From: Rhodopseudomonas julia
Lineage (GTDB): Bacteria > Pseudomonadota > Alphaproteobacteria > Rhizobiales > Afifellaceae
Assembly: GCF_030813515.1 (NCBI RefSeq)
Contig: NZ_JAUSUK010000001.1
Coordinates: 868,001-932,000, forward strand
Length of the DNA stretch: 64,000 nucleotides
Direction: 5' to 3'
Every line of letters starts with the position of its first letter. Position 1 is the first letter of the stretch. The position numbers were made by a program, and so were the translations under genes. A model generated the notes under the pieces. That model was given only the letters and a program-made list of their open reading frames with translations, had not been told where the DNA came from and made no database searches. Shown in pieces: positions 1-64,000 of this stretch.

Positions 1-1
1 G

Positions 2-36
2 AAGGGCACGATCGGCAGCGATCGTGCCCTTTTCTT
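2..36 (+). terminator. Rho-independent terminator of an upstream gene
   Basis: A perfect 13-bp stem (AAGGGCACGATCG paired with CGATCGTGCCCTT, loop GCAG) is followed by a T-rich run (TTTTCTT) on the plus strand. The gene it ends lies left of the window. The stem is also just downstream of the minus-strand YjbR gene and may act on it too, although the T tract favours the plus direction. Confidence 0.8.
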
Positions 37-61
37 ATGAGGCCCTCAACGAGCGCGGCGT

Positions 62-427
62 TTACCCATCCTCTCGGTCGAGGCCCAGCTCCTTTTGCTT
101 TTTCTTCGAAAGCCCCTTCGCCACCAGACGGTGAGAGGCGCGCAGATAGGCGCGGAGGTCTTCGTCGGAGAGGCCTTGTGAAAAATCCTGGATCCAGGTG
201 AGGCCGCGTGAGGCGAGATAAGGCGCCGGACGCAGTCCCGGCTCATCCTTCAAAATCTCAAACGAGATCTCGGTCGTCTTGAAGGTGAAGGCCGGCTGGT
301 CGTCGTGCCAGCCGCCGATCGCAAAAACCTTGCCGCCGACCTTCCAGACATCGGCCCCTCCCCATTGCACGACGTGGGTCGTTGCCGGCAGCGCGCCACA
401 GAAAGCGTTGAATTCCTCGTAAGTCAC
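62..427 (-). CDS. MmcQ/YjbR family DNA-binding protein
   Basis: A 121-aa protein of the MmcQ/YjbR family (small alpha/beta fold, CyaY-like). The N-terminus has the typical start of the family (F-x-x-F-C-x-x-L-P followed by T-x-x-V-Q-W), then KVGGKVFA and a WHDD segment, a 'FK' strand, and a C-terminal helix with the S-H-R-L-V-A-K-G-L motif. The start is taken as GTG because no in-frame ATG precedes the conserved N-terminal helix and a GGGAG element lies just upstream. The family is annotated as DNA-binding but its cellular role is poorly defined. It is transcribed away from the neighbouring TetR gene and is probably a single-gene unit. Confidence 0.85.
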   Translation of the reverse strand: MTYEEFNAFCGALPATTHVVQWGGADVWKVGGKVFAIGGWHDDQPAFTFKTTEISFEILKDEPGLRPAPYLASRGLTWIQDFSQGLSDEDLRAYLRASHRLVAKGLSKKKQKELGLDREDG

Positions 428-512
428 ATCCCGCTCCCGGGCGACGGGACCGCCGCCTCACGGGCTTCGCCTAGCATGTCGCGGACGCCTGCGCAGCCAT
501 ATCTCGACATTA

Positions 513-541
513 AAACGAACGTTTGACTTAAACGAACGTTT
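513..541. promoter_or_regulatory. Tandem palindromic operator for the TetR/CecR-like repressor
   Basis: Two identical copies of the palindrome AAACGAACGTTT lie at 513-524 and 530-541, centred 17 bp apart. They sit directly before the TetR-family gene and in the gap between it and the divergent YjbR gene. TetR-family dimers typically bind such short inverted repeats in their own promoters, so autoregulation of the repressor and the efflux operon is the likely function. The palindromes are seen directly; the binding protein is inferred. Confidence 0.7.
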
Positions 542-585
542 GGCTGATGATCGCATCCGGATCGAAGGCGAGAAAGTCCTTATTC

Positions 586-1365
586 ATGAGCCGAAGCCCC
601 CTGTCACAGCCCGAAGACGCAGCTCGCCGATCGAAGCGAGCGGAGACAGCCGACGGTGCGACCGAAGATCGGGCAACGCCGCGACGCTCCCCGGCGAGCC
701 CGGCCAATGTGCCGGGCGACACGACGCGCGAGCGCATTCTCGATGCCGCTTTGGAGTTGTTCGGCGAACGCGGCCTGCACGCCGCCTCTGTGCGCGATGT
801 CGCCAAGCTCGCCAAGGCCAATGTGGCCGCGATCTCCTATCACTTCGGCGGCAAGGAGGAGCTCTATCTCGCCGTCGCCGGCCATGTCGCAGAGATTATG
901 GGGAGCCGGATTGCGGAACGCGCGCCACAGATCGTCGACGCAGCCCCTCCCGCAAACCCGCAAGACGCGCTTGCCCGCCTGGAGCTCGCCTTCGATACGA
1001 TCATCGACGTCATCGTCGGCAATGAGGACATGCGCCGCGTCGCCCGCTTCGTGTTGCGCGAACAAATGAGCCCGACGGCCGCCTTCGACATCATCTACGC
1101 GCAGGTGATGGAGCGCATGCACCGCACGGTCTGCCTCAATTTCGGCGTCGCCACGGGCCTCGATCCCGACAGCGAAGCCGTGCGTCTCAGAACGTTTCTT
1201 CTCATCGGCCAGGGCATTTTTCTGCGCGTCGCCGAGGCCGTGGTTCTGCGCCGGCTGGAGGCCGACCGGTATACCCCGCCGCTGCTCGACGAGATCAAAG
1301 CGATGCTCCGGACGCATCTTCATCTCGTCGTGGCGGACCTGCGCGGCCGCAAGGCGGAGGCATGA
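586..1365 (+). CDS. TetR family transcriptional regulator, CecR/YbiH-like
   Basis: A TetR repressor with an N-terminal helix-turn-helix (T-R-E-R-I-L-D-A-A-L-E-L-F, then a Y-H-F-G-G-K-E-E-L-Y recognition-helix end) and a C-terminal ligand domain resembling the CerR/CecR family. It is followed 2 bp later by an HlyD adaptor and then an ABC exporter, the same order as E. coli cecR-ybhGFSR, where the repressor controls drug efflux. The ATG at 586 is preferred because GAAGG/GAGAAAG precedes it at normal distance. An upstream in-frame ATG at 547 would add 13 residues but directly abuts the operator and has no ribosome-binding site. A long low-complexity stretch (R, S, P, T) precedes the HTH. Confidence 0.85.
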   Translation: MSRSPLSQPEDAARRSKRAETADGATEDRATPRRSPASPANVPGDTTRERILDAALELFGERGLHAASVRDVAKLAKANVAAISYHFGGKEELYLAVAGHVAEIMGSRIAERAPQIVDAAPPANPQDALARLELAFDTIIDVIVGNEDMRRVARFVLREQMSPTAAFDIIYAQVMERMHRTVCLNFGVATGLDPDSEAVRLRTFLLIGQGIFLRVAEAVVLRRLEADRYTPPLLDEIKAMLRTHLHLVVADLRGRKAEA

Positions 1366-1366
1366 G

Positions 1367-2347
1367 ATGCGTATCGCCGGCGTCCTTTTCGTCATCCTTG
1401 CGGCTGTCGCGGCCCTGTCCGCCTGCGGGCGTGCCGGCGAAGCCGATGCGCCTTCCCTGCAAGGCTATGTGGAAGGCGACTTCGTCTATGCCGCGCCGGA
1501 AATCGCCGGACGGCTTGCCGAAATAAAGGTCCAGGAAGGGGCGGACGTTGAGGCCGGCGCCCTCCTTTTCACCCTCGACCGCCAGACGATCGAAGCGGAG
1601 TTGCGCCAGTCGGAGGCGGAACTCGCCGCTGCCGAGGCCGAACTCGCCGACCGCCGCGAGGGGCAGCGCCCCGTCGAACTTTCCGTCATCGAGGCGCAGA
1701 TCGACAGGGCGCGCGCCTCCCGCGATCAGGCGGAAAAGGAGTTTCAGCGCCAGCAAGACCTCTTTCAACGCGGCGTCATCGCCAAGGCGCGCCTCGATCA
1801 GGCGAGCGAAACCCTGTCCGTCGCCGAAGCGCAACTTGCCGAGGCCCGGCGCCAGAAGGACGTCGCCACGCTGCCGGCCCGCAAAGCCCAGATCGAGACG
1901 GCGGAACGCCAGGTCGAGGCGGCGCGCGCCGGCGTCACGCAGGCCAAGACCAAGCTTGCGAAGACGAATGTCCGCGCCCCGGAAGCGGGCCTCATCGACG
2001 ATGTCTATTATCGCCCGGGCGAGGTCGTCGCAGCGGGCGAGCCCGTGCTCTCTCTTCTGCCGGAGAGCGAACGCAAGATCGTCTTCTTCGTGCCGGAACC
2101 GCAGCTCGCGCAGCTGCCGCACAATGCCGAAATCGCCATCTCCTGCGACAATTGCCCGGCCGGTCTCACGGCCCGGGTGACGCGCATCTCGGCGGAAGCG
2201 GAATTCACGCCGCCGGTGATCTTTTCGGAAAAACGCCGCGACAAACTTCTCTTCCGCGCCGAGGCGCGGCCCATCGGCAAGACCGGGGATCTGCGCGTCG
2301 GGCAGCCGGTCGATGTGCGCCTCGTCGCCGCGGAGCCCGGATCATGA
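1367..2347 (+). CDS. HlyD family periplasmic adaptor lipoprotein (YbhG-like)
   Basis: A 326-aa membrane-fusion (adaptor) protein of an ABC efflux pump. The N-terminus is a lipoprotein signal with lipobox L-S-A-C (Cys20), so the mature protein should be lipid-anchored in the inner membrane and project into the periplasm. It is followed by a biotinyl-lipoyl-like half (GYVEGDFVYAAPEIAGR), a long Glu/Ala/Arg-rich coiled-coil hairpin at about residues 70-190, and the second lipoyl half with A-P-x-x-G-x-I. The stop overlaps the start of the ATPase gene by 4 bp (ATGA), indicating translational coupling. It resembles YbhG/YhiI. The substrate is not evident. Confidence 0.9.
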   Translation: MRIAGVLFVILAAVAALSACGRAGEADAPSLQGYVEGDFVYAAPEIAGRLAEIKVQEGADVEAGALLFTLDRQTIEAELRQSEAELAAAEAELADRREGQRPVELSVIEAQIDRARASRDQAEKEFQRQQDLFQRGVIAKARLDQASETLSVAEAQLAEARRQKDVATLPARKAQIETAERQVEAARAGVTQAKTKLAKTNVRAPEAGLIDDVYYRPGEVVAAGEPVLSLLPESERKIVFFVPEPQLAQLPHNAEIAISCDNCPAGLTARVTRISAEAEFTPPVIFSEKRRDKLLFRAEARPIGKTGDLRVGQPVDVRLVAAEPGS

Positions 2348-3291
2348 GGTCGGGCACCAGCCAAAGCGATCGGCCCCCCGTCATCGAGGTCGAAAATCTG
2401 ACCAAGCGTTTCGGCGGCAAAGCGGTCGTCAAGGACATCGACCTTGAGATCGCGCGCGGCGAGATCGTCGGCTTTCTCGGCCCGAACGGCTCCGGCAAGA
2501 CCACGACCATCCGCATGATCTGCGGGCTTTTGCACCCCGATGGCGGCAGCGGCACCTGCCTTGGCTACGACATCCTGACACAAGCGGAGGAGATCAAGCG
2601 GCGCGTCGGCTATATGACGCAGCGCTTCTCGCTCTACGAAGACCTGACGATCGAGGAAAACCTCGTCTTCGTCGCCCGCCTCTACGGTATGAAGAATGTG
2701 CGCAAGGCGGCGAAAGACACGCTCGACCGCCTCGGCCTCGCTTCGAGGCGCGGCCAGCTCGCGGGCACGTTGTCCGGCGGCTGGAAGCAGCGTCTGGCGC
2801 TTGCTGCCTGCACCATGCACAAGCCGGAGCTCCTTCTCCTCGACGAGCCGACGGCGGGCGTCGATCCGAAGGCGCGGCGCGAATTCTGGGACGAGATCCA
2901 CGAGCTCGCCGAACTCGGCCTCACCGTCCTCGTCTCCACCCATTACATGGACGAGGCGGAGCGCTGCCACCGCATCGTCTACATCGCCTACGGCACGATC
3001 GTGGCGCGCGGTACGGTCTCAGAGATCATCGACCAGTCGAAGCTCACCACCTTCATCTTGAGCGGCAAAGGCGCGCCGGCGGCCGCCAAGGCGCTGACCG
3101 GGGCAGACGGCGTCGAACAGGTCGCGCCCTTCGGCAGCGAGGTGCATGTCGTCGGCTCCGATGCGCAAGCCCTCAAAACCGCGATCGATTCCGTCAAAAC
3201 CGACCACGACATCGCCGTACGTCAGGGCGAAACGACGCTCGAAGACGTCTTCATCCGCCTGATGAGCCAGGCGCAGGCTCTGGAGAAATGA
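2344..3291 (+). CDS. ABC transporter ATP-binding protein (YbhF-like, single NBD)
   Basis: A 315-aa ATPase of an ABC-2 exporter. It has Walker A G-P-N-G-S-G-K-T-T, the signature motif L-S-G-G-W-K-Q-R (Trp in place of the more usual residue), Walker B L-L-L-L-D-E-P-T-A-G-V-D and an H-loop S-T-H-Y. The C-terminal extension ends in L-E-D-V-F-I-R-L as in drug/polysaccharide ABC-2 ATPases. The ATG within the ATGA overlap with the adaptor gene is chosen; the open frame extends upstream but only inside the adaptor gene. E. coli YbhF has two nucleotide-binding domains and this protein has one, so it should work as a homodimer with the permease that follows. Confidence 0.9.
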   Translation: MRSGTSQSDRPPVIEVENLTKRFGGKAVVKDIDLEIARGEIVGFLGPNGSGKTTTIRMICGLLHPDGGSGTCLGYDILTQAEEIKRRVGYMTQRFSLYEDLTIEENLVFVARLYGMKNVRKAAKDTLDRLGLASRRGQLAGTLSGGWKQRLALAACTMHKPELLLLDEPTAGVDPKARREFWDEIHELAELGLTVLVSTHYMDEAERCHRIVYIAYGTIVARGTVSEIIDQSKLTTFILSGKGAPAAAKALTGADGVEQVAPFGSEVHVVGSDAQALKTAIDSVKTDHDIAVRQGETTLEDVFIRLMSQAQALEK

Positions 3292-3292
3292 G

Positions 3293-4426
3293 ATGGGCCT
3301 GATCTCGCTCTCCCGCATCAAGGCGGTGCTCCTCAAAGAGGTCATCCAGATGCGCCGCGACCGGCTCACCTTCGCGATGATCATCGGCATCCCGATCCTG
3401 CAGCTCATCCTCTTCGGCTATGCCATCAACACCGATCCGAAGATGCTGCCGACGGGCGTTCTCATCCTCGACGGCGGGCCAGTGTCGCGCGCCATCGTCG
3501 CGGGCATGGAAACTTCCGGCTATTTCGACATTGCCGCCCCGCTCGCCCGCGAGGCGGAGGCGCGCGAGGCGCTCGAAGACGGCTCGCTCTCCTTCGTCCT
3601 CACCATTCCGCAGAATTTCGAGCGCGATCTCGTGCGTGGCCTTTCCCCCGAAGTCGTCGTGGAAGCCGACGCGACCGATCCCGCCGCCTCCGCCAATGCG
3701 CTCGCCGCCATGCCGGAGATCGTCAGCCGCGCCATCGCCCACGCCTTGAGCGGCCCGCTCGGCGCAAAGAGCGCACAGGCGCGCAGTGCCGACGTCATCA
3801 TCCACCGTCTCTACAATCCGGAAGGCATCAGCCAGTACAACATCGTGCCGGGCCTTCTCGGCACCATCCTGACCATGACCACGACCTTGATGACGGCGCT
3901 CGCCCTCACCCGCGAGATCGAACGCGGCACGATGGAGAACCTTCTCTCCATGCCGGTCAAACCGGTGGAGATCATGATCGGCAAGATCGTGCCCTATATC
4001 GGCCTCGGCCTCATCCAGGTCGTCGTCATCCTCGCCGCCGCGCTCATGCTCTTCAACGTGCCGATGCTCGGCAATTATCTCGCCCTCCTCGTCGCCGTCA
4101 CCATCTTCCTCGCCGCCAATGTGACGCTCGGCTACACCTTCTCCACGCTCGCCCGTACGCAGCTCCAGGCGATGCAGATGACGTTCTTCTTCTTTCTGCC
4201 GTCGATCCTTCTCTCGGGCTTCATGTTCCCCTTCCGCGGCATGCCGGAATGGGCGCAGATCCTCGGCAATATCCTGCCGCTCACCCATTTCCTGCGCGTC
4301 GTGCGCGGCATCATGCTGAAGGGCAGCGAGCTCTCTTTCGTCTGGCCGGAGATCTGGCCGATCCTCGTGTTCCTCGGCGTCATCGCCACGCTCGCCCTTA
4401 TCCGCTTCCGCAACACCCTCGATTGA
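3293..4426 (+). CDS. ABC-2 type transporter permease (YbhS/YbhR-like)
   Basis: A 377-aa permease with one N-terminal transmembrane helix (around residues 22-42), a large extracytoplasmic domain of about 130 residues, and five C-terminal helices including the conserved E-R-G-T-M-E-N-L-L-S-M-P loop of ABC-2 (DrrB-like) permeases. The start lies 1 bp after the ATPase stop, so the adaptor, ATPase and permease are one operon. The E. coli system has two permeases (YbhS and YbhR). Here only one is present, so a homodimeric pore is inferred. The likely role is efflux of a toxic amphiphile or drug under control of the upstream repressor. Confidence 0.9.
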   Translation: MGLISLSRIKAVLLKEVIQMRRDRLTFAMIIGIPILQLILFGYAINTDPKMLPTGVLILDGGPVSRAIVAGMETSGYFDIAAPLAREAEAREALEDGSLSFVLTIPQNFERDLVRGLSPEVVVEADATDPAASANALAAMPEIVSRAIAHALSGPLGAKSAQARSADVIIHRLYNPEGISQYNIVPGLLGTILTMTTTLMTALALTREIERGTMENLLSMPVKPVEIMIGKIVPYIGLGLIQVVVILAAALMLFNVPMLGNYLALLVAVTIFLAANVTLGYTFSTLARTQLQAMQMTFFFFLPSILLSGFMFPFRGMPEWAQILGNILPLTHFLRVVRGIMLKGSELSFVWPEIWPILVFLGVIATLALIRFRNTLD

Positions 4427-4601
4427 GCGCAGCACGACAGCCGGGGCGGGCATGAGGCGTGGCCTCACCGCCACGGTTCCCGAAAAAGCCCCTGGTCGGA
4501 CGATTCGTTTCTTTGCTGTGCACTATGGAGCCGGTAGCGGTTGTCCCATGCAAGAGCTTGGCAACACCACAGACAGATCGGCCACCGTCAGAGGGACGAA
4601 G

Positions 4602-5414
4602 ATGCTGCGGGTCGACCCGCGCGCCGCGATCTGCGCATTCGCAGGCGGTGTCCTTGCGGCATTCATCGCCGCCGCGCCCGTTGCCGCGCAGGAAACGCCG
4701 GTTCCCACAGGCAAAAGCAGCCACGATCTCATCCTGGAGCTCGGCGCCGGCGCCTCGGTCCAGCCCGCCTATGAAGGTGCGGACGATTATACCGTTCAGC
4801 CGCAGCCCTTCGTGGCGCTGCATTATCTCAGCCTGCCGGTTTTCGGCGAGTTCGGCGGCAAGCCCGAACAGGGACTTTCGGTCAGCCCGTCCTTCCGCGT
4901 CGTGCGCGAACGCGACGACAGCGATTATCCCAAGCTGCGCGGCATCGGCGACGTCGATACGGCCGTGGAACTCGGCGGCGCCGTCAAATATCGGTGGAAC
5001 AACCTTGAGGCCTATCTCGCGCTTCGCCGCGGCGTGACGGGCCATGACGGCTTCGTCGGCGAGACGGGCGTCAATCTCGTGACGTATCCGACCGACAAAC
5101 TCCAAATCACAGCCGGTCCCAGGCTCTCCTTCGCCGATGCGGAATATCTGCAGACCTATCTCGGCATCACGCCGGCGCAGGCGGCGGCCTCGGGTCTTGC
5201 GATCTTCGATCCCGACGGCGGCATCAAGGGTGTCGGCGCCTCGCTCGAAGCGCGCTACGCCTTCACCGAGAACTGGTCGGTCGTCGGCCAGGCCGGCTAC
5301 GAGCATCTCGTGGGCGATGCCGCGGATTCGCCGATCACCGATGCCGGCAGCGAGAACCAGTTCACGGCGGCTCTCGGCCTCACCTACAAATTCGGTCTCG
5401 ACCTCTTCGATTGA
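4602..5414 (+). CDS. MipA/OmpV family outer-membrane protein
   Basis: A 270-aa predicted outer-membrane beta-barrel of the MipA/OmpV family (MltA-interacting / scaffolding protein). It has a Sec signal peptide of about 30 residues ending A-P-V-A-A-Q, a mature N-terminus with the family pattern G-A-G-A-S-V-x-P-x-Y-E-G-A-D-D-Y, alternating amphipathic strands, and an aromatic-containing end (L-T-Y-K-F-G-L-D-L-F-D). The start at ATG 4602 is supported by GAGGGA six bases upstream and by the signal peptide; the upstream open extension encodes no recognisable sequence. It is probably monocistronic, and its physiological partner cannot be read from context. Confidence 0.88.
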   Translation: MLRVDPRAAICAFAGGVLAAFIAAAPVAAQETPVPTGKSSHDLILELGAGASVQPAYEGADDYTVQPQPFVALHYLSLPVFGEFGGKPEQGLSVSPSFRVVRERDDSDYPKLRGIGDVDTAVELGGAVKYRWNNLEAYLALRRGVTGHDGFVGETGVNLVTYPTDKLQITAGPRLSFADAEYLQTYLGITPAQAAASGLAIFDPDGGIKGVGASLEARYAFTENWSVVGQAGYEHLVGDAADSPITDAGSENQFTAALGLTYKFGLDLFD

Positions 5415-5510
5415 GCGGCGCCCGCGCCGCTTTCCATCGGCCCGCGTCGCAGCCCTTTCGTCGAGCTTCGCCTTCTCTCCATCATAGTCTATGAAGGAGG
5501 AGAGGTGTTC

Positions 5511-6926
5511 ATGAGCGAATCGAATAGAGACCCGGTAACGCTTCCGGTTTCGGCAACCAATCCCGGACGCGGCGTCGCCAACAGTGAAGAAGCCCGACGC
5601 TGGTGCCGGGAACGCGCCATCGAAGACATCGAATGCATCGTGCCGGATCAGGCCGGTGTTGCCCGCGGCAAGCTGATGCCGACCGGAAAATTCTTCGACG
5701 ACAAGCCGATGACGCTGCCGGCGGCGATCTTCACCCAGACCATCACCGGCGATTATCCGGACCGCGACGAAGAGGAATACGCCGAATCGATCACGGACGG
5801 CGATCTCATCTTCCGCCCGGATTTCTCCACCCTCGCCGTCGTGCCCTGGGCGTCCGACCCGACCGCGCATGTCATCCACAACGCCTATCACCGCGACGGG
5901 CGGCCCGTGGAAGTTTCCCCGCGCCGGGTGCTGCAGCAGGTCATCCAGCTCTACAACGACGCCGGCATCCAGCCGGTGGTGGCGCCCGAGCTCGAATTCT
6001 ATCTCGTCAAACCCAATCTCGATCCGGATTATCCGCTCGAGCCGCCGGTCGGACGATCCGGGCGCACGGAGCGCGCCCGCCAGGCCTATTCGATCTCCGC
6101 GGTCAACGAGTTCGAAGCCCTCTTCGACGACATCTACGAATTCTCCGAAGCCCAGGGGCTCGAGATCGACACCCTCGCCCATGAGGCGGGGACGGCGCAG
6201 ATGGAGATCAATCTGCGCCACGGAGATCCCGTCGAACTCGCCGACCAGGTGTTTCTGTTCAAGCGCACGATCCGCGAGGCGGCACTGCGCCATCAGATGT
6301 ATGCGACCTTCATGGCGAAGCCCATTGCCGCCGAGCCCGGCTCGGCCATGCACATCCACCATTCGGTGGTGAGCCTCGAGACGGGAGACAACATCTTCTC
6401 CACGTCCGACGGCGGCGCCAGCAAGGAATTCCTCAATTATATCGCCGGCCTGCAGACCTACATTCCGCGGGCCATGGCGATGATGGCACCGTTCGTGAAT
6501 TCCTATCGCCGCATCACGCCGCACACCTCCGCGCCGATCAATATGCGCTGGGGCTACGACAACCGCACAGTCGGGCTGCGCGTGCCTCTCTCCGATCCCG
6601 CGGCACGGCGCGTGGAAAACCGCGTCCCCTCCTCCGACGCCAATCCCTATCTCGCGATCGCTGCCTCGCTCGCCTGCGGCTATCTCGGTCTCGTCAACAA
6701 GCTCGAACCGGACGAACCGGCGACCGGCACGGGCTATGACGCGCCCTTCACCCTGCCGCGCTCCATCCTCGATGCCGTCCAGCTTCTGGAGAACACGCCG
6801 GAACTGGTGGAAATCTTCGGCAGCGCCTTCGTCAGCATCTATCGCGGCATCAAGGAAACCGAATACGAAACCTTCATGGGGGTGATCAGCCCCTGGGAGC
6901 GTGAATACCTCCTTCTCAGCGTTTAA
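5511..6926 (+). CDS. Glutamine synthetase family protein, gamma-glutamylputrescine synthetase-like (PuuA-like)
   Basis: A 471-aa glutamine synthetase fold ligase. It has the beta-grasp N-terminus, a metal-binding E-L-E-F-Y strand, a second block around H-E-A-G-T-A-Q-M-E-I-N, the nucleotide loop H-I-H-H-S in place of the GS H-x-N-Q-S, and a conserved R-x-E-N-R-V-P-S-S-D-A-N-P-Y-L segment. These features fit the PuuA-like branch rather than the housekeeping GlnA, which carries a Tyr adenylylation site near the C-terminus. The FAD oxidase gene that follows is the usual partner in the Puu pathway, where polyamines are gamma-glutamylated and then oxidised. A strong AAGGAGG at 5494-5500 supports the ATG at 5511. 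The exact amine substrate is inferred. Confidence 0.85.
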   Translation: MSESNRDPVTLPVSATNPGRGVANSEEARRWCRERAIEDIECIVPDQAGVARGKLMPTGKFFDDKPMTLPAAIFTQTITGDYPDRDEEEYAESITDGDLIFRPDFSTLAVVPWASDPTAHVIHNAYHRDGRPVEVSPRRVLQQVIQLYNDAGIQPVVAPELEFYLVKPNLDPDYPLEPPVGRSGRTERARQAYSISAVNEFEALFDDIYEFSEAQGLEIDTLAHEAGTAQMEINLRHGDPVELADQVFLFKRTIREAALRHQMYATFMAKPIAAEPGSAMHIHHSVVSLETGDNIFSTSDGGASKEFLNYIAGLQTYIPRAMAMMAPFVNSYRRITPHTSAPINMRWGYDNRTVGLRVPLSDPAARRVENRVPSSDANPYLAIAASLACGYLGLVNKLEPDEPATGTGYDAPFTLPRSILDAVQLLENTPELVEIFGSAFVSIYRGIKETEYETFMGVISPWEREYLLLSV

Positions 6927-6950
6927 CCCTCTCCAACCTTCGAGCGAGCC

Positions 6951-8225
6951 GTGCCGCGGCCTTTCCCGCCCTCCTGGTACCATCTGACAGCAGGTGACCG
7001 CCCCGAAAGGCAGACGCTCTCGGGCAAGGCCGAGGCGGATATCTGCGTCATCGGCGGCGGCCTCGCCGGCCTCTCCGCAGCCCTGCATCTCGCCGAAGCG
7101 GGGACGCGGGTCGTGCTGTTGGAGGCGGACCGGCTCGGTTACGGCGCGTCGGGGCGCAATGGCGGCCAGATCCATTCCGGCCAGCGCCGCGATATTCTCT
7201 GGCTTGAAAAGCATTACGGCTTTGCTCGCGCCAAGGCGCTCTGGCAGGTCGGCGAAGAGGCAAAAGCGCTCGTGCGCAGTCTTGCCGCCCGCTTCGGCTG
7301 CAAGATCACCAACGGCCTCATCGACGTCTTTCACCGGCCGGCCGACGAAAAGGAAAACGCCCATTTCGTCGAGACGCTGCGGGAGCGCTACGATTATCCC
7401 GACATCGAGGTTTTGAGCCGGGAGGCGGCAGCCGAGGCCGTCGGCTCGCCCTCCTATTACGGCGGCTGCCGCGACAGAGGCGCCGGGCATCTCGACCCTT
7501 ACGCCTTCCTCCTCGGCCTCGCCGGCGCGACCGAAGCCGCAGGCGCCAGCCTTTTCGAAGACAGCCCCGCCCTCTCCTACAGGAAAGAGAACGGGCGCTT
7601 TTGTGTCCAAACGCCGTCCGGCGAGGTGACAGCGGAGCGCCTCATCGTCACCACCAACGGCCGTTCAGGTCCGTTCGAGGCCGTCACCCGCGGGCGCACC
7701 GTCGGCGTCAACAGCTTCATGGTGGCGACGGAACCGCTCGGAGATCTCGAAAACACCGTCCTGCCCGGCGGCGAATGCGCCTCCGACAGCTATTTCGTCA
7801 TCTGCTACTGGCGAAAATCGGCGGACGGGCGTCTCCTCTTCGGCGGCGGCGAAAGCAGCGCCGGGCGCATCCCCTCCGACATCGGCAGCTTCGTGCGGCC
7901 GCATTTCCTGCGCGTCTATCCGCAACTGAAAGACATCAAGATCGCCCATGGCTGGGGCGGCGTCGTCTCGATCACGCCGGCACGCATGCCCTTCATCCGT
8001 GAGATCGCGCCGGGCGTCATGGCGGCCGCCGGCTTTTCCGGCCAGGGCGTGGCACTCGCGCCCTATGTCGGCAAGCTCCTCGCCGAAGAGGCGCTCGGCC
8101 GTGTGCCGCAGGAACTCGCCCTCTACACCGACCTCAAGGTCGGCCGCGTGCCGGGCATCACCGCACTTCGCCGCGCCATGGTGAGCCTCGCCATCTGGCA
8201 CGGCCAGCTCGTCGACCGGTTCTGA
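6951..8225 (+). CDS. FAD-dependent oxidoreductase, gamma-glutamylputrescine oxidase-like (PuuB-like)
   Basis: A 424-aa DAO-family flavoenzyme. The dinucleotide-binding motif G-G-G-L-A-G-L-S-A-A-L-H-L-A lies at residues 37-50, followed by E-A-D-R-L-G-Y-G-A-S-G-R-N-G-G-Q typical of PuuB, and a C-terminal FAD segment with G-W-G-G-V and G-F-S-G-Q-G. The GTG start gives the family N-terminal W-Y segment in the right place. It lies 24 bp after the PuuA-like ligase, which supports a two-step polyamine degradation pair: glutamylation, then oxidative deamination. No PuuC aldehyde dehydrogenase or PuuD-type hydrolase of this pathway lies next to them. Confidence 0.87.
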   Translation: MPRPFPPSWYHLTAGDRPERQTLSGKAEADICVIGGGLAGLSAALHLAEAGTRVVLLEADRLGYGASGRNGGQIHSGQRRDILWLEKHYGFARAKALWQVGEEAKALVRSLAARFGCKITNGLIDVFHRPADEKENAHFVETLRERYDYPDIEVLSREAAAEAVGSPSYYGGCRDRGAGHLDPYAFLLGLAGATEAAGASLFEDSPALSYRKENGRFCVQTPSGEVTAERLIVTTNGRSGPFEAVTRGRTVGVNSFMVATEPLGDLENTVLPGGECASDSYFVICYWRKSADGRLLFGGGESSAGRIPSDIGSFVRPHFLRVYPQLKDIKIAHGWGGVVSITPARMPFIREIAPGVMAAAGFSGQGVALAPYVGKLLAEEALGRVPQELALYTDLKVGRVPGITALRRAMVSLAIWHGQLVDRF

Positions 8226-8285
8226 GCACGGCGTAAAGCGAAGACGCGCGCGGGAACACGCACAACGCGAGCGCGTTATCGCTTC

Positions 8286-8771
8286 ATGGACCGCACCGCT
8301 TCATCTCGCTTCGACACCGCCTTCGACGGCACCTCTTCGCGCCAGCACAGCGCCGTGGAAATCGAGCGCGAGCTCAACCGGCTTGAATCGCTGGCGAAGA
8401 TGATGGATGCGCGGTTCGGCGTGCCGGGCTTCCGCTTCGGCTTCGATTCGCTGATCGGCCTCATCCCCGGCATCGGCGATGCGGCGGGCGGCGTCATTTC
8501 CGCCTATCTCATCTACCGCGCCCATCAGCTCGGCGCCGACATGGATGTGAAGGCGAAGATGGTGCGCAATGCCGGCTTCGACTTCGCGCTCGGCCTCGTG
8601 CCCCTCGTCGGCGATCTCGGCGACGTCTACTTCAAGGCCAATCTGCGCAATGTGCGGCTTCTCACCGAGCATCTTCGCGAAAAGCACGGCATCGGCATGG
8701 TCGATGTGACCGGCGAGGCACGCATCCGCGACGTGACCCCGAAGAATGCGACGGCGAAGAAGCGCCGCTAA
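8286..8771 (+). CDS. DUF4112 domain-containing protein
   Basis: A 161-aa protein matching DUF4112. An N-terminal helix (L-N-R-L-E-S-L-A-K-M-M-D) is followed by two Gly-rich hydrophobic repeats of the family, L-I-G-L-I-P-G-I-G-D and L-G-L-V-P-L-V-G-D-L-G-D, predicted as membrane-associated helices, with K-A-N-L-R-N behind the second. The C-terminus is basic (A-K-K-R-R). Its last 4 bp overlap the end of the convergent guanine deaminase gene. No function is established for the family. Confidence 0.85.
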   Translation: MDRTASSRFDTAFDGTSSRQHSAVEIERELNRLESLAKMMDARFGVPGFRFGFDSLIGLIPGIGDAAGGVISAYLIYRAHQLGADMDVKAKMVRNAGFDFALGLVPLVGDLGDVYFKANLRNVRLLTEHLREKHGIGMVDVTGEARIRDVTPKNATAKKRR

Positions 8772-10108
8772 GCGTTTTCGGAACGGTAAGCGGGCGCACC
8801 CACCAGATAGGTCGCCGCAACCGCGCGATCGTCGCCCAACATCATCAGCACGAAGAGCTCTTCAAAGAGCGTCTCCACCGTCTCCATGCGCCAGCGCATG
8901 GCCGGTGTCGCGGCACTGTCGAGGGCGACGACATCGGCCTCCATCCCCGGCCGGAACGTGCCGATACGATCGTCGAGGCAGAGCGCCTCGGCATTGCCGA
9001 GCGTCAGCATGTGAAAGGCCTCGAACGGCGTCAGCCGCTGCCCCTTGAGCGCCAGCACCTTGTAGAATTCCGACACCGTCTGGAGCATCGAATAGGAGGT
9101 GCCGCCGCCGATATCGGTTGCGACCCCGACCTTCACCGCCGGTTCGGCCGCGCGCATGGCCGCAAGATCGAAAAGACCGGAGCCCAGGAAAAGGTTCGAG
9201 GTCGGACACGAGATCGCGGAGGCCCCGGCCTGTGCCAGCGCCTGGCGTTCACGCTTAGAGAGATGGATGCAATGGCCGAACAACGCCTTCGGCCGCACCA
9301 GCCCGTAGCGCTCGTAGACGGCGGTATAATCCTCAGACCACGGAAAATCGCGGGCGACGGTTTCGATCTCGAGCGTGTTCTCCGACAGATGCGTCTGGAT
9401 GTGCATCGCAGGATATTCCGCGGCGAGCGCGCCCGCAGCCTCAAGCTGCGCTTCCGAGGAGGTGACGGCAAAGCGCGGCGTGATCGCGTAGGAGAGCCGG
9501 CCGCGCCCGTGCCATTTCTCGATCAGCGCCTTTGAGTCCTCGTATCCCGTCTCCGGCGTGTCGAGGAGCGCGGCGGGGGCGGCCCGGTCCATCATCACCT
9601 TGCCGGCGACAAGCCGCATGTTCCGCTTGAACGCCTCGGCAAAGAGCGCGTCGGCGGATTCTGGATGCACCGAGCCATAGACCGCGGCGCTCGTCGTGCC
9701 GGAGCGCAAGAGCTCGTCGAGAAGGAAGGTCGAGGCCGCCGCGCAAATGCCAGGATCGGCGTATTTCTGCTCCTCGACAAACGTGTATTTCTCAAGCCAT
9801 TCCAGAAGATGCGCGCCGTAGGAGGCGATCACCTGCGTCTGCGGCATGTGGAGATGCGGGTCGATGAAGCCCGGCATGACGAGATGCGGGCGATGATCGG
9901 CGATGACGGCATTCTCCGGCAGCGTCGTCAAAAGCACTCCCGCCTCGCCGACGGCCTCGATCAGCCCGTCTTTCAGAACGAGAAGCCCGTCTTCGACATA
10001 GCGCACGGCCTCCCGCTCGCCGGCGAGATAGGGATCGGCCTCAAACCACAAAAGCCGGCCGCGGATCGCGTCCACCCGTCCCGGCACGGCGGATTTCGTG
10101 CTCACCAT
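8768..10108 (-). CDS. guaD: Guanine deaminase
   Basis: A 446-aa amidohydrolase-superfamily enzyme that hydrolyses guanine to xanthine and ammonia. The metal motif P-G-F-I-D-P-H-L-H-M-P-Q is at about residues 79-90, with further ligands in Q-T-H-L-S-E-N and F-G-H-C-I-H-L-S, and the catalytic Asp in A-T-D-I-G-G-G-T-S. Length and motif spacing are normal for bacterial GuaD. Its ATG overlaps the end of the urate hydroxylase gene. The position in the purine island fits its role in feeding xanthine dehydrogenase. Confidence 0.93.
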   Translation of the reverse strand: MVSTKSAVPGRVDAIRGRLLWFEADPYLAGEREAVRYVEDGLLVLKDGLIEAVGEAGVLLTTLPENAVIADHRPHLVMPGFIDPHLHMPQTQVIASYGAHLLEWLEKYTFVEEQKYADPGICAAASTFLLDELLRSGTTSAAVYGSVHPESADALFAEAFKRNMRLVAGKVMMDRAAPAALLDTPETGYEDSKALIEKWHGRGRLSYAITPRFAVTSSEAQLEAAGALAAEYPAMHIQTHLSENTLEIETVARDFPWSEDYTAVYERYGLVRPKALFGHCIHLSKRERQALAQAGASAISCPTSNLFLGSGLFDLAAMRAAEPAVKVGVATDIGGGTSYSMLQTVSEFYKVLALKGQRLTPFEAFHMLTLGNAEALCLDDRIGTFRPGMEADVVALDSAATPAMRWRMETVETLFEELFVLMMLGDDRAVAATYLVGAPAYRSENA

Positions 10109-11340
10109 GTCGTCCGGCTTCCGATCCAGGCGGCCAATGTCTGCCGCTCCTCGGGGCTGATCACGGCGACCCCCGGCGGCGGCATGGCTTTGGAGCGCAC
10201 CGCCTGCATCTCGATCCTCTGCCAGTTGCGGGCGACCTCTTCCGGCGTGTCGAGGAGCACGCCCTTCGGTGCCGTGTGAACCCCGTCAAACAGGGGCTCG
10301 GCGGCATGGCACATGGAACAATGCCCCATGACGATCGCCTGCGCCTCGTCGAAATGCATCGAGGCCATCAGAGCGAGCTCGGGATCCTTGTCGATCCTGG
10401 CGGCCGCCGCCTCCTGCGGCCCGTAGCCCGGAAAGCGCGACAGCGCGACGATCGCAGCGACGAGCACGGCCACCACGATCCAGGGCCACCAGATCTTCCG
10501 GCCCGTCCGATGCATCGTGTTGAAGAAATGCCGGATGAGCGCGCCCGCCGGCAGCACCAGAATGGCGATCAGCCAGTTCCATTCCGTCGCGAAGGCGAGC
10601 GGATAATGGTTCGACAGCATGAAGAAGAGGACGGGCAGCGTCAGATAATTGTTGTGCAGCGAACGCTGCTTCGCGGCCTTGCCGAGATGCGCGGCCGGCT
10701 CCCGCCCCGCCTTCAGGTCGGCGACCACGATCTTCTGGTTCGGAATGATCACGAAGAAGACGTTCGCCGTCATGATCGTGGCGATGAGCGCGCCGCAATG
10801 GATGAAGGCGCCGCGGCCGGAAAAGACGTGGCAGAAGAAGAAGAAGGCCGCGACCAGGAAGGCGAAGAGCACGACGAAGAGGAGCGTGTCGTGGCGGCCG
10901 AGCAGCGAGCGGCAGAGCCGGTCATAGGCGAGCCAGCCGGAGCCGAGACCGGCAAGGCCGATGAGAACCGCACCCCATTCGGGAATGTCGGCGATCGACG
11001 GATCGATGAGGAAAAGCTCGGCGCCGAAATAATAGACGATGCAGAGCAGCACGAAGCCGGAGAGAAAGGTGAAATAGCTCTCCCATTTGAACCAGGTGAG
11101 CTCGTCCGGCATGAAATGCGGCGCCACGGCATATTTCTGCATGTGGTAGAAGCCGCCGCCATGCACCTGCCAGGCTTCGCCGGTGACGCCGTCCGGCAGT
11201 CCATCACGGCGCCGCAGGCCGAGATCGAGGGCGATGAAATAGAACGACGAGCCGATCCAGGCGATGCCCGTGATCACGTGCACGAAGCGCACGGCAAGGC
11301 TCAGCCATTCCCAGACGATCGCACCCATTCGTTCTCCCAA
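10102..11340 (-). CDS. puuD: Urate hydroxylase PuuD (membrane protein with C-terminal cytochrome c domain)
   Basis: A 412-aa integral membrane protein of the PuuD family, which oxidises urate to 5-hydroxyisourate. The N-terminal region (about residues 1-290) has eight or nine hydrophobic helices with conserved H-V-I-T-G-I-A-W-I-G-S-S-F-Y and Q-K-Y-A-V-A-P-H-F-M-P segments. The C-terminal part is a small cytochrome c domain with heme site C-S-M-C-H-A and a distal Met in K-A-M-P-P-P. It overlaps guaD by 7 bp, so the two are cotranscribed. Its presence explains why no soluble uricase is needed between XdhABC and hydroxyisourate hydrolase. Confidence 0.93.
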   Translation of the reverse strand: MGERMGAIVWEWLSLAVRFVHVITGIAWIGSSFYFIALDLGLRRRDGLPDGVTGEAWQVHGGGFYHMQKYAVAPHFMPDELTWFKWESYFTFLSGFVLLCIVYYFGAELFLIDPSIADIPEWGAVLIGLAGLGSGWLAYDRLCRSLLGRHDTLLFVVLFAFLVAAFFFFCHVFSGRGAFIHCGALIATIMTANVFFVIIPNQKIVVADLKAGREPAAHLGKAAKQRSLHNNYLTLPVLFFMLSNHYPLAFATEWNWLIAILVLPAGALIRHFFNTMHRTGRKIWWPWIVVAVLVAAIVALSRFPGYGPQEAAAARIDKDPELALMASMHFDEAQAIVMGHCSMCHAAEPLFDGVHTAPKGVLLDTPEEVARNWQRIEMQAVRSKAMPPPGVAVISPEERQTLAAWIGSRTTW

Positions 11341-11504
11341 TCACACACGGATGGGCTCGATGCGAACCCGTCCCCATCCGCCACCGTCTCCCCAGGGGGA
11401 GGACGCAACGGAGCGCAGGGCAGCGCTCCGTCCTCATGCAAAAGCTGCAGGCGTCGCCTGCCGGCGAAGGCGGCCGGAAACCGCCTCCGCCCCGGAGATT
11501 TGGC

Positions 11505-12590
11505 TTAGCTCTGGACGCCCTTCACGTACCAGTCGAGCCCCAGGAGCTGCTCGTCCGGGATCGTGTCGCCTTCCGGCACCTTCACTTCTCCGGACTGGTC
11601 GGTGATCGGGCCGGAGAAGGGATGGATCTCGCCCGAGGCGATGCCGTTCTTCACCTTGTCGGCGGCTTCCTTCACGTCGGCCGGCATGATGTCGTTGTAC
11701 GGCGCGATGCCGACGAGACCCTTCTCAATACCCCACCAGATGTTGCCCGGCGCCCATTCGCCGTCGAGCTGTTTCTGGATCTGGTCGATGTAATAGGGGC
11801 CCCAATTGTCGGTGATCGCCGTCAGATGCGCCTTCGGCGCGAAGTCGATCATGTTGGAGGCCTGGCCGAAGGCATAGACGCCGCGCTGCTCGGCGGCCTG
11901 CAGCGGCGCCGGGGAATCGGTGTGCTGGGAGATGATATCGCAGCCCTGGTCGATCAGCGCCTTGGCGGCATCGGCTTCCTTGGCCGGGTCGTACCAGGAA
12001 TTCACCCACACGACCTGCGTGGTAAAGTCCGGATTGACCTTCTGCGCGGCGAGCGTGAAGGCGTTGATGCCACGCACCACTTCCGGGATCGGCACGGAGC
12101 CGACATAGCCCGCCTTGCCGGATTTCGACATCATGCCGGCGATGGTGCCGATGACGGCGCGGCCTTCATAGAAACGGGCATTGTAGATGCCGACATTGTC
12201 GGCCGTCTTGTAGCCGGTGGCGTGCTCGAAATGCACGTCCGGAAACTGCTTTGCGACCTTGATCGTCGGGTTCATGAAGCCGAAGGAGGTCGTGAAGATG
12301 AGCTTGTTGCCCTGCTGTGCGAGCTGGCGGATGACGCGTTCCGCATCCGGTCCCTCGGCGACGTTCTCGACGTAGTTCGTCTTGATCTTGTCGCCGAAAT
12401 GCTCCTGCGCCTTCTTGCGCGCCTCGTCATGGGCGTGGCTCCAGCCGTAATCGCCGACCGGCCCGACATAGACGAAACCGACATTGAGCGGTCCGTCCTG
12501 GGCCGCGGCACGGCCGATCAGAGCGGGAAGAGCAAGGGTCGCGGCGCTGCCGACCAAGACCTGGCGCCTATTCATTCTACTCATTGACAA
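11505..12590 (-). CDS. BMP family ABC transporter substrate-binding protein (purine/nucleoside)
   Basis: A 361-aa periplasmic binding protein of the BMP (PnrA-like) family. It begins with a twin-arginine signal (M-N-R-R-Q-V-L-V-G, hydrophobic core, cleavage after G-R-A-A-A). The core shows V-G-F-V-Y-V-G-P-V-G-D-Y-G-W-S-H and the late V-W-V-N-S-W-Y-D-P block typical of alphaproteobacterial BMP proteins. It is the first gene downstream of two permeases and an ATPase on the same strand, so it completes an ABC importer. Location among xanthine dehydrogenase and deaminase genes suggests a purine base or nucleoside as substrate. Confidence 0.9.
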   Translation of the reverse strand: MSMSRMNRRQVLVGSAATLALPALIGRAAAQDGPLNVGFVYVGPVGDYGWSHAHDEARKKAQEHFGDKIKTNYVENVAEGPDAERVIRQLAQQGNKLIFTTSFGFMNPTIKVAKQFPDVHFEHATGYKTADNVGIYNARFYEGRAVIGTIAGMMSKSGKAGYVGSVPIPEVVRGINAFTLAAQKVNPDFTTQVVWVNSWYDPAKEADAAKALIDQGCDIISQHTDSPAPLQAAEQRGVYAFGQASNMIDFAPKAHLTAITDNWGPYYIDQIQKQLDGEWAPGNIWWGIEKGLVGIAPYNDIMPADVKEAADKVKNGIASGEIHPFSGPITDQSGEVKVPEGDTIPDEQLLGLDWYVKGVQS

Positions 12591-12632
12591 AACTCCCTGG
12601 TGTTCACGAGGTGCGGGATCAGAAAACCGCGC

Positions 12633-13559
12633 TCAACCGGTGGCGCGGAAGGGTTTGCCGAGACAGGCCGGAGCCGCATTGCGGCGGCCGGACGGCGCGA
12701 TCGAAATCAAGGTCAGGACCACGATGGTCGCAAGATAAGGCAGCATCGCCAGAAATTCCGGCGGCACGATATTGATGCCGGCGGCCTTGGCATGCAGCTC
12801 GAGCGTCATCACCGCGCCGAAGAGATAGGCGCCGCCCAAAAGCCGGAGCGGCCGCCAGGAGGCGAAGACGACGAGCGCCAGCGCGATCCATCCGCGCCCA
12901 GCCGTCAGCCGGTCGGCCCACATCGGCGTCATCACCAGCGAGTAATAGGCGCCGCCGAGCCCGGCCATGGCGCCGCCGAAGGCGACCGCGAGATAGCGCA
13001 CGCGGATGACCGAATAGCCGATCGAATGCGCCGCCTCGTCGCTTTCCCCGATCGCCCGCAGGATGAGGCCGGCACGCGAGCGCCGCAAAAACCAGGCGAC
13101 GAGCACGGTCATGATCAGCGAGATGTAGACGAGCGGCGAATAGCCGAAGAGGACGCGCCCGATCGGATCGTCGGCGAGCGCGGCGGGGAAGATATGCTCG
13201 AGCCCGCTCACCGTGCGGCCGACGAAATTCTGCCCGATGAGGGAAGAAAGGCCGATACCGAAGATCGTCAGCGCGAGCCCGGTCGCGACCTGATTGGCGG
13301 TCAGGGTCAGCGTCAGAAACGCAAAAATCATCGAGGCGGCGGCCCCCGCCGCCATCGCGGCGACGAGCCCGAGCGATGCGCTGCCGGTCGTAAAGGTCAC
13401 GCCGAAGGCGGTAACGGCGCCGATCAGCATCATGCCTTCGAGGCCGAGATTGAGCACACCGCTCTTTTCCACGACGAGCTCGCCGAGCGCCGCCAGAAGG
13501 ATCGGCGTCGCCGCGCCGACGAGGGTCATGATGATCGAAATGAAGATCGCCGTCGTCAC
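12633..13559 (-). CDS. ABC transporter permease, BMP-type importer (second permease)
   Basis: A 308-aa permease of the branched-chain amino acid/sugar superfamily, like YufQ/NupQ. Eight to nine hydrophobic helices are visible, with the family block G-V-L-N-L-G-L-E-G-M-M-L near residues 34-45 and the cytoplasmic R-A-I-G-E-S motif that contacts the ATPase. The start overlaps the stop of the other permease by 4 bp, indicating coupled translation. The C-terminal tail (after I-S-I-A-P-S-G) is a short non-membrane extension. Confidence 0.9.
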   Translation of the reverse strand: MTTAIFISIIMTLVGAATPILLAALGELVVEKSGVLNLGLEGMMLIGAVTAFGVTFTTGSASLGLVAAMAAGAAASMIFAFLTLTLTANQVATGLALTIFGIGLSSLIGQNFVGRTVSGLEHIFPAALADDPIGRVLFGYSPLVYISLIMTVLVAWFLRRSRAGLILRAIGESDEAAHSIGYSVIRVRYLAVAFGGAMAGLGGAYYSLVMTPMWADRLTAGRGWIALALVVFASWRPLRLLGGAYLFGAVMTLELHAKAAGINIVPPEFLAMLPYLATIVVLTLISIAPSGRRNAAPACLGKPFRATG

Positions 13560-14728
13560 GCGCTGAGGCTTTCTCTGTGCTTGTCGAGGGGAGTGGATGA
13601 CGTGCGAACGCCTTCGTCCGCCTGCCTTATGTGCGGATGGCGCGCCTCAGCCGGGCGGCTGAGATCGGCGGGCATCACCACCCGCAGGCGGTAGCGCACG
13701 AGAATGTCGACCGCGAGCAGGAAGAACAGCATCATCGCCTGAAACATGCCGGTCGCCGCATAGGGAAGCCCCAGTGCCGTCTGGGCGTTCTCGCCGCCGA
13801 CATAGGACACGGCCAGGACCATGCCCGCAAGCACGATGCCGAGCGGATGCAGGCGCCCGAGAAAGGCGACGATGATCGCGGTGAAGCCGTAATTGACGGA
13901 AAACTGCGGCGTCATCTGCTGAAACGGACCCGCCGCTTCGAAAATGCCGGCAAGGCCGGCGAAGGCGCCGGAGGTCAGAAGCGTCAGCCAGACCGTGCCG
14001 CGGGCGGAAAAGCCGCCATAGCGCGCCGCCTGCGGGGCGAGGCCCACGACCCGCACCTGAAAGCCCGTCACCGTGCGCGACAGGACGACCCAGACGACGA
14101 TCGCCAGGAAGAAAGCGACGGGGACGCCGAGATGCACGAGGGTGCCCTGCACGACGGTCGGCAGCGTCTGCCATTCGGAGAAAAGGCGCGTCTGCGGAAA
14201 GCCGTAGCCTTCCGGATCGCGCCAGGGGCCGCGCATCAGATAATAGAGAAGCTGCACCGCCACATAGGTCAGCATCAGGCTGGTCAGGATCTCGTTGACG
14301 TTGAAGCGCGTCTTCAGAAATGCCGGGATCGCGGCCCAGAGGAGACCGCCGAGAATCCCCGCCGCGACCATCGCCGGCAGGATCCAGTAGCCTTCCATGT
14401 CCCAGGTGGCGAGCGCCACACCCGTGCCGGCGAGCGCGCCGACGATATACTGGCCCTCCGCGCCGATGTTCCAGACATTGGCCCGAAAGCCGATGGCAAG
14501 ACCGAGCGCGATGGTGATGAGCGGCGCCGCCTTCACGAAGAGGTCCTGCCAGCGATAGGGATCGGCGATCGGTGCGACGAAGATCTGATAGATCGCCGCC
14601 AGCCCGTCATAGCCCATGAGCGAAAAGATCAGGATACCCGCAAGGACAGTGAGCGCGACGGCGAGAACCGGCGTCCCGTAGAGCATCGCCCGGCTCGCCT
14701 CGCGGCGCGGCTCCAGCCTAAGCCGCAT
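13556..14728 (-). CDS. ABC transporter permease, BMP-type importer (first permease)
   Basis: A 390-aa permease of the same superfamily (YufP/NupP-like). After a basic N-terminus come about ten hydrophobic helices, the block F-R-A-N-V-W-N-I-G-A-E-G-Q, and an R-V-V-G-L-A-P-Q-A-A-R-Y-G-G-F coupling loop. ATG 14728 is chosen because it begins the conserved basic segment M-R-L-R-L-E-P; it overlaps the ATPase end by 11 bp. An in-frame upstream extension to 14800 lies inside the ATPase gene and looks spurious. The C-terminal 45 residues are hydrophilic. Confidence 0.9.
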   Translation of the reverse strand: MRLRLEPRREASRAMLYGTPVLAVALTVLAGILIFSLMGYDGLAAIYQIFVAPIADPYRWQDLFVKAAPLITIALGLAIGFRANVWNIGAEGQYIVGALAGTGVALATWDMEGYWILPAMVAAGILGGLLWAAIPAFLKTRFNVNEILTSLMLTYVAVQLLYYLMRGPWRDPEGYGFPQTRLFSEWQTLPTVVQGTLVHLGVPVAFFLAIVVWVVLSRTVTGFQVRVVGLAPQAARYGGFSARGTVWLTLLTSGAFAGLAGIFEAAGPFQQMTPQFSVNYGFTAIIVAFLGRLHPLGIVLAGMVLAVSYVGGENAQTALGLPYAATGMFQAMMLFFLLAVDILVRYRLRVVMPADLSRPAEARHPHIRQADEGVRTSSTPLDKHRESLSA

Positions 14729-16310
14729 GAACTTGCTCCTCGCGGGGCCCATGGCGCGGCCCGCCGCCGTCGCCGCCACTCCCGGCGGCATCCTCGCCAT
14801 GCATGCCGCCCATCAACAGGCCCACTCTTTCGATCGAAATCCCTTCCACATTGAGCATGTCCGACAAGACGCCGCCATTGATGACGGCGATGCGATCGCA
14901 CAACGCCAGAAGCTCGTCGAGGTCCTGGCTGATCAGGAGGATCGCCGAGCCGGCGGCGGCAAGATCGACGAGCGCCTGGTGGATGGCAGCCGCCGCGCCC
15001 GCATCGACGCCCCAGGTCGGCTGCGAGACGATGAGGACGTCCGGCTTTTGCAGGATCTCGCGGCCCATGATGAATTTCTGCAGATTGCCGCCGGACAGGC
15101 TCGCCGCCGGCGCGCGCGGCCCCGTCGCCTTTACGTCGAAGGCCGCAATCACCTGTTCGGCGTATTTCTCCGCCGCCCCATAGCGGATGAAGCCGTGGCT
15201 CGCCAGTTCCATGCGGTGGCGCGCCGTCAACACGGCATTGTCGGTGAGTGAACAGGCCGGAACGGCGCCATGGCCGTTGCGCTCTTCCGGCACGGAGCAC
15301 ATGCCGTCGCGCCGCCTGTCGCCGACATGGGCGGCGATGGAGGGCACCCCGTCGAGAAAGATGTTGCCGCTTTCCGCACCCTCGATCTCGCCGACGAGAG
15401 CCGCCAGCAATTCGTTCTGGCCGTTGCCGGCGACGCCCGCGATCCCCACGACCTCGCCGGCGCGCACCGAGAGATTGATGTCTTTCAGGGGAACGCCGAA
15501 GGGCCCCTCGCCCGGCGCAGAAAGATGCGTGACGCGCAGCCTTTCCGGGCCGAAGTCGGTGCCGGGCTTGCGGCTCACGTCGCGCAGCGAGGCGCCGATC
15601 ATCATCTCGGCCATGGATCTCGCCGATTCCTCGCGCGGGTCGCAGGTGGCGACGACCTGCCCGCCCCGCAGGATCGTGGCGGTGTCGCAGAGCGCCTGAA
15701 TCTCGTTGAGCTTGTGGGAGATATAAAGGATCGAGCAGCCTTCCGCGGCCAGCCGGCGCAAGGTCTCGAAAAGCCGTTCCACCTCCTGCGGCGTCAACAC
15801 CGAGGTCGGCTCGTCCATGATCAGAAGTTTCGGCGATTGCAGGAGCGAGCGCACGATCTCGATGCGCTGCCGCTCGCCCACCGACAGAGTGTGCACTTCG
15901 CGGTTCGGATCGAGCGGCAGATCATAGGTCTTGAGGATCTCGCCGACGCGCTGCTGCAACTCGCGCCAGCTGAAGGAATGGTCGAGGCCGAGGGCGATGT
16001 TTTCCAGAACCGTCATCGCCTCGAACAGCGAGAAATGCTGAAAGACCATGCCGATGCCGAGGCGCCGCGCGGCCTTGGGGTTGGCGATCGAAACAGGTTT
16101 GCCGTCCCACAGCACCCGGCCTTCGTCGGCCTGCAGGACGCCGTAGATGATCTTGACGAGCGTCGATTTGCCCGCCCCGTTCTCCCCCAAGAGCGCGTGG
16201 ATCTCGCCCGGCGCGACGGAGAAGCTCACATCATCATTGGCGAGAACGCCCGGAAAACGCTTGGTAATACCTTCAAGCGCGAGCCGTGGCGGTGTGCCTT
16301 CCGTCGCCAT
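14718..16310 (-). CDS. ABC transporter ATP-binding protein, two NBDs (BMP/sugar type)
   Basis: A 530-aa ATPase with two nucleotide-binding domains in tandem. The first has Walker A L-G-E-N-G-A-G-K-S-T, signature L-S-V-G-E-R-Q and Walker B L-L-I-M-D-E-P-T. The second is divergent, with a Walker A-like G-V-A-G-N-G-Q-N-E-L, signature L-S-G-G-N-L-Q-K and a degenerate Walker B in which the Asp-Glu pair is replaced (V-L-I-V-S-Q-P-T). This asymmetry is common in YufO/NupO-like proteins. It overlaps the permease behind it and, by 38 bp, the end of xdhC before it, so the importer is tied to the xanthine dehydrogenase operon. Confidence 0.9.
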   Translation of the reverse strand: MATEGTPPRLALEGITKRFPGVLANDDVSFSVAPGEIHALLGENGAGKSTLVKIIYGVLQADEGRVLWDGKPVSIANPKAARRLGIGMVFQHFSLFEAMTVLENIALGLDHSFSWRELQQRVGEILKTYDLPLDPNREVHTLSVGERQRIEIVRSLLQSPKLLIMDEPTSVLTPQEVERLFETLRRLAAEGCSILYISHKLNEIQALCDTATILRGGQVVATCDPREESARSMAEMMIGASLRDVSRKPGTDFGPERLRVTHLSAPGEGPFGVPLKDINLSVRAGEVVGIAGVAGNGQNELLAALVGEIEGAESGNIFLDGVPSIAAHVGDRRRDGMCSVPEERNGHGAVPACSLTDNAVLTARHRMELASHGFIRYGAAEKYAEQVIAAFDVKATGPRAPAASLSGGNLQKFIMGREILQKPDVLIVSQPTWGVDAGAAAAIHQALVDLAAAGSAILLISQDLDELLALCDRIAVINGGVLSDMLNVEGISIERVGLLMGGMHGEDAAGSGGDGGGPRHGPREEQVHAA

Positions 16311-17166
16311 GTCTTTCCCTGCATGTCCGTGTGGCTATCTCATCCGCCTGCACGGATGGCCGTTTTTCCAACAAGCAGACCGTCACCTCCGCCGCGACGA
16401 GCGCGGCAATCACAGGCGGCCTCTTGTCCTTCAAGGTTCTGCTTCCGATCGGCAGGATCAGCCGGTCCACATTGGCGCGCGCGAGGCCTTCCCCGCAAGC
16501 CCAGCGCTCGAACTGTGCCCGTTTCGTTTTCGATCCGATCATTCCGGTATAGGCAAAATCGCCGCGTTTCAGTGCGGCATAGGCGACGGCAAAATCGAGC
16601 GCATGGCTGTGCGTGGCGATGACCGCGGCCGATCCCGCCGGCGCTTCGGCGATGACGGCCTCCAGAAGCGCCGTCCAGAAGGTCTCCACGCCTTCTGGCA
16701 ATGCGGCAAGCATTTCCTCGCGTGGATCGACGATGGTCGTGTGGAAAGGGAGCGGTGCCAGCGCCGCAGCGAGCGCCCGGCCGACATGGCCCGCCCCGAA
16801 CACGAAGACGCTCCGGCAGGATGCACGCTCGGCCGCCTCACGCGCCTCGATATCCGCAGCAAGCTGCCGGTCGACGCGCCGGAAGGAAAGACCGACGCGA
16901 CCGCCGCAGCACTGGCCAAGATCGGGGCCGAGCGGAACATCACGCTCTTCGGAGCCCCGCTCGCCCGCCAGCATCCTGCGGGCTTCGGCGAGCGCCTCAT
17001 ATTCCAGAACGCCGCCGCCGATCGTGCCGGCGAAATCCGCCTCCGTCACCAGCATCGCCGCCCCCGCGTCGCGCGGCGTTGAACCTTTCGCCTCGTCGAC
17101 TTCGACGAGGATCGCCGGCCGGCCTTCGTCGAGCGCGGCGCGCATCTTGGGGCCGAGCCCGCTCAT
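16273..17166 (-). CDS. xdhC: Xanthine dehydrogenase accessory protein XdhC
   Basis: A 297-aa XdhC, the chaperone that sulfurates the molybdenum cofactor and inserts it into XdhB. The N-terminal XdhC/CoxI domain carries K-G-S-T-P-R-D-A-G, G-T-I-G-G-G-V-L-E and the cysteine pair in Q-C-C-G-G-R-V. The C-terminal Rossmann domain has V-F-G-A-G-H-V-G-R-A-L and the late M-I-G-S-K-T-K-R motif. Its ATG overlaps the stop of xdhB by 4 bp. The C-terminal tail overlaps the following ATPase gene. Confidence 0.93.
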   Translation of the reverse strand: MSGLGPKMRAALDEGRPAILVEVDEAKGSTPRDAGAAMLVTEADFAGTIGGGVLEYEALAEARRMLAGERGSEERDVPLGPDLGQCCGGRVGLSFRRVDRQLAADIEAREAAERASCRSVFVFGAGHVGRALAAALAPLPFHTTIVDPREEMLAALPEGVETFWTALLEAVIAEAPAGSAAVIATHSHALDFAVAYAALKRGDFAYTGMIGSKTKRAQFERWACGEGLARANVDRLILPIGSRTLKDKRPPVIAALVAAEVTVCLLEKRPSVQADEIATRTCRERHGDGRHTATARA

Positions 17167-19568
17167 GCGGCCGTCTCTCCCGCCGCCTGCCGGCGCACAT
17201 CTTCCACGGCAAAGAGAATGCGTTCAGGCGTCGCCGGCGCGTCGAGATCAGGGAAGACCTTGTAATCGGAGGCCGCCGAAACCGCGTCCGCGAGTGCCGA
17301 GAAAACGGAAATCGCCAGCATCAAGGGCGGCTCGCCGACGGCCTTGGAGCGATAAATCGTCTCCACCTGGCTCTCGCCCTTCTCCCAGATCTTGATGCGC
17401 ATATCGTCCGGGCGATCGTTCGCCGTCGGGATCTTATAGGTCGAGGGCGCATGCGTGGTGAGCTCGCCTTTGCCGTTCCAGCAGAGCTCCTCCGTCGTCA
17501 ACCAGCCCATGCCTTGAATGAAGCCGCCTTCGATCTGGCCCATATCGACGGCCGGATTGAGCGAGCGGCCGACCTCATGAAGGATATCGACGCGCAAGAC
17601 CTTGTTCTCGCCGGTCAACGTGTCGATCGCGACCTCCGAACAGGCAGCGCCATAGGCGAAATAGAAGAAGGGGTGGCCCGTCGCCGTCTCGCGGTCATAG
17701 GTGATGCCGGGCGTTGCATAGAAGCCCGTCGCCGACAGCGAGATGCGGGCGAGATAGGCCTCTTCCACGAGTTCGGCGAAGCTCATCTCCTCGTCGCCGA
17801 TCTGAACCCGGTTCGGCCGAAAGACGATTTTTTCGCGCGGCACCCCGTACGCCTCGGCCGCAAAGGCGATCAGCCGCTCCTTGATGGTGCGGGCCGCCGC
17901 CTGCGCCGCCATGCCATTGACATCAGAGCCGGAGGAGGCCGCCGTCGCCGAGGTGTTCGGCACCTTGTCGGTGCGCGTTGAAGTGATCTTCACCTTCGCA
18001 AGGTCGATCTGGAACTCCTCCGCCACCACCTGCGCGACCTTGACGAAGAGCCCCTGCCCCATCTCCGTGCCGCCATGATTGAGCATGACGGAGCCGTCCT
18101 TGTAGACATGGACGAGGGCGCCGGCCTGGTTGAGATGCCGGGTCGTGAAGGAAATACCGAATTTGACCGGCGTCAGAGCGAGCCCCTTCTTCACCATCGG
18201 GCTCGTGGCGTTGAAGGCGCGAACCGCCTCACGCCGCGCGCGGTAGTCGGAGCTTTTTTCGAGCTCCTCAACCATCTCGGCGATGACACTGTCCGTCACC
18301 TCCATATGATAGGGCGTGATGCCGCCCCCCGCCGCCGGATAGAAATTCGCCTTGCGGATATCGAGCGGGTCCTTGCCGAGCGCGAAGGCGATCTTCTCGA
18401 TCATACGCTCCGTCGCCACCATGCCCTGCGGCCCGCCGAAACCGCGAAAGGCGGTGTTCGACACCGTATGCGTCTTCATGCGCCGCGAGCGGATGCGCGC
18501 CGCGTTCAAGGCATAGGCGTTGTCGGCGTGAAACATCGCCCGATCGGCAATCGCGCCTGAAAGATCCGCGGAATAGCCGCAGCGCATCGCCTGGTCGAAG
18601 GCCGCGCCGGCAATGCGCCCCTCGCCGTCGAAGCCCACCTCGTAATCGATGAGAAAATCGTGCCTTTTGCCGGTCATGACCATGTCGTCGTCGCGGTCGA
18701 GGCGGAGTTTGGCGGGCCTGCCGGTCTTCGCTGCGACAAGTGCTGCGATCGCGGCAAACAGCGCCGGCTGGCTTTCCTTGCCGCCGAAGCCGCCGCCCAT
18801 GCGCCGGACCTCGATCGTCACGGCATGGTCGGAGAGACCCAGCACCTTCGCCACGTTGTGCTGCACTTCGCTCGGATGCTGGGTGGAGGAATGCACGGTG
18901 ATGTCGCTATCCTCGCCCGGCAGCGCATAGGCGATCTGACCTTCGAGATAGAAATGATCCTGGCCGCCGACGCGCACGCGGCCTGAAACTCTGTGTGGAG
19001 CTTGTGCGAGCACGCCGTCGCAATCGCCGAGCCGCATTTCGTGCGGCGGCAGAAGATCCGCACCGGCTTCGAGCGCCTCGTCGAGCGTGATCACCGCGTC
19101 GCGGTCCTCGTAGACGATCTCCGCTCTGCCGGCCGCTGCACGCGCCAGCGCCAGCGTCTCGGCCGCGACCGCAAAAATCGACTGGCCGTGATATTCGACG
19201 ATCTTGTCGGCAAAGACCGGATCGTCGCCGAAGACCGGGCTTGCATCGTTTTCACCCGGAATGTCGGCGGCCGTCAGCACGCAGGCGACGCCATGGGCGG
19301 CACGCACCTTTTCAAGATCCACCTTCTTGATCTCGGCATGGGCGCAGTCGCTCATCGCCACATAGATGTGCAACGTGCCCGGCAATTCGGCCATGTCGTC
19401 GATGTAGCGGGCCTCGCCCGAGACGTGCCTGGCTCCGCTGTCATGCGGCTCGGGCCGGGCAACGCCGCCCGCAATCGCATCCTGTCCCTCGTGCCGCGCC
19501 GCCGCATGCGGCCTCGCCTGGCGCGCCGTGCCGGCGACGCCGCGATCCTGGATGAGGTTTTCATCCAT
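17163..19568 (-). CDS. xdhB: Xanthine dehydrogenase, molybdopterin-binding subunit XdhB
   Basis: An 801-aa large subunit that binds the molybdenum cofactor and oxidises hypoxanthine and xanthine to urate. Recognisable blocks are H-D-S-G-A-R-H-V-S-G-E-A-R-Y near residues 44-57, R-R-M-G-G-G-F-G-G-K-E-S for cofactor binding, F-R-G-F-G-G-P-Q-G, T-E-M-G-Q-G-L and the late H-E-V-G-R-S-L-N-P-A. Length is normal for the split XdhAB type. It starts on the last base of the xdhA stop codon, so translation is coupled. Confidence 0.94.
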   Translation of the reverse strand: MDENLIQDRGVAGTARQARPHAAARHEGQDAIAGGVARPEPHDSGARHVSGEARYIDDMAELPGTLHIYVAMSDCAHAEIKKVDLEKVRAAHGVACVLTAADIPGENDASPVFGDDPVFADKIVEYHGQSIFAVAAETLALARAAAGRAEIVYEDRDAVITLDEALEAGADLLPPHEMRLGDCDGVLAQAPHRVSGRVRVGGQDHFYLEGQIAYALPGEDSDITVHSSTQHPSEVQHNVAKVLGLSDHAVTIEVRRMGGGFGGKESQPALFAAIAALVAAKTGRPAKLRLDRDDDMVMTGKRHDFLIDYEVGFDGEGRIAGAAFDQAMRCGYSADLSGAIADRAMFHADNAYALNAARIRSRRMKTHTVSNTAFRGFGGPQGMVATERMIEKIAFALGKDPLDIRKANFYPAAGGGITPYHMEVTDSVIAEMVEELEKSSDYRARREAVRAFNATSPMVKKGLALTPVKFGISFTTRHLNQAGALVHVYKDGSVMLNHGGTEMGQGLFVKVAQVVAEEFQIDLAKVKITSTRTDKVPNTSATAASSGSDVNGMAAQAAARTIKERLIAFAAEAYGVPREKIVFRPNRVQIGDEEMSFAELVEEAYLARISLSATGFYATPGITYDRETATGHPFFYFAYGAACSEVAIDTLTGENKVLRVDILHEVGRSLNPAVDMGQIEGGFIQGMGWLTTEELCWNGKGELTTHAPSTYKIPTANDRPDDMRIKIWEKGESQVETIYRSKAVGEPPLMLAISVFSALADAVSAASDYKVFPDLDAPATPERILFAVEDVRRQAAGETAA

Positions 19569-21046
19569 CAGGCAAGCTCCAGGACGCTGTGCACGCGCTC
19601 TCCGTCACCGGTTCGATCCATGGAAAACCGGAGGAGCAAATTCTGCGCCACTTTCAACCGGTAGGCGGCGGAGGCGCGCATATCGTCAAGCGGCGTGAAA
19701 TCCTCCGCAAGGGCCGCGGCGGCCTTCTGAAACGCGGTGTCGCCGAAACGCTCGCCGATGAGGGCCGCCTCGGCCTTCGCCGCGCGTTTGGGCGTGGCCG
19801 CCATGCCGCCGAAGGCGAGCCTTGCCGCGACGATCTTCTCGTCGTCGAGGTCGACACGGAAGGCGCCCATCACGGCGGAAATATCCTGATCGAAGCGTTT
19901 GGATATCTTGTAGCAGCCGAAGCGTGCATTCTCCGGCAGCTTGTCGATCACCAGCTTTTCCACGAATTCGCCGCGCCTGCGGTCCTGGCGGCCATAGGCG
20001 AGGAAGAAGTCTTCAAGCGGCAAGTTGCGGCTTTCGTCGCGCCGGCGCAGATAAAGACGGCACCCAAGCGCCATCAACGCGGGCGGCAGATCGCCGATCG
20101 GCGAGCCGTTGGCGATGTTGCCGCCGACCGTGCCGGTATTGCGGATCTGCACGGAGGCGAAGCGACGCATCAGCTCGCCGAGATCCGCATGGAGCACTCC
20201 GAGCCGCTCCGCCGCCCGGCGATGCGACACGGCCGCGCCGAACGAGAGCGCATCCGCCGTATCGGAAATCTCCTGGAGCTCTTCGACACGGGTGACGTCG
20301 ATCACCGTCTGCAGAAACCGCCGCTTCTTCGTCACCCAGAGCCCGACATCGGTCGCGCCCGCAACCAGCACGGCCTCGGGATAGCCGGAATAGGTGACGG
20401 CGAGTTCGTCGATGGAGCGCGGCGTGAACCAGCGCTGCTCGCGGCCCGTCTCGTCGCGATACGAAATGCGCAGCATGGCGCCATTGTCGAGCGCACGGAG
20501 TTTCGCAGCCGTCTCCGCCGCCTCGGGCCGTTCCGTGCCGCGACCATGACCGCCATCCTTCAGCGCGGTGACGCCCGCATCGATGATCGGCCCATACCCT
20601 GTGCAGCGGCAGAGATTGCCGGCGATCCAGTCCTTCACCTCCTGGCGGCTTGCCGCCTCGCCGGTCAGAAAGCCCGCATAGAGTTGCATGACGAAACCCG
20701 GCGTGCAGAAGCCGCATTGCGAGCCGTGATGCTCGACCATGGCCTGCTGCACCGGATGGAGGCTGCCGTCGTCACGTTTCAGATGTTCCACGGTGAGAAG
20801 CTGGCGACCGTGCAGCGACGGCAGGAACTGGATGCAGGAATTGACGCTGCGATAGGCCATACCGCCCGTCTCGTCCGGTTCACCCAGAACCACGGTGCAG
20901 GCGCCGCAATCGCCCTCCGCGCAGCCTTCCTTGGTGCCCGGCAGACGCTCCTCCCGGCGCAGATATTCGAGGATCGTCTCCGTCGGCGGGCGATCCGTGA
21001 CACGGCGAGGCTCGTCGCCGAGAAGAAAGCAGATCGCCTTGCCCAT
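19568..21046 (-). CDS. xdhA: Xanthine dehydrogenase, FeS/FAD subunit XdhA
   Basis: A 492-aa small subunit. The N-terminal plant-type ferredoxin domain binds a 2Fe-2S cluster through E-G-C-A-E-G-D-C-G-A-C-T. The second 2Fe-2S domain has C-G-F-C-T-P-G-F and L-C-R-C-T-G-Y. The C-terminal half is the FAD domain with V-A-G-A-T-D-V-G-L-W and N-T-G-T-V-G-G-N-I-A-N-G-S-P. Electrons pass from the molybdenum centre in XdhB through these clusters to FAD and NAD. It begins at the stop codon of hydroxyisourate hydrolase. Confidence 0.94.
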   Translation of the reverse strand: MGKAICFLLGDEPRRVTDRPPTETILEYLRREERLPGTKEGCAEGDCGACTVVLGEPDETGGMAYRSVNSCIQFLPSLHGRQLLTVEHLKRDDGSLHPVQQAMVEHHGSQCGFCTPGFVMQLYAGFLTGEAASRQEVKDWIAGNLCRCTGYGPIIDAGVTALKDGGHGRGTERPEAAETAAKLRALDNGAMLRISYRDETGREQRWFTPRSIDELAVTYSGYPEAVLVAGATDVGLWVTKKRRFLQTVIDVTRVEELQEISDTADALSFGAAVSHRRAAERLGVLHADLGELMRRFASVQIRNTGTVGGNIANGSPIGDLPPALMALGCRLYLRRRDESRNLPLEDFFLAYGRQDRRRGEFVEKLVIDKLPENARFGCYKISKRFDQDISAVMGAFRVDLDDEKIVAARLAFGGMAATPKRAAKAEAALIGERFGDTAFQKAAAALAEDFTPLDDMRASAAYRLKVAQNLLLRFSMDRTGDGERVHSVLELA

Positions 21047-21396
21047 CAGCTCCCCCGATAGGTGGAATAGCCATAGGGCGAGACGAGAAGCGGCACATGG
21101 TAATGCGCCTCTTCATCGGCGAGGCCGAAGCGCACCGGCACCACGTCGAGAAAGGCCGGATCGGGCAGATCGACGCCGCTCCCGCGAAAATAATCGCCCA
21201 CGTGAAAGAGAAGCTCGTAGCGCCCCGCCTTGAAATCGGCGCCTTCGAGAAGCGGCGCGCCGCAGCGCCCGTCATCGTTCGTGTGCATCTCGCGGAGTCT
21301 TTCGCCCGCCGCATCGAACAGCTCGATCCTGAGGCCCGAGGCGGGACGGCCGGTGGCCGTATCCAGGACATGCGTGGTCAAACGGCCTTGGCTCAT
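21046..21396 (-). CDS. uraH: 5-hydroxyisourate hydrolase (transthyretin-like)
   Basis: A 116-aa transthyretin-related protein that opens 5-hydroxyisourate to OHCU. The family signatures are present: [14 protein letters not shown] near the N-terminus (catalytic His), a central T-N-D-D-G-R-C, the Y-H-V-P-L-L-V-S-P strand and the diagnostic C-terminal Y-S-T-Y-R-G-S. The ATG at 21396 is selected because it places the conserved strand at residues 6-19; the long upstream open extension has no family similarity. It leads the xdhABC-importer operon. Confidence 0.93.
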
Positions 21397-21689
21397 GCAC
21401 ACTCCGCGCGATCTTGTCTGCCCCTCTGCCCAAAGGTGCGCCACAGCCATTCTTTGCACAACCCCCTCGCGCGACGCCGCCCGCTGTCCGCGTGCCACAG
21501 ACTTCGTGAGGCGCGCTTCAGGACAGCGAAAAGCGCGCCTTGATCCCGCATCTGACCTGCGATTGGCCGCAAGAGCCCTCGCGAGCGGATTGACGGGCCA
21601 TCGCCCCGGGGTGCAAACGCAAAGGCCCGCGCGGCAAGCCCTTCGCCGACGGCAGGCCATCTCAGGCAAGAGCCTACGGATTTGACATC

Positions 21690-23126
21690 ATGACCAGTTC
21701 CAACCGTTACCCTCGCGATCTTCTTGGTTACGGGCGCACGCCACCCAAGGCGAACTGGCCTCAAGAGGCCGCGATCGCGGTCCAGTTCGTGGTCAATTAC
21801 GAAGAGGGCGGCGAAAACGCGCTTCTTCATGGCGACGACGCCTCGGAAGCCTTCCTTTCCGACATCGTCGGCGCACAGCCCTGGCCCGGCCAGCGCCACA
21901 TGAACATGGAATCGCATTACGAATACGGCTCGCGCGCCGGCTTCTGGCGGCTGTGGCGGCTGTTCAGCCAACGCCAGGTGCCGGTCACCGTCTTCGGCGT
22001 CGCGACCGCGCTCGCCCGCAATCCTGAAGCCGTCGCCGCCATGCAGGAGGCCGATTGGGAGATCGCCTCGCACGGCTACAAATGGATCGACTACAAGGAT
22101 TTTTCCGCCGCCGACGAGCGCGCGCATATGGAAAAGGCGATCGCGCTGCATCGGGCCGCGACCGGCGAACGCCCGCTCGGCTGGTATACGGGCCGTTCCT
22201 CGGAGCATTCGGCCAGGCTTGCGATGGAGGAAGGGGGTTTCGTCTATTCCTCCGATTCCTATGCCGACGACCTCCCCTATTGGGTGGAGGGGGATAAGGG
22301 CCCGCATCTCATCGTGCCCTACACGCTCGAAGCCAACGACATGCGCTTCGTCGCCGCGCAAGGTTTCGGCTCGGGCACCGATTTCTTCACCTATCTCAAG
22401 GACGCCTTCGACACGTTGCGCGCGGAAGGGCTCGCAGGAGAGCCCAAAATGCTGTCGATCGGCCTGCATTGCCGGCTTGCCGGGCGGCCCGGCCGGTTGG
22501 CCGCGCTCAAGCGCTTCCTCGGCTATATCGAAAGCCTTCAGGATGTGTGGATCGCGCGGCGCATCGACATCGCCCGCCACTGGCATATCCACCACCCGCC
22601 GCATGGTTTCGTGCGGCCGAGCCAGATGGGCCGCGAGGCCTTCATGATGCGCTTCGGAGGCGTCTTCGAATGCTCGCCCTGGGTCGCCAAGCGCACCTAT
22701 AAGAGCGAGCTCGGACCGGCGCATGACACGGCGCGCGGCCTCTTCGGCGCGATGGCGGCCGCCTTCCGTTCGGCCAGCGAAGAAAAACGCCTCTCGGTGC
22801 TCGAAGCCCATCCCGATCTCGCCGGAAAGCTCGCCGAGGCGCATGCCCTCACCGATGCCTCCACCGCCGAACAGGCCTCCGCCGGGCTCGATCAGCTCGA
22901 TGCCGGAGAACGCGAGCATTTCCGCGATCTCAACCGGCGCTACCGGGAGAAATTCGGCTTCCCCTTCATCATGGCCGTCAAGGGGCGCAATAAGGACGAG
23001 ATCCGCACCGCCTTCGAAGACCGCCTCGCCCATGACCGGGAGAGGGAATTTGCCACCGCCTGCCGCGAGGTGGAAAAGATCGCTCTCCTGCGCCTTCAAG
23101 ACATGCTGCCGGAGCGGCAGGCATGA
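21690..23126 (+). CDS. puuE: Bifunctional allantoinase PuuE / OHCU decarboxylase UraD fusion
   Basis: A 478-aa two-domain protein. Residues 1 to about 310 form a metal-independent allantoinase of the polysaccharide-deacetylase fold (R-D-L-L-G-Y-G near the start, F-V-V-N-Y-E-E-G-G-E, E-I-A-S-H-G-Y-K-W-I, W-Y-T-G-R). From about residue 315 a UraD domain follows, with R-P-S-Q-M-G, E-C-S-P-W-V-A, the catalytic E-A-H-P-D-L-A-G-K-L block and F-G-F-P-F-I-M-A-V-K-G-R. It decarboxylates OHCU to S-allantoin and then hydrolyses allantoin to allantoate. It is divergent from the hydroxyisourate hydrolase operon. Such fusions are known in proteobacteria. Confidence 0.93.
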   Translation: MTSSNRYPRDLLGYGRTPPKANWPQEAAIAVQFVVNYEEGGENALLHGDDASEAFLSDIVGAQPWPGQRHMNMESHYEYGSRAGFWRLWRLFSQRQVPVTVFGVATALARNPEAVAAMQEADWEIASHGYKWIDYKDFSAADERAHMEKAIALHRAATGERPLGWYTGRSSEHSARLAMEEGGFVYSSDSYADDLPYWVEGDKGPHLIVPYTLEANDMRFVAAQGFGSGTDFFTYLKDAFDTLRAEGLAGEPKMLSIGLHCRLAGRPGRLAALKRFLGYIESLQDVWIARRIDIARHWHIHHPPHGFVRPSQMGREAFMMRFGGVFECSPWVAKRTYKSELGPAHDTARGLFGAMAAAFRSASEEKRLSVLEAHPDLAGKLAEAHALTDASTAEQASAGLDQLDAGEREHFRDLNRRYREKFGFPFIMAVKGRNKDEIRTAFEDRLAHDREREFATACREVEKIALLRLQDMLPERQA

Positions 23127-23157
23127 GCCTGGTCGCGGCCTCCTCATCCACCTTTGT

Positions 23158-23188
23158 CCACAGCGCCATGCTTGGGCGCGTTCTGTGG
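23158..23188 (+). terminator. Possible terminator hairpin after puuE-uraD
   Basis: CCACAGCGCC at 23158-23167 can pair with GGCG plus CTGTGG at 23175-23188, with a 4-nt bulge, and AGCTTTT follows. It lies 32 bp after the puuE stop. The stem is imperfect and the T run short, so this is a weak call. Confidence 0.35.
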
Positions 23189-23266
23189 AGCTTTTCAAGA
23201 ATTTGGCGGTTAAAGACCTGCCTGGCGGGAGCCGCCGTTCCCGCAATCTCCTAAGGATCTGTGACG

Positions 23267-23683
23267 ATGTGGTCCAAGGCCGAAGACATGTTGCGGCTTG
23301 CCGCGCACGAAGGCGCCGACATCGTCTTCGTGTCGGAATACGTTCTGCCGGTGCGCATCGGCGCCTATCAGCGCGAGCGGCACGGGCCGCAAAAGGTGCG
23401 CTTCGACATGACGGTCGCGACCCGGCCGCGCGCGGCACCGCCTGCCGGTGAACCGGTGAAGCTCGAAGACGTTCTCTCTTATGATGCCTTGACGGATGCG
23501 ATCGAAACCATCGTCGCCGAAGGGCATTTCGACCTGGTAGAGACCCTGGCGGAGAAAATCGCCGCCCGGATCCTTGAAGAGCCACTTGCCGAGATCGTCG
23601 CGCTTCGGGTGGAAAAGCTCGAATTGGAAAAGGCGCGCGCCGGCACCACGATCATCCGCCGCAAGGGGACGCCTGGCGCATAG
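23267..23683 (+). CDS. Dihydroneopterin aldolase family protein (FolB-like)
   Basis: A 138-aa protein of the T-fold FolB/dihydroneopterin aldolase family. The conserved I-G-A-Y-x-x-E-R segment lies near residues 30-38, where the Glu-Arg corresponds to the substrate-binding turn of FolB, and the late V-E-K-L-E-L-E-K-A block contains the conserved Lys. ATG 23267 has AAGGA nine bases upstream; a GTG six bases earlier is possible. The sequence is more divergent than housekeeping FolB, so it may be a paralogue acting on another pterin. The neighbour is a pterin dehydratase, which supports a pterin role. Confidence 0.75.
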   Translation: MWSKAEDMLRLAAHEGADIVFVSEYVLPVRIGAYQRERHGPQKVRFDMTVATRPRAAPPAGEPVKLEDVLSYDALTDAIETIVAEGHFDLVETLAEKIAARILEEPLAEIVALRVEKLELEKARAGTTIIRRKGTPGA

Positions 23684-23722
23684 GACGCTGAGGGCACCCG
23701 CGGCCAGCCGAGGGAGCCGTTC

Positions 23723-24016
23723 ATGGCCGAAACCCACCGCTTCTCAGATCACGACGCCACCGCACAAGCCAAGACCCGCCTGCCGGAATGGCGCGTCGAA
23801 GACGGCTATCTTTGCCGCAGCTACAAGCGGAAAGACTTCGCCGAAAGCCTGCTTTCCGCCAATGCCATCGGCTATTTCGCCGAGGCGGTCGACCACCATC
23901 CGGACCTCACCGTCAAATACGGCAAACTCGACGTGGCACTGCGCACCCACGACGCCGATTCCCTCACCGAAAAGGATTTCGCGCTCGCGGAGAAGATCGA
24001 GGGATTGCTGGGATAG
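23723..24016 (+). CDS. phhB: 4a-hydroxytetrahydrobiopterin dehydratase (pterin-4a-carbinolamine dehydratase)
   Basis: A 97-aa PCD/DCoH protein that dehydrates pterin-4a-carbinolamine during recycling of the pterin cofactor. The active-site signature is visible as A-V-D-H-H-P-D-L-T-V-K-Y, with downstream V-A-L-R-T-H-D (usual L-x-T-H) and a late aspartate-rich helix. The length is normal. It lies 39 bp after the FolB-like gene on the same strand and is probably cotranscribed with it. No phenylalanine hydroxylase gene is seen in the window. Confidence 0.88.
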   Translation: MAETHRFSDHDATAQAKTRLPEWRVEDGYLCRSYKRKDFAESLLSANAIGYFAEAVDHHPDLTVKYGKLDVALRTHDADSLTEKDFALAEKIEGLLG

Positions 24017-24112
24017 CCGTCGCGAGGCGGATTTCTTGTCGGACACATGCCGGCGGTCCATCGGCCGCTGGCACAGAGCCAAGCCGTCATCTCTTTTCCG
24101 AAACACGAAAAA

Positions 24113-24187
24113 TGGTGCCGCAGGGGAGGATTGAACTCCCGACCTCACCCTTACCAAGGGTGCGCTCTACCACTGAGCTACTGCGGC
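24113..24187 (-). tRNA. tRNA-Thr (anticodon GGT)
   Basis: On the minus strand the 5' GCCGCAG pairs with 3' CTGCGGC; the D arm is GCTC-AGTGGTA-GAGC, the anticodon stem CACCC/GGGTG holds loop CTTGGTA with anticodon GGT (24153-24155), and the T arm reads GGGAGTTCAATCCTCCC. The 3' CCA is encoded (24113-24115). It lies just upstream of the conserved small gene and murA, on the opposite strand. Confidence 0.95.
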
Positions 24188-24582
24188 TTGCGGTGACCGT
24201 GCCGTCCAAAAGGCGCCCGCAAGGCGTCCCGGACCGGCGCAACCGTTCCTCAGGCGCCCGGTCCATGCCACAAGCGCCCGCGCCATGCAACTGCCGAGGC
24301 GCGCAATCTCGCGCTTGAGGCAAGCTCGACACAGGCCAGCAGCCCTGCCTGGGCGATTTCGACCCGAGGCAACGCCCCTTGCCCCGCCTTCCGAGCACCG
24401 GTTCAACGGGTCCGTCTCTGCAGCATCGGTGTCGCCGGCCCCTGTTACAGGCGTCTGGCACGCCCCCTGTTGCGACAAGGACACGCAGGCCCGCATCCTC
24501 TCTGTCCACCCCGCCCGAGCCTCGTTTTCGCCCGATTGCAACTGGACTTCCTTGCATGCGGCAGCTCGTCTATGAAGGATCG
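24188..24582. other. Intergenic region between tRNA-Thr and the small basic protein gene
   Basis: About 395 bp without a supported gene. Open frames on both strands here have irregular composition (Arg/Pro/Ser-rich) and no ribosome-binding sites. It presumably contains the promoters of tRNA-Thr (minus) and of the murA-side operon (plus), but no convincing -35/-10 pair was found. Confidence 0.5.
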
Positions 24583-24759
24583 ATGCGGGGCGCAAAACCG
24601 GACAAGAACGACGCGCGAGACGCGGCGCGCAAGGCGCGCGAGCAAAGGCTCGCCGAGGCGCTGAGGGCGAATCTGAAACGACGCAAGGAGAAGGCCCGCG
24701 CGGCAAGCGACGGGTCTGCGGCGGATCGATCTGCGGACGCGGGTTCCGACGAGACATAA
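24583..24759 (+). CDS. Small basic conserved protein upstream of murA
   Basis: A 58-aa highly charged protein (K-A-R-E-Q-R-L-A-E-A-L-R-A-N-L-K-R-R-K-E-K-A helix, then an Asp/Ser/Ala tail). Similar small proteins with the A-L-R-x-N-L-x-x-R-K motif occur near murA in alphaproteobacteria, but no function is assigned. ATG 24583 is supported by GAAGGA four bases upstream; the longer open frame before it shows no coding character. It ends 48 bp before murA and is likely cotranscribed. Confidence 0.7.
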   Translation: MRGAKPDKNDARDAARKAREQRLAEALRANLKRRKEKARAASDGSAADRSADAGSDET

Positions 24760-24807
24760 GCGGCGAAGCGGGACAAACCCGGGCGAAAGGCCGCAAGAGG
24801 AGCATTG

Positions 24808-26097
24808 ATGGATTGTATTCGCATTCGTGGCGGCAATCGCCTGAACGGGACGATCCCGATTTCAGGCGCGAAGAACGCCACCCTGCCCTTGATGATCGCA
24901 AGCCTCCTCACCCGGGAGACGCTGACGCTCAAGAACGTGCCGAATCTTGCCGACGTATCCCTGCTGAAGCGCATTCTCGGCAATCACGGCGTCGATCACA
25001 CGGTGCGCGGCAAACGCTCCGTGCATGAGGTCGTGGCCGGCGAGACGGTCGAGCTCTCCGCCCGCGATATCGTCGACACGACGGCGCCTTATGAACTCGT
25101 GTCGCGCATGCGCGCCTCGTTCTGGGTCATCGGCCCGCTCTTGGCCCGCATGGGCGAAGCGCGCGTGTCGCTGCCCGGCGGCTGCGCCATCGGCACGCGC
25201 CCGGTCGATTTCTATCTGCACGGGCTGCAGGCGCTCGGTGCGGAACTTTCCGTCGAAGGCGGCTATGTTGAGGCGCGCGCCCCGAAGGGCCTCATCGGCG
25301 GACGCGTGATCTTTCCGCGCGTCTCGGTCGGCGCCACGCATACGGTGATGATGGCGGCAGCTCTCGCCAAAGGCGAAACCGTCATCGAAAACGCCGCACG
25401 CGAGCCGGAAGTCGTCGATCTCGCCGAATGCCTCATGAAGATGGGCGCGCAGATCGAAGGCGCCGGCACCCGCGAAATCCACATCGAGGGCGTGTCGTCG
25501 CTCTCCGCCGCCGAGCATTCGGTGCTTCCCGACCGTATCGAAACGGGCACCTATGCCATGGCGGTGGCGGCGACCGGCGGCGAGGTCACCTTGACCGGCG
25601 CGCGTCCCGACCTCCTGCGTGCCGCACTCGACACGCTCGTCGACGCCGGTATCGAGATCGCGGAGACCAACGAAGGCATCCGCGTGGCGCGCAATGGCGG
25701 CCCCCTCAAGGCCGTGGAAGTCACCACCCAGCCCTTCCCGGGCTTCCCGACCGACCTGCAGGCGCAGCTCATGGCCTTGATGGCGCGGGCGGAAGGAACC
25801 TCCCACATCACCGAAACGATCTTCGAAAATCGCTTCATGCATGTGCAGGAATTGTCGCGGCTCGGGGCCGATATCCGCCTCGACGGACAGACGGCGACCA
25901 TCCGGGGCGTGGAAAAGCTCACCGGGGCGCAGGTGATGGCGACGGATCTCCGTGCCTCCGTCTCGCTCGTCATCGGCGGTCTTGCGGCGGAAGGCGAGAC
26001 GACGGTCAACCGCGTCTACCATCTCGATCGCGGCTTTGAACGCCTCGAAGAGAAGCTCTCCGCCTGCGGCGCCGAGATCGAACGCGTCCGCGCCTGA
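24808..26097 (+). CDS. murA: UDP-N-acetylglucosamine 1-carboxyvinyltransferase MurA
   Basis: A 429-aa cytoplasmic enzyme for the first committed step of peptidoglycan synthesis: transfer of enolpyruvate from PEP to UDP-GlcNAc. Visible landmarks are [17 protein letters not shown] near residues 8-24 (Lys22 region), the [10 protein letters not shown] loop with the PEP-binding, fosfomycin-target Cys126, and the late E-N-R-F-M-H and G-D/T-D-L-R-A-S blocks. ATG 24808 has GAGGAG five bases upstream and is preferred to a TTG one codon earlier. Confidence 0.97.
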
Positions 26098-26269
26098 GGC
26101 ATCCTGGACCGGTTCGCGCCTTGCCCTCACCGCGGCGAGGCCCTAGAGCCTAAAAGGGAGTTTTCGACCGGCATTCCGATGACGGGACGGCAGGCGCAAG
26201 TCTGCCGCTCTCCAGGATCGGCGCGGTCACAACTGAAGCGGCCAATAAGGTCAGATCGGGAAGGGGTTC

Positions 26270-26722
26270 ATGGCTTCGAGCGGTCGTCTGCGTCTCATGG
26301 CAATGGACGAGGAAGATCTGCAGATCATCTCCGCGCATGTTCAGGATGCGGTGGTGAAGGTCGGCGACATCAAATGGCTGCCGCACGAAAAGCGCATCCT
26401 CCTCCCGATGAATCGCTTCGCCTGGGAGGCGGCGCCCGAGCGACGGGCCTTTTCGCGGCTCTTCGAACGGCGGCGCTCCGTCCTGCATTTCGAACGCGTC
26501 GAAGAGGCGAAGAGCTTCGGCATCGACCGTGACGATGGCGAACGCGTCCTGTCGCTGCTTGCCGTGCAGTTCGCTCCGACCGCAGCTCCGGCCGGCGAGG
26601 TGAGCCTCGTCTTTGCCGGCGATGCGGCCATCAAGCTCAAGGTCGAATGCTGCGAAGCGCGGCTTGCCGATCTCGGCCCCGCCTGGTCGACGCCGCGCCA
26701 GCCGCGTCACATGACCTCCTAA
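26270..26722 (+). CDS. DUF2948 family protein
   Basis: A 150-aa protein matching DUF2948, a family almost confined to alphaproteobacteria and usually placed between murA and hisD as here. It contains the conserved D-E-E-D-L-Q-I-I-S-A-H-V-Q-D-A and R-F-A-W-E blocks, and a Cys pair (E-C-C-E-A-R-L-A-D-L-G) near the C-terminus. The end P-R-Q-P-R-H is also typical. Function unknown; the constant linkage with hisD suggests coexpression. Confidence 0.9.
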   Translation: MASSGRLRLMAMDEEDLQIISAHVQDAVVKVGDIKWLPHEKRILLPMNRFAWEAAPERRAFSRLFERRRSVLHFERVEEAKSFGIDRDDGERVLSLLAVQFAPTAAPAGEVSLVFAGDAAIKLKVECCEARLADLGPAWSTPRQPRHMTS

Positions 26723-26741
26723 AGATTGCGGGGCTCGCTTC

Positions 26742-28034
26742 ATGGCGCTCAGACTTTCCACCACAGATGCCGATTTCGAGGCGCGCTTTGCCACGTTCCT
26801 CGCCACCAAGCGCGAGATGGCCGCAGAGGTCGACGAGACCGTGCGCGACATCATCGCCGATGTGCGTGCTCGCGGTGACGAGGCGCTCGCCGAGCTGACG
26901 GCGCGCTTTGACAAGGTCGATGTCAAAAGCCGCGGCATCGCCATCACCCGCGAGGAGATCGAGCGCGCGGTCGATGACTGCCCGAAAGACGTGCTCGACG
27001 CCCTGACGCTCGCCCGCGACCGGCTCAAGGCCGGCCAGGAGCGCCTGATGCCGCGCGACACGCGCCATGAAGACGCGCTCGGCGTCACGCTCGGCACGCG
27101 CTGGACGGCCGTCGATTCCGCCGGCCTTTACGTGCCCGGTGGCACGGCCGCCTATCCGAGTTCGGTGATCATGAATGCGGTGCCGGCGAAGGTCGCCGGC
27201 GTTACGCGGCTCGCCATGACGGTGCCGACGCCCGACGGCGTCTTCAATCCGCTCGTGCTCGTTGCGGCCGAACTTGCCGGCGTCGACGAGATCTACCGCG
27301 TCGGCGGGGCGCAGGCGATCGCGGCTCTCGCCTACGGCACGGAAACGATCAGGCCCGTCTCCATCATCGTCGGCCCCGGCAATGCCTATGTCGCGGCCGC
27401 CAAGAGGCGCGTCTTCGGCACGGTCGGCATCGACATGATCGCCGGGCCGTCCGAAATCCTCGTCATCGCCGATGCCGAAAACGATCCGGCCTGGCTCGCG
27501 GCCGACCTTCTGTCGCAGGCCGAGCACGACAAGGTGGCGCAATCGATCCTTGTCACAGACGATCAGGCCTTCGGCGAAGCCGTCGCCCGGGAAGTCGACC
27601 GCCAGGCAGCACTCCTGCCGCGCCGCGAGATCGCCGAGGCGAGCTGGCGCGATTTCGGCGCCGTCATCACGGTCAAGCATTTCGACGAAGCGGCAGAGCT
27701 CGCCAACCGCATCGCGGCGGAGCATCTGGAGATCGCCATCGACAATCCGGAGCGGCTTCTACCGCAGATCCGCCATGCCGGCGCGATCTTCCTCGGGCGC
27801 TTCACGCCGGAAGTGATCGGCGATTATGTCGGTGGCTCCAACCATGTCCTGCCGACGGGGCGCTCGGCGCGCTTCTCCTCAGGGCTGTCGGTGCTCGATT
27901 TCATGAAGCGCAGCTCCATCCTCTCCTGCCCGCCTTCGGCGCTTTCCGATCTCGGCCCGGCCGCGATCGCGCTGGCGCGTGCGGAGGGCCTGGAGGCGCA
28001 TGCGCGCGCGCTCACCATCCGCATGAATCGGTGA
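26742..28034 (+). CDS. hisD: Histidinol dehydrogenase
   Basis: A 430-aa zinc enzyme for the last two steps of histidine biosynthesis, oxidising L-histidinol to L-histidine with NAD. Diagnostic blocks are V-P-G-G-T-A-A-Y-P-S-S-V near residues 126-137, R-V-G-G-A-Q-A-I-A-A-L-A-Y-G-T-E, the P-G-N-A-Y-V loop, D-M-I-A-G-P-S-E, the Q-A-E-H-D metal/catalytic motif, the E-H-L-E-I pair of catalytic Glu-His, and the C-terminal E-G-L-E-A-H-A with the other metal His. Length is normal. It starts 19 bp after the DUF2948 gene. Confidence 0.97.
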   Translation: MALRLSTTDADFEARFATFLATKREMAAEVDETVRDIIADVRARGDEALAELTARFDKVDVKSRGIAITREEIERAVDDCPKDVLDALTLARDRLKAGQERLMPRDTRHEDALGVTLGTRWTAVDSAGLYVPGGTAAYPSSVIMNAVPAKVAGVTRLAMTVPTPDGVFNPLVLVAAELAGVDEIYRVGGAQAIAALAYGTETIRPVSIIVGPGNAYVAAAKRRVFGTVGIDMIAGPSEILVIADAENDPAWLAADLLSQAEHDKVAQSILVTDDQAFGEAVAREVDRQAALLPRREIAEASWRDFGAVITVKHFDEAAELANRIAAEHLEIAIDNPERLLPQIRHAGAIFLGRFTPEVIGDYVGGSNHVLPTGRSARFSSGLSVLDFMKRSSILSCPPSALSDLGPAAIALARAEGLEAHARALTIRMNR

Positions 28035-28046
28035 GGCGGCTGGGCG

Positions 28047-28526
28047 ATGACGAATGCGGTGCAGAAGAACCGGCTCGTCGCTGTCCATCTGGATGAATCG
28101 ATCGGGCGCGGCCCGCCCGATATCGAGCACGAGCGCGCCGTCGCCATCTTCGATCTGATCGACGAGAATTCCTTCGCCCCCGTCTGCAAGGAGGAAGGCC
28201 CCTATAAGCTCAATCTCGCCATCGCCGAACGCCGCCTCATCTTCGACATCCGCAAGGAAGACGAAACGCCGGTGATGACGCACATTCTGTCGCTGTCGCC
28301 GTTCCGCAAGATCGTCAAAGACTATTTCGTCATCTGCGAAAGCTATTACGACGCCATCAAGAGCGGCTCGCCCAGGCGCATCGAAGCGATCGATATGGGT
28401 CGTCGCGGGGTGCATGACGAAGGCTCCCGCCTCCTCCAGGAGCGCCTGAAAGGCAAGATCGAGGTCGACTTCGACACGGCACGCCGCCTGTTCACGCTGG
28501 TCTGCGTGCTGCACTGGCGGGGCTGA
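28047..28526 (+). CDS. UPF0262 family protein
   Basis: A 159-aa protein of UPF0262, an alphaproteobacterial family of unknown function. Conserved segments include the N-terminal D-E-S-I-G-R-x-x-P-D-I-E-H-E-R, D-L-I-x-E-N-x-F, the central [13 protein letters not shown] and D-M-G-R-R-G-x-H-D-E-G. It lies 12 bp after hisD and 5 bp before the phosphatase gene, in the order hisD - UPF0262 - phosphatase - infA that recurs in Hyphomicrobiales. Confidence 0.92.
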
Positions 28527-28531
28527 CCCCC

Positions 28532-28981
28532 GTGGCGGCGCAGGCGTCGAGACAGCCGGCTTCGATCCTTTTCCTGTGCGGACGCAATGCTGTGCGCTCG
28601 CCGATCGCGGAGACCCTGGCACGCGAGGCGCTCGGACCCCATATCTATGTCGCGTCTGCCGGGGTCATGCCCGGGCGGCGCGATCCTTTCGTGGATGCCG
28701 TTCTGGCCGAGAAGGGGCTGGCGCTCAGCCAGTCGCGGCCGAAGAGCCTGGCGGAGCTGGAAGATCTCAATTTCGATCTTGCCATCACGCTGTCGCCGGA
28801 AGCGCATCACCAGGCCCTGGAGCTGACGCGTACGCTCGCGATCGACGTCCAATATTGGCCGACGCCGGACCCGACACAGGCCACCGGCAGCCGCGAACAG
28901 ATCCTCACCGCCTACCGCGAACTGCGGGACAGGCTTGCCCGAAACATCGCGCAGAGGCTGGTTCAACCCCGAAAGGGCTGA
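28532..28981 (+). CDS. Low-molecular-weight phosphatase family protein
   Basis: A 149-aa protein of the LMW protein-tyrosine phosphatase/arsenate reductase fold. The P-loop C-x5-R appears as L-C-G-R-N-A-V-R-S-P with Cys16 and Arg22. The family's second catalytic element, an Asp-Pro pair, is P-T-P-D-P near residue 112. The start is GTG at 28532, needed to place the P-loop near the N-terminus as in the family. Whether it acts on phosphotyrosine or arsenate is not evident. Confidence 0.85.
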   Translation: MAAQASRQPASILFLCGRNAVRSPIAETLAREALGPHIYVASAGVMPGRRDPFVDAVLAEKGLALSQSRPKSLAELEDLNFDLAITLSPEAHHQALELTRTLAIDVQYWPTPDPTQATGSREQILTAYRELRDRLARNIAQRLVQPRKG

Positions 28982-29068
28982 CGAAAGCTGCCTCGACCCC
29001 TTAAGAACCGGTTCACACGCTGAAACGTTTGGGGTACGTATCCTCGCCAATCTAACCCAAGGTGATTG

Positions 29069-29287
29069 ATGGCCAAAGAAGAGGTTTTGGAATTTCCCGG
29101 TGTCGTCACTGAGCTTTTGCCCAACGCCACCTTCCGAGTGAAGCTGGAAAACGACCACGAGATTATTGCCCACACCGCCGGGCGTATGCGCAAAAACCGC
29201 ATCCGCGTGCTCGCCGGTGACAAGGTGCTTGTCGAGATGACGCCCTACGATTTGACCAAAGGGCGCATCACATACCGCTACAAATAG
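29069..29287 (+). CDS. infA: Translation initiation factor IF-1
   Basis: A 72-aa OB-fold protein that binds the ribosomal A site during initiation. Sequence blocks are typical: [34 protein letters not shown] and the end [16 protein letters not shown] 29069 is preferred over the preceding TTG. A candidate promoter (TTCACA at 29012, 17-bp spacer, TACGTA) lies upstream but its -10 is poor. Confidence 0.97.
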
Positions 29288-29342
29288 CCCGCTGCGGACG
29301 GCCTCAGGGCCCCCGCGCGCAGGATTTAAGCCGCCACGGCCA

Positions 29343-29981
29343 ATGAACCGCCACAAGCAACCCCCCGCCCCCCTTGTGCTCGCCTCCGGCTCGCCGCGAC
29401 GCCTGGCGCTGTTGGATCAGATCGGCATCACACCCGATCGCCTTCTGCCCGCCGGCATCGAAGAAACGCCGGAACGCAAGGAATTGCCGCGCTCCATGGC
29501 GCGGCGGCTGGCGCGCACCAAGGCGGAGGTGGCGGCCCGGGCCGCCAGACGCGACCCGGCGCTCGAAGGCGCTTATGTGCTTGCCGCCGACACGGTTGTG
29601 GCGGTCGGTCGGCGGATTCTGCCAAAGCCGGAAGTGACGGACGAAGCGGCGGCCTGCCTCAGGCTCCTGTCGGGGCGGGCGCATCGTGTCTATACGGCGA
29701 TCTGTCTTCTGACGCCGAAAGGTGCGACGCGTCAGAAGCTCGTCGAAAGCCGCGTGCGCTTCAAACGTCTGTCGCGCAGCGAGATCGAAATCTACCTCGC
29801 TTCGGGCGAATGGCAGGGCAAAGCCGGTGGCTACGCCATCCAGGGCCGCGCCGGGGCCTTCGTCGTGAAACTCATCGGCTCTTATTCCAATGTCGTCGGT
29901 CTGCCGCTGTTTGAGACGATGAACCTTCTCGCCGGTGAGCATTTCGACGTCTACGAACGCTGGACGGAGCCTGCGGCATGA
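29343..29981 (+). CDS. maf: Maf family nucleoside-triphosphate pyrophosphatase
   Basis: A 212-aa Maf/YhdE-like protein that hydrolyses non-canonical or excess nucleoside triphosphates and is linked to septum regulation. Family motifs are [12 protein letters not shown] near residues 12-23, K-A-E-V-A, the A-A-D-T-V-V loop with catalytic Asp, [13 protein letters not shown] and the I-x-G-S-Y-x-N-V-V-G-L-P block. It follows infA and overlaps yacG by 4 bp, the usual alphaproteobacterial order. Confidence 0.95.
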
Positions 29982-30175
29982 GCGCACGTCTCAACCGACC
30001 ACCCAGCCGCACCACCCCACGCTGCCCGATCTGCGGCAAGCCGGCGAGCGCGGAGGACACGCCCTTCTGCTCGTCCCGCTGTCGCGATGTCGATCTCAAC
30101 CGCTGGCTCGGCGGAGCCTATCGCATTCCGGGCGAGCCCGTGCGGGAAACCGGGGACAGCGAAGAAGACGAGTAA
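29978..30175 (+). CDS. yacG: DNA gyrase inhibitor YacG (zinc-binding)
   Basis: A 65-aa YacG. A single zinc finger is formed by C-P-I-C near residue 16 and C-S-S-R-C near residue 32, followed by the family [15 protein letters not shown] and a Glu/Asp-rich tail. YacG binds GyrB and reduces its activity. Translation is coupled to maf by the 4-bp overlap. Confidence 0.95.
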
Positions 30176-30241
30176 GGCCGAGGTGCTTTAGGCTCAGGCT
30201 GATTTAAAGGCTCTATCCCACCAATAGGACGAGCGAGCGGA

Positions 30242-30685
30242 TCAGCCGGCGGCAAAGCCCACATGGGCGTCCATCTTGCCGGCGCGTGGCTCGACCGCGA
30301 ACGAGTGGACCATACGCCCGTGCCGTTTCGCCAGGCGATCGCTGGCGCGTTTGGCAAGCTCGCTCGCACGCTCCAGCTTGTAGCCGAAACGCCCGTCATC
30401 CATGCCGCAGGGTACGAGGTCGCGGAAAATCAGCCGTTCCAGCTCGCCGGCGCGCAAATCGCTGAGCGCGTAGTCGAGCGCGAGGATCAGATCCTCTTCC
30501 GCCTGCGATCCGCCCACGAAGTCGGAGACCACCACCTCGCCGCAGCCAGTCTTTTCGAGGCGGACAAAGAAGAACGCGTCGCCGTCCGCCGTGACCTTCA
30601 CGGAGAATGCGTCGGCCGTGACGCTGAAGACGGACCGCTCCGTATTTTCAACTTCTTTCGGTACAGCGAATAGATGCGCCGCCAT
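30242..30685 (-). CDS. Hypothetical protein
   Basis: A 147-aa protein that I do not recognise. It is acidic in the middle and basic near the C-terminus (L-A-K-R-A-S-D-R-L-A-K-R-H-G-R), without signal peptide or membrane segment. The N-terminal half alternates polar and hydrophobic residues (S-V-T-A-D-A-F-S-V-K-V-T-A-D-G-D-A-F-F-F-V), as in a small beta-sheet domain. Codon use resembles its neighbours, which favours a real gene. It is convergent with yacG, with 66 bp between them. Confidence 0.55.
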   Translation of the reverse strand: MAAHLFAVPKEVENTERSVFSVTADAFSVKVTADGDAFFFVRLEKTGCGEVVVSDFVGGSQAEEDLILALDYALSDLRAGELERLIFRDLVPCGMDDGRFGYKLERASELAKRASDRLAKRHGRMVHSFAVEPRAGKMDAHVGFAAG

Positions 30686-31031
30686 TGCCCCGTCTTCCGC
30701 TCAAGGATTTGTTAACGTTATGCGGGGCTTCGCCGGCAATTTCAACGCCACCTGCCGGGCGGGAGTTCGACGACCTCACGCAAGAGGCGACTGTCTCAGG
30801 AAAACGCACATCTTAGAAGCGATCTGAAAAAAAGCGCAGTTCGTTGAAAAGGCGAAGGGTCTCGTTTCACCCTTGCATCTGCTCTTGCCCCGCCGAAGTG
30901 GGGCGGCGGCCGATCACCAGGTGCGACGAATTCTCCCGCGAACCGGTTTTTTCTGTGGGAAGTGCCGCGAATTTCGCCGATTCCGCGTCGCGCGAACCGA
31001 GCATCTTGGAAAGAAACCGGTGTCACGGGGC
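30686..31031. other. Intergenic region without a supported gene
   Basis: About 346 bp. The left part includes AT-rich stretches around GTTAACGTTA (30711-30720) that could hold the promoter of the minus-strand hypothetical gene. An inverted repeat AAGGGT/ACCCTT occurs near 30855-30873. No reading frame with good coding character or ribosome-binding site was seen. Confidence 0.4.
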
Positions 31032-31274
31032 TCAGCTTCGCGCCGGCTCCGGCTCGCATTTCGCGCGATTGAAGGGATCGAGGCCCGGCTGCCCGTCGAG
31101 CGAACGCAAAAGCTCGACGGTTTCCATGACCGTTTGGAGATCGACACCCGGCAGAGATACGACGAGGCCTCGCGGCCTCCGCGCCCTCGTCTCGGCCCCC
31201 GGCCCCTCGCGGCTCGACCTGCTGCGGCCAGCCCCTCCGGCCGCCGCGTATTTTAGCTTTGCGAGATCGCCCAT
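31032..31274 (-). CDS. Possible small hypothetical protein
   Basis: An 80-aa candidate beginning M-G-D-L-A-K-L-K-Y-A-A-A with a purine-rich element (AAGGAAAGAGCAAGGGGG) upstream. The middle is Arg-rich, and the C-terminal half (L-V-V-S-L-P-G-V-D-L-Q-T-V-M-E-T-V-E-L-L-R-S-L) looks like folded protein. I recognise no family. It occupies an otherwise empty 800-bp gap and may be spurious. Confidence 0.35.
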   Translation of the reverse strand: MGDLAKLKYAAAGGAGRSRSSREGPGAETRARRPRGLVVSLPGVDLQTVMETVELLRSLDGQPGLDPFNRAKCEPEPARS

Positions 31275-31495
31275 CGCTTCGCTGCCCCCTTGCTCTTTCC
31301 TTGCAGGCAGCGGCGTAAAATTAGCTTTAAGGGCGGGCCGTAGGGCTCGGGCAAAAGCGCGCCGAAGGCGCGGCGACAACGATCCACGTCTTAAAGCGGC
31401 AGACGGCTGGACAGCGGCGGCGACGTCTCCTATAAGGCCGATCGCTTCGGGCTGATCGCCCAAGCCGCCGGAGGCGTCTCGCCTCGCCCGGCCAT

Positions 31496-31571
<76 letters not shown>

Positions 31572-31760
31572 TTTTCCCGCAAATCGTCATCGAGACCCGC
31601 CGCACATTATCTGCGACATGGACCGCATCTGCGGCATGGACCGCGTGAAACGGGTCTCGGGCAGACGCTCGGCGGCGATCCGTATCGGCGCCGCGACGAC
31701 CGCCTCCGCGCAAAAACGCCTGAGGAGAGAGGCCCCCGGCCCTCGCATCCCGCACATCTC

Positions 31761-32114
31761 TCACCCGAAGGCTTTTTCGTATTCCTCCGGCTTGAAGCCG
31801 ACGAGAAGCGCGTCGGGCGCCTCCAGAACCGGGCGTTTGATCATCGAGGGCTGGTCCAGCATCAGCGCGATCGCTTTCTCGCGGTCGAGATCCGCCTTCT
31901 TCTCCTCCGGCAGCTTGCGAAACGTCGTGCCGGCGCGGTTCAGGAGCTTTTCCCAGCCGGCCCTATCCGCCCAGCCCTGAAGCCGCACCTCGTCGATGCC
32001 GGCCGTCTTGTAATCGTGGAAGGCGTAATCGACCTGACGTTCGTCGAGCCAGGCACGCGCCTTCTTCATCGTCGTGCAGTTCTTGATGCCGTAGATCGTG
32101 GTCAAAATCGTCAT
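31761..32114 (-). CDS. ArsC/Spx family reductase (YffB-like)
   Basis: A 117-aa thioredoxin-fold protein of the ArsC/Spx family. It starts T-I-Y-G-I-K-N-C-T-T-M-K-K-A-R-x-W-L, where the single N-terminal cysteine (N-C-T-T) replaces the C-x-x-C of Spx. The family blocks Y-x-F-H-D-Y-K-T-A-G-I and P-S-M-I-K-R-P-V-L follow, with the conserved Arg in the latter. ATG 32114 is chosen; the frame continues upstream without family similarity. Members are annotated as arsenate-reductase-like but most have no proven arsenate activity. Confidence 0.85.
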   Translation of the reverse strand: MTILTTIYGIKNCTTMKKARAWLDERQVDYAFHDYKTAGIDEVRLQGWADRAGWEKLLNRAGTTFRKLPEEKKADLDREKAIALMLDQPSMIKRPVLEAPDALLVGFKPEEYEKAFG

Positions 32115-32481
32115 CTCCGCTTGCCTGCGCCTTTGATAGCGTATGCCGCCGGCAACGGAAGCCCTCGCGCGGGCCGGCGATCGGGCCGCACAGCCACGCC
32201 CAGACGAGGTGTCGGACCACATTTCGGAGAAACTTCGCCTTCTCGCGAGTGTCTCCACCCGCAAAACGGCATATTCATTCGAATCGTTCAGATTCAATCC
32301 ATCCCGCTACATGTTCTACAACCCCTCGTATCTATTATTATTTCTAGAGAAATTGATTTTCTGATTCTGATCATCGCAAATCACCTTCTGCGCTCAAACG
32401 CCACAAGCAACTTTCCCCGAATTGTGTCGAAACGCGATTGCGCCAATACTCTCTACAGCGACACGGCAGAGGGAGGCCGGC
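32115..32481. promoter_or_regulatory. AT-rich leader/promoter region of the Cys-repeat peptide operon
   Basis: A 367-bp gap between the divergent ArsC-like gene and the first precursor peptide. From about 32260 to 32400 it is far richer in A and T than the rest of the window. It contains the palindrome ATTCGAAT (32277-32284), the inverted repeat GAATC-GTTCA-GATTC (32281-32295) and ATTTC-TAGA-GAAAT (32340-32353). A GGGAGG ribosome-binding site (32471-32476) precedes the GTG start. No open frame here looks coding. It is the likely promoter and operator region; the regulator is unknown. Confidence 0.5.
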
Positions 32482-32721
32482 GTGAAACTCAGCGAAAACG
32501 AGATCTACGAGCTCGTGCGCGCCAAGGCGACGCTCGATCTCATCCTCGGGGGCCACGATGTCGGCCCCGACGAGCCGGTCCGGGCGGACGATTCCAAGCG
32601 CTGTTACAATTGCAGCAGCGACTGCATCAGCTCCTGCCAGGGAAGTTGTTCGGGCGAATGCTCGAAATCTTGCGCCAGCACCTGTTCATCGGGCTGCGAT
32701 ACTGTCGTTTCGAACAAGTGA
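32482..32721 (+). CDS. Cys-rich CXXX-repeat RiPP precursor peptide 1
   Basis: A 79-aa peptide with GTG start behind GGGAGG. The N-terminal leader (residues 1-40) is helical and acidic (L-S-E-N-E-I-Y-E-L-V) and includes L-D-L-I-L-G-G at 18-24, a double-glycine-type cleavage motif. The core has nine Cys at 41, 44, 48, 52, 56, 60, 64, 68 and 72: one C-x2-C step and then seven exact C-x3-C steps, rich in Ser and Gly. No aspartate pattern as in CX3D ranthipeptides is seen. The gene lies 9 bp before the second precursor and upstream of a radical SAM maturase. The function (signal, antimicrobial or metal-binding) cannot be read from sequence. Confidence 0.85.
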   Translation: MKLSENEIYELVRAKATLDLILGGHDVGPDEPVRADDSKRCYNCSSDCISSCQGSCSGECSKSCASTCSSGCDTVVSNK

Positions 32722-32730
32722 GGCTCAACG

Positions 32731-32985
32731 ATGCACAAGACCATCGAAATCTCCGAGGCCGAGCTTGAGGAATTGCGGCAGGCGAGCCGTGTCCTGGAAA
32801 AAGTGCTCGGGGCGCGGATGGAAGCGCTGGTGGAAGCCTCCCACCCGGTGACGAAAGGATGCCAGGGCTGCAGCGGTGCCTGCGAAGGCACCTGCGCCGG
32901 CAGCTGCGCGGGAAGTTGCAAGGGCGGCTGCAAAGGTTCCTGCAACGCGATCTGCTCGACCGTGTGCACCATGCTCGGCTCGTGA
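32731..32985 (+). CDS. Cys-rich CXXX-repeat RiPP precursor peptide 2
   Basis: An 84-aa peptide with the same plan as precursor 1 but little residue identity. The acidic helical leader (I-S-E-A-E-L-E-E-L-R) contains V-L-G-A at 25-28 in the position of the other peptide's L-G-G. The core has ten Cys at 44, 47, 51, 55, 59, 63, 67, 71, 75 and 79: C-x2-C, then eight exact C-x3-C steps, mostly of the form C-x-G-x. The C-terminus is T-M-L-G-S. It ends 4 bp before the maturase start, so all three genes should be cotranscribed. The shared spacing makes chance or simple metallothionein-like composition unlikely. Confidence 0.85.
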   Translation: MHKTIEISEAELEELRQASRVLEKVLGARMEALVEASHPVTKGCQGCSGACEGTCAGSCAGSCKGGCKGSCNAICSTVCTMLGS

Positions 32986-32989
32986 CGCC

Positions 32990-34144
32990 ATGAAAGAAGC
33001 CGATCTCGACACGCGCACGCTCCAGCTCGTCACCACGGAGCGCTGCAATCTCAAATGCCGCTATTGCTTCGAGCAGGTGAAGCGCAACCGCGACATGCCG
33101 GTCGCGACGGCGCTGGCCAAGGTCGAAAAATATCTCACCCTCGATGATGGCTTCGACGGGCTCCTCATTGATTTCTTCGGCGGCGAGCCGCTTTTGCGCT
33201 TCGAGCTCATTCGCGAGGTCGTCGATTTCGTCCATTCCCGGCCCTGGCCGAAACGACATCACTTCAATGTCGGCACCAACCTGACCCTGCTCGACGAGGA
33301 CAAGAAGGCGTGGCTTGCGCATCATCGCGGCTGCCTCACCGTCAGCACCAGTCTCGACGGCACCAAGCGCGCGCATGATTTCAACCGCTGGGAATCCTAC
33401 GACGACGTGGTGCGCCACGTCCCCTTCTTGCGCGAGAACTGGCCGGACCAGCCGGTGAAGATGACGATCGGTGCCGACATGATCGAGGAGGTGGCGGCCG
33501 GCATCATCGAGATTCTCGAAATGGGGCTTTTCGTGGAGGCCAATGTCGTCTTCGAAAATGTGTGGGGCGAAGGCGCGGAGCGACAAGCGAAGCTTGCGAC
33601 CTTCTCCCACCAGCTCGACGAGCTCGTCGCCTATTTCACCCGCCATCCGGAGCTGTCGCCGCCGCGCTTCGTCGATCTCGGCATTGCCGCTCTTCCGGGT
33701 CTCGCCCCCGGTGAAAACCGCAAATGGTGCGGCACTGGGCGCTACATGGTCGCTGTCGATGTCGATGGCGTCGAATATCCCTGCCATCGCTTCACGCCTT
33801 ACGCCTCCAACCACGCGGCCGAGCGGCACGCGCGCGAAGGCTTCGGCGCGCCCGTCACCGATTGCAGCGCCTGCCCCGTGGTCGCCGTCTGTCCGACCTG
33901 CCATGCCTACAATTGGGAGGTGACCGGCGACGAGGACAAGCGCGTCGGCTATCACTGCGACTTCATCCGTCTCCAGTTTCACGCCACCGCGCGCCTGCAA
34001 TATAACCGCAACCGGGCCGCCATCCGGCAACTCGCAAAAGGCGAGATCGACGAGACGGTCGATCCTGCCGAACTCGCTGCCCTCGGCCGGCTCATCAAGG
34101 GGATCGCCCTCGTCCAGGAAAAGCTGCCGCTGCCGACGATCTGA
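32990..34144 (+). CDS. Radical SAM/SPASM peptide maturase
   Basis: A 384-aa enzyme. The radical SAM cluster motif C-N-L-K-C-R-Y-C is at Cys19, Cys23 and Cys26, followed by F-F-G-G-E-P-L-L (SAM-binding GGE motif) near residues 62-69. The C-terminal SPASM region has W-C-G-T-G-R-Y, G-V-E-Y-P-C, then C-S-A-C-P-V-V-A-V-C-P-T-C and a final Y-H-C, enough to ligate auxiliary FeS clusters. This is the layout of enzymes that form thioether or other links on Cys-rich precursors. The two CXXX-repeat peptides directly upstream are the expected substrates. The PqqD-like recognition domain common in such enzymes is not obvious in this sequence. The chemistry is inferred. Confidence 0.88.
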   Translation: MKEADLDTRTLQLVTTERCNLKCRYCFEQVKRNRDMPVATALAKVEKYLTLDDGFDGLLIDFFGGEPLLRFELIREVVDFVHSRPWPKRHHFNVGTNLTLLDEDKKAWLAHHRGCLTVSTSLDGTKRAHDFNRWESYDDVVRHVPFLRENWPDQPVKMTIGADMIEEVAAGIIEILEMGLFVEANVVFENVWGEGAERQAKLATFSHQLDELVAYFTRHPELSPPRFVDLGIAALPGLAPGENRKWCGTGRYMVAVDVDGVEYPCHRFTPYASNHAAERHAREGFGAPVTDCSACPVVAVCPTCHAYNWEVTGDEDKRVGYHCDFIRLQFHATARLQYNRNRAAIRQLAKGEIDETVDPAELAALGRLIKGIALVQEKLPLPTI

Positions 34145-34169
34145 TCTGGCGGAGCGGACGTCCCCCAGA

Positions 34170-35594
34170 TCAGGCGGAGCGCTTTGAGCCGCCCCGGCCC
34201 GGAACGGCTGTAAAAAGATCGGCGGAGAAAAGATCGCCGGCAAAGGGATCGTCTGCCGGAGGCCTCGGTTTGCAGCCGCGCACGGGCTTGTCCGTGGACG
34301 CGGCTTGCCTCTTTGGCGTCTTTGGCGTCTTGAGCTTCTCGTGCTGCTGCGTCGCCGCCTGCACCTCGCTTTCCCAGCCGAAGATGCTGCGCCCGCCATA
34401 GGCGACCGCATGGCGCATCTCTTCGCCGGTATATTCGGCAAGCGTCGGGCCGTCCGCCACGGTTTCGAGCCGCCTTGCCTCGCGGTCGAGGCGCTTGATC
34501 GCATCGAGCTTGTCGTCCTGGCCGAGCTTTGCCCGATCGACGGCCCGCCGCATGACGCGGATCGTCTCGTCATAGACTTTTGTGGGCACCGGAAAGGGAT
34601 GCCGGTCCTTGCCGCCATGGGCGAGCGAGAAGCGGGCCGGGTCGGTGAAGCGGCAGGGCGCGCCATGCATCACTTCCGCGACCATGGCGAGCGAGCGGAC
34701 CGTGCGGGCACCGACGCCCGGCGTCAGGAGCAGCTCGGAAAAATCCTGCGGCCCGCATTCGGCGGCGGCGGCGAGCGCCCCATGCAGGCGCCGGCTCACC
34801 ACGTCCTTGGGGCGCACATCGTGGTGCGCGGGCATCGTCAGATGTGGCAGAAGCGGCGCCTCTTCCTCCGGCGCGGGCTCGGGCCTGCCGTCGAGGGCGG
34901 CAAATTCGCGAACGATGCCGGTGACGCCGACATCGCGCAGAAGATCGATCTGGCGCTCGCGCGAGGCGGCCGCGCGATGGTCGGCGAGATTGACGATTCT
35001 GCCCTGATTGCGGCCTTCGATCGCCGCATGCGGCGCATCGACGAAACTTGTCAGATCTTCCGACAGCCAGTGATAGCGGCGGGCAAGCCGCGTCTCGCCG
35101 TTCATCCCCTGCTGGATCACCACCCATTTGCCATCATCGGTGACGATGAAACCGTGCAGATAGAGGTCGAATCCGTCCTGCAGCGCGGCGCTGTCGACCT
35201 TGGCGACGAGGCGGCTCGCGCGGGCAAGCGCCGTCCCGTCGAAACCGACACGTCCGCCGATCGAAACGAGTTCGTCGGGGGTCTTGCGCGAATGCCGGCC
35301 GCGCCCGCCGCAGACATGCAGCCCGAGCTCGCCCGAGAGCGGCGCGAGACCGCGCTTCAAGGCACCGATCACGGAGGTGGTGATGCCGGAAGAATGCCAG
35401 TCCATGCCCATGACGGCGCCGAAGGACTGAAACCAGAAGGGATGGGAAAGGCGGCGCAGGAATTCGTCGCGGCCGTAATGGTGGACGATCGCCTCCGTCA
35501 TCACCGTGCCGAGCGCCGTCATCCTTTGCCCGAGCCAGGCCGGGACACGGCCATTGTGAAGCGGCAGATCGGCACTGCCGGCGCGTCGGACCAT
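34170..35594 (-). CDS. DUF763 domain-containing protein
   Basis: A 474-aa protein matching DUF763. It starts R-R-A-G-S-A-D-L-P-L-H-N-G-R-V-P-x-W-L, the family signature, followed by G-x-D-W-H-S-S-G-I-T-T-S, L-H-V-C-G-G-R-G, and a central helix-hairpin-helix-like L-L-L-T-P-G-V-G-A-R-T-V-R-S-L-A. The C-terminal 60 residues are a low-complexity Lys/Pro/Asp-rich tail. ATG 35594 is preferred over the TTG one codon upstream. The HhH suggests nucleic-acid binding but no function is established. It is convergent with the peptide maturase gene, with a 25-bp gap. Confidence 0.88.
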   Translation of the reverse strand: MVRRAGSADLPLHNGRVPAWLGQRMTALGTVMTEAIVHHYGRDEFLRRLSHPFWFQSFGAVMGMDWHSSGITTSVIGALKRGLAPLSGELGLHVCGGRGRHSRKTPDELVSIGGRVGFDGTALARASRLVAKVDSAALQDGFDLYLHGFIVTDDGKWVVIQQGMNGETRLARRYHWLSEDLTSFVDAPHAAIEGRNQGRIVNLADHRAAASRERQIDLLRDVGVTGIVREFAALDGRPEPAPEEEAPLLPHLTMPAHHDVRPKDVVSRRLHGALAAAAECGPQDFSELLLTPGVGARTVRSLAMVAEVMHGAPCRFTDPARFSLAHGGKDRHPFPVPTKVYDETIRVMRRAVDRAKLGQDDKLDAIKRLDREARRLETVADGPTLAEYTGEEMRHAVAYGGRSIFGWESEVQAATQQHEKLKTPKTPKRQAASTDKPVRGCKPRPPADDPFAGDLFSADLFTAVPGRGGSKRSA

Positions 35595-35681
35595 CAAAGG
35601 CTCCGTCAGGAACGAAAGAGGAACTTATCTAGCATGTGGGCCGCGGCGTGCCTACCGCCTCATCCCGCAACTGGAACGCGC

Positions 35682-36155
35682 TCAGGCAATCAGCGACACC
35701 GCCTTGGCGCCAAGGGCTTTGAGCGCATCGGCGGGGGCAAGCTCCACCATGACGCCGCGCTGGCCGCCATTGATGATGACCTCTTCATGCGCCAGCGCCG
35801 CCTCTTCGATCGCGGCCGGCACCTTGCGCTTCTGACCGAAGGGGCTGATGCCGCCGACATGAAAGCCGGTCAGCCGCTCCGCCGCCTCCGGCTTCATCAT
35901 CTCCGCATGCTTGCCGCCGAAGGCCGCCGCGACCTTCTTCATGCTGAGCTCGCGGTCGGAGGGAATGACGGTGCAGACGGGCTTGCCATCGACCTCCACC
36001 ATCAGCGTCTTCAGGACGCGCTCGGGAGCCGCACCGATCGCCTCGGCCGCCTGCAGGCCGATGCGGGCCGCATCGGGATGATATTCGTAAAGATGCACGG
36101 AGAAGGCGACGCCCGCCCGCTTCAGGGCCAGCGTCGCCTGGGTGGTCTTGGACAT
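35682..36155 (-). CDS. ybaK: Cys-tRNA(Pro)/Cys-tRNA(Cys) deacylase YbaK
   Basis: A 157-aa YbaK-family trans-editing protein that hydrolyses mischarged Cys-tRNA(Pro). The N-terminus K-T-T-Q-A-T-L-A-L-K-R-A-G, the central V-L-K-T-L-M-V-E-V-D-G (with the catalytic Lys), L-S-M-K-K-V-A-A-A-F-G and the loop G-x-x-V-G-G-I-S-P-F-G-Q-K are all typical. Length is normal. It lies apart from its neighbours and is probably monocistronic. Confidence 0.93.
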   Translation of the reverse strand: MSKTTQATLALKRAGVAFSVHLYEYHPDAARIGLQAAEAIGAAPERVLKTLMVEVDGKPVCTVIPSDRELSMKKVAAAFGGKHAEMMKPEAAERLTGFHVGGISPFGQKRKVPAAIEEAALAHEEVIINGGQRGVMVELAPADALKALGAKAVSLIA

Positions 36156-36375
36156 GCGCTTTCTATAATCCCTCCGCAGGGCTCAGTCAGCACCATCGAG
36201 ACCCTACGAAGGGACATAGCTGCAAGGCTTGCGAGAGGCGCCCGGCTGGTGGATAGGGCGGGGTCCGAGGCGTCAGACATCGCGGCCCAGGCAATCTCCG
36301 CGCCGGGCATCCAGGCGACGTCCGAATTCATGCGGCAGGCATCCCCGCCGCGGCAGAAAAACAGAGGAAACCGGC

Positions 36376-37749
36376 ATGGGCGGCAGGCTCACTTTGGAGG
36401 AATTGAGGGCCCTTGCTGCGGCCGGCGAGATCGACACGGTCTTGTCCGCGCAGATCGACATGCAGGGGCGCCTCATGGGCAAGCGCTTTCATGTCGACTT
36501 CTTCCTCGACAACGCCTGGAAGGAGAGCCGCTCCTGCAGCTACCTGCAGGCGACCGACCTCGAAATGACCACGGTCGAGGGCTACAAATCGGTGAACTGG
36601 GTGACCGGCTACGGCGATTACGTCATGAGGCCGGATCTCGCGACCCTCAGGCGGGTGCCCTGGCTCGAAGCGACCGCTCTCGTCATCTGCGACGTCCTCG
36701 ATCCGCAAACCTTGGAAGAGGTGCCGCATTCGCCGCGCGCGCTGTTGAAGAAGCAGCTGAAACGCCTGGAAGCGATGGGCTTTCGCGCCATGACCGCCTC
36801 GGAGCTGGAATTCTTCATGTTCCGGGAGAGCTATGAGGAGGCGGAAGCGGCCGCCTTCCAGAAGCTCAATACCTTCAGCGCCTATAATGGCGACTACAAC
36901 ATCTTCCAGAGTTCCAAGGAGGAAGATGTCATGCGCGCCATCCGCAACGGCCTCGCCGGCACCGACGTGCCGGTGGAAGCGACCAAGGGCGAGGCGGATG
37001 CCGGCCAGGGCGAAATCAACGTCCGCTATTCAGACGCGCTGACGATGGCCGACCGCCACGCCATCATCAAGAATGCGGTCAAGGAGATCGCCTGGCAGAA
37101 GGGCCGCGCCATCACCTTCATGGCGAAATGGGACACCGACCATGCCGGCAATTCTTCCCACATCCATCAATCGCTGACGAGTTTGTCGGGCGAGCCCGTC
37201 TTCTTCGACCCGGATGGCGAACACGGCATGTCGAAGACGATGCGCGCCTATGTGGCGGGCCTCCTCGCCCATAGCCGCGAGATCACCTATTTCCTCGCGC
37301 CTTACGTCAATTCCTACAAGCGCTTCACGGCCGGCACGTTCGCTCCGACCCGGGTCTTGTGGTCGCTCGACAACCGCACCGCCGGCTACCGTCTGTGCGG
37401 CGAAAACGGCAAGGCGATCCGCATCGAATGCCGGATCGGCGGGGCCGATCTCAATCCTCACCTCGCTTTCGCGGCCCTGATCGCCGCCGGGATCGACGGC
37501 ATCGAAAAGGATATGCCGCTCGAAGAGGTGTTTCTGGGCGACGCCTACAGCGCCGACGACCGCGCGGACCGCGACGTCCCGAAGACGCTGCGCGAGGCGA
37601 TTGCAGCCCTTGAAGGCTCATCGATGCTGCGCGAGGCTTTTGGCGAGGAGGTGATTGCGCATTACCTCCATTGCGCGCGCTGGGAGCAGCACGAGGCCGA
37701 CCGCATTGTCACCGATTTCGATCGCCGCCGCGGCTTCGAACGTGCCTGA
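36376..37749 (+). CDS. Glutamine synthetase family protein (second paralogue)
   Basis: A 457-aa glutamine synthetase-fold ligase. Landmarks include A-S-E-L-E-F-F-M-F near residue 140 (metal Glu), A-D-A-G-Q-G-E-I-N-V, a nucleotide-loop H-I-H-Q-S in place of H-x-N-Q-S, Y-K-R-F-T-A-G-T-F-A-P-T and the late R-I-E-C-R-I-G-G-A-D-L-N-P-H. These match the rhizobial GlnT/GlnIII-like branch more than GlnA, and the protein may ligate glutamate to an amine other than ammonia. ATG 36376 has GAGGA seven bases upstream; the longer open frame before it is not coding-like. No adjacent gene reveals the substrate. Confidence 0.82.
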   Translation: MGGRLTLEELRALAAAGEIDTVLSAQIDMQGRLMGKRFHVDFFLDNAWKESRSCSYLQATDLEMTTVEGYKSVNWVTGYGDYVMRPDLATLRRVPWLEATALVICDVLDPQTLEEVPHSPRALLKKQLKRLEAMGFRAMTASELEFFMFRESYEEAEAAAFQKLNTFSAYNGDYNIFQSSKEEDVMRAIRNGLAGTDVPVEATKGEADAGQGEINVRYSDALTMADRHAIIKNAVKEIAWQKGRAITFMAKWDTDHAGNSSHIHQSLTSLSGEPVFFDPDGEHGMSKTMRAYVAGLLAHSREITYFLAPYVNSYKRFTAGTFAPTRVLWSLDNRTAGYRLCGENGKAIRIECRIGGADLNPHLAFAALIAAGIDGIEKDMPLEEVFLGDAYSADDRADRDVPKTLREAIAALEGSSMLREAFGEEVIAHYLHCARWEQHEADRIVTDFDRRRGFERA

Positions 37750-37755
37750 GGGCGT

Positions 37756-37776
37756 GCCGGCCTTTCGGCGGCCGGC
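37756..37776. terminator. Bidirectional terminator-like hairpin
   Basis: GCCGGCC (37756-37762) pairs perfectly with GGCCGGC (37770-37776) across a 7-nt loop, exactly in the 30-bp gap between the convergent glutamine-synthetase-like and HutW genes. There is no T run, so the call rests on position and stem strength. Confidence 0.4.
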
Positions 37777-37779
37777 GCG

Positions 37780-39162
37780 TCATCCGCCCGCCGTCTCGGC
37801 CTCGCACAATTGCGCCTGAAGCCATTCCAACAGGTTCTGCGTCAGCGTCACCTGCCAGAAGCAGCCGGCGAGCGTCAGGCGGAGCCGGCTCTTGTCCGCC
37901 TCGACCAGTCCCGCCCGTTGCCATTGCGCGAAGAGGGGCGCGAGCACGACATCGCCTTGAAGCCCGGCACGGCGTTCAAGCTGCGCCGACAACCAGGCGA
38001 CGTTGAGCCGCCCGAGCTCCATCTCGCTCTTGATCAGACTGAAGAGGTCGTGGTTCTCCGGCTGCCGCGTCAGCCGTCCGACGACGCAATGGCCCGCGGA
38101 GATCGCCTCCTGATAGGCGCGCAGATCATCGTCGATGCCATAGGAATAACCGCCGAGAGAGCCTCCGGCCCCGGCGCCGAACGCCAGGCATTCCGCTCCC
38201 GATTTGACGGCGTGGTTGTAGATGTTGCGCTCGCGTTCGCCCTGCCGCCAATGCGTCGTGGAGATCGAATGCCAGCCCGCCCGCTCGAAAACCTCGCTCG
38301 CTTCGGCATAAAAGAGGCCGAACTCGGCGCGGTCCATCGGCGGAAATTTGCCCTTGTCGATCGCGGCCCGCAGCGGCGCATGTGGAATGAGCTTCAACGA
38401 ATAGACATCCGCCCCGTCGAGACCGATGGCGATCGCCGTCTCCACGTCGTTGCGAAAAGCCTCGAGCGTCTGGCCGGGCAGGCCGTAAATGAGATCGACG
38501 ACGATCGCACCGCCATCGGCTTTCACCAGGCTGTCGAGAAACGCGATCAGCTCCTCGCGCGAGGCACGCCGGCCGAGCGAGCGGCGAAGGCGCGTGTCGA
38601 AGGTCTGGACGCCCAGAGAGACACGGTTGGCGCCGGCCTCGAAAATCGCCGCGATCTTGTCAGCATCGAAGCTGCGAGGCCGCCCCTCCACCGTGATCTC
38701 GCAATCGGGCGACAACGGCAGATATTCCCGCACCGCGGCGATCAGCCGGGAAAGATCGGGGGCTGAGAGCACCGTCGGCGTGCCGCCGCCGAAATAGACG
38801 GCGTCGAGCACGCCTTCCGCCTGATAGGGCAGATCGGCATCGCGCTTCAAATGCGCAATCAGCGCGTCGACATAAGCGGGGCCGGCCTCCGGTCTCCAGG
38901 CGTTCTGATAGAAGCCGCAGAACAGGCAATGGTTCTCGCAAAACGGTACGTGCAGATAGGCGACGCCGTTGCGGGCGCGCGGCCGGCGGGTGAGCTCCTG
39001 CCACGTGGCCTCCCGGCTCTCCTCCGGCACCATCTGCGCGCCGAAGGAGGGATGCACCACACGCTTCGTGCCAAAGGCGTTGCGCAGCGGCGTGCCGTCT
39101 TCGGCGGCGAAGAATTCCTGCATGCGCCGCGCAGCCGGCGGCGTGATCTGAGCGCTCTCCAT
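37780..39162 (-). CDS. hutW: Heme utilization radical SAM protein ChuW/HutW
   Basis: A 460-aa HemN-like radical SAM protein. The cluster motif C-E-N-H-C-L-F-C has Cys75, Cys79 and Cys82, followed by Y-F-G-G-G-T-P-T and N-R-V-S-L-G-V-Q-T-F-D. ChuW/HutW enzymes open heme anaerobically to release iron in a radical methyltransferase reaction. The heme receptor next to it and the Hmu transporter support that assignment over coproporphyrinogen dehydrogenase or HemW. It lies downstream of the receptor on the same strand, with a strong hairpin between them. Confidence 0.85.
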   Translation of the reverse strand: MESAQITPPAARRMQEFFAAEDGTPLRNAFGTKRVVHPSFGAQMVPEESREATWQELTRRPRARNGVAYLHVPFCENHCLFCGFYQNAWRPEAGPAYVDALIAHLKRDADLPYQAEGVLDAVYFGGGTPTVLSAPDLSRLIAAVREYLPLSPDCEITVEGRPRSFDADKIAAIFEAGANRVSLGVQTFDTRLRRSLGRRASREELIAFLDSLVKADGGAIVVDLIYGLPGQTLEAFRNDVETAIAIGLDGADVYSLKLIPHAPLRAAIDKGKFPPMDRAEFGLFYAEASEVFERAGWHSISTTHWRQGERERNIYNHAVKSGAECLAFGAGAGGSLGGYSYGIDDDLRAYQEAISAGHCVVGRLTRQPENHDLFSLIKSEMELGRLNVAWLSAQLERRAGLQGDVVLAPLFAQWQRAGLVEADKSRLRLTLAGCFWQVTLTQNLLEWLQAQLCEAETAGG

Positions 39163-39207
39163 CTCTGCCCCCCAATTCTCGTCTTTGCGACCGCTGAAAG
39201 CGGCCGC

Positions 39208-39249
39208 GGAAGCCCACGGGGATGAGCCTCACCGTCCCCGTGGGCTTCC
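39208..39249 (-). terminator. Strong hairpin between heme receptor and hutW
   Basis: A perfect 15-bp stem (GGAAGCCCACGGGGA with TCCCCGTGGGCTTCC) encloses a 12-nt loop, 26 bp after the receptor gene on the minus strand. No T run follows, so it may act as a partial terminator or RNA-stabilising stem that lowers hutW expression relative to the receptor. Confidence 0.55.
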
Positions 39250-39275
39250 TCTGGCCGGCGGACTGGCCGTCCGAG

Positions 39276-41468
39276 TCAGCCGCCGAAACGCAATGTGGCG
39301 CCGAGCTTCACACTCAAACCGGGCTCGTAGACGACCGACGTCGTGGTCGCGTTGAGCGGGTTGGCGTAGCGCACATCGAAAAGGTTCTCCGCGCGCAGGC
39401 TGGCGCGGAAATTCTCGTTCACGTCGTAGCGCGCGAAGGCGTTCACGAGCGTGTAATCCTTGGCGTATTCCGCCCCGTCCGGGGCGATGTTGTGCTCCAC
39501 CTCGCCACCGAAGCTGAGGCGCTGTTCGAGGAGGCGGAAGCCGAGCGAGCCGCCGAGCTGCGACGCCGGAATGGAGACGATATCCTCCTTGACCCCATCC
39601 GCCTTGCGCCAGCCGTCGATGATGGAGGCCGTCAGGCCGCCGAAAATCCAGCCGGCATCGTAGGCCGCTTCAAGCTCGAAGCCGTGCAGCCGCGCCTCGG
39701 CGAAGTTCTGGTACTGGAAGCAGATCGGCGCATAGGTCGGGCTGCCCAACAAATCCGGCCGCAACGGACAGCCGCTCGTCGGATCGAAGGCCGACAGCGT
39801 CTGCCCGTCGATGAAATCGTCGACGTCGTTGTTGAAATAGGCGGCCTTCAGGCGCAGCCGATCGTCGGCGACAAAGAGCGAATCGCGCCGATAGTTGACG
39901 CCGAATTCCCAGGTCTTGCCGGTCTCCGGGCGCAGATCGGCATTGGGCAGGAAGGGAAAGGCGACGCCGGAGGGATGCAGCCCACTGATCAGGGTCTCCG
40001 TCGTCGTCGGCGAGCGGTAGCCTTCCGCGTAGGTGCCGTAGACCTGCAGCCCGCCGAGGACCGGCCCTTCGAAGGGCGAGACGCCAACGGTCAGGCGCGG
40101 CGACAGCCGGTCGCCGTCGCTGTCGACATCCGTGCCGTCGAGTTCATAGCTGTCATAACGCAGGGCGCCGATGACCTCGAACCAGTGCCAGGTGAGCTTG
40201 TCCTGGACATAGGCACCCCACACCTTGCGGTCGCCCGACGGCGTATAGACATCGCTGCCGCCGAGCGGGCTCGATGTCGTCACCTCGTCTTTCAGCCAGT
40301 CGCCGCCATAGGTGAGCTCGTGCGCGAGCGCACCGGTGTCGAAGCGCGACGTGTTCCACAGATCGATCCCGTAGGTGTCGAGATCGTAGGTGGTCTTGGA
40401 GCCCGCCGGAACGTTGATCACCTCGCCCGTCACGGGATCGAACTGGCGCACATCCGTCAGATATTCCTGGTCCAGCTTCGCCTGGTTCCAGGAGCCGTTG
40501 ATGTGGAGGTCGATCCAGGGATTGTCCGGGTCGTCGAGCGCGTAGCGCGCCGTCAGCGTGTTCTGCGTCAGATCGAGATCGGAGGCGCCGGATCGTTCCT
40601 CCCAGCCGTCGTCGGTGCCGATCCAGCCGAGACGCAATTCGCTGTAATCGTTCGGGCGGATGCTCGTCTTCAGCATGCCGCTCAAGACGTCGAAGCCGGT
40701 GCCCGACACCTCGTCGCCATGGCCGTCGTCATATTCGGAATAGTCGCGCCAGACGAGATTGCCGAGAACGTCGATATTGTCGTTGATGCGGGCGGCCCCC
40801 GTCCCGCTCATCGTCCAGCCATTGCCGTTCGTCTCGTACTGGCCGGTGAAGGAAATGGCGTATCGCTCCCATTCCTTCAGGAAATCGCGCGCATCCTTGG
40901 TCTCGAACATGACGACGCCGCCGATCGCGCCGGAGCCATAGGTGTTGGCGACGGGGCCGCGGACGACATCGACCTGCTTCACCAGCATCGGGTCGATCCA
41001 AAACGTGCTCTGCGTGCCGTGTCCTGAGCGCTGGAAATCCTGGCGCGCCCCATCGACGATGACGGCGACGCGGCCGAAATCCTGAAGACCGCGAATGTTC
41101 ACCGAAGAGCTCAAGCGGCTCGAATCGGCCTGGACGGCAACACCCGGCACGCCTTGCAGCATTTCGAGCGGCGTCGTCGCCATCTTGCGATCGAGCTCTT
41201 CCTGGCCGAGCCGGCTCACCGATGCCATCGTTTCGATGGCGCTTTCGCCGGTGCGGCTGATGACGGTGATTTCGTCGAGCGTCGTCACCTTCGGCTGGGC
41301 CTCCTGGGAAGCCTCGGAGGCGTCACGCTCTGTGACCGCCGCCTCCTGCGCAAAGCCCGGAGCGGACAGCGCCAGGGACGCGGCACTGGCCAGCAATGCG
41401 CCATGCCATTTCGGCCGATATCCCCAGCCACGCCTTCCGCCCTCATCCTCACGCCTACCCCAGCCCAT
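39276..41468 (-). CDS. TonB-dependent heme/hemoglobin receptor
   Basis: A 730-aa outer-membrane receptor. After a basic N-terminus and a Sec signal ending near A-P-G-F-A-Q comes a TonB-box-like stretch (L-D-E-I-T-V-I), the plug domain (L-E-M-L-Q-G-V-P-G-V, N-I-R-G-L-Q-D-F-G-R-V, R-G-P-V-A-N-T-Y-G-S-G-A-I-G-G) and a 22-strand-type barrel ending in F. The plug matches heme receptors such as HmuR/BhuA. ATG 41468 has AGAGGAG upstream. The iron box lies 42 bp upstream, shared with the divergent hmuTUV genes. Confidence 0.9.
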   Translation of the reverse strand: MGWGRREDEGGRRGWGYRPKWHGALLASAASLALSAPGFAQEAAVTERDASEASQEAQPKVTTLDEITVISRTGESAIETMASVSRLGQEELDRKMATTPLEMLQGVPGVAVQADSSRLSSSVNIRGLQDFGRVAVIVDGARQDFQRSGHGTQSTFWIDPMLVKQVDVVRGPVANTYGSGAIGGVVMFETKDARDFLKEWERYAISFTGQYETNGNGWTMSGTGAARINDNIDVLGNLVWRDYSEYDDGHGDEVSGTGFDVLSGMLKTSIRPNDYSELRLGWIGTDDGWEERSGASDLDLTQNTLTARYALDDPDNPWIDLHINGSWNQAKLDQEYLTDVRQFDPVTGEVINVPAGSKTTYDLDTYGIDLWNTSRFDTGALAHELTYGGDWLKDEVTTSSPLGGSDVYTPSGDRKVWGAYVQDKLTWHWFEVIGALRYDSYELDGTDVDSDGDRLSPRLTVGVSPFEGPVLGGLQVYGTYAEGYRSPTTTETLISGLHPSGVAFPFLPNADLRPETGKTWEFGVNYRRDSLFVADDRLRLKAAYFNNDVDDFIDGQTLSAFDPTSGCPLRPDLLGSPTYAPICFQYQNFAEARLHGFELEAAYDAGWIFGGLTASIIDGWRKADGVKEDIVSIPASQLGGSLGFRLLEQRLSFGGEVEHNIAPDGAEYAKDYTLVNAFARYDVNENFRASLRAENLFDVRYANPLNATTTSVVYEPGLSVKLGATLRFGG

Positions 41469-41509
41469 GCCCTGCTCCTCTTGCGGTCGGTGACGCCCGC
41501 GTTAAAACA

Positions 41510-41531
41510 TGACTTTTCATGTCATATATGA
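41510..41531. promoter_or_regulatory. Iron-responsive box (RirA/IRO-like) between heme receptor and hmuTUV
   Basis: TGA-N9-TCA (TGACTTTTCATGTCA, 41510-41524) matches the RirA iron-responsive operator consensus of rhizobia. It merges into the perfect palindrome TCATATATGA (41522-41531). An ACATGA/TCATGT inverted repeat (41507-41522) overlaps it. The position, between divergent heme uptake genes, suits control of both promoters. A very similar block lies upstream of the feo operon. Confidence 0.65.
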
Positions 41532-41620
41532 GCTGCGTAGAAAGTCTGATTTTTTTTGTCAACATTCTTTGGCAAGGAAGTTAGGATGCCCACCAACATT
41601 GAACGGGTTTGAGGACGGCC

Positions 41621-42613
41621 ATGACGGAAAGGACACGGACCGGATCGGCAAGATGCGGATCGGCAAGATACGAATCAGACAGTCGGGGCGAGCGCACATC
41701 AGCGAGAGGACACACGAAAGCCCGCGCTCTGGTGGTTGCCCTTCTCGGCGTCGCTCTCTTTGCCACGGCCCCGGCCGCTGCTGCACAGGACACGGCGAGC
41801 GCACAAAAGCAGGCGGCTTTCGCTCCCGACGCGTCGCTCGTCGCCATCGGCGGATCGATCACCGAGATCGTCTATGCGCTCGGTGAGGAAGATCGGCTCG
41901 TCGCGCGTGACACGACCAGCACCTGGCCTGAGGCGGCCAAAGCCCTTCCCGATGTCGGCTATATGCGCCAGCTCGCCCCTGAAGGCGTTCTCTCCGTCAA
42001 TCCGGGCGGCATCCTCGCCATCGAAGGCAGCGGCCCGCCCGACGCCGTGCACGTCTTGAAGGAATCCGGCGTGCCCTTCGTCACCATCGACGAAGGCTAT
42101 GACCGCGACAGCGTGCTGGCCAAGATCCGTGAGGTGGGGGAAGCGCTCGGCGCCGAAGAACAGGCTCAGGCGCTTTCCGATGAAGTCGCCGCCGAGTTCG
42201 ATGCACTTGAAGAAGAGACCGCGGCCGTTTCCTCGCCCAAGCGCGTCCTGTTCCTCCTCTCCATGCAGGGCGGAAAACTCCTCGCCGCCGGAACGGGCAC
42301 GGCCGCCGATGCGATGATCCAGCTTTCCGGCGGCGAAAACGCCATCTCCGGCTACGAGGGCTACAAGGCGCTGTCCGAAGAGGCCGTCCTCGATGCGGCG
42401 CCGGATGCGGTCCTGATGATGGCGCAGGGCGCAAGCCACGGCATCGGCACCGATCAGGTCTTCGCCAATCCGGCCCTCGCCGCGACACCGGCGGGCGAGG
42501 CAAAAAATCTCATCCGCATGGACGGGCTCTATCTTCTCGGCTTCGGTCCCCGTGCGGCCTCGGCCGCCCGCGAGCTGCACCAGGCGCTCTACGGCGCACC
42601 GGCGTCTCACTGA
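41621..42613 (+). CDS. hmuT: Hemin ABC transporter substrate-binding protein HmuT
   Basis: A 330-aa periplasmic binding protein of the heme/siderophore class with a single backbone helix. A long basic N-region (about 38 residues) precedes the Sec core A-L-V-V-A-L-L-G-V-A-L-F-A and cleavage after A-A-A-A-Q. The mature part shows S-I-T-E-I-V-Y-A-L-G and V-G-Y-M-R-Q-L-A-P-E-G-V-L-S, typical of HmuT. ATG 41621 has GAGGA five bases before it. The N-region contains a 15-bp in-frame tandem duplication. It starts the hmuTUV operon. Confidence 0.9.
   Translation: MTERTRTGSARCGSARYESDSRGERTSARGHTKARALVVALLGVALFATAPAAAAQDTASAQKQAAFAPDASLVAIGGSITEIVYALGEEDRLVARDTTSTWPEAAKALPDVGYMRQLAPEGVLSVNPGGILAIEGSGPPDAVHVLKESGVPFVTIDEGYDRDSVLAKIREVGEALGAEEQAQALSDEVAAEFDALEEETAAVSSPKRVLFLLSMQGGKLLAAGTGTAADAMIQLSGGENAISGYEGYKALSEEAVLDAAPDAVLMMAQGASHGIGTDQVFANPALAATPAGEAKNLIRMDGLYLLGFGPRAASAARELHQALYGAPASH
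41641..41670. repeat. 15-bp in-frame tandem duplication in hmuT
   Basis: Two adjacent copies of CGGATCGGCAAGAT plus one base (G at 41655, A at 41670) give a repeated five-codon unit (G-S-A-R-C / G-S-A-R-Y) in the signal peptide N-region. The single mismatch suggests a recent slippage event. Confidence 0.85.
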
Positions 42614-42624
42614 AGGCGCCGGCC

Positions 42625-43716
42625 ATGACGCTCGATATCCTTCTGCCCGCCGCAGCAAGGCGCCGATCATTGCCCCTCGGTGATCGCTCCTTCGTGGCGA
42701 AGGCGACGATTGCGCTTCTCGCGCTTCTTCTCCTCGTCACCTTCCTCTTCAGCCTGACGGCGGGCGCTGCAGATGTGTCCCCGCTGCCGCTTTTGCGCGA
42801 TCTCGTCTTCGGCGGCGGCGAGGTTTCGGCGCGCGACCGGCTCATCATCGGCGATATCCGCCTGCCGCGTGCCGTCCTCGGTAGCCTCGTCGGCGCATCG
42901 CTCGCCGTCTCCGGCGCCGTCATGCAAGGGCTTTTCCGCAATCCCCTCGCCGATCCGGGCCTCGTCGGCGTGTCTGCCGGGGCCGGCCTTGGGGCGATCA
43001 TCATCATCGTTCTCGGCTCGGGCGTGCTCGCTCCGGTGATTGCGCCGCTCGGCATCTATGCGCTGCCGTTTGCAGCCTTCTTCGGCGGGCTTCTCACCAC
43101 CTGGATCCTCTATCAGGTGGCGACGCGCCGCGGGCAGACGTCGATCGCCACCATGCTCCTGGCCGGCATCGCGCTCGGGGCGCTCGCCGGCGCCGTCTCC
43201 GGCATCCTCGTCTTTCTCGCCAATGACGCGCAGCTGCGCGACCTCACCTTCTGGGGGCTCGGCTCACTTGCCGGCGCCACCTGGGTCAAGATCGCGGCTG
43301 CCGGCCCGATCATCGTCGCGGCGCTTCTTGCTGCGCCGTTTCTCGCCCGCTCCCTCAACGCCATGGCGCTCGGCGAGGCGGCGGCCCATCATCTCGGCAT
43401 TCCCGTGCAGCGCATGAAACTCATCGCCATCGTCACGGTCTCGGCCGCAACCGGCGCTTCCGTCGCCGTCTCCGGCGGCATCGGCTTCGTCGGCATCGTC
43501 GTGCCGCATCTCCTGCGGCTTCTGATCGGGCCGGACAATCGCTACCTGCTGCCGGCCTCCGCGCTTCTCGGCGCCGTCATGCTGCTTCTCGCCGACGCGA
43601 TCAGCCGCACCATCGTGGCCCCGGCCGAATTCCCGATCGGCATCGTCACCGCAGCGGTCGGAGCGCCCTTCTTCCTGTGGATCCTCCTCCGCCGGCGCGG
43701 CGTGCTCGACCTGTGA
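42625..43716 (+). CDS. hmuU: Heme ABC transporter permease HmuU
   Basis: A 363-aa FecCD-family permease with about ten hydrophobic helices. Landmarks are the block R-L-P-R-A-V-L-G-S-L-V-G-A-S-L-A near residue 78, G-L-F-R-N-P-L-A-D-P-G-L-V-G-V-S-A-G-A, and the coupling helix region with L-G-E-A-A-A-H-H-L-G-I. It follows hmuT by 11 bp and precedes hmuV by 8 bp, so the three form one operon for heme import across the inner membrane. Confidence 0.94.
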   Translation: MTLDILLPAAARRRSLPLGDRSFVAKATIALLALLLLVTFLFSLTAGAADVSPLPLLRDLVFGGGEVSARDRLIIGDIRLPRAVLGSLVGASLAVSGAVMQGLFRNPLADPGLVGVSAGAGLGAIIIIVLGSGVLAPVIAPLGIYALPFAAFFGGLLTTWILYQVATRRGQTSIATMLLAGIALGALAGAVSGILVFLANDAQLRDLTFWGLGSLAGATWVKIAAAGPIIVAALLAAPFLARSLNAMALGEAAAHHLGIPVQRMKLIAIVTVSAATGASVAVSGGIGFVGIVVPHLLRLLIGPDNRYLLPASALLGAVMLLLADAISRTIVAPAEFPIGIVTAAVGAPFFLWILLRRRGVLDL

Positions 43717-43724
43717 GGGGCGCA

Positions 43725-44510
43725 ATGATCGAAGTGGAGGAGCTTTGCGTCAGCCTCGGCCGGCGCCAGATCCTGAGCGATGTCGGTTTCACCGCATCGG
43801 CCGGCGCCATGACCGTCATCGTCGGACCGAACGGCTCGGGCAAGACGACGCTTCTGCGCGCCATCTCCGGCGAGCTCGCCTCGACGGGAACGATCCGCAT
43901 CAACGGCCGCGACAGCCGCGCCCTGAAACCCTTCGAGCTCGCCGCCCTGCGTGGCGTGCTGCCCCAGGCGACGGCCCTCTCCTTTCCCTTCACGGTGCGC
44001 GAGGTCGTTGGCCTAGGTCTCAACGGCGCCTCGGCCAAACTGCCACCCGAAGAGGTCAAGCGCCTGCCGGAGGAAGCCCTGCGGCGCGTCGATCTCGCAG
44101 GTTTCGCCGGACGCTTCTATCAGGAGCTTTCGGGCGGGGAGCAGCAGCGCGTGCAGCTTGCCCGCGTCCTCTGTCAGGTCTGGGCGCCGATCGTCGACGG
44201 GGAACCGCGCTGGCTCTTCCTCGACGAGCCCGTCTCCTCGCTCGATATCCGCCACCAGCTCGTGATCATGCGCCTTGCCGCCCAGTTCGCCGCCGCCGGC
44301 GGCGGCGTCCTCGCCGTTCTTCACGACCTCAATCTCACCGCCATGTTCGCCGACAAGGTGGTGATGATGCATGACGGGCGGGCGCGCGCCTTCGGCTCGC
44401 CGGCCGAGGTCATGACCGATGACCTTCTGGAAGATGTTTTCGAGTGTCGGCTCGGCGTCGGCGTCGTTCCGCCCGGCCCCTTCGTGCTGCCGCAATCTGC
44501 AACGCGCTAG
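43725..44510 (+). CDS. hmuV: Heme ABC transporter ATP-binding protein HmuV
   Basis: A 261-aa ATPase with Walker A G-P-N-G-S-G-K-T-T, signature E-L-S-G-G-E-Q-Q-R, Walker B W-L-F-L-D-E-P-V-S-S-L-D and the H-loop V-L-H-D-L-N-L. The extra segment W-A-P-I-V-D-G-E-P-R between signature and Walker B is typical of HmuV. ATG 43725, with GAGGGG just upstream, is preferred over the upstream open extension inside hmuU. Confidence 0.94.
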   Translation: MIEVEELCVSLGRRQILSDVGFTASAGAMTVIVGPNGSGKTTLLRAISGELASTGTIRINGRDSRALKPFELAALRGVLPQATALSFPFTVREVVGLGLNGASAKLPPEEVKRLPEEALRRVDLAGFAGRFYQELSGGEQQRVQLARVLCQVWAPIVDGEPRWLFLDEPVSSLDIRHQLVIMRLAAQFAAAGGGVLAVLHDLNLTAMFADKVVMMHDGRARAFGSPAEVMTDDLLEDVFECRLGVGVVPPGPFVLPQSATR

Positions 44511-44574
44511 CGCAGAGCGACAAGGGCAGGCTCCCGCAAGCCATTCCCGACTACGCTCCCCGCCCAGTCCCGGT

Positions 44575-44599
44575 CGCGCACGTGGTGCGCGCGGTTTTT
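44575..44599 (+). terminator. Rho-independent terminator after hmuTUV
   Basis: CGCGCAC (44575-44581) pairs with GTGCGCG (44585-44591) over a 3-nt loop, followed within 3 nt by TTTTT (44595-44599). It is 65 bp after the hmuV stop. Confidence 0.65.
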
Positions 44600-44658
44600 A
44601 TATCCCGTTCATCGATTGTCCTTATGGAGCGATCTAGAACATTGCGGGTTGAACCTTC

Positions 44659-46245
44659 ATGTCCGGACCATCCGTGAAGAGGACCATAGCCTTCGTGCTC
44701 CGTCATAAATTCCGCTTCATCGATCTCTCGATCGTCCTGATCGCAACGCTTGCGACGCTTTATGTCGGCATCGTCATCGACATCTTCGCGAACGCGGCGG
44801 GCGACATGCCGGCGGAGATGAGCATCGAGCGCGACGAATTGATCGCCGTCTCGGTGGTCTTCCTGCTCGGCCTCATCTGGGCCATCCGCCGCATGATCCG
44901 CGAGCGCCGGGAAGCCGCCCGAAAAGCTCGCACGGCGCGGGAAATTCAGAGGCTCGCCTTCCATGACGCGCTGACCGGATTGCCCAACCGGCGTCAGTTC
45001 GACGCCGCGCTGGAAGAGGCCGCCGCCTCACCGCCGGGCAGCGATGCGAGCCATGCCGTGATGATGCTCGACCTCAACAGCTTCAAGCGGGTGAACGATG
45101 TCTTCGGGCACGCAGCCGGCGACGAAGTCTTGATGCAGGTGGCGGCCCGGCTGCGCCGAGCGGTGCGCGGCAACGATCTCGTGGCGCGTTTCGGCGGCGA
45201 CGAATTCGCCGTTCTCGCGACGCATATTTCCGGCGCCGAAGCTGCGACCGGTCTCGCTTTGCGCATCATCGACGCCCTGACCCCGCCGATCCGGGCCGGC
45301 GGCGGCGAACACGCTGTCGGCACCGCGATCGGCATTTCCCTCACGCCCCAGGACGGCGAAGTGCCGGCGGAGCTCTTGCGGAAAGCAGACATCGCGCTCT
45401 ACCGCGCGAAAGGCCAGGGCCATTCGGCCATGCGCTTCTTCGAAGAGGAAATGGACCAGCATGTGCGCGAACGCAGCCGCATCGAAGGTGCGTTGCGATT
45501 GGCTATCCAAACGCAGACGATCACGCCGAGCTATCAGCCGCTCGTCGATATGAAGACGGGCTCCGTCAAAGGCTTCGAGGCCCTGGCGCGATGGGACGAC
45601 CCGGTCCTCGGCAAAATCGGGCCGGATCGTTTCATCCCCGTCGCCGAAGACAGCGGCCTCATCGCCGCCTTGACCGACCTCCTTCTCGACCAGGCCTGCC
45701 GCGACGCCACCACCTGGCCTGGCAAGACCATGCTCTCCTTCAACGTCTCGCCGCTTCTCCTGCGCGATCCGAATTTCGGCATGAAGGTCATCGCGCTTCT
45801 CGGCCGAACCGGCTTTCCCGCCGAAAGGCTCGAACTGGAGATCACCGAAAGCGCCCTCGTGCGCGACCTCGCCGCGGCCCAGTCGACGCTCGGAACGCTC
45901 CGCAAGGCCGGCGTCCGCATCGCCCTCGACGATTTCGGCACCGGCTATTCGAGCCTTTATCACCTGCGCAACTTCAAGCTCGACAGCATCAAGATCGACC
46001 GCAGCTTCATCCATTCGATGGCGACGGACCCGGAAAGTGCCGCCATCGTCAAAGCCCTCGTCGGCCTCGGCGCAGGCCTTGGCCTAGAGGTCACGGCGGA
46101 GGGCGTGGAGACCGAAGAACAGCGCCTGCTTCTTGCCGAGCAGGGCTGCAACCAGGCCCAGGGCTTCTTCTATTCCAAGGCGCTCGGAGCCCAGGAGGCC
46201 CTCGACCTCTTCGCCTCGATCGAGACCGCCCGCCGCAGCGCATGA
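44659..46245 (+). CDS. Membrane GGDEF-EAL cyclic-di-GMP signalling protein
   Basis: A 528-aa inner-membrane protein with two transmembrane helices (about residues 21-43 and 61-78) that enclose only a short periplasmic loop, so no sizeable sensor domain. The GGDEF domain follows, with intact R-F-G-G-D-E-F at 179-183 and an upstream inhibitory-site R-G-N-D (170-173) at the canonical distance. The EAL domain has F-E-A-L-A-R-W (307-309), L-E-L-E-I-T-E-S, A-L-D-D-F-G-T-G-Y-S-S-L, I-K-I-D-R-S-F and A-E-G-V-E-T. Both motifs are preserved, so it could make or degrade c-di-GMP. It appears to be a single-gene unit. Confidence 0.93.
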   Translation: MSGPSVKRTIAFVLRHKFRFIDLSIVLIATLATLYVGIVIDIFANAAGDMPAEMSIERDELIAVSVVFLLGLIWAIRRMIRERREAARKARTAREIQRLAFHDALTGLPNRRQFDAALEEAAASPPGSDASHAVMMLDLNSFKRVNDVFGHAAGDEVLMQVAARLRRAVRGNDLVARFGGDEFAVLATHISGAEAATGLALRIIDALTPPIRAGGGEHAVGTAIGISLTPQDGEVPAELLRKADIALYRAKGQGHSAMRFFEEEMDQHVRERSRIEGALRLAIQTQTITPSYQPLVDMKTGSVKGFEALARWDDPVLGKIGPDRFIPVAEDSGLIAALTDLLLDQACRDATTWPGKTMLSFNVSPLLLRDPNFGMKVIALLGRTGFPAERLELEITESALVRDLAAAQSTLGTLRKAGVRIALDDFGTGYSSLYHLRNFKLDSIKIDRSFIHSMATDPESAAIVKALVGLGAGLGLEVTAEGVETEEQRLLLAEQGCNQAQGFFYSKALGAQEALDLFASIETARRSA

Positions 46246-46348
46246 AGCTTCCGATCGAGGTTTCGGCTCCCCTCGGCCTGCGAAACAAGCGTTTCGTCGA
46301 AAACGCCGCAATGCCATAAGCCGCGGGAGGAATCTCGAGGAGGCCGAC

Positions 46349-47053
46349 ATGGCAGACGGAAAAGTGGCGATCATCACCGCCGGCGGCAGCGGCATGGGCG
46401 CAGCTGCGGCACGCAAGCTCGCCGAGGACGGTTTTTCCGTCGCGATCCTCTCCGCCTCCGGCAAGGGCGAACAGCTGGCAAAGGAGCTTGGCGGCTTCGG
46501 CGTCACGGGCTCCAACCAATCGCCCAAAGATCTTGAACGCCTCGTCGACGGCACGATGGAGCGCTTCGGACGCATCGACGTCCTCGTCAACAGCGCCGGG
46601 CACGGGCCGAAGGGGCCGATCCTGGAAATTTCGGACGAGGACTGGCACGCGGGTCTCGACGTCTATCTCATGAACGTGATCCGCCCGACCCGTCTCGTCA
46701 CGCCGCATATGCTTCAGGCCGGCGGCGGCGCGATCATCAACATTTCGACCTACGCCGTCTTCGAGCCCGATCCTCTGTTTCCGACCTCTGGCGTCTTCCG
46801 GGCCGGGCTTGCGGCCTTCACCAAGCTCTTCTCCGACAAATACGCGGCCGACAATCTGCGCATGAACAACGTCCTGCCGGGCTTCATCGACAGCCTACCG
46901 GAGACGGAGGATCGCCGCGCGCGTATTCCGATGGGGCGTTACGGCCATGCGGAAGAAGTCGCCGCGACGATCGCCTTCCTCGCCTCCGACGGCGCCGGCT
47001 ACATCACCGGCCAGAACATCCGCATCGACGGCGGTATCACCCGTTCGGTGTGA
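46349..47053 (+). CDS. Divergent SDR family oxidoreductase lacking the catalytic Tyr-Lys
   Basis: A 234-aa Rossmann-fold protein of the short-chain dehydrogenase/reductase superfamily. The nucleotide loop is T-A-G-G-S-G-M-G (usual T-G-x-x-x-G-x-G), the N-S-A-G motif is present at 81-84, and the C-terminus has the typical G-Q-N-I-R-I-D-G-G. The catalytic Y-x-x-x-K is missing: about 14-18 residues after Ser133 the sequence reads T-S-G-V-F-R. It may be an inactive or re-purposed member. ATG 46349 is supported by CGAGGAGG. The last 17 bp overlap the end of the convergent FeoB-associated gene. Confidence 0.82.
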   Translation: MADGKVAIITAGGSGMGAAAARKLAEDGFSVAILSASGKGEQLAKELGGFGVTGSNQSPKDLERLVDGTMERFGRIDVLVNSAGHGPKGPILEISDEDWHAGLDVYLMNVIRPTRLVTPHMLQAGGGAIINISTYAVFEPDPLFPTSGVFRAGLAAFTKLFSDKYAADNLRMNNVLPGFIDSLPETEDRRARIPMGRYGHAEEVAATIAFLASDGAGYITGQNIRIDGGITRSV

Positions 47054-47309
47054 GGTCCGGGCGCGCACGCGCGGAGTGCTCTCCACGGTCGTGGCAGGCA
47101 TCCGCCTCCGACACCGCAAGCGGCGCAAAACAGGCATCCTTGCAGCTGCCGCGGCCGACGCAATCGACACAGGATGGCCGCCGCCGGAAGAGCTTTTTCT
47201 TCAGAAAGACGACGGCCAGAAGCACGATCGCGGCAACGGCGAGCCATTCCAAGCCCCCCGTCGCCGCCTCGCGGCTCAGATCGATCGCCGGCTGCGTTTC
47301 GGCGTTCAT
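47037..47309 (-). CDS. FeoB-associated Cys-rich membrane protein
   Basis: A 90-aa protein with one transmembrane helix (W-L-A-V-A-A-I-V-L-L-A-V-V-F-L) followed by basic K-K-K-L-F-R-R-R and a cysteine cluster C-V-D-C-V-G-R-G-S-C-K-D-A-C, the pattern of FeoB-associated Cys-rich proteins. It lies 13 bp after feoB, with GGGGAGAG before the ATG. A role in ferrous iron transfer or FeoB assembly is suggested by linkage only. Confidence 0.75.
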   Translation of the reverse strand: MNAETQPAIDLSREAATGGLEWLAVAAIVLLAVVFLKKKLFRRRPSCVDCVGRGSCKDACFAPLAVSEADACHDRGEHSARARPDLTPNG

Positions 47310-47322
47310 CGGCTCTCTCCCC

Positions 47323-49878
47323 TCATGACACGGCGCCTCGCGGCGAATAGCCCGGCGGCGGCAGCACCCGGCCGAAGGGGCGCTTGAAGAGACCGACGAG
47401 GATCACCGCCGCGAAAGCCGCGAAGTAAGTGATCGTCAGCGTCTGAAGCCCCGACAGCGCAAACATGCCGCCGAGCGTGAAGACGGCGCTTGCGACGCTC
47501 AGGCCGAGAAAAGTCGGGAAGACGATCGAAAAGATCATCCAGCGATAGGATTGCGTCTGCACGCGCACCATGATCGTCGTGGCGAGACAGGGCGGATAGA
47601 GCGCGAAGAAGAGCATGAGCGCGACGGCGCCGAGCGCCGAATAGCCGGCGGCGCGCTGCTCCGTTCCCATGCGCTCTTCGAGCGTGTCGTTCTCTCCGTC
47701 CGACGGCTGGAAAAGAACGCCGAGCGTCGCGACCGAGCTCTCGCGCGCCGCGAAAGACGAGAGCAGCGCCACGTTGATCTTCCAATCGAAGCCCGCGAAC
47801 TGCGTCACCGGTTCGAGGCTGCGCCCGACCTGGCCGAGGAGCGAATTGACGATCCGCTCTTCCTTCATCTCCCGCCTCAGCGTCTTGCGCGTCGTCGCAA
47901 GCGTCTTCAGCGCCCGCTCCGCCGCACGCGCCTCTTTGTCTGATGAGCGTTTCAGGAACGGATAGAAGTCGGGATAACGGGTTTCGTAGCGCGCATCGAC
48001 GGCACCTGAGGCCTCCGCCCCCTGCGCCATCAGCTTCTCGGTGCGGTAATCGGTGTAGACGTTGACGAGGTCGGTGAGCGCCACCTGATCGGGCACGGCG
48101 GCGAGATAGGGATTGCCCGCCATCTCGTCGTAGAATTCCGCGATCGCGGCCTCGGCCCGCCCCTCATAGACCGCCTCCTGGTCGGCACTGAGGCCCGGAA
48201 ACTGCAACAGCACATAGACGACGACGGAAACGGCGACGACGACGGTGCCGACCTTCTTGATGTAGAGCCAGGTGCGGTCGATCGAGCGGCGCAGAACGCC
48301 GGTCAGCGTCGGCAGATGGTAATGCGGCAGCTCCATCACGAAAGGCGCCGTCTCCTTGTGGCGCAGCACGGAGACGGAGAGGAGCTTGGCGACGAGCAGG
48401 GCGGCAAAGATGGTGATCGTCGACAGATAGAAGAGGACGAGCCCCTTCGCCTCGACGAAGTAGATGTTGATGAGAAGCGTATAGAGCGGGATCTTCGCCA
48501 GGCAGTTCATGAACGGCACGGTGAGGATCGTCGCAAGCCGCGCCCGCTCGTCCGGAATGCCCTTCGTCGCCATCACGCCAGGCACGGCGCAGCCGCCGGC
48601 AAAGACGCCTGCCAGGATGAAGGGCAGCGTCGATTGCCCGTGCAGGCCGAAGCGGTGCAGGATCCGGTCGAGAATGAAGGCGATCCGCGCCATGTAGCCC
48701 GAATCCTCCAAAATCGCGATCAGCGCGAAGAGGATCAGGAAGATCGGCACGTAGTTCAAAAGCGTGTTCGCGGAATCGACCATCCACAGGCCGAGCGAGC
48801 GGATCTGCGGGTCGTAGAGAAAACCCGCCTCCGGCAGCCATTGCGCCGCGAAATTGCGCAGGGAGGCGAGAAACGGCCAGGTGACCTTGGTGAGCTCGTA
48901 GCCCTGGACGATGGAGATCTCATAGATCCCCCAGACGACGAGGACGAGAAAGATCGGCGCCAGAATCCGGTGCAGAAGCAGCCGGTCGACCCGCTCCGAC
49001 GCGGAGACCGCACCCTTACGGCTCTCCCTCACTGAGGCAGCGACGATCTCGCCTGCAAAGCGGTCGCGGATGCATGCGACATGGTCGCCGGTCGAGAGAT
49101 CATGCGCCTTCTCGAAAGTCTTGCGCGCCTCGGCGACGTCCTCCAGGAACACCGCCTGATGCGGGTCTTCGCGCACGAGCCGGACGGCCTCGGCATCCCC
49201 TTCGACGAGTTTGACGGCAAGCCCGCGCACGGCGGCGCCGGCATCGAGGCCGGAGGAATCGGCGAGCCTTTCTTCAACCCAGTCGATCGTCTCTTCGAGC
49301 GCGCCATAATCGAGCCGCGCATCGGAAATCGCCGGGGAGATGTCCGGCTCGTCGGCGATGCGGCGGATCGCGGCACGCAGCTCCTCGCGTCCGACGCCCT
49401 TGCGGCCGATCGAGGCCACGACCGGCACCTTCAGCTTCTGCGCCAGCGCATTCAGATCGATCTTGAGGCCGCGCCGCTCGGCGACATCCATCATGTTGAC
49501 GACGACGATGAGCGGATGGCCAAGCTCGATGAGCTGGGCCGTCAGATAAAGCCCGCGGCGCAGATTGGAGGCATCGAGCACGTTGACGACGACGTCGGGC
49601 CTTTCCTCGTAGAGAAAGCGGCGCACGACGCGCTCTTCCAGGGAGAACGACGTCAGGCTGTAGGTGCCGGGAAGGTCAACGACCTCCACCCGCCGTCCGT
49701 GGTCGAGATAAAAGCCGCTCTTCTTGTCGACGGTGACGCCCGGATAATTGGCGATATGCTGGGCCACGCCCGTCAGCGCATTGAAGAGCGTCGATTTGCC
49801 GGCATTCTGCTGCCCGGCGAGCGCCACGCGCAGGCGCCGCCCCGAGGCTCCCGCCGTTCCGGACGTTTTCTCAGTCAC
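47323..49878 (-). CDS. feoB: Ferrous iron transporter FeoB
   Basis: An 851-aa inner-membrane Fe(II) transporter. The N-terminal G domain has G1 G-Q-Q-N-A-G-K-S-T (22-30), G3 D-L-P-G-T-Y-S-L and G4 V-N-M-M-D. The membrane half has the G-C-A-V-P-G and C-L-A-K-I-P-L-Y segments of the Gate motifs. A large hydrophilic insertion (roughly residues 570-680, rich in A, E, R) interrupts the C-terminal membrane region, longer than in E. coli FeoB. The GTG start overlaps the feoA stop by 8 bp. Confidence 0.95.
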   Translation of the reverse strand: MTEKTSGTAGASGRRLRVALAGQQNAGKSTLFNALTGVAQHIANYPGVTVDKKSGFYLDHGRRVEVVDLPGTYSLTSFSLEERVVRRFLYEERPDVVVNVLDASNLRRGLYLTAQLIELGHPLIVVVNMMDVAERRGLKIDLNALAQKLKVPVVASIGRKGVGREELRAAIRRIADEPDISPAISDARLDYGALEETIDWVEERLADSSGLDAGAAVRGLAVKLVEGDAEAVRLVREDPHQAVFLEDVAEARKTFEKAHDLSTGDHVACIRDRFAGEIVAASVRESRKGAVSASERVDRLLLHRILAPIFLVLVVWGIYEISIVQGYELTKVTWPFLASLRNFAAQWLPEAGFLYDPQIRSLGLWMVDSANTLLNYVPIFLILFALIAILEDSGYMARIAFILDRILHRFGLHGQSTLPFILAGVFAGGCAVPGVMATKGIPDERARLATILTVPFMNCLAKIPLYTLLINIYFVEAKGLVLFYLSTITIFAALLVAKLLSVSVLRHKETAPFVMELPHYHLPTLTGVLRRSIDRTWLYIKKVGTVVVAVSVVVYVLLQFPGLSADQEAVYEGRAEAAIAEFYDEMAGNPYLAAVPDQVALTDLVNVYTDYRTEKLMAQGAEASGAVDARYETRYPDFYPFLKRSSDKEARAAERALKTLATTRKTLRREMKEERIVNSLLGQVGRSLEPVTQFAGFDWKINVALLSSFAARESSVATLGVLFQPSDGENDTLEERMGTEQRAAGYSALGAVALMLFFALYPPCLATTIMVRVQTQSYRWMIFSIVFPTFLGLSVASAVFTLGGMFALSGLQTLTITYFAAFAAVILVGLFKRPFGRVLPPPGYSPRGAVS

Positions 49879-50224
49879 GTTCCACCTCGATCGTCGCCGC
49901 TTCGGCGCGGCGCACCGTCAAGACCGCATTGCCGACGCGGATCGCGATCGGATCGTTCAAGGGCGCTGCCCGGATCACCGTTACCTCGGCGCCGTTGACG
50001 AGGCCGAGGTCGAGAAGCCGCTGGCGGATGGCGCCACAGCCTTTCAGCCGGGCGACCCGGCAATGGGTTCCCGGCACGAGATCGTTGAGCGAGCAAAAGC
50101 CGCCCATGCCGCAGGGCGCCTCGCCTCGGGGCATCCCGTCTTGCCCCACTCCTTGGCCCTGCCCCTGGCAATGTCGCCGCTGGCGTCGGCGCAGTCGGCG
50201 CATCCCGAAGAAATGGCCTTTCAT
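49871..50224 (-). CDS. feoA: Ferrous iron transport protein FeoA with N-terminal Cys/Gln extension
   Basis: A 117-aa protein. Residues from about 44 form the SH3-like FeoA domain (L-N-D-L-V-P-G, C-G-A-I-R-Q-R-L-L-D-L-G-L-V-N-G-A-E-V-T-V, P-I-A-I-R-V-G). The first 43 residues are an atypical basic then Gly/Gln/Cys-containing extension (R-R-L-R-R-R-Q-R-R-H-C-Q-G-Q). ATG 50224 has a GAGGA site upstream; a longer frame to 50314 starts within a hairpin and is less likely. FeoA binds the FeoB complex in the cytoplasm. Confidence 0.88.
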   Translation of the reverse strand: MKGHFFGMRRLRRRQRRHCQGQGQGVGQDGMPRGEAPCGMGGFCSLNDLVPGTHCRVARLKGCGAIRQRLLDLGLVNGAEVTVIRAAPLNDPIAIRVGNAVLTVRRAEAATIEVERD

Positions 50225-50257
50225 ATCGATCCTCGACCCGTTTTCCCCCGAAACAGA

Positions 50258-50285
50258 CCTCCCCGCCGACAAAACGGCGGGGAGG
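50258..50285 (-). terminator. Hairpin between DUF4198 gene and feoA
   Basis: A perfect 10-bp GC stem (CCTCCCCGCC with GGCGGGGAGG) with loop GACAAAAC lies in the 70-bp gap. On the minus strand TCTGTTTC follows. It is probably a partial terminator or attenuator inside the feo transcription unit. Confidence 0.5.
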
Positions 50286-50294
50286 CACTCATTT

Positions 50295-51083
50295 TCATTT
50301 GAGGTCGTAGGCACGCACCCAGATGACCGCGTCCTGGCTCAATTCCTTGCCCTCATGCTCGGTGACGGGGCCCGAACCGAGCGCCGCAAAGCCCCAGAAG
50401 CCCGCCTTCGGAACGCCGAAGGTGAATTCTCCGTCCGCATCGGTCACCGCGACAAGGGCGCCGCCCGGCATCGGCGAGGCGGTCGGCTCGCCCGGCCTGT
50501 CGGCATCGATATCGGGCTCTGCCGCCATGTACTCGATCTCGATCTCCGCACCCGGCACCGGCTTTCCCTCGGAGAGAAGCACACCGGAGAAGGTCGACCC
50601 GGCGACGATACTGGTCGGCTTGTTCAGGGGCACGATCTCGGTCGGAAGGCCGACGGGCTCGTTCCAGCCGGTCGGAATGCCGCCCTTGTTGACGAAGGAT
50701 TTCGTCAGCTGCTGGATGTAGATGTCTTCGCTTTTCTCGTAATAGGGCGCGGGCACCAGGGCGAAGATGTAGTCGCCGTTGCGCTTCACCGGCACGGTCG
50801 CCTCGAAGGCCTTCGCCTCGTTCCCAGCGCCGTGGAAGGTGATCGGCTCCAGCGTCGGGGCGAGATCCTGGCGTTCGCCCTTGAAGACCACGAAAAACTC
50901 CTCCGGCTCGCCCATATCCATGGCATGGCCGTTTTCCATCGGGTGCCAGAAGATCATTTTGAGCGGCAGATCTCCGGGCTTTTCGAGATTGACCTCGGGC
51001 GTGTAGACAAGCTGGAAATGCGCCAGCGCCGGGCTCGCAGCGAAAGCCGCAGAGGCGGCAAGAGCGAACAAGATCGCTTTCAT
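50295..51083 (-). CDS. DUF4198 periplasmic protein of the feo operon (NikK-like)
   Basis: A 262-aa exported protein. The Sec signal M-K-A-I-L-F-A-L-A-A-S-A-A-F-A ends at S-P-A-L-A, followed by the mature N-terminal His (A-H-F-Q-L-V-Y-T-P) common to DUF4198. A His/Met-rich stretch (H-P-M-E-N-G-H-A-M-D-M) and a C-terminal Ig-like domain (D-A-D-G-E-F-T-F-G-V-P) follow. DUF4198 proteins (NikK class) accompany metal importers and likely bind metal in the periplasm. Here the partner is FeoAB, so iron(II) is the inferred ligand. ATG 51083 has GGAGA upstream. Confidence 0.8.
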   Translation of the reverse strand: MKAILFALAASAAFAASPALAHFQLVYTPEVNLEKPGDLPLKMIFWHPMENGHAMDMGEPEEFFVVFKGERQDLAPTLEPITFHGAGNEAKAFEATVPVKRNGDYIFALVPAPYYEKSEDIYIQQLTKSFVNKGGIPTGWNEPVGLPTEIVPLNKPTSIVAGSTFSGVLLSEGKPVPGAEIEIEYMAAEPDIDADRPGEPTASPMPGGALVAVTDADGEFTFGVPKAGFWGFAALGSGPVTEHEGKELSQDAVIWVRAYDLK

Positions 51084-51105
51084 CGTCGTTCTCCGCATGT
51101 TTGGA

Positions 51106-51417
51106 TTATTCGACGATCTCGTCGCCCGGGACTTCGATCTGGTGGCCTTCGCCGCCGTCGAAGAGCACGGAATAAGCGCCATCCGGCTTGTCGAACTCGA
51201 ATTCCGAGTTCTCGTCCATCTTGCCCTCGTTGAGGGTCTCGCCGTTCCCGTTCCTCACCTTGACCGGCACGTTGGAGGCCGAGGCGCCGTCGGAAAAACC
51301 ACCCTCGCAGAGGACGGTCCCGTCACCATTGTCGTAGCAGGAGAAAAGCGGCGTATGCGCCAGAGCCGGCGTGACACTGAAACCGATCGCCGCGGCGATA
51401 AGGGCTCCGATTTTCAT
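51106..51417 (-). CDS. Small periplasmic protein of the feo operon
   Basis: A 103-aa exported protein. The signal K-I-G-A-L-I-A-A-A-I-G-F-S-V ends T-P-A-L-A, and again the mature chain begins with His (H-T-P-L-F-S-C-Y-D-N-G-D-G-T-V-L-C-E-G-G-F). A Cys pair suggests a disulfide. The end is acidic. It resembles small partners found with DUF4198 proteins in metal-uptake loci, but I cannot name a family with certainty. It is the first gene after the iron box, 22 bp before the DUF4198 gene. Confidence 0.7.
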   Translation of the reverse strand: MKIGALIAAAIGFSVTPALAHTPLFSCYDNGDGTVLCEGGFSDGASASNVPVKVRNGNGETLNEGKMDENSEFEFDKPDGAYSVLFDGGEGHQIEVPGDEIVE

Positions 51418-51525
51418 CTCGTGGCGAACCTTCACGATTGCGTCCTTTCCGAAAGGGCTTTGCAACGATGGCGGCTCGCTGACGATGCGCATGCGCAGGT
51501 CAGCTCGGCCGCCCGACCTCATCCC

Positions 51526-51548
51526 TGACTCTTATTCTCATATTATGA
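51526..51548. promoter_or_regulatory. Iron-responsive box (RirA/IRO-like) upstream of the feo operon
   Basis: TGACTCTTATTCTCA (51526-51540) is TGA-N9-TCA, running into the inverted repeat TCATA-T-TATGA (51538-51548). It is 109 bp upstream of the first feo-operon gene and closely resembles the heme-locus box. Control by RirA or another Rrf2/Fur-class iron regulator is inferred. Confidence 0.6.
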
Positions 51549-51640
51549 TCTGAGAGGCCCTCCAATGCGACGGAGGACGGATGCGCGCTTTCGCCACGCA
51601 TTTGCAGAAGCGTTCGAAACTGGGGCGGAGAGCCGCCCGC

Positions 51641-52606
51641 TCAGGCGGTTTCGGAGATCGGAAAGAAGCAGGCCGCCGCCTGCGTCGGCGACGGCCGATC
51701 GCTTGCAAGCGTCGGCCGCTCTTCCCGGCATTTCGCCTGCGCATTGGGGCAGCGGGGCGCGAAGGCGCAGCCCTGCGGCGGGTTCAAAGGATCGGGCAGT
51801 TCGGCAAGCTCCACCTCGCGGCGGATGCGTCTTTGCCCCGGCACCGGCGCCGCATCGAAGAGAAGCTTCGTATAGGGATGGCGCGGGCGCCGGAAAAGCT
51901 CGCGGGTTTCGGCAATCTCCACGATGCGGCCGAAATACATGACCGCCACCCGGTCCGACACATTGCCGACGACGGAGAGGTCGTGGCTGATGAAGACATA
52001 GGTGAGGCCGAGCCGCTCCTTCAGATCCTCCAGAAGATTGAGCACCTGCGCCTGCACCGAGACATCGAGGGCTGAGACCGGCTCGTCGAGCACAATGATC
52101 TCCGCTTCCGCCGCGAGCGCGCGGGCGATGCCGATCCTCTGCGCCTGACCGCCTGAAAATTCGTGCGGATAGCGGTCGAGGAAATCGGAGGCGAGTTTGA
52201 CCGCCTCCATCAGCTCGTTCATGCGCGCTTTGCGCGCCTCTTTCTTCATGCCGAGAAGATGGATCATCGGCGCCTCCAGAATGGCGCGGATGGTCTTGCG
52301 CGGATTGAGGGCGGCCACCGGGTCCTGGAAGAGATACTGGATCTTGCGCGCAGTCTCCAAAGAGCCGGTGAGCGGCGTTCCTTTGAGCGTGATCTCGCCT
52401 TCCGACGGGCGGTCGAGGCCGACGAGCATGCGGGCGAGCGTCGACTTCCCGCAGCCGGATTCGCCCACGATGCCGAGCGTCTCGCCCTCCTTCACGGCAA
52501 GATCGACGCCCTGAACCGCATGCACGCGCGGGCGCGCGGTACCGAACAAGGTACGGCCGCCGCCGAAGAAGCGTTTGACGCCCGTCATTTCCAAAAGCGC
52601 GCTCAT
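51641..52606 (-). CDS. dppF: Dipeptide/oligopeptide ABC transporter ATP-binding protein DppF
   Basis: A 321-aa ATPase of the peptide/nickel family. Walker A is G-E-S-G-C-G-K-S-T, the signature F-S-G-G-Q-A-Q-R-I, Walker B I-I-V-L-D-E-P-V-S-A-L-D, and the C-terminal oligopeptide motif has the cysteines of a likely FeS or Zn site (C-A-F-A-P-R-C, then C). ATG 52606 overlaps the end of the preceding gene by 4 bp; a longer open frame upstream is within that gene. Confidence 0.9.
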   Translation of the reverse strand: MSALLEMTGVKRFFGGGRTLFGTARPRVHAVQGVDLAVKEGETLGIVGESGCGKSTLARMLVGLDRPSEGEITLKGTPLTGSLETARKIQYLFQDPVAALNPRKTIRAILEAPMIHLLGMKKEARKARMNELMEAVKLASDFLDRYPHEFSGGQAQRIGIARALAAEAEIIVLDEPVSALDVSVQAQVLNLLEDLKERLGLTYVFISHDLSVVGNVSDRVAVMYFGRIVEIAETRELFRRPRHPYTKLLFDAAPVPGQRRIRREVELAELPDPLNPPQGCAFAPRCPNAQAKCREERPTLASDRPSPTQAAACFFPISETA

Positions 52607-54588
52607 TGCCCCGCCTCCGCATGGGCGTCCACACGGGCGTCCGCAGCGGCATCCGCATCTTCGACGAGCGGATAGAGGCAGCGCGCCATGCGCCCCGGCG
52701 CCACCTCGCCGAGCGGGATATCGCCGGCCCGGCAATCGGGCTGCGCCCGCGGGCAGCGGGGTGCGAAGGCACAGCCTTCGGGCAGCCGGTTGAGCGGCGG
52801 CGGCAGGCCTTCGATCGCATCGAGCCGCCGGTCGGGATCGTCGAGAAGCGGCACGCAATCGATGAGTTTGCGCGTATAGGGATGCGCCGGCGCGTCGAGC
52901 ACGTCCTCGGTCCGCCCCATCTCCACGATGCGCCCGGCATACATCACCGCCACCCTCTCGCAGATTTCCGAGACGACACCGAAATCATGGGTGATGAAGA
53001 GGACGGCGGTGTGCTTTTCGTGGCGGAGATCGTCGAGCAGCTTCAGGACCTGCGCCTGGACGGTGACATCGAGCGCCGTCGTCGGCTCGTCGGCGATCAA
53101 GACCTCCGGCTCGTTGACGAGGGCGATCGCGATCGCCACGCGCTGGCGCATGCCGCCCGAAAGCTCGTGCGGATAGCTTTTCGCCCGCTCTTTCGGGTTC
53201 GGGATCTGCACGGCGCCGAGAAGATCGACCGCCTTCGCCCAGGCCTCGGCGCGGCTCACCGGCTGATGGGCGCGCACCGCCTCGGCGATCTGGTCGCCGA
53301 CGGTGAAAAGCGGATGCAGGCTCGACAGCGGATCCTGAAAGATCATCGAGATCTCGCCGCCGCGCAGGCGTCGGAGCTCGCCGTCGCGCATCTCCAGCAC
53401 GTCGCGTCCCTCGCGCATCACCCGTCCGCCGACGATGGCGCCCGGCGGCGAGGGAACGAGGCTTGCGATCGACAGCGCCGTCACCGATTTGCCGGAGCCG
53501 GACTCGCCGACGAGACCCAGGCACTCCTCCTTGCCGAGCCTCAGATCGACCCCGCCGACGGCACGAAAGACGTCACGCCCGATCGAAAACTCGGTTTGAA
53601 GCCCGACGACGTCGAGCGCCCCCGTCTCGCCCGCCGGCATCTCCGGCACCTTGCGCCGCTTCACCTGCGTGCGCGCGGACGGATGGGCGAGCGCGCCGGA
53701 GCGCAGGCGTGGATCGAGCACGTCGCGGATGCCGTCGCCCAGAAGATTGATGCTCATGACGATGATGAAGATCATCACGCCCGGAATGATCGAGACGTAA
53801 GGCGCGGTGAAGAGGAGCTTCCGCCCCTCGCCCAGCATCGAGCCGAGATCGGCCTGCGGTGGCTGCGCCCCGAGCCCCAGAAAGGAGAGCCCCGCCGTCT
53901 CCAGGATCATCCAGCCGACCGTGGTCGAGAGCGCGATGACGATCGTCGGCAGGACGTTCGGAAAGATCTCCGTCGCGACGAGCCGGATCGGCCCCTTGCC
54001 GGAAAGCTTCGCCGCCTCGACGAAATCGCGCCGCGCGAGCCCCAGCGTGATGCCCCGAATGTTGCGGGCGAAGAAAGGGATATTGACGACGGCGATCGCA
54101 TAAAGCGCGTTCAACAGCCCCGGCCCCAGAACCGCGACGATCGCGAGCGCCAGGAGAATGTACGGAAACGCCATCAGCATATCGATCCCGCGCATCATCA
54201 GATGGTCGGTGCGCCCGCCCGCATAGCCGGCGATAAGCCCGATGAGAGATCCGAAGAAGGCGGCGATCAGCGAGGCGGAGATGCCGACGGCCAGCGAGAT
54301 CCGCGTCCCCCAGACGAGGCGTGAGAGAATATCGCGGCCGAGATGGTCGGTGCCGAGAAGATGTCCCTCTGAGAACGGCCGCTGCAGCCGCTCCGCCGGC
54401 GCCGTCGCGTCGGGCGGGGCAATCGGCAGAAGCGGAGCCGCCAGCGCCACCACGATAACGAGGCTGAGAAGAACGAGACCCAGAGCCGCCAGCCGGTTGT
54501 TGGCGAGAAGCCGCCAGGAGGCCGGCCGCGACGACCGTGCGGCTGCCGCGGGCTCGGCCTCTTCGCCAGGGTCTGCCGCAACGCTCAT
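52603..54588 (-). CDS. Fused peptide ABC transporter permease-ATPase (DppC-DppD)
   Basis: A 661-aa protein formed by two usually separate genes in one uninterrupted frame. Residues 1 to about 300 are a DppC permease with the N-terminal OppC helix and the coupling loop R[10 protein letters not shown], ending with [13 protein letters not shown]. After a linker of about 30 residues (rich in A, R, K) a DppD ATPase follows, with Walker A G-E-S-G-S-G-K-S, signature L-S-G-G-M-R-Q-R, Walker [13 protein letters not shown] and the C-terminal cysteine motif. No stop lies between. Fusions of this kind are annotated in rhizobia, so it is likely genuine. Confidence 0.88.
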
Positions 54589-55532
54589 GGCTTCAGCCTC
54601 GGATCGAGCATCGCCTGCACGACATCGGCGGCGAGATTGAAAAGCACGTAGCTTGCCGCCACCACGAACACCCCGCCCTGGACGAGGAGCACGTCGCGGG
54701 TCGAAATCGCCTTCACCAGCATGTCGCCGATCCCCGGCCACTGGAACACCGTCTCGATGTAGACGGCGCCGCCGAGCACGAAACCCGCCTGAATGCCGAT
54801 CACCGGAATGACGGAGACGAGCGCCGCCTTGAAGGCGTGACGATAGATCACCCGCCGCTCCGACAAGCCCTTGGCGCGGGCGGTGCGGATATAATCCTGG
54901 CGCAGAACCTCCAGCATCGAGGCACGCGTCATGCGCGCGATGACGCCCGTCGCCACGACCGCGAGCGTCGTCGCCGGCAGGATCAGATGTTTGGCGAGAT
55001 CGAGCGGCCCGCCGCCGCCATAGATCGCCTCCATGCCGCTTGCCGGCAGCCAGCGAAGGTCGACGGCGAAGACGAGAATGAGAAGAAGCCCGAGCCAGAA
55101 GGAGGGAATGGAAATGCCGATCAGCACCAGAAAGGTGATGATGCGGTCGGCCCAGCCGAACTGGCGCACGGCCGAAACGATGCCGGCGAGAAGGCCGAAG
55201 ATCGAGCACAGAACGAGCGAGGTGCCGGCGAGAATGAGCGTGGCGCGAAAGCGCTCCAGCACCTCGTCGATCACCGGCCGGTTGAGTGAATAGGAGCGGC
55301 CGAAATCGCCCTGCAGCACATTGCCGATCCAGACGAGATACTGCTCCGGCAAAGAGCGGTCGAGACCGAGCTGGCGGTTCAATCGCTCGACATTCTCAGG
55401 CGTCGCATAAGAACCGAGGATCGCCGTCGCCGGATCGCCCGGGATCGCCGCGATGATCAAAAAGACGATGATCGACAGCCCGAAGAGGACGGGAATGGCG
55501 GCCAGAAGCCGCCGGCCGATATAGCCAGTCAT
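54585..55532 (-). CDS. dppB: Dipeptide/oligopeptide ABC transporter permease DppB
   Basis: A 315-aa permease with six hydrophobic helices and the family blocks P-G-D-P-A, L-G-L-D-R-S-L-P-E-Q-Y and the EAA-like coupling loop with R-T-A-R-A-K-G-L-S. The end [11 protein letters not shown] overlaps the start of the DppC-DppD fusion by 4 bp. It follows the binding-protein gene by 31 bp in a dppABCDF-type operon. Confidence 0.92.
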   Translation of the reverse strand: MTGYIGRRLLAAIPVLFGLSIIVFLIIAAIPGDPATAILGSYATPENVERLNRQLGLDRSLPEQYLVWIGNVLQGDFGRSYSLNRPVIDEVLERFRATLILAGTSLVLCSIFGLLAGIVSAVRQFGWADRIITFLVLIGISIPSFWLGLLLILVFAVDLRWLPASGMEAIYGGGGPLDLAKHLILPATTLAVVATGVIARMTRASMLEVLRQDYIRTARAKGLSERRVIYRHAFKAALVSVIPVIGIQAGFVLGGAVYIETVFQWPGIGDMLVKAISTRDVLLVQGGVFVVAASYVLFNLAADVVQAMLDPRLKP

Positions 55533-55563
55533 CGCCGCCCTCCCCGGCCGCCCCCGCGCAGAT

Positions 55564-57135
55564 TCACTGCTTCGTCACGTCCTTCAGATGCAAGAGGAAG
55601 GAGGGCTGCAGCGAAAAGCCGCCGACCCTTTCCGTCGTCACGGCGTTCTGCTTCCAATTGGCGATGAAGATCCACGGCGCGTCGTCGTGGATGATCACCT
55701 GAGCCTCCTTGTAGAGCTTGGCGCGTTCGTCTTGATCGGTGGAGCGGCGCGCCTTTTCCAGGAGCTCGTCGACCTTCTCGTTGGAATAATAGCCGGAGTT
55801 GAAGCCGCCCTCGTCCGGCAGCGCATCTGAGCGCAAGGTGAGATAAGGCAGCGTATCGGGATCGTTGGTCATCCAGGCCATCTCCGCCATGTCGGCCTTG
55901 CCTTCCAATCCCGGATTCACCTGCGCCAGGAACGTGTTCCACTCATAGCTTTCGATCTTCGCATCGAGCCCCACTTTCGCGAGATCGGCCTGGATGGCGG
56001 TGCCCATCGGCACGGGATCGAGCATGCCGGAACCGCCCTCCGTCACATAGAAGGTGAGCTCCGCGTTCTCTACGCCGGCCTCCTTCAGGAGCGCCTTCGC
56101 CTTTTCCGGATCGTAGGGATAGGGCTTCACGTCGTCATTGTGCGCCCAGGCGAAAGCCGGCGGCACCGGCCCGGCGGCGACCTCGGCCGTGCCCTGCAGC
56201 ACGTCGTCGACCAGAGAACGTTTGTTGACGGCGTAATTCACCGCCTGGCGAACGCGCTTGTCGGCGAACGGACCATCCTTGGTGTTCAAGATGACGTACC
56301 AGAGATGCGGCCCCGCCTGCTCGTAGACCTTGAAGGTCGGATCGTCGGCGAACGTCTTGAGGTTGTCCGGCGGCACTTCCACCATCACGTCGATGCCGCC
56401 CGACAGCATCTCGGCGATCCGCGTATTGGCATCGGTGATCGGGCGGAAGACGACGGCCTCGAGCGAGGGCGCCCCGTCCCAGTAATCGTCGTTGCGGGTC
56501 AAGACGACACGGGTGTTGGAATCCCAGGTCTCGAACTTGAAGGGCCCCGTGCCGACCGGATGGCGGCCGACATCCTTGCCGTATTCCTTCACGGCGTCGG
56601 GCGAGACGATGAGCCCCGTCGGATAAGCGAGATTGGACAGGAAGGGCGCGTAAGGCTCCTTCAGCTTGAAGACCACCGTCATATCGTCGGGCGTGGCGAT
56701 CTCGTCGACGGAGGAGAAGAAGAAGGCGAGCGGGAAGGGTCCCGTATCATGATAGGGATGATCCTCGTCGAGCATCCTCTCGAAATTGAACTTCACCGCC
56801 TCGGCGTTGAAGGGCGTGCCGTCGTGAAAGGTGACGCCCTCGCGCAGATGGAAGGTGTAGGTCAGCCCGTCCTCGCTCACCTCCCAGGATTTCGCCAAAG
56901 CCGGTTCGGGCTCCAGCGTGCCGTCCTTGGTGCGCACCAGCCCATCATAGAGATTGACGAGAATACGAAAGTCGTTCGATGCGGTGACGGCGTGCGGATC
57001 GAGCGATTTCGGCTCGGCGATCTGCCCGACGATGAGAACATTCGGGGGCGTCTGCGCCTCGGCCTTCGGCACGAATCCGGCGGCAAGGGCAAGCGCGCAA
57101 AGCCCGAACAGGGCCGTTCGCCAGAGACCTCTCAT
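55564..57135 (-). CDS. dppA: Peptide ABC transporter substrate-binding protein DppA-like
   Basis: A 523-aa periplasmic binding protein of family 5. The signal peptide R-G-L-W-R-T-A-L-F-G-L-C-A-L ends near A-E-A-Q. Signature segments are L-D-P-H-A-V-T-A-S-N-D, L-R-E-G-V-T-F-H-D-G-T-P-F and V-G-T-G-P-F-K. ATG 57135, with GGAGGAG upstream, is preferred to ATG 57165. First gene of the peptide importer operon; the peptide class is not determinable. Confidence 0.92.
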   Translation of the reverse strand: MRGLWRTALFGLCALALAAGFVPKAEAQTPPNVLIVGQIAEPKSLDPHAVTASNDFRILVNLYDGLVRTKDGTLEPEPALAKSWEVSEDGLTYTFHLREGVTFHDGTPFNAEAVKFNFERMLDEDHPYHDTGPFPLAFFFSSVDEIATPDDMTVVFKLKEPYAPFLSNLAYPTGLIVSPDAVKEYGKDVGRHPVGTGPFKFETWDSNTRVVLTRNDDYWDGAPSLEAVVFRPITDANTRIAEMLSGGIDVMVEVPPDNLKTFADDPTFKVYEQAGPHLWYVILNTKDGPFADKRVRQAVNYAVNKRSLVDDVLQGTAEVAAGPVPPAFAWAHNDDVKPYPYDPEKAKALLKEAGVENAELTFYVTEGGSGMLDPVPMGTAIQADLAKVGLDAKIESYEWNTFLAQVNPGLEGKADMAEMAWMTNDPDTLPYLTLRSDALPDEGGFNSGYYSNEKVDELLEKARRSTDQDERAKLYKEAQVIIHDDAPWIFIANWKQNAVTTERVGGFSLQPSFLLHLKDVTKQ

Positions 57136-57394
57136 CAGCGTTCTCCTCCATTGCTGTTGGCCCATTCCATCACGAGCCGCATCGGGAAAGCAAACCCGCC
57201 GGCCTCCAGATTTCGCGGCAAAAACCCGTCAGTCGCAATTTGCCGAAGCATTGCAAGCGCTTCGCCATGACGGGCGGATTCCCGCAGCCAGCAAGGCCGC
57301 GCCAAAGTCGCGCGGATCGAACCTTGGCCCCTTGCGTTCATGTCTTGGCGCTGCAGATGAGTTGCGTATCAGCACCAATCTCAAGCTCTTGAGG

Positions 57395-58957
57395 ATGCCT
57401 TTGTCGCCAAGCTCGACCGAAATCGACACGTCTCGCTCGTCTTCCCCGCGCCCATCTCCCGATGGCGAGGGCGTAGCCTCTGCGAGCGGGTTCGAACGCA
57501 TCCTGGAGCCTGGGCGCAATTGCTGGCGCATCGACACGGCCCACCGCGCGAGCCTCCTCATCGACGGCGCCACCTACTTCCGCCGCCTCGACGAAGCGCT
57601 CCGCAAGGCGCGGCACTCGATCCTCATCATCGGCTGGGACTTCGATGCGAGCGCGCAATTGCGCCCCGACAAGGAAGACGGCGAAACGCTCGGCACGCTG
57701 CTGCGCTCGCTCGTGGAGGAAAAGGAGACGCTTCAGGTCCAGATCCTGATCTGGAACCTGTCGCCGGTGCACACGCCGAGCGCCACCCTGCCGCTCATCG
57801 TCGGCGCCGATTGGGAGGAGCATCCGCGCATCGCGCTGCATCTCGACAACCATCACCCGGCCTACGGCGTGCAGCACCGCAAGATCGTCGTCATCGACGG
57901 CGTGCTCGCCTTCGTCGGCGGCATTGACCTGACCATCAACCGCTGGGATACGAGCCGCCATCAGCCGCAGGACCCGGCCAGGCAGACGGTGAACGGCGAT
58001 TCCTACGACCCGATCCACGATATGGAGATGATGGTCGACGGCGCCGTGGCCCGTTCCATGGCCGATCTGGCGCGCGATCATTGGGAAGCGGCGACCGAGG
58101 AGAAGGCCGCGATTCCGTCGGCGGAAGGCCCGCAGGGCGGCGGAGAAGGCGAAGCCGAAGATCTATGGCCGGAGGATCTTGAACCGGATTTCAGCGATAT
58201 CGACATCGGCATCGCCCGCACCGTGCCCGCCATCGATAAAGACCGTGAGGTGCGCGAAATCGAGAGCCTCACCTTCGACGCTCTGCGCGCGGCACGCAAC
58301 ACGATCTATATCGAGAACCAGTATCTGTCCGACGACAAGGTCGGCGATATCCTCGAAGAACGGCTGGCCGAAAAGGACGGGCCGGAGGTGGTCGCCGTCA
58401 TCACGCGCGCCAATCAGGGCGTGATCGAAGGCTGGTTCATGGGCGGCAATCTGAACCGCATGATCCGGCGTCTGCGCCAATGCGACCGCTATGGCCGCTT
58501 CGGCATCTATCATCCGGTGGCCTCCGTCGACCCGCACCTGGAAATCATGGTGCACGCCAAGGTGCTCATCATCGACGACCAGCTTCTTCGCGTCGGCTCA
58601 TCCAACCTCAACCGGCGCTCCACCGGCCTCGACAAGGAATGCGATCTCGCCATCGAAGCCCATGACGAAGACTGCCAGGCAATCATCCGCAAACTGCGCA
58701 ACCGGCTGCTCTCCGAACATCTCGATTGCACGCCGGACACGCTCGCCCAGGTGAGTGCGGAAGAAGACACGCTGGTGAAGGTGATCGATCGCCTCAACAC
58801 GAGCAACAAGCGGCTCATCGATTTTCCCGAGGTGAAGACACATGGCGCCAAGAAGCTGATGCCCGGCACCCGCCTGTTCGATCCGCGCGGCCCGATCGCC
58901 CTCTTCGGGCGGATCAGGCGCAAGGGCGGCCCGCATCGGCGCCGCAAGACCGGTTAG
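57395..58957 (+). CDS. Phospholipase D/cardiolipin synthase-like protein
   Basis: A 520-aa PLD-superfamily protein with two catalytic HKD motifs: Q-H-R-K-I-V-V-I-D-G (near residue 165) and V-H-A-K-V-L-I-I-D-D (near residue 387). Between them is an acidic insertion rich in G, E and D (E-G-P-Q-G-G-G-E-G-E-A-E-D-L). No N-terminal membrane helices are seen, so it resembles E. coli YbhO/ClsB-type or soluble PLDs rather than ClsA. The start is uncertain: ATG 57395 gives a Ser/Pro-rich N-terminus and has a weak ribosome-binding site. It may transfer phosphatidyl groups or cleave phosphodiesters. Confidence 0.82.
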   Translation: MPLSPSSTEIDTSRSSSPRPSPDGEGVASASGFERILEPGRNCWRIDTAHRASLLIDGATYFRRLDEALRKARHSILIIGWDFDASAQLRPDKEDGETLGTLLRSLVEEKETLQVQILIWNLSPVHTPSATLPLIVGADWEEHPRIALHLDNHHPAYGVQHRKIVVIDGVLAFVGGIDLTINRWDTSRHQPQDPARQTVNGDSYDPIHDMEMMVDGAVARSMADLARDHWEAATEEKAAIPSAEGPQGGGEGEAEDLWPEDLEPDFSDIDIGIARTVPAIDKDREVREIESLTFDALRAARNTIYIENQYLSDDKVGDILEERLAEKDGPEVVAVITRANQGVIEGWFMGGNLNRMIRRLRQCDRYGRFGIYHPVASVDPHLEIMVHAKVLIIDDQLLRVGSSNLNRRSTGLDKECDLAIEAHDEDCQAIIRKLRNRLLSEHLDCTPDTLAQVSAEEDTLVKVIDRLNTSNKRLIDFPEVKTHGAKKLMPGTRLFDPRGPIALFGRIRRKGGPHRRRKTG

Positions 58958-59005
58958 AGCCTCATCTTAGCCGGAACCGCAGCGCCCTGCCCCGCTTATG
59001 CCCAG

Positions 59006-59755
59006 GTGCAGACACGAAGGCCTTCCGAGACGTCAGAACTGCCGGGCATAGAGACGCATCTTCGCGTCATGACCTGGAACATCCACGGCGGCGCCCCCTG
59101 GGGCGGACGGCGCAACCTCGCGCGCGTCAAGGAGATCGTCGCAGCCCACGATCCGGACGTCGTCGCGCTGCAAGAGGTCGATTCCCGACGCAGCGCGGTT
59201 GAGGCGACCTCTGCCTTCGAGGAGCTTGCCGAGGGGCTCGGCACCTATGCGGCGCACGCCAAGACGATCATCGCCCCCGATGGCGAATTCGGCCATATGC
59301 TGATCAGCCGATTTCCCTTCACCGGCACCAGCGCCCACGACATCTCCATCGCGGGCCGCGAGAGGCGGGCCGTCATCGACGCGCTCATCGAAACGCCCGG
59401 CGGGCGGCTGCATGTCGTCGCCGCGCATTTCGGGCTCGGCTTTGCCGAAAGGCGCCATCAGGCGAGCCTCGCGGCCGAACTCACACGCGCAGACGCGGCC
59501 GCCTCTATCATGCTCGGCGATTTCAACGAATGGCAGTGGCGCGGCGCCGTACGACGCGTTCTCCTCAAGGCCCTGCCCGAGCGCACGCCGGAGCGGACCT
59601 TCCCCGCCCATCTGCCTCTCCTGTCGCTCGACCGGATCTATGGCCGTCCCGCCGGCCTCATCGTGAAGAGCTTCGTCGACCCCGCCGGGCGGCTTGCCTC
59701 CGATCACCTACCTTTGATCGCCGACCTGGATCTGGGAGCCGTCGCTCGCACCTGA
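59006..59755 (+). CDS. Endonuclease/exonuclease/phosphatase family protein (YbhP-like)
   Basis: A 249-aa EEP-superfamily hydrolase. Core motifs are V-M-T-W-N-I-H-G-G, V-V-A-L-Q-E-V-D (metal Glu), H-V-V-A-A-H-F-G, I-M-L-G-D-F-N-E-W and A-S-D-H-L-P-L-I (catalytic Asp-His). It follows the PLD-like gene by 48 bp, the same pairing as ybhO-ybhP in E. coli, which suggests joint action on lipids or phosphodiesters. The GTG start at 59006 is the longest plausible; an ATG at 59069 would start directly at the core motif and is less likely. Confidence 0.83.
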   Translation: MQTRRPSETSELPGIETHLRVMTWNIHGGAPWGGRRNLARVKEIVAAHDPDVVALQEVDSRRSAVEATSAFEELAEGLGTYAAHAKTIIAPDGEFGHMLISRFPFTGTSAHDISIAGRERRAVIDALIETPGGRLHVVAAHFGLGFAERRHQASLAAELTRADAAASIMLGDFNEWQWRGAVRRVLLKALPERTPERTFPAHLPLLSLDRIYGRPAGLIVKSFVDPAGRLASDHLPLIADLDLGAVART

Positions 59756-59965
59756 CCTCTTTTGCGCCGTCTCCCGCAGAGAAACGGCCCTCTGCGCCGT
59801 CTCTCCGGCCCGTGCCACGATCGGATCGGAGCCTCGAAAATGGCACGCTGTGCCATTGCGTCACGTCGGCAACCCCCTTGTCGGGGACCATTTGATTCTT
59901 ACCGGCAAAGCGCCCGGTCGGCGTTGCGCCTGGCCGGTATTGCGCCCGGAAGGCGGGAGGAAAAC

Positions 59966-60193
59966 ATGGCTGATCAGGTTCTCGACGCGAAAGGGCTCAA
60001 TTGCCCGCTGCCGCTCTTGCGCGCCAGGAAGGTCTTGGAAGAACTGCCCTCCGGCAGCACACTCGAAGTCTCCGCGACAGATCCAGGCACCGTCAGGAAC
60101 TTCGAGGATTTCTGCCAGACGAGCGGTCACGAACTCGTGGAATCACGCACGGAGGGCGACGTCTTCACCTTCGTCATCAAACGTTGCGCGTGA
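59966..60193 (+). CDS. TusA-family sulfurtransferase
   Basis: A 75-aa TusA-like protein. The signature L-D-A-K-G-L-N-C-P-L-P-L-L-R-A-R-K contains the catalytic Cys in the C-P-x-P-L-x context, followed by D-P-G-T and a terminal beta-strand (F-T-F-V-I-K). ATG 59966 has GGGAGGA five bases upstream. TusA proteins relay persulfide sulfur to tRNA thiolation or molybdenum cofactor pathways; here it stands alone, so the acceptor is open. Confidence 0.92.
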   Translation: MADQVLDAKGLNCPLPLLRARKVLEELPSGSTLEVSATDPGTVRNFEDFCQTSGHELVESRTEGDVFTFVIKRCA

Positions 60194-60225
60194 CGTGAAC
60201 GGCCTGCGGCGCCGGCAGACATCGT

Positions 60226-60906
60226 TCACACCTCTTCCGTCACCGCAGGCGGCCCACACACGATCGCGGCCAACTCGCCGAGCGTGTTGATGACATGGTC
60301 GGGAGAGAGCCCCAGGCAGTCTGACGCCTCGCCATAGCCATAGCGGGCGAAACAGGCGGCGATGCCGACAGCGTTGGCAAAAGCGAGGTCGGCCCTGGTG
60401 TCGCCGACCATCAGATAATCGCCTGCCGGCCGCACGCCGAAAAGCGGCGCGACCCGCTCATGAAAGACCGCCGGATCGGGCTTCATCGGCGCGCCGGGTT
60501 CGGCCGCGATGACGGCACTCACCTCGGTCTCAAAGCGGGCGAGCGTCGCCTCGATGGCTCTCACCCCCTTGTTGGACAAGATCACGACCGCCATCCCCGC
60601 CTCTTCTAAGGCGGCGAGCGTCTCGCGTGCGCCTTCAAAAAGCTGCGTATGTTCGGCGTCGATCGCGGGATAATTGTCGCGATAGGTCTCAACGCACCGT
60701 GAGATCTCGTCCGGCGTCAATTGCGGCACCAGGACCGCCACGGCCTGATCGAGCGACAGGCCCGCCGCGATCACCTCTTGGATCTTCTCCCCATCCGGCA
60801 TGTCGAAGCCGCGCTCGGCTAGCGTCCGGCGCATACAGGCAACGACCGACCGCCTTGTGTCGGCAAGCGTGCCGTCGAAGTCGATGAGGACGACGCGGTA
60901 GGACAT
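60226..60906 (-). CDS. HAD-IA family hydrolase (phosphoglycolate phosphatase-like)
   Basis: A 226-aa HAD phosphatase. Motif I is L-I-D-F-D-G-T-L-A-D-T with nucleophile Asp, followed by a four-helix cap, motif II V-I-L-S-N-K-G, the K-P-D-P motif III Lys, and motif IV M-V-G-D-T-R-A-D. It resembles Gph or other HAD-IA enzymes, but the substrate cannot be fixed. It is convergent with the TusA gene. Confidence 0.88.
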   Translation of the reverse strand: MSYRVVLIDFDGTLADTRRSVVACMRRTLAERGFDMPDGEKIQEVIAAGLSLDQAVAVLVPQLTPDEISRCVETYRDNYPAIDAEHTQLFEGARETLAALEEAGMAVVILSNKGVRAIEATLARFETEVSAVIAAEPGAPMKPDPAVFHERVAPLFGVRPAGDYLMVGDTRADLAFANAVGIAACFARYGYGEASDCLGLSPDHVINTLGELAAIVCGPPAVTEEV

Positions 60907-61238
60907 GAGGCGAAACTAGGATGATTCTCTCAGAGATTCACGGGTGTCGTCGTCATCGCGTCGCCACGCGCCCTTCTGCCTGGCATGTCGCTCGTCGCGC
61001 CCTTTGGAGACTGAACCTCCGCGGCCTCATCGGACCCGCCCGCTTATGCAGTATCGTCTGGACGGAGAGCCACAAAACTCCGTCGGACGGGCGCGTCTAT
61101 GCAGTTTTTATCATCATTATAGCTTTCTCTAAGCAACTCACTCCGCCCTCAGAAATTACCTTCTTTGCGGACTAAGAAACTTCGCACCATGCTAGGTTTC
61201 TCGGGCCAGAAGAGAGGCTCATTCAGCGAGGGGATCGG
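60907..61238. other. Upstream region of the AGCS symporter gene with a stem-loop
   Basis: A 332-bp gap. It contains the perfect inverted repeat GACGGAG (61061-61067) / CTCCGTC (61078-61084), flanked by two copies of TATGCAGT (61045-61052 and 61098-61105). An AT-rich stretch follows (61105-61140), which may hold the symporter promoter. GAGGGG precedes the symporter ATG. I found no glycine-riboswitch signature. The short open frames here lack coding character. Confidence 0.45.
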
Positions 61239-62720
61239 ATGCTGGACGCTGTCATCGATTTCACAAACAACATTTTATGGAGCTACGTTCTCATCTACGG
61301 CTTGTTGGCCGTCGGTGTGTTTTTCACCTTCAGGCTCGGCTTCATTCAGTTTCGTCATTTTCCGGAATTCCTGCGCGTCGTGCGCGGCTCGCGCTCCAGC
61401 GATAAATCCGGCATCTCGCCTTTGCAGGCACTCACCGTGTCGCTCGCCTCGCGCGTCGGCACCGGCAATCTCGCCGGCGTCGCGGTGGCTTTGACCCTCG
61501 GCGGTCCGGGCGCCATTTTCTGGATGTGGATGGTGGCCCTCGTCGGCATGGCGACGGCCTATGCGGAATCGACGCTCGCCCAGCTCTACAAAGTGCGCAA
61601 CGAAGACGGCGATTATCGCGGCGGCCCGGCCTTCTACATCGCGCGGGGCCTGCGTCTGCCCTGGCTCGGCGGCATCTTCTCGGTCTTCCTGATCCTCTCC
61701 TTCGGCCTCGTCTTCAATGCCGTGCAGGCAAATTCGATCGCCGATGCGGTGGAGGCGGCCTTCGGCATTCCGAAATTGTGGATCGGGCTTGGCCTCGCCA
61801 TTTTGTCCGGCATCGTCATCTTCGGCGGCATCCGTCAGATCGCGCGGGTGGCCGAGATCATCGTGCCGTTCATGGCGATCGCTTACCTCGCCGTCGCCTT
61901 CTATGTGCTCATCGTCCACTATGCCGAATTGCCGGGGGTCTTCGCGCTCATCGTCAAAAGCGCCTTCGGGCTTGAGGAAGTGGCGGGCGGCGTCACCGGC
62001 GGCATCGCCGCAGCCATGCTGAACGGCGTCAAACGCGGCCTCTTCTCCAACGAGGCGGGCATGGGTTCGGCACCGAACATCGCCGCCGTCGCCACGCCCG
62101 ACCCGCATCATCCCTCCAGCCAGGGCATGGTGCAGGCGCTCGGCGTCTTCATCGACACGCTTCTCATCTGTTCGGCGACCGCGCTGATGATCCTTTTGTC
62201 CGGCGTCTATACGCCCGGCCAGGAGGTCACCGGAACGGAGCTGACGCAGAACGCGCTCTCCGCCCATATCGGCGATTGGGGCGTCTATTTCGTCGCCGTG
62301 GCGATCTTCTTCTTCGCCTTTACCTCCATCATCGGCAATTACTCCTATGCCGAAAACGCCATGACCTTCCTCGGCTTCGGCGGCAAGGGAGGGCTCACGG
62401 TCCTGCGCATCGCAGCACTCTTGATGGTCGTCTGGGGATCGCTGCAATCGGTGCGCACGGTCTTCAACACGGCCGATGCCTCGATGGGATTGATGGCCAC
62501 CATCAACCTCATCGCCATCGTCGCCCTGTCGGGCACGGTCACCAAGCTCACGCACGATTACTTCAAGCAGAAGAAAGCGGGCAAAGAGCCGACCTTCGAC
62601 AACGACTTCTATCCAGAACTTGCCGGCAAGATCGACGGCACGATCTGGACGAAGCATGGCGATCTCGGCAAGCGCGACACGCAAGCGGCCGACGAAGAGA
62701 CCGCTTCCAGCCGCGCCTGA
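61239..62720 (+). CDS. Alanine/glycine:cation symporter (AGCS family)
   Basis: A 493-aa sodium- or proton-coupled amino acid transporter with about eleven hydrophobic helices. AGCS landmarks are G-V-F-F-T-F-R-L-G-F-I-Q near the N-terminus, L-A-S-R-V-G-T-G-N-L-A-G-V-A-V-A, W-M-W-M-V-A-L-V-G-M-A-T-A-Y-A-E-S-T-L-A, R-G-L-F-S-N-E-A-G-M-G-S-A-P and the late F-A-F-T-S-I-I-G-N-Y-S-Y-A-E. Typical substrates are alanine and glycine. The 40-residue C-terminal tail is cytoplasmic. Confidence 0.94.
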   Translation: MLDAVIDFTNNILWSYVLIYGLLAVGVFFTFRLGFIQFRHFPEFLRVVRGSRSSDKSGISPLQALTVSLASRVGTGNLAGVAVALTLGGPGAIFWMWMVALVGMATAYAESTLAQLYKVRNEDGDYRGGPAFYIARGLRLPWLGGIFSVFLILSFGLVFNAVQANSIADAVEAAFGIPKLWIGLGLAILSGIVIFGGIRQIARVAEIIVPFMAIAYLAVAFYVLIVHYAELPGVFALIVKSAFGLEEVAGGVTGGIAAAMLNGVKRGLFSNEAGMGSAPNIAAVATPDPHHPSSQGMVQALGVFIDTLLICSATALMILLSGVYTPGQEVTGTELTQNALSAHIGDWGVYFVAVAIFFFAFTSIIGNYSYAENAMTFLGFGGKGGLTVLRIAALLMVVWGSLQSVRTVFNTADASMGLMATINLIAIVALSGTVTKLTHDYFKQKKAGKEPTFDNDFYPELAGKIDGTIWTKHGDLGKRDTQAADEETASSRA

Positions 62721-62840
62721 GCCACGATCATGGACAGGTGGGGCTAATCAACCGAGGTGCCGGACCAGTGCCGGCACCTTCCGCATTGTGCCCGCGGATC
62801 GCTTTATTCTGCGGACCGGATTGCCTATCTCGCCTGCCTC

Positions 62841-63128
62841 ATGGCTTTGCGTGATCACCCTGCCCACACCTGCTGGCTGTGCGGGCGCCCGCTCGGGCGG
62901 CGCGTCGAATGGCATCATCCGGTGCCCAAAAGCCGTGGCGGGCGGGAAACGGTGCCGATCCATCCGATCTGCCACCGCACGCTGCATGCGGTCTTCTCGA
63001 ATGCCGAGCTTGCACGCTTCGAGGCGGAGGGCATGCCGCTCTCCGCCCATCCGGCGATTGCAAAATTTCTCGCCTGGATCGCCAACAAGCCGCCGGATTT
63101 TCACGCCCCGACGCATCGCCGGCGCTGA
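62841..63128 (+). CDS. HNH endonuclease domain protein
   Basis: A 95-aa protein with a compact HNH-type fold. C-W-L-C forms the first zinc knuckle half, then V-E-W-H-H-P-V-P-K-S-R-G-G carries the catalytic His, and I-H-P-I-C-H-R-T-L-H holds the remaining metal ligands. ATG 62841 is selected; the open frame extends 28 codons upstream without a ribosome-binding site. Small stand-alone HNH proteins of this type are common in Hyphomicrobiales and of unknown target. Confidence 0.82.
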   Translation: MALRDHPAHTCWLCGRPLGRRVEWHHPVPKSRGGRETVPIHPICHRTLHAVFSNAELARFEAEGMPLSAHPAIAKFLAWIANKPPDFHAPTHRRR

Positions 63129-63180
63129 TTGCGACAGACAGGCCGGCCCGCCACGCAGCCGCGCGGGCTCTCGCAGAGCC

Positions 63181-64000
63181 TCAGACGAAAACCTCGCGAT
63201 CGATGCGGCCCTTGGAGCCGAAGACCTTCAGATAGCGCTCGATCTCCTCTTCCGGTCCGCTCGCCTTTCGCGGATTGTCGGAGAGCTTGACGACCGGATG
63301 GCCGTTGGCGCTGCTCACCTTGCAGACGAGCGAGATCGGATCGAGCGCCCCGCAAGGCTCCGGCGCGCAGCCGCGGAAATCGTTGGTGAGATTGGTGCCC
63401 CAGCCGAAGGACATGCGCGCCCTGCCGGAAAAATGCCGGTAGGTCTCCTCGATCGTGTCGACATCCATGCCGTCGGAGAAGATCAGGAGCTTTTCCGTCG
63501 GGTCACGTCCCTTCGAGCGCCACCAGGCGATGATCTCCTCGCCGGCGGGAATGGGCGGGGCGGAATCGGGGCGAAAGCCGGTCCAGTCGGCGACCCAGTC
63601 GGGCGCATTCTTCAAAAACGCCGTCGTGCCGTAGGCGTCGGGCAGGACGATCAGAAGATTGCCGCCGTAAAGCGTCTCCCATTCGCGCAGCACCCGGTAG
63701 GGTGCGCCCTGAAGCGCCGCGTCATCGGGCGACAGAGCCGCCTCCACCATCGGCAGCTCGTGGGCATTGGTGCCGATCGCCTCCAGATCGGCATCCATCG
63801 CCAGAAGCACGTTCGAGGAGCCGATGAAGGCGTCGCCCAGCCCCTCCTTCAAGGCCTCCACGCACCAGCGCTGCCACAGAAAGGAATGCCGCCGTCTCGT
63901 GCCGAAATCGGAGAGCCGCAAATTCGGCAGCCGGCGCAGCCGCTCCACCTTGTCCCAGAGTTTCGCCTTGGCGCGGGCGTAGAGCACGTCGAGCGCGAAG
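63181..64000 (-). CDS. pncB: Nicotinate phosphoribosyltransferase (partial, C-terminal part)
   Basis: The frame is open through the window end, so the N-terminus lies outside. The visible 272 or so residues contain [11 protein letters not shown] near the start, [28 protein letters not shown] and [10 protein letters not shown], all characteristic of PncB. It converts nicotinate and PRPP to nicotinate mononucleotide in NAD salvage. Confidence 0.95.

Follow-up and report, generated by a model that had tools for sequence, protein, structure and literature searches.

A candidate two-precursor RiPP cassette with a single radical SAM/SPASM maturase in Rhodopseudomonas julia

In Rhodopseudomonas julia, two small genes encoding peptides with periodic cysteines lie directly ahead of a radical SAM/SPASM gene, and the question raised by this locus is whether the three form a RiPP system and, if so, how such a system relates to those already known. 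We analyzed the locus within the 64-kb stretch of DNA that surrounds it (the window). ORF calls placed the two peptide genes, pepA and pepB, and the maturase gene head to tail at 32482-34144. The gene positions, the peptide lengths of 79 and 84 aa, the cysteines at 41-72 and 44-79, and the seven and eight C-x3 steps given in an earlier note were reproduced exactly by ORF calls and Cys counts. The maturase was also as described there, with C-x3-C-x2-C and SPASM cysteines and a start 4 bp after pepB. The features of the locus are as follows.

31764-32297, minus-strand ORF: ArsC-family gene, neighbor
32164..34212, plus strand: cassette; this stretch of the window is replaced by ∼70 bp in the congener G002
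32190..32481, plus strand: AT-rich upstream region, presumed promoter region; GC 0.497 vs. 0.647 for the window; 54.5% identical to the sister species
32482..32721, plus strand: pepA, putative precursor 1; 79 aa, GTG start; leader approximately residues 1-40, core Cys 41-72
32731..32985, plus strand: pepB, putative precursor 2 and paralogue of pepA; 84 aa, ATG start; leader approximately residues 1-43, core Cys 44-79
32990..34144, plus strand: radical SAM/SPASM maturase; 384 aa, ATG start, 4 bp after pepB
34173-35597, minus strand: DUF763 gene, neighbor

The three cassette genes overlap with no gene-scoring ORF on either strand. Within the 2.05-kb unit, we found no exporter, peptidase, or second enzyme and no immunity or regulator gene. 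A sigma-70–like site was not found in the upstream region, terminator-like sites numbered two against 2.0 expected, and an Rfam search of the region matched only the tRNA. The other neighbors are genes for an aminoacyl-tRNA editing domain protein and a glutamine synthetase. A tRNA-Phe (gaa) at 31496-31571 neighbors the ArsC-family gene; it is ∼0.6 kb from the cassette, on the upstream side, and not directly at the cassette border. Elsewhere in the window, a second radical SAM gene stands beside a TonB-dependent receptor gene (37780-39162 and 39276-41468, minus strand); it scored 526.3 bits with ChuW/HutW, above the cut-off of 400, and the pair is probably a locus for haem uptake and anaerobic haem degradation.

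Comparison within the genus defined the unit of inheritance. pepA and the maturase gene occur together in the same two of five genus genomes, and neither occurs in the other three. The window and the congener G002 match as far as 32163 and once more beyond 34213, and in G002 only 70 bp separate the two matching parts; from this empty site it follows that the unit is a 2.05-kb cassette made up of the AT-rich upstream region and the three genes. In G003 and G004, the DUF763 neighbor was not found, and these genomes therefore give no test of the site.

The cysteines of both peptides follow a strict register, at residues 41, 44, 48, 52, 56, 60, 64, 68, and 72 in PepA (one x2 step, then seven x3 steps) and at residues 44, 47, 51, 55, 59, 63, 67, 71, 75, and 79 in PepB (one x2 step, then eight). 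This spacing is not due to chance, since none of 100,000 whole-peptide shuffles and none of 100,000 core-only shuffles reached the observed run for either peptide. Of all window ORFs with 30 aa or more, only the two that hold these peptides contain at least four CxxxC steps. All 19 core cysteines are kept in the sister species G001, where 14 of the 61 other core residues have changed. The residue at +4 from each Cys of the run is the next Cys, with no CX3D/E motif, and acidic residues, counted from the first core Cys to the end, number three for nine Cys in PepA and one for ten in PepB. Over 80 repeat units from 16 typed peptides, position +2 is mostly Gly (53%) or Ser (17%), and position +3 is Ser (33%), Gly (19%), Thr (12%), Asp (9%), or Asn (9%).

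The earlier note had credited the two peptides with little residue identity, a claim that fails because their leaders are related: the alignment of the PepA and PepB leaders (score 45) was equaled in none of 2,000 shuffles, and a search with PepA retrieved PepB (35% identity, E 1.0e-7). Judged by their sequences, the leaders are homologous and the genes paralogous. A structure model of PepB had a mean pLDDT of 58.5 with the core below 60, and only the leader helix (residues 9-35) was usable. A leader motif common to all phyla was considered and rejected; in 15 leader pairs tested with 2,000 shuffles each, only PepA/PepB and the Methanosarcina leader with Rhodobium peptide B were significant, and with the other 13 nonsignificant we claim no universal leader. 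Curated target models matched the peptides weakly. PepA scored 20.1 bits with TIGR04117 (cut-off 50) and 13.2 bits with TIGR04114 (cut-off 20), reaching neither; PepB scored 27.1 bits with TIGR04117, again below the cut-off, and 23.1 bits with TIGR04114, above it. Weak TIGR04117 matches are unspecific genome-wide, being given by 7 of 14 control genomes.

The maturase carries the radical SAM motif C19-x3-C23-x2-C26 (CX3CX2C in all 30 compared rows) and all seven SPASM cysteines (C247, C265, C292-x2-C295-x5-C301-x2-C304, and C323). It matched Pfam Radical_SAM with 44.2 bits, and its cluster-binding cysteines were invariant in alignments of 20 and 24 rows. The structure model (pLDDT 90.3, pTM 0.89) begins at the radical SAM core, and the enzyme is therefore predicted to have no N-terminal recognition domain. 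The closest solved folds were 5why and 5wgg (TM by query length 0.62-0.67), followed by anSME and then ChlB, which was solved with the leader of its precursor. The best PDB sequence match was 5wgg (E 9e-15), the enzyme named CteB in PMC10352776. TIGR04115 was the best curated family (153.6 bits, cut-off 350), about equaled by PapB (NF047865; 135.9 bits, cut-off 340), with the SCIFF maturase model at 74.6 bits (cut-off 425); the window maturase reached the cut-off of none of the curated maturase families listed.

We then looked at how far this enzyme and its peptides travel together. The maturase was found in 2 of 11 genomes of the taxonomic family (the window's own and G001, of the same genus), in 3 of 397 of the order (the third being Rhodobium orientis, G069, at 45% identity), and only in the window's own genome among 385 of the class sample (E limit 1e-40) and 398 of the phylum sample (E limit 1e-50). 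The earlier note had placed CXXX-repeat targets mainly outside alphaproteobacteria, and rarity in the class is supported by these counts and by TIGR04115-like matches in just 7 of 289 class genomes, none above the cut-off. The other alphaproteobacterial matches were rejected as instances of the same system, as five of the six scored above the QhpD cut-off and one was nearest to HxsB.

A wider scan took one genome per species, and the best 80 of 337 relatives were analyzed, divided into 13 closest loci (at least 170 tblastn bits) and 67 remoter ones. A Cys-repeat ORF was defined as one of <150 aa, within 1 kb, with C-x2-C-x3-C or four Cys at a four-residue pitch. Under this definition, which like the 170-bit line was fixed after the loci had been inspected, a same-strand Cys-repeat ORF accompanied the maturase at 12 of the 13 closest loci, and an opposite-strand ORF accompanied it at none. 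Absence of such peptides was the refuting condition named in the earlier note, and within the best 80 relatives, the outcome favored linkage. At the remoter loci, 5 of 67 had such an ORF, all on the same strand. The 13 closest loci come from Rhodobium, a Methanosarcina MAG contig, Clostridia, Chlorobium, Eggerthellaceae, Verrucomicrobia, Muribaculaceae, and Bacillota. Six-frame inspection of the Chlorobium ferrooxidans locus (L009, 35% identity) found no convincing Cys-repeat peptide, nor was one found at four Bacteroidota clade rows (L019a/b and L021a/b).

One maturase with two precursors, as the earlier note had envisaged, was seen in all three alphaproteobacterial loci found: the window, G001, and Rhodobium orientis (L006). 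Two convincing peptides were also present at a Verrucomicrobia locus (L011), and elsewhere there was usually one. The Rhodobium orientis locus has other neighbors (a succinyl-CoA ligase-type gene and a histidine kinase gene). In the tree, the Methanosarcina maturase pairs with that of Rhodobium (98/97), and the peptide leader at the Methanosarcina locus aligns with that of Rhodobium peptide B (0 of 2,000 shuffles as good); because this locus is a 5.5-kb MAG contig, transfer of the system to an archaeon is only suggested. Carriage by phages was rejected, with 22-41% identity in the best segment at 17 viral loci, as was carriage by plasmids, with a single record (L117) of 29.1% identity and no Cys-repeat ORF in its 5,978-bp stretch under the pattern used.

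Several arrangements among the relatives were recorded alongside the scan. Tandem maturase pairs of the window's clade occur in Bacteroidota (L019:6885-9161 and L021:6165-9134), and a Muribaculaceae MAG has two tandem clade maturases with an 84-aa Cys-repeat peptide between them (L016:7989-11184). A Thermoplasmata archaeon has a 187-aa ORF (L038:8596-9159) with a dense Cys-rich tail, and a remote relative of the radical SAM type lies ∼3 kb from this ORF. The 17 viral loci are contigs (L100-L116) that encode remote SPASM-like relatives.

These results support the candidate RiPP system, in which a single radical SAM/SPASM maturase accompanies Cys-repeat precursors. The leader–core precursor linked to a modifying enzyme by which RiPPs are recognized was found here as homologous leaders, linkage, and co-absence. 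A minimal two-precursor RiPP cassette with one maturase, which probably cross-links the two peptides, is in our judgment the likely explanation because of the linkage at 12 of 13 loci, co-presence in two of five genus genomes, the empty site, the two-precursor loci, the Cys register, the family placement, and the closest folds. Counted against it are the cassette's lack of both exporter and peptidase genes, which a secreted RiPP would usually have; the absence of a convincing peptide at L009, the four Bacteroidota clade rows, and the plasmid relative L117; and the score of the window maturase below every curated maturase cut-off listed.

One alternative is ordinary membership of the locus in TIGR04115/TIGR04117, the set of CXXX-repeat systems that NCBI has already curated. 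The SPASM motif opens with CX9-15GX4C. Its third block is canonically CX2CX5CX3C (PMC5715301). CX2CX5CX2C replaces this block in all 18 rows of the clade that holds the window maturase (support 100/98) and in both genuine TIGR04115 rows. Three QhpD rows have CX3C, but the spacing is not exclusive, because an HxsB-like row also carries CX2C. The clade adjoins the two TIGR04115 proteins, the only such members in the tree, with a branch support of 94/91 that is under the starred level, in a tree of 30 rows of our own choosing that has five open branches among its 27 inner ones and several long outer rows. This placement, the SPASM spacing, and the best family score favor ordinary membership. However, every clade member scores less than half the TIGR04115 cut-off, whereas the genuine members reach 383 bits (L022, from Aminicenantes, fused to TIGR04119) and 411 bits (L023, from Desulfosporosinus, with a Cys-repeat peptide of 246 aa next to it). 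When the 16 other clade rows besides the near-identical G001 were scanned, none reached the TIGR04115 or PapB cut-off (PapB scores 102.6 to 150.3 bits), and 13 of the 16 scored PapB above, or without, TIGR04115. Moreover, TIGR04119 gave no match at E <= 0.001 in the window's genome and was above the cut-off in none of six relatives' genomes, three of which had weak matches of 34 to 38 bits. Ordinary membership is accordingly unlikely, and the maturase clade would be a distinct, little described, and so far uncurated branch beside the curated CXXX-repeat family. The 246-aa Desulfosporosinus ORF (L023:9169-9909), with its long Cys-repeat stretch, had no NCBIfam match at E <= 1e-10. In the open-licence literature, we found nothing that joins “CXXX repeat” with “radical SAM” or the TIGR accessions and no CXXX-system product in print.

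A second alternative, following the two-component product raised in the earlier note, is a two-component secreted peptide (bacteriocin or signal) made by one maturing enzyme, with unlinked genes responsible for leader removal and export. Between the window and G001, identity is high in the maturase (95.3%) and in the DUF763 (93.6%) and ArsC (89.9%) genes; it is 54.5% in the upstream region, 76.7% in pepA, and 76.1% in pepB. Synonymous divergence (dS) is 0.78 and 0.80 in the peptides vs. 0.16 in the maturase, as is often so where peptides meet rivals or partners, and two paralogous precursors are conserved in the three alphaproteobacterial loci, both as a two-component product would have it. 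However, immunity, export, protease, and regulator genes are missing from the 2.05-kb unit, and two convincing peptides occur at only 2 of the 13 close loci (L006 and L011), which leaves this reading improbable. Positive selection behind the divergent peptide block was rejected, as dN/dS is <0.3 in both peptides, and allele replacement or relaxed exchange is therefore preferred. Identity rises from 22/30 to 29/30 at ∼32910, inside the pepB core, and patches of 93-97% identity (32490-32549 and 32610-32639) lie within the divergent block. The simplest reading from this one species pair would be allele replacement of the promoter–peptide block; single-breakpoint recombination is not proven because identity within the block is patchy.

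Least probable, to the point of being very unlikely, is a metal-binding (metallothionein- or copper-storage–like) peptide pair whose free thiols matter and whose radical SAM protein makes a minor change or acts elsewhere: nine and ten Cys in Gly/Ser-rich cores, an intracellular role suited to a cassette with no exporter or peptidase, and acidic residues too few for the Cys–Asp chemistry described in PMC9413430 at most Cys would fit it, but in different phyla the peptides occur together with maturases of this clade (at 12 of the 13 closest loci), they are co-absent with the maturase in the genus, and NCBI curates TIGR04117 and TIGR04114 as radical SAM targets or Cys-rich repeats.

Returning to the minimal RiPP cassette, we infer its chemistry and function as follows. 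The two paralogous precursors, in each of which a helical leader precedes a C-x2-C-(x3-C)n core, would be made with the maturase from one transcript. The maturase would bind the leader without a separate recognition protein and, with SAM, would abstract a hydrogen atom from a core residue, and the sulfur of a neighboring Cys would be joined to that carbon, the step being repeated along the four-residue register. One enzyme would serve both peptides, the products would contain ranthipeptide- or sactipeptide-like thioethers, and any export or proteolysis would fall to genes elsewhere. With almost no Asp or Glu in the core, most bonds would have to end on small residues at +2/+3 (Gly, Ser, Thr, Asn), unlike those of PapB. 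By analogy, such thioethers are chemically plausible, since Thr serves as the acceptor for CteB and Asn serves as the acceptor for a streptococcal enzyme (both as described in PMC11002830).

A further proposal is tentative and rather doubtful: that the clade makes a continuous thioether (or other Cys-derived) ladder with a link every four residues on Gly/Ser-rich repeats that lack acidic acceptors, a pattern unlike that of PapB, CteB, or QhpD; that the product is a rod-like, all-Cys-linked intracellular peptide of which the precursors are the two halves; and that related strains exchange the precursor alleles as one block but keep the maturase. If the reading of the locus as a minimal RiPP cassette is true, there would be a distinct uncurated branch of CXXX-repeat maturases needing only one enzyme and peptides, with a two-precursor model in a readily grown relative, Rhodobium orientis (cultured strain DSM 11290). 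The chemical question would then be where the Cys goes without an acidic acceptor, and the precursor block, diverging much faster than the maturase, would offer a natural case of substrate tolerance.

Among SPASM enzymes, PapB, CteB, and QhpD are established as forming thioethers in the accounts of PMC9413430 and PMC11002830. The systems of TIGR04115 with TIGR04114/TIGR04117 targets resemble the cassette in having a radical SAM/SPASM maturase beside CXXX-repeat peptides, in the SPASM CX2CX5CX2C, and in a probable sister position in the tree; they differ in family scores (153.6 vs. 350 bits for the window maturase, and 20 and 27 vs. 50 bits for its targets with TIGR04117), in the TIGR04119 partner missing from the window's genome, and in target length (79 and 84 aa vs. 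246 aa beside L023). QhpD, the quinohemoprotein amine dehydrogenase maturase, is likewise an alphaproteobacterial SPASM enzyme with a weak TIGR04115 match. However, the five found score 564-594 bits with their own family (cut-off 453), and the three examined have SPASM CX3C and lie on the other side of the tree. PapB, with its target PapA (freyrasin, a ranthipeptide), is also a single SPASM enzyme acting on repeated four-residue Cys spacing; as described in PMC9413430, it links Cys to Asp or Glu and also accepts other spacings. PapA there has Asp/Glu four residues after each Cys, whereas in the window peptides that position is the next Cys, and the Asp/Glu residues in their cores are too few for every Cys to form a PapB-type link. 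CteB with SCIFF (thermocellin) provides the closest solved fold and best PDB sequence match and, in PMC11002830, a thioether to a nonacidic residue, Thr; its target layout is different, and in the window enzyme the radical SAM core stands at the very start. Thuricin CD (TrnC/TrnD), a two-component sactibiotic, shares with the cassette two precursors made together (PMC12093266); it has two radical SAM enzymes, whereas the window cassette has one.
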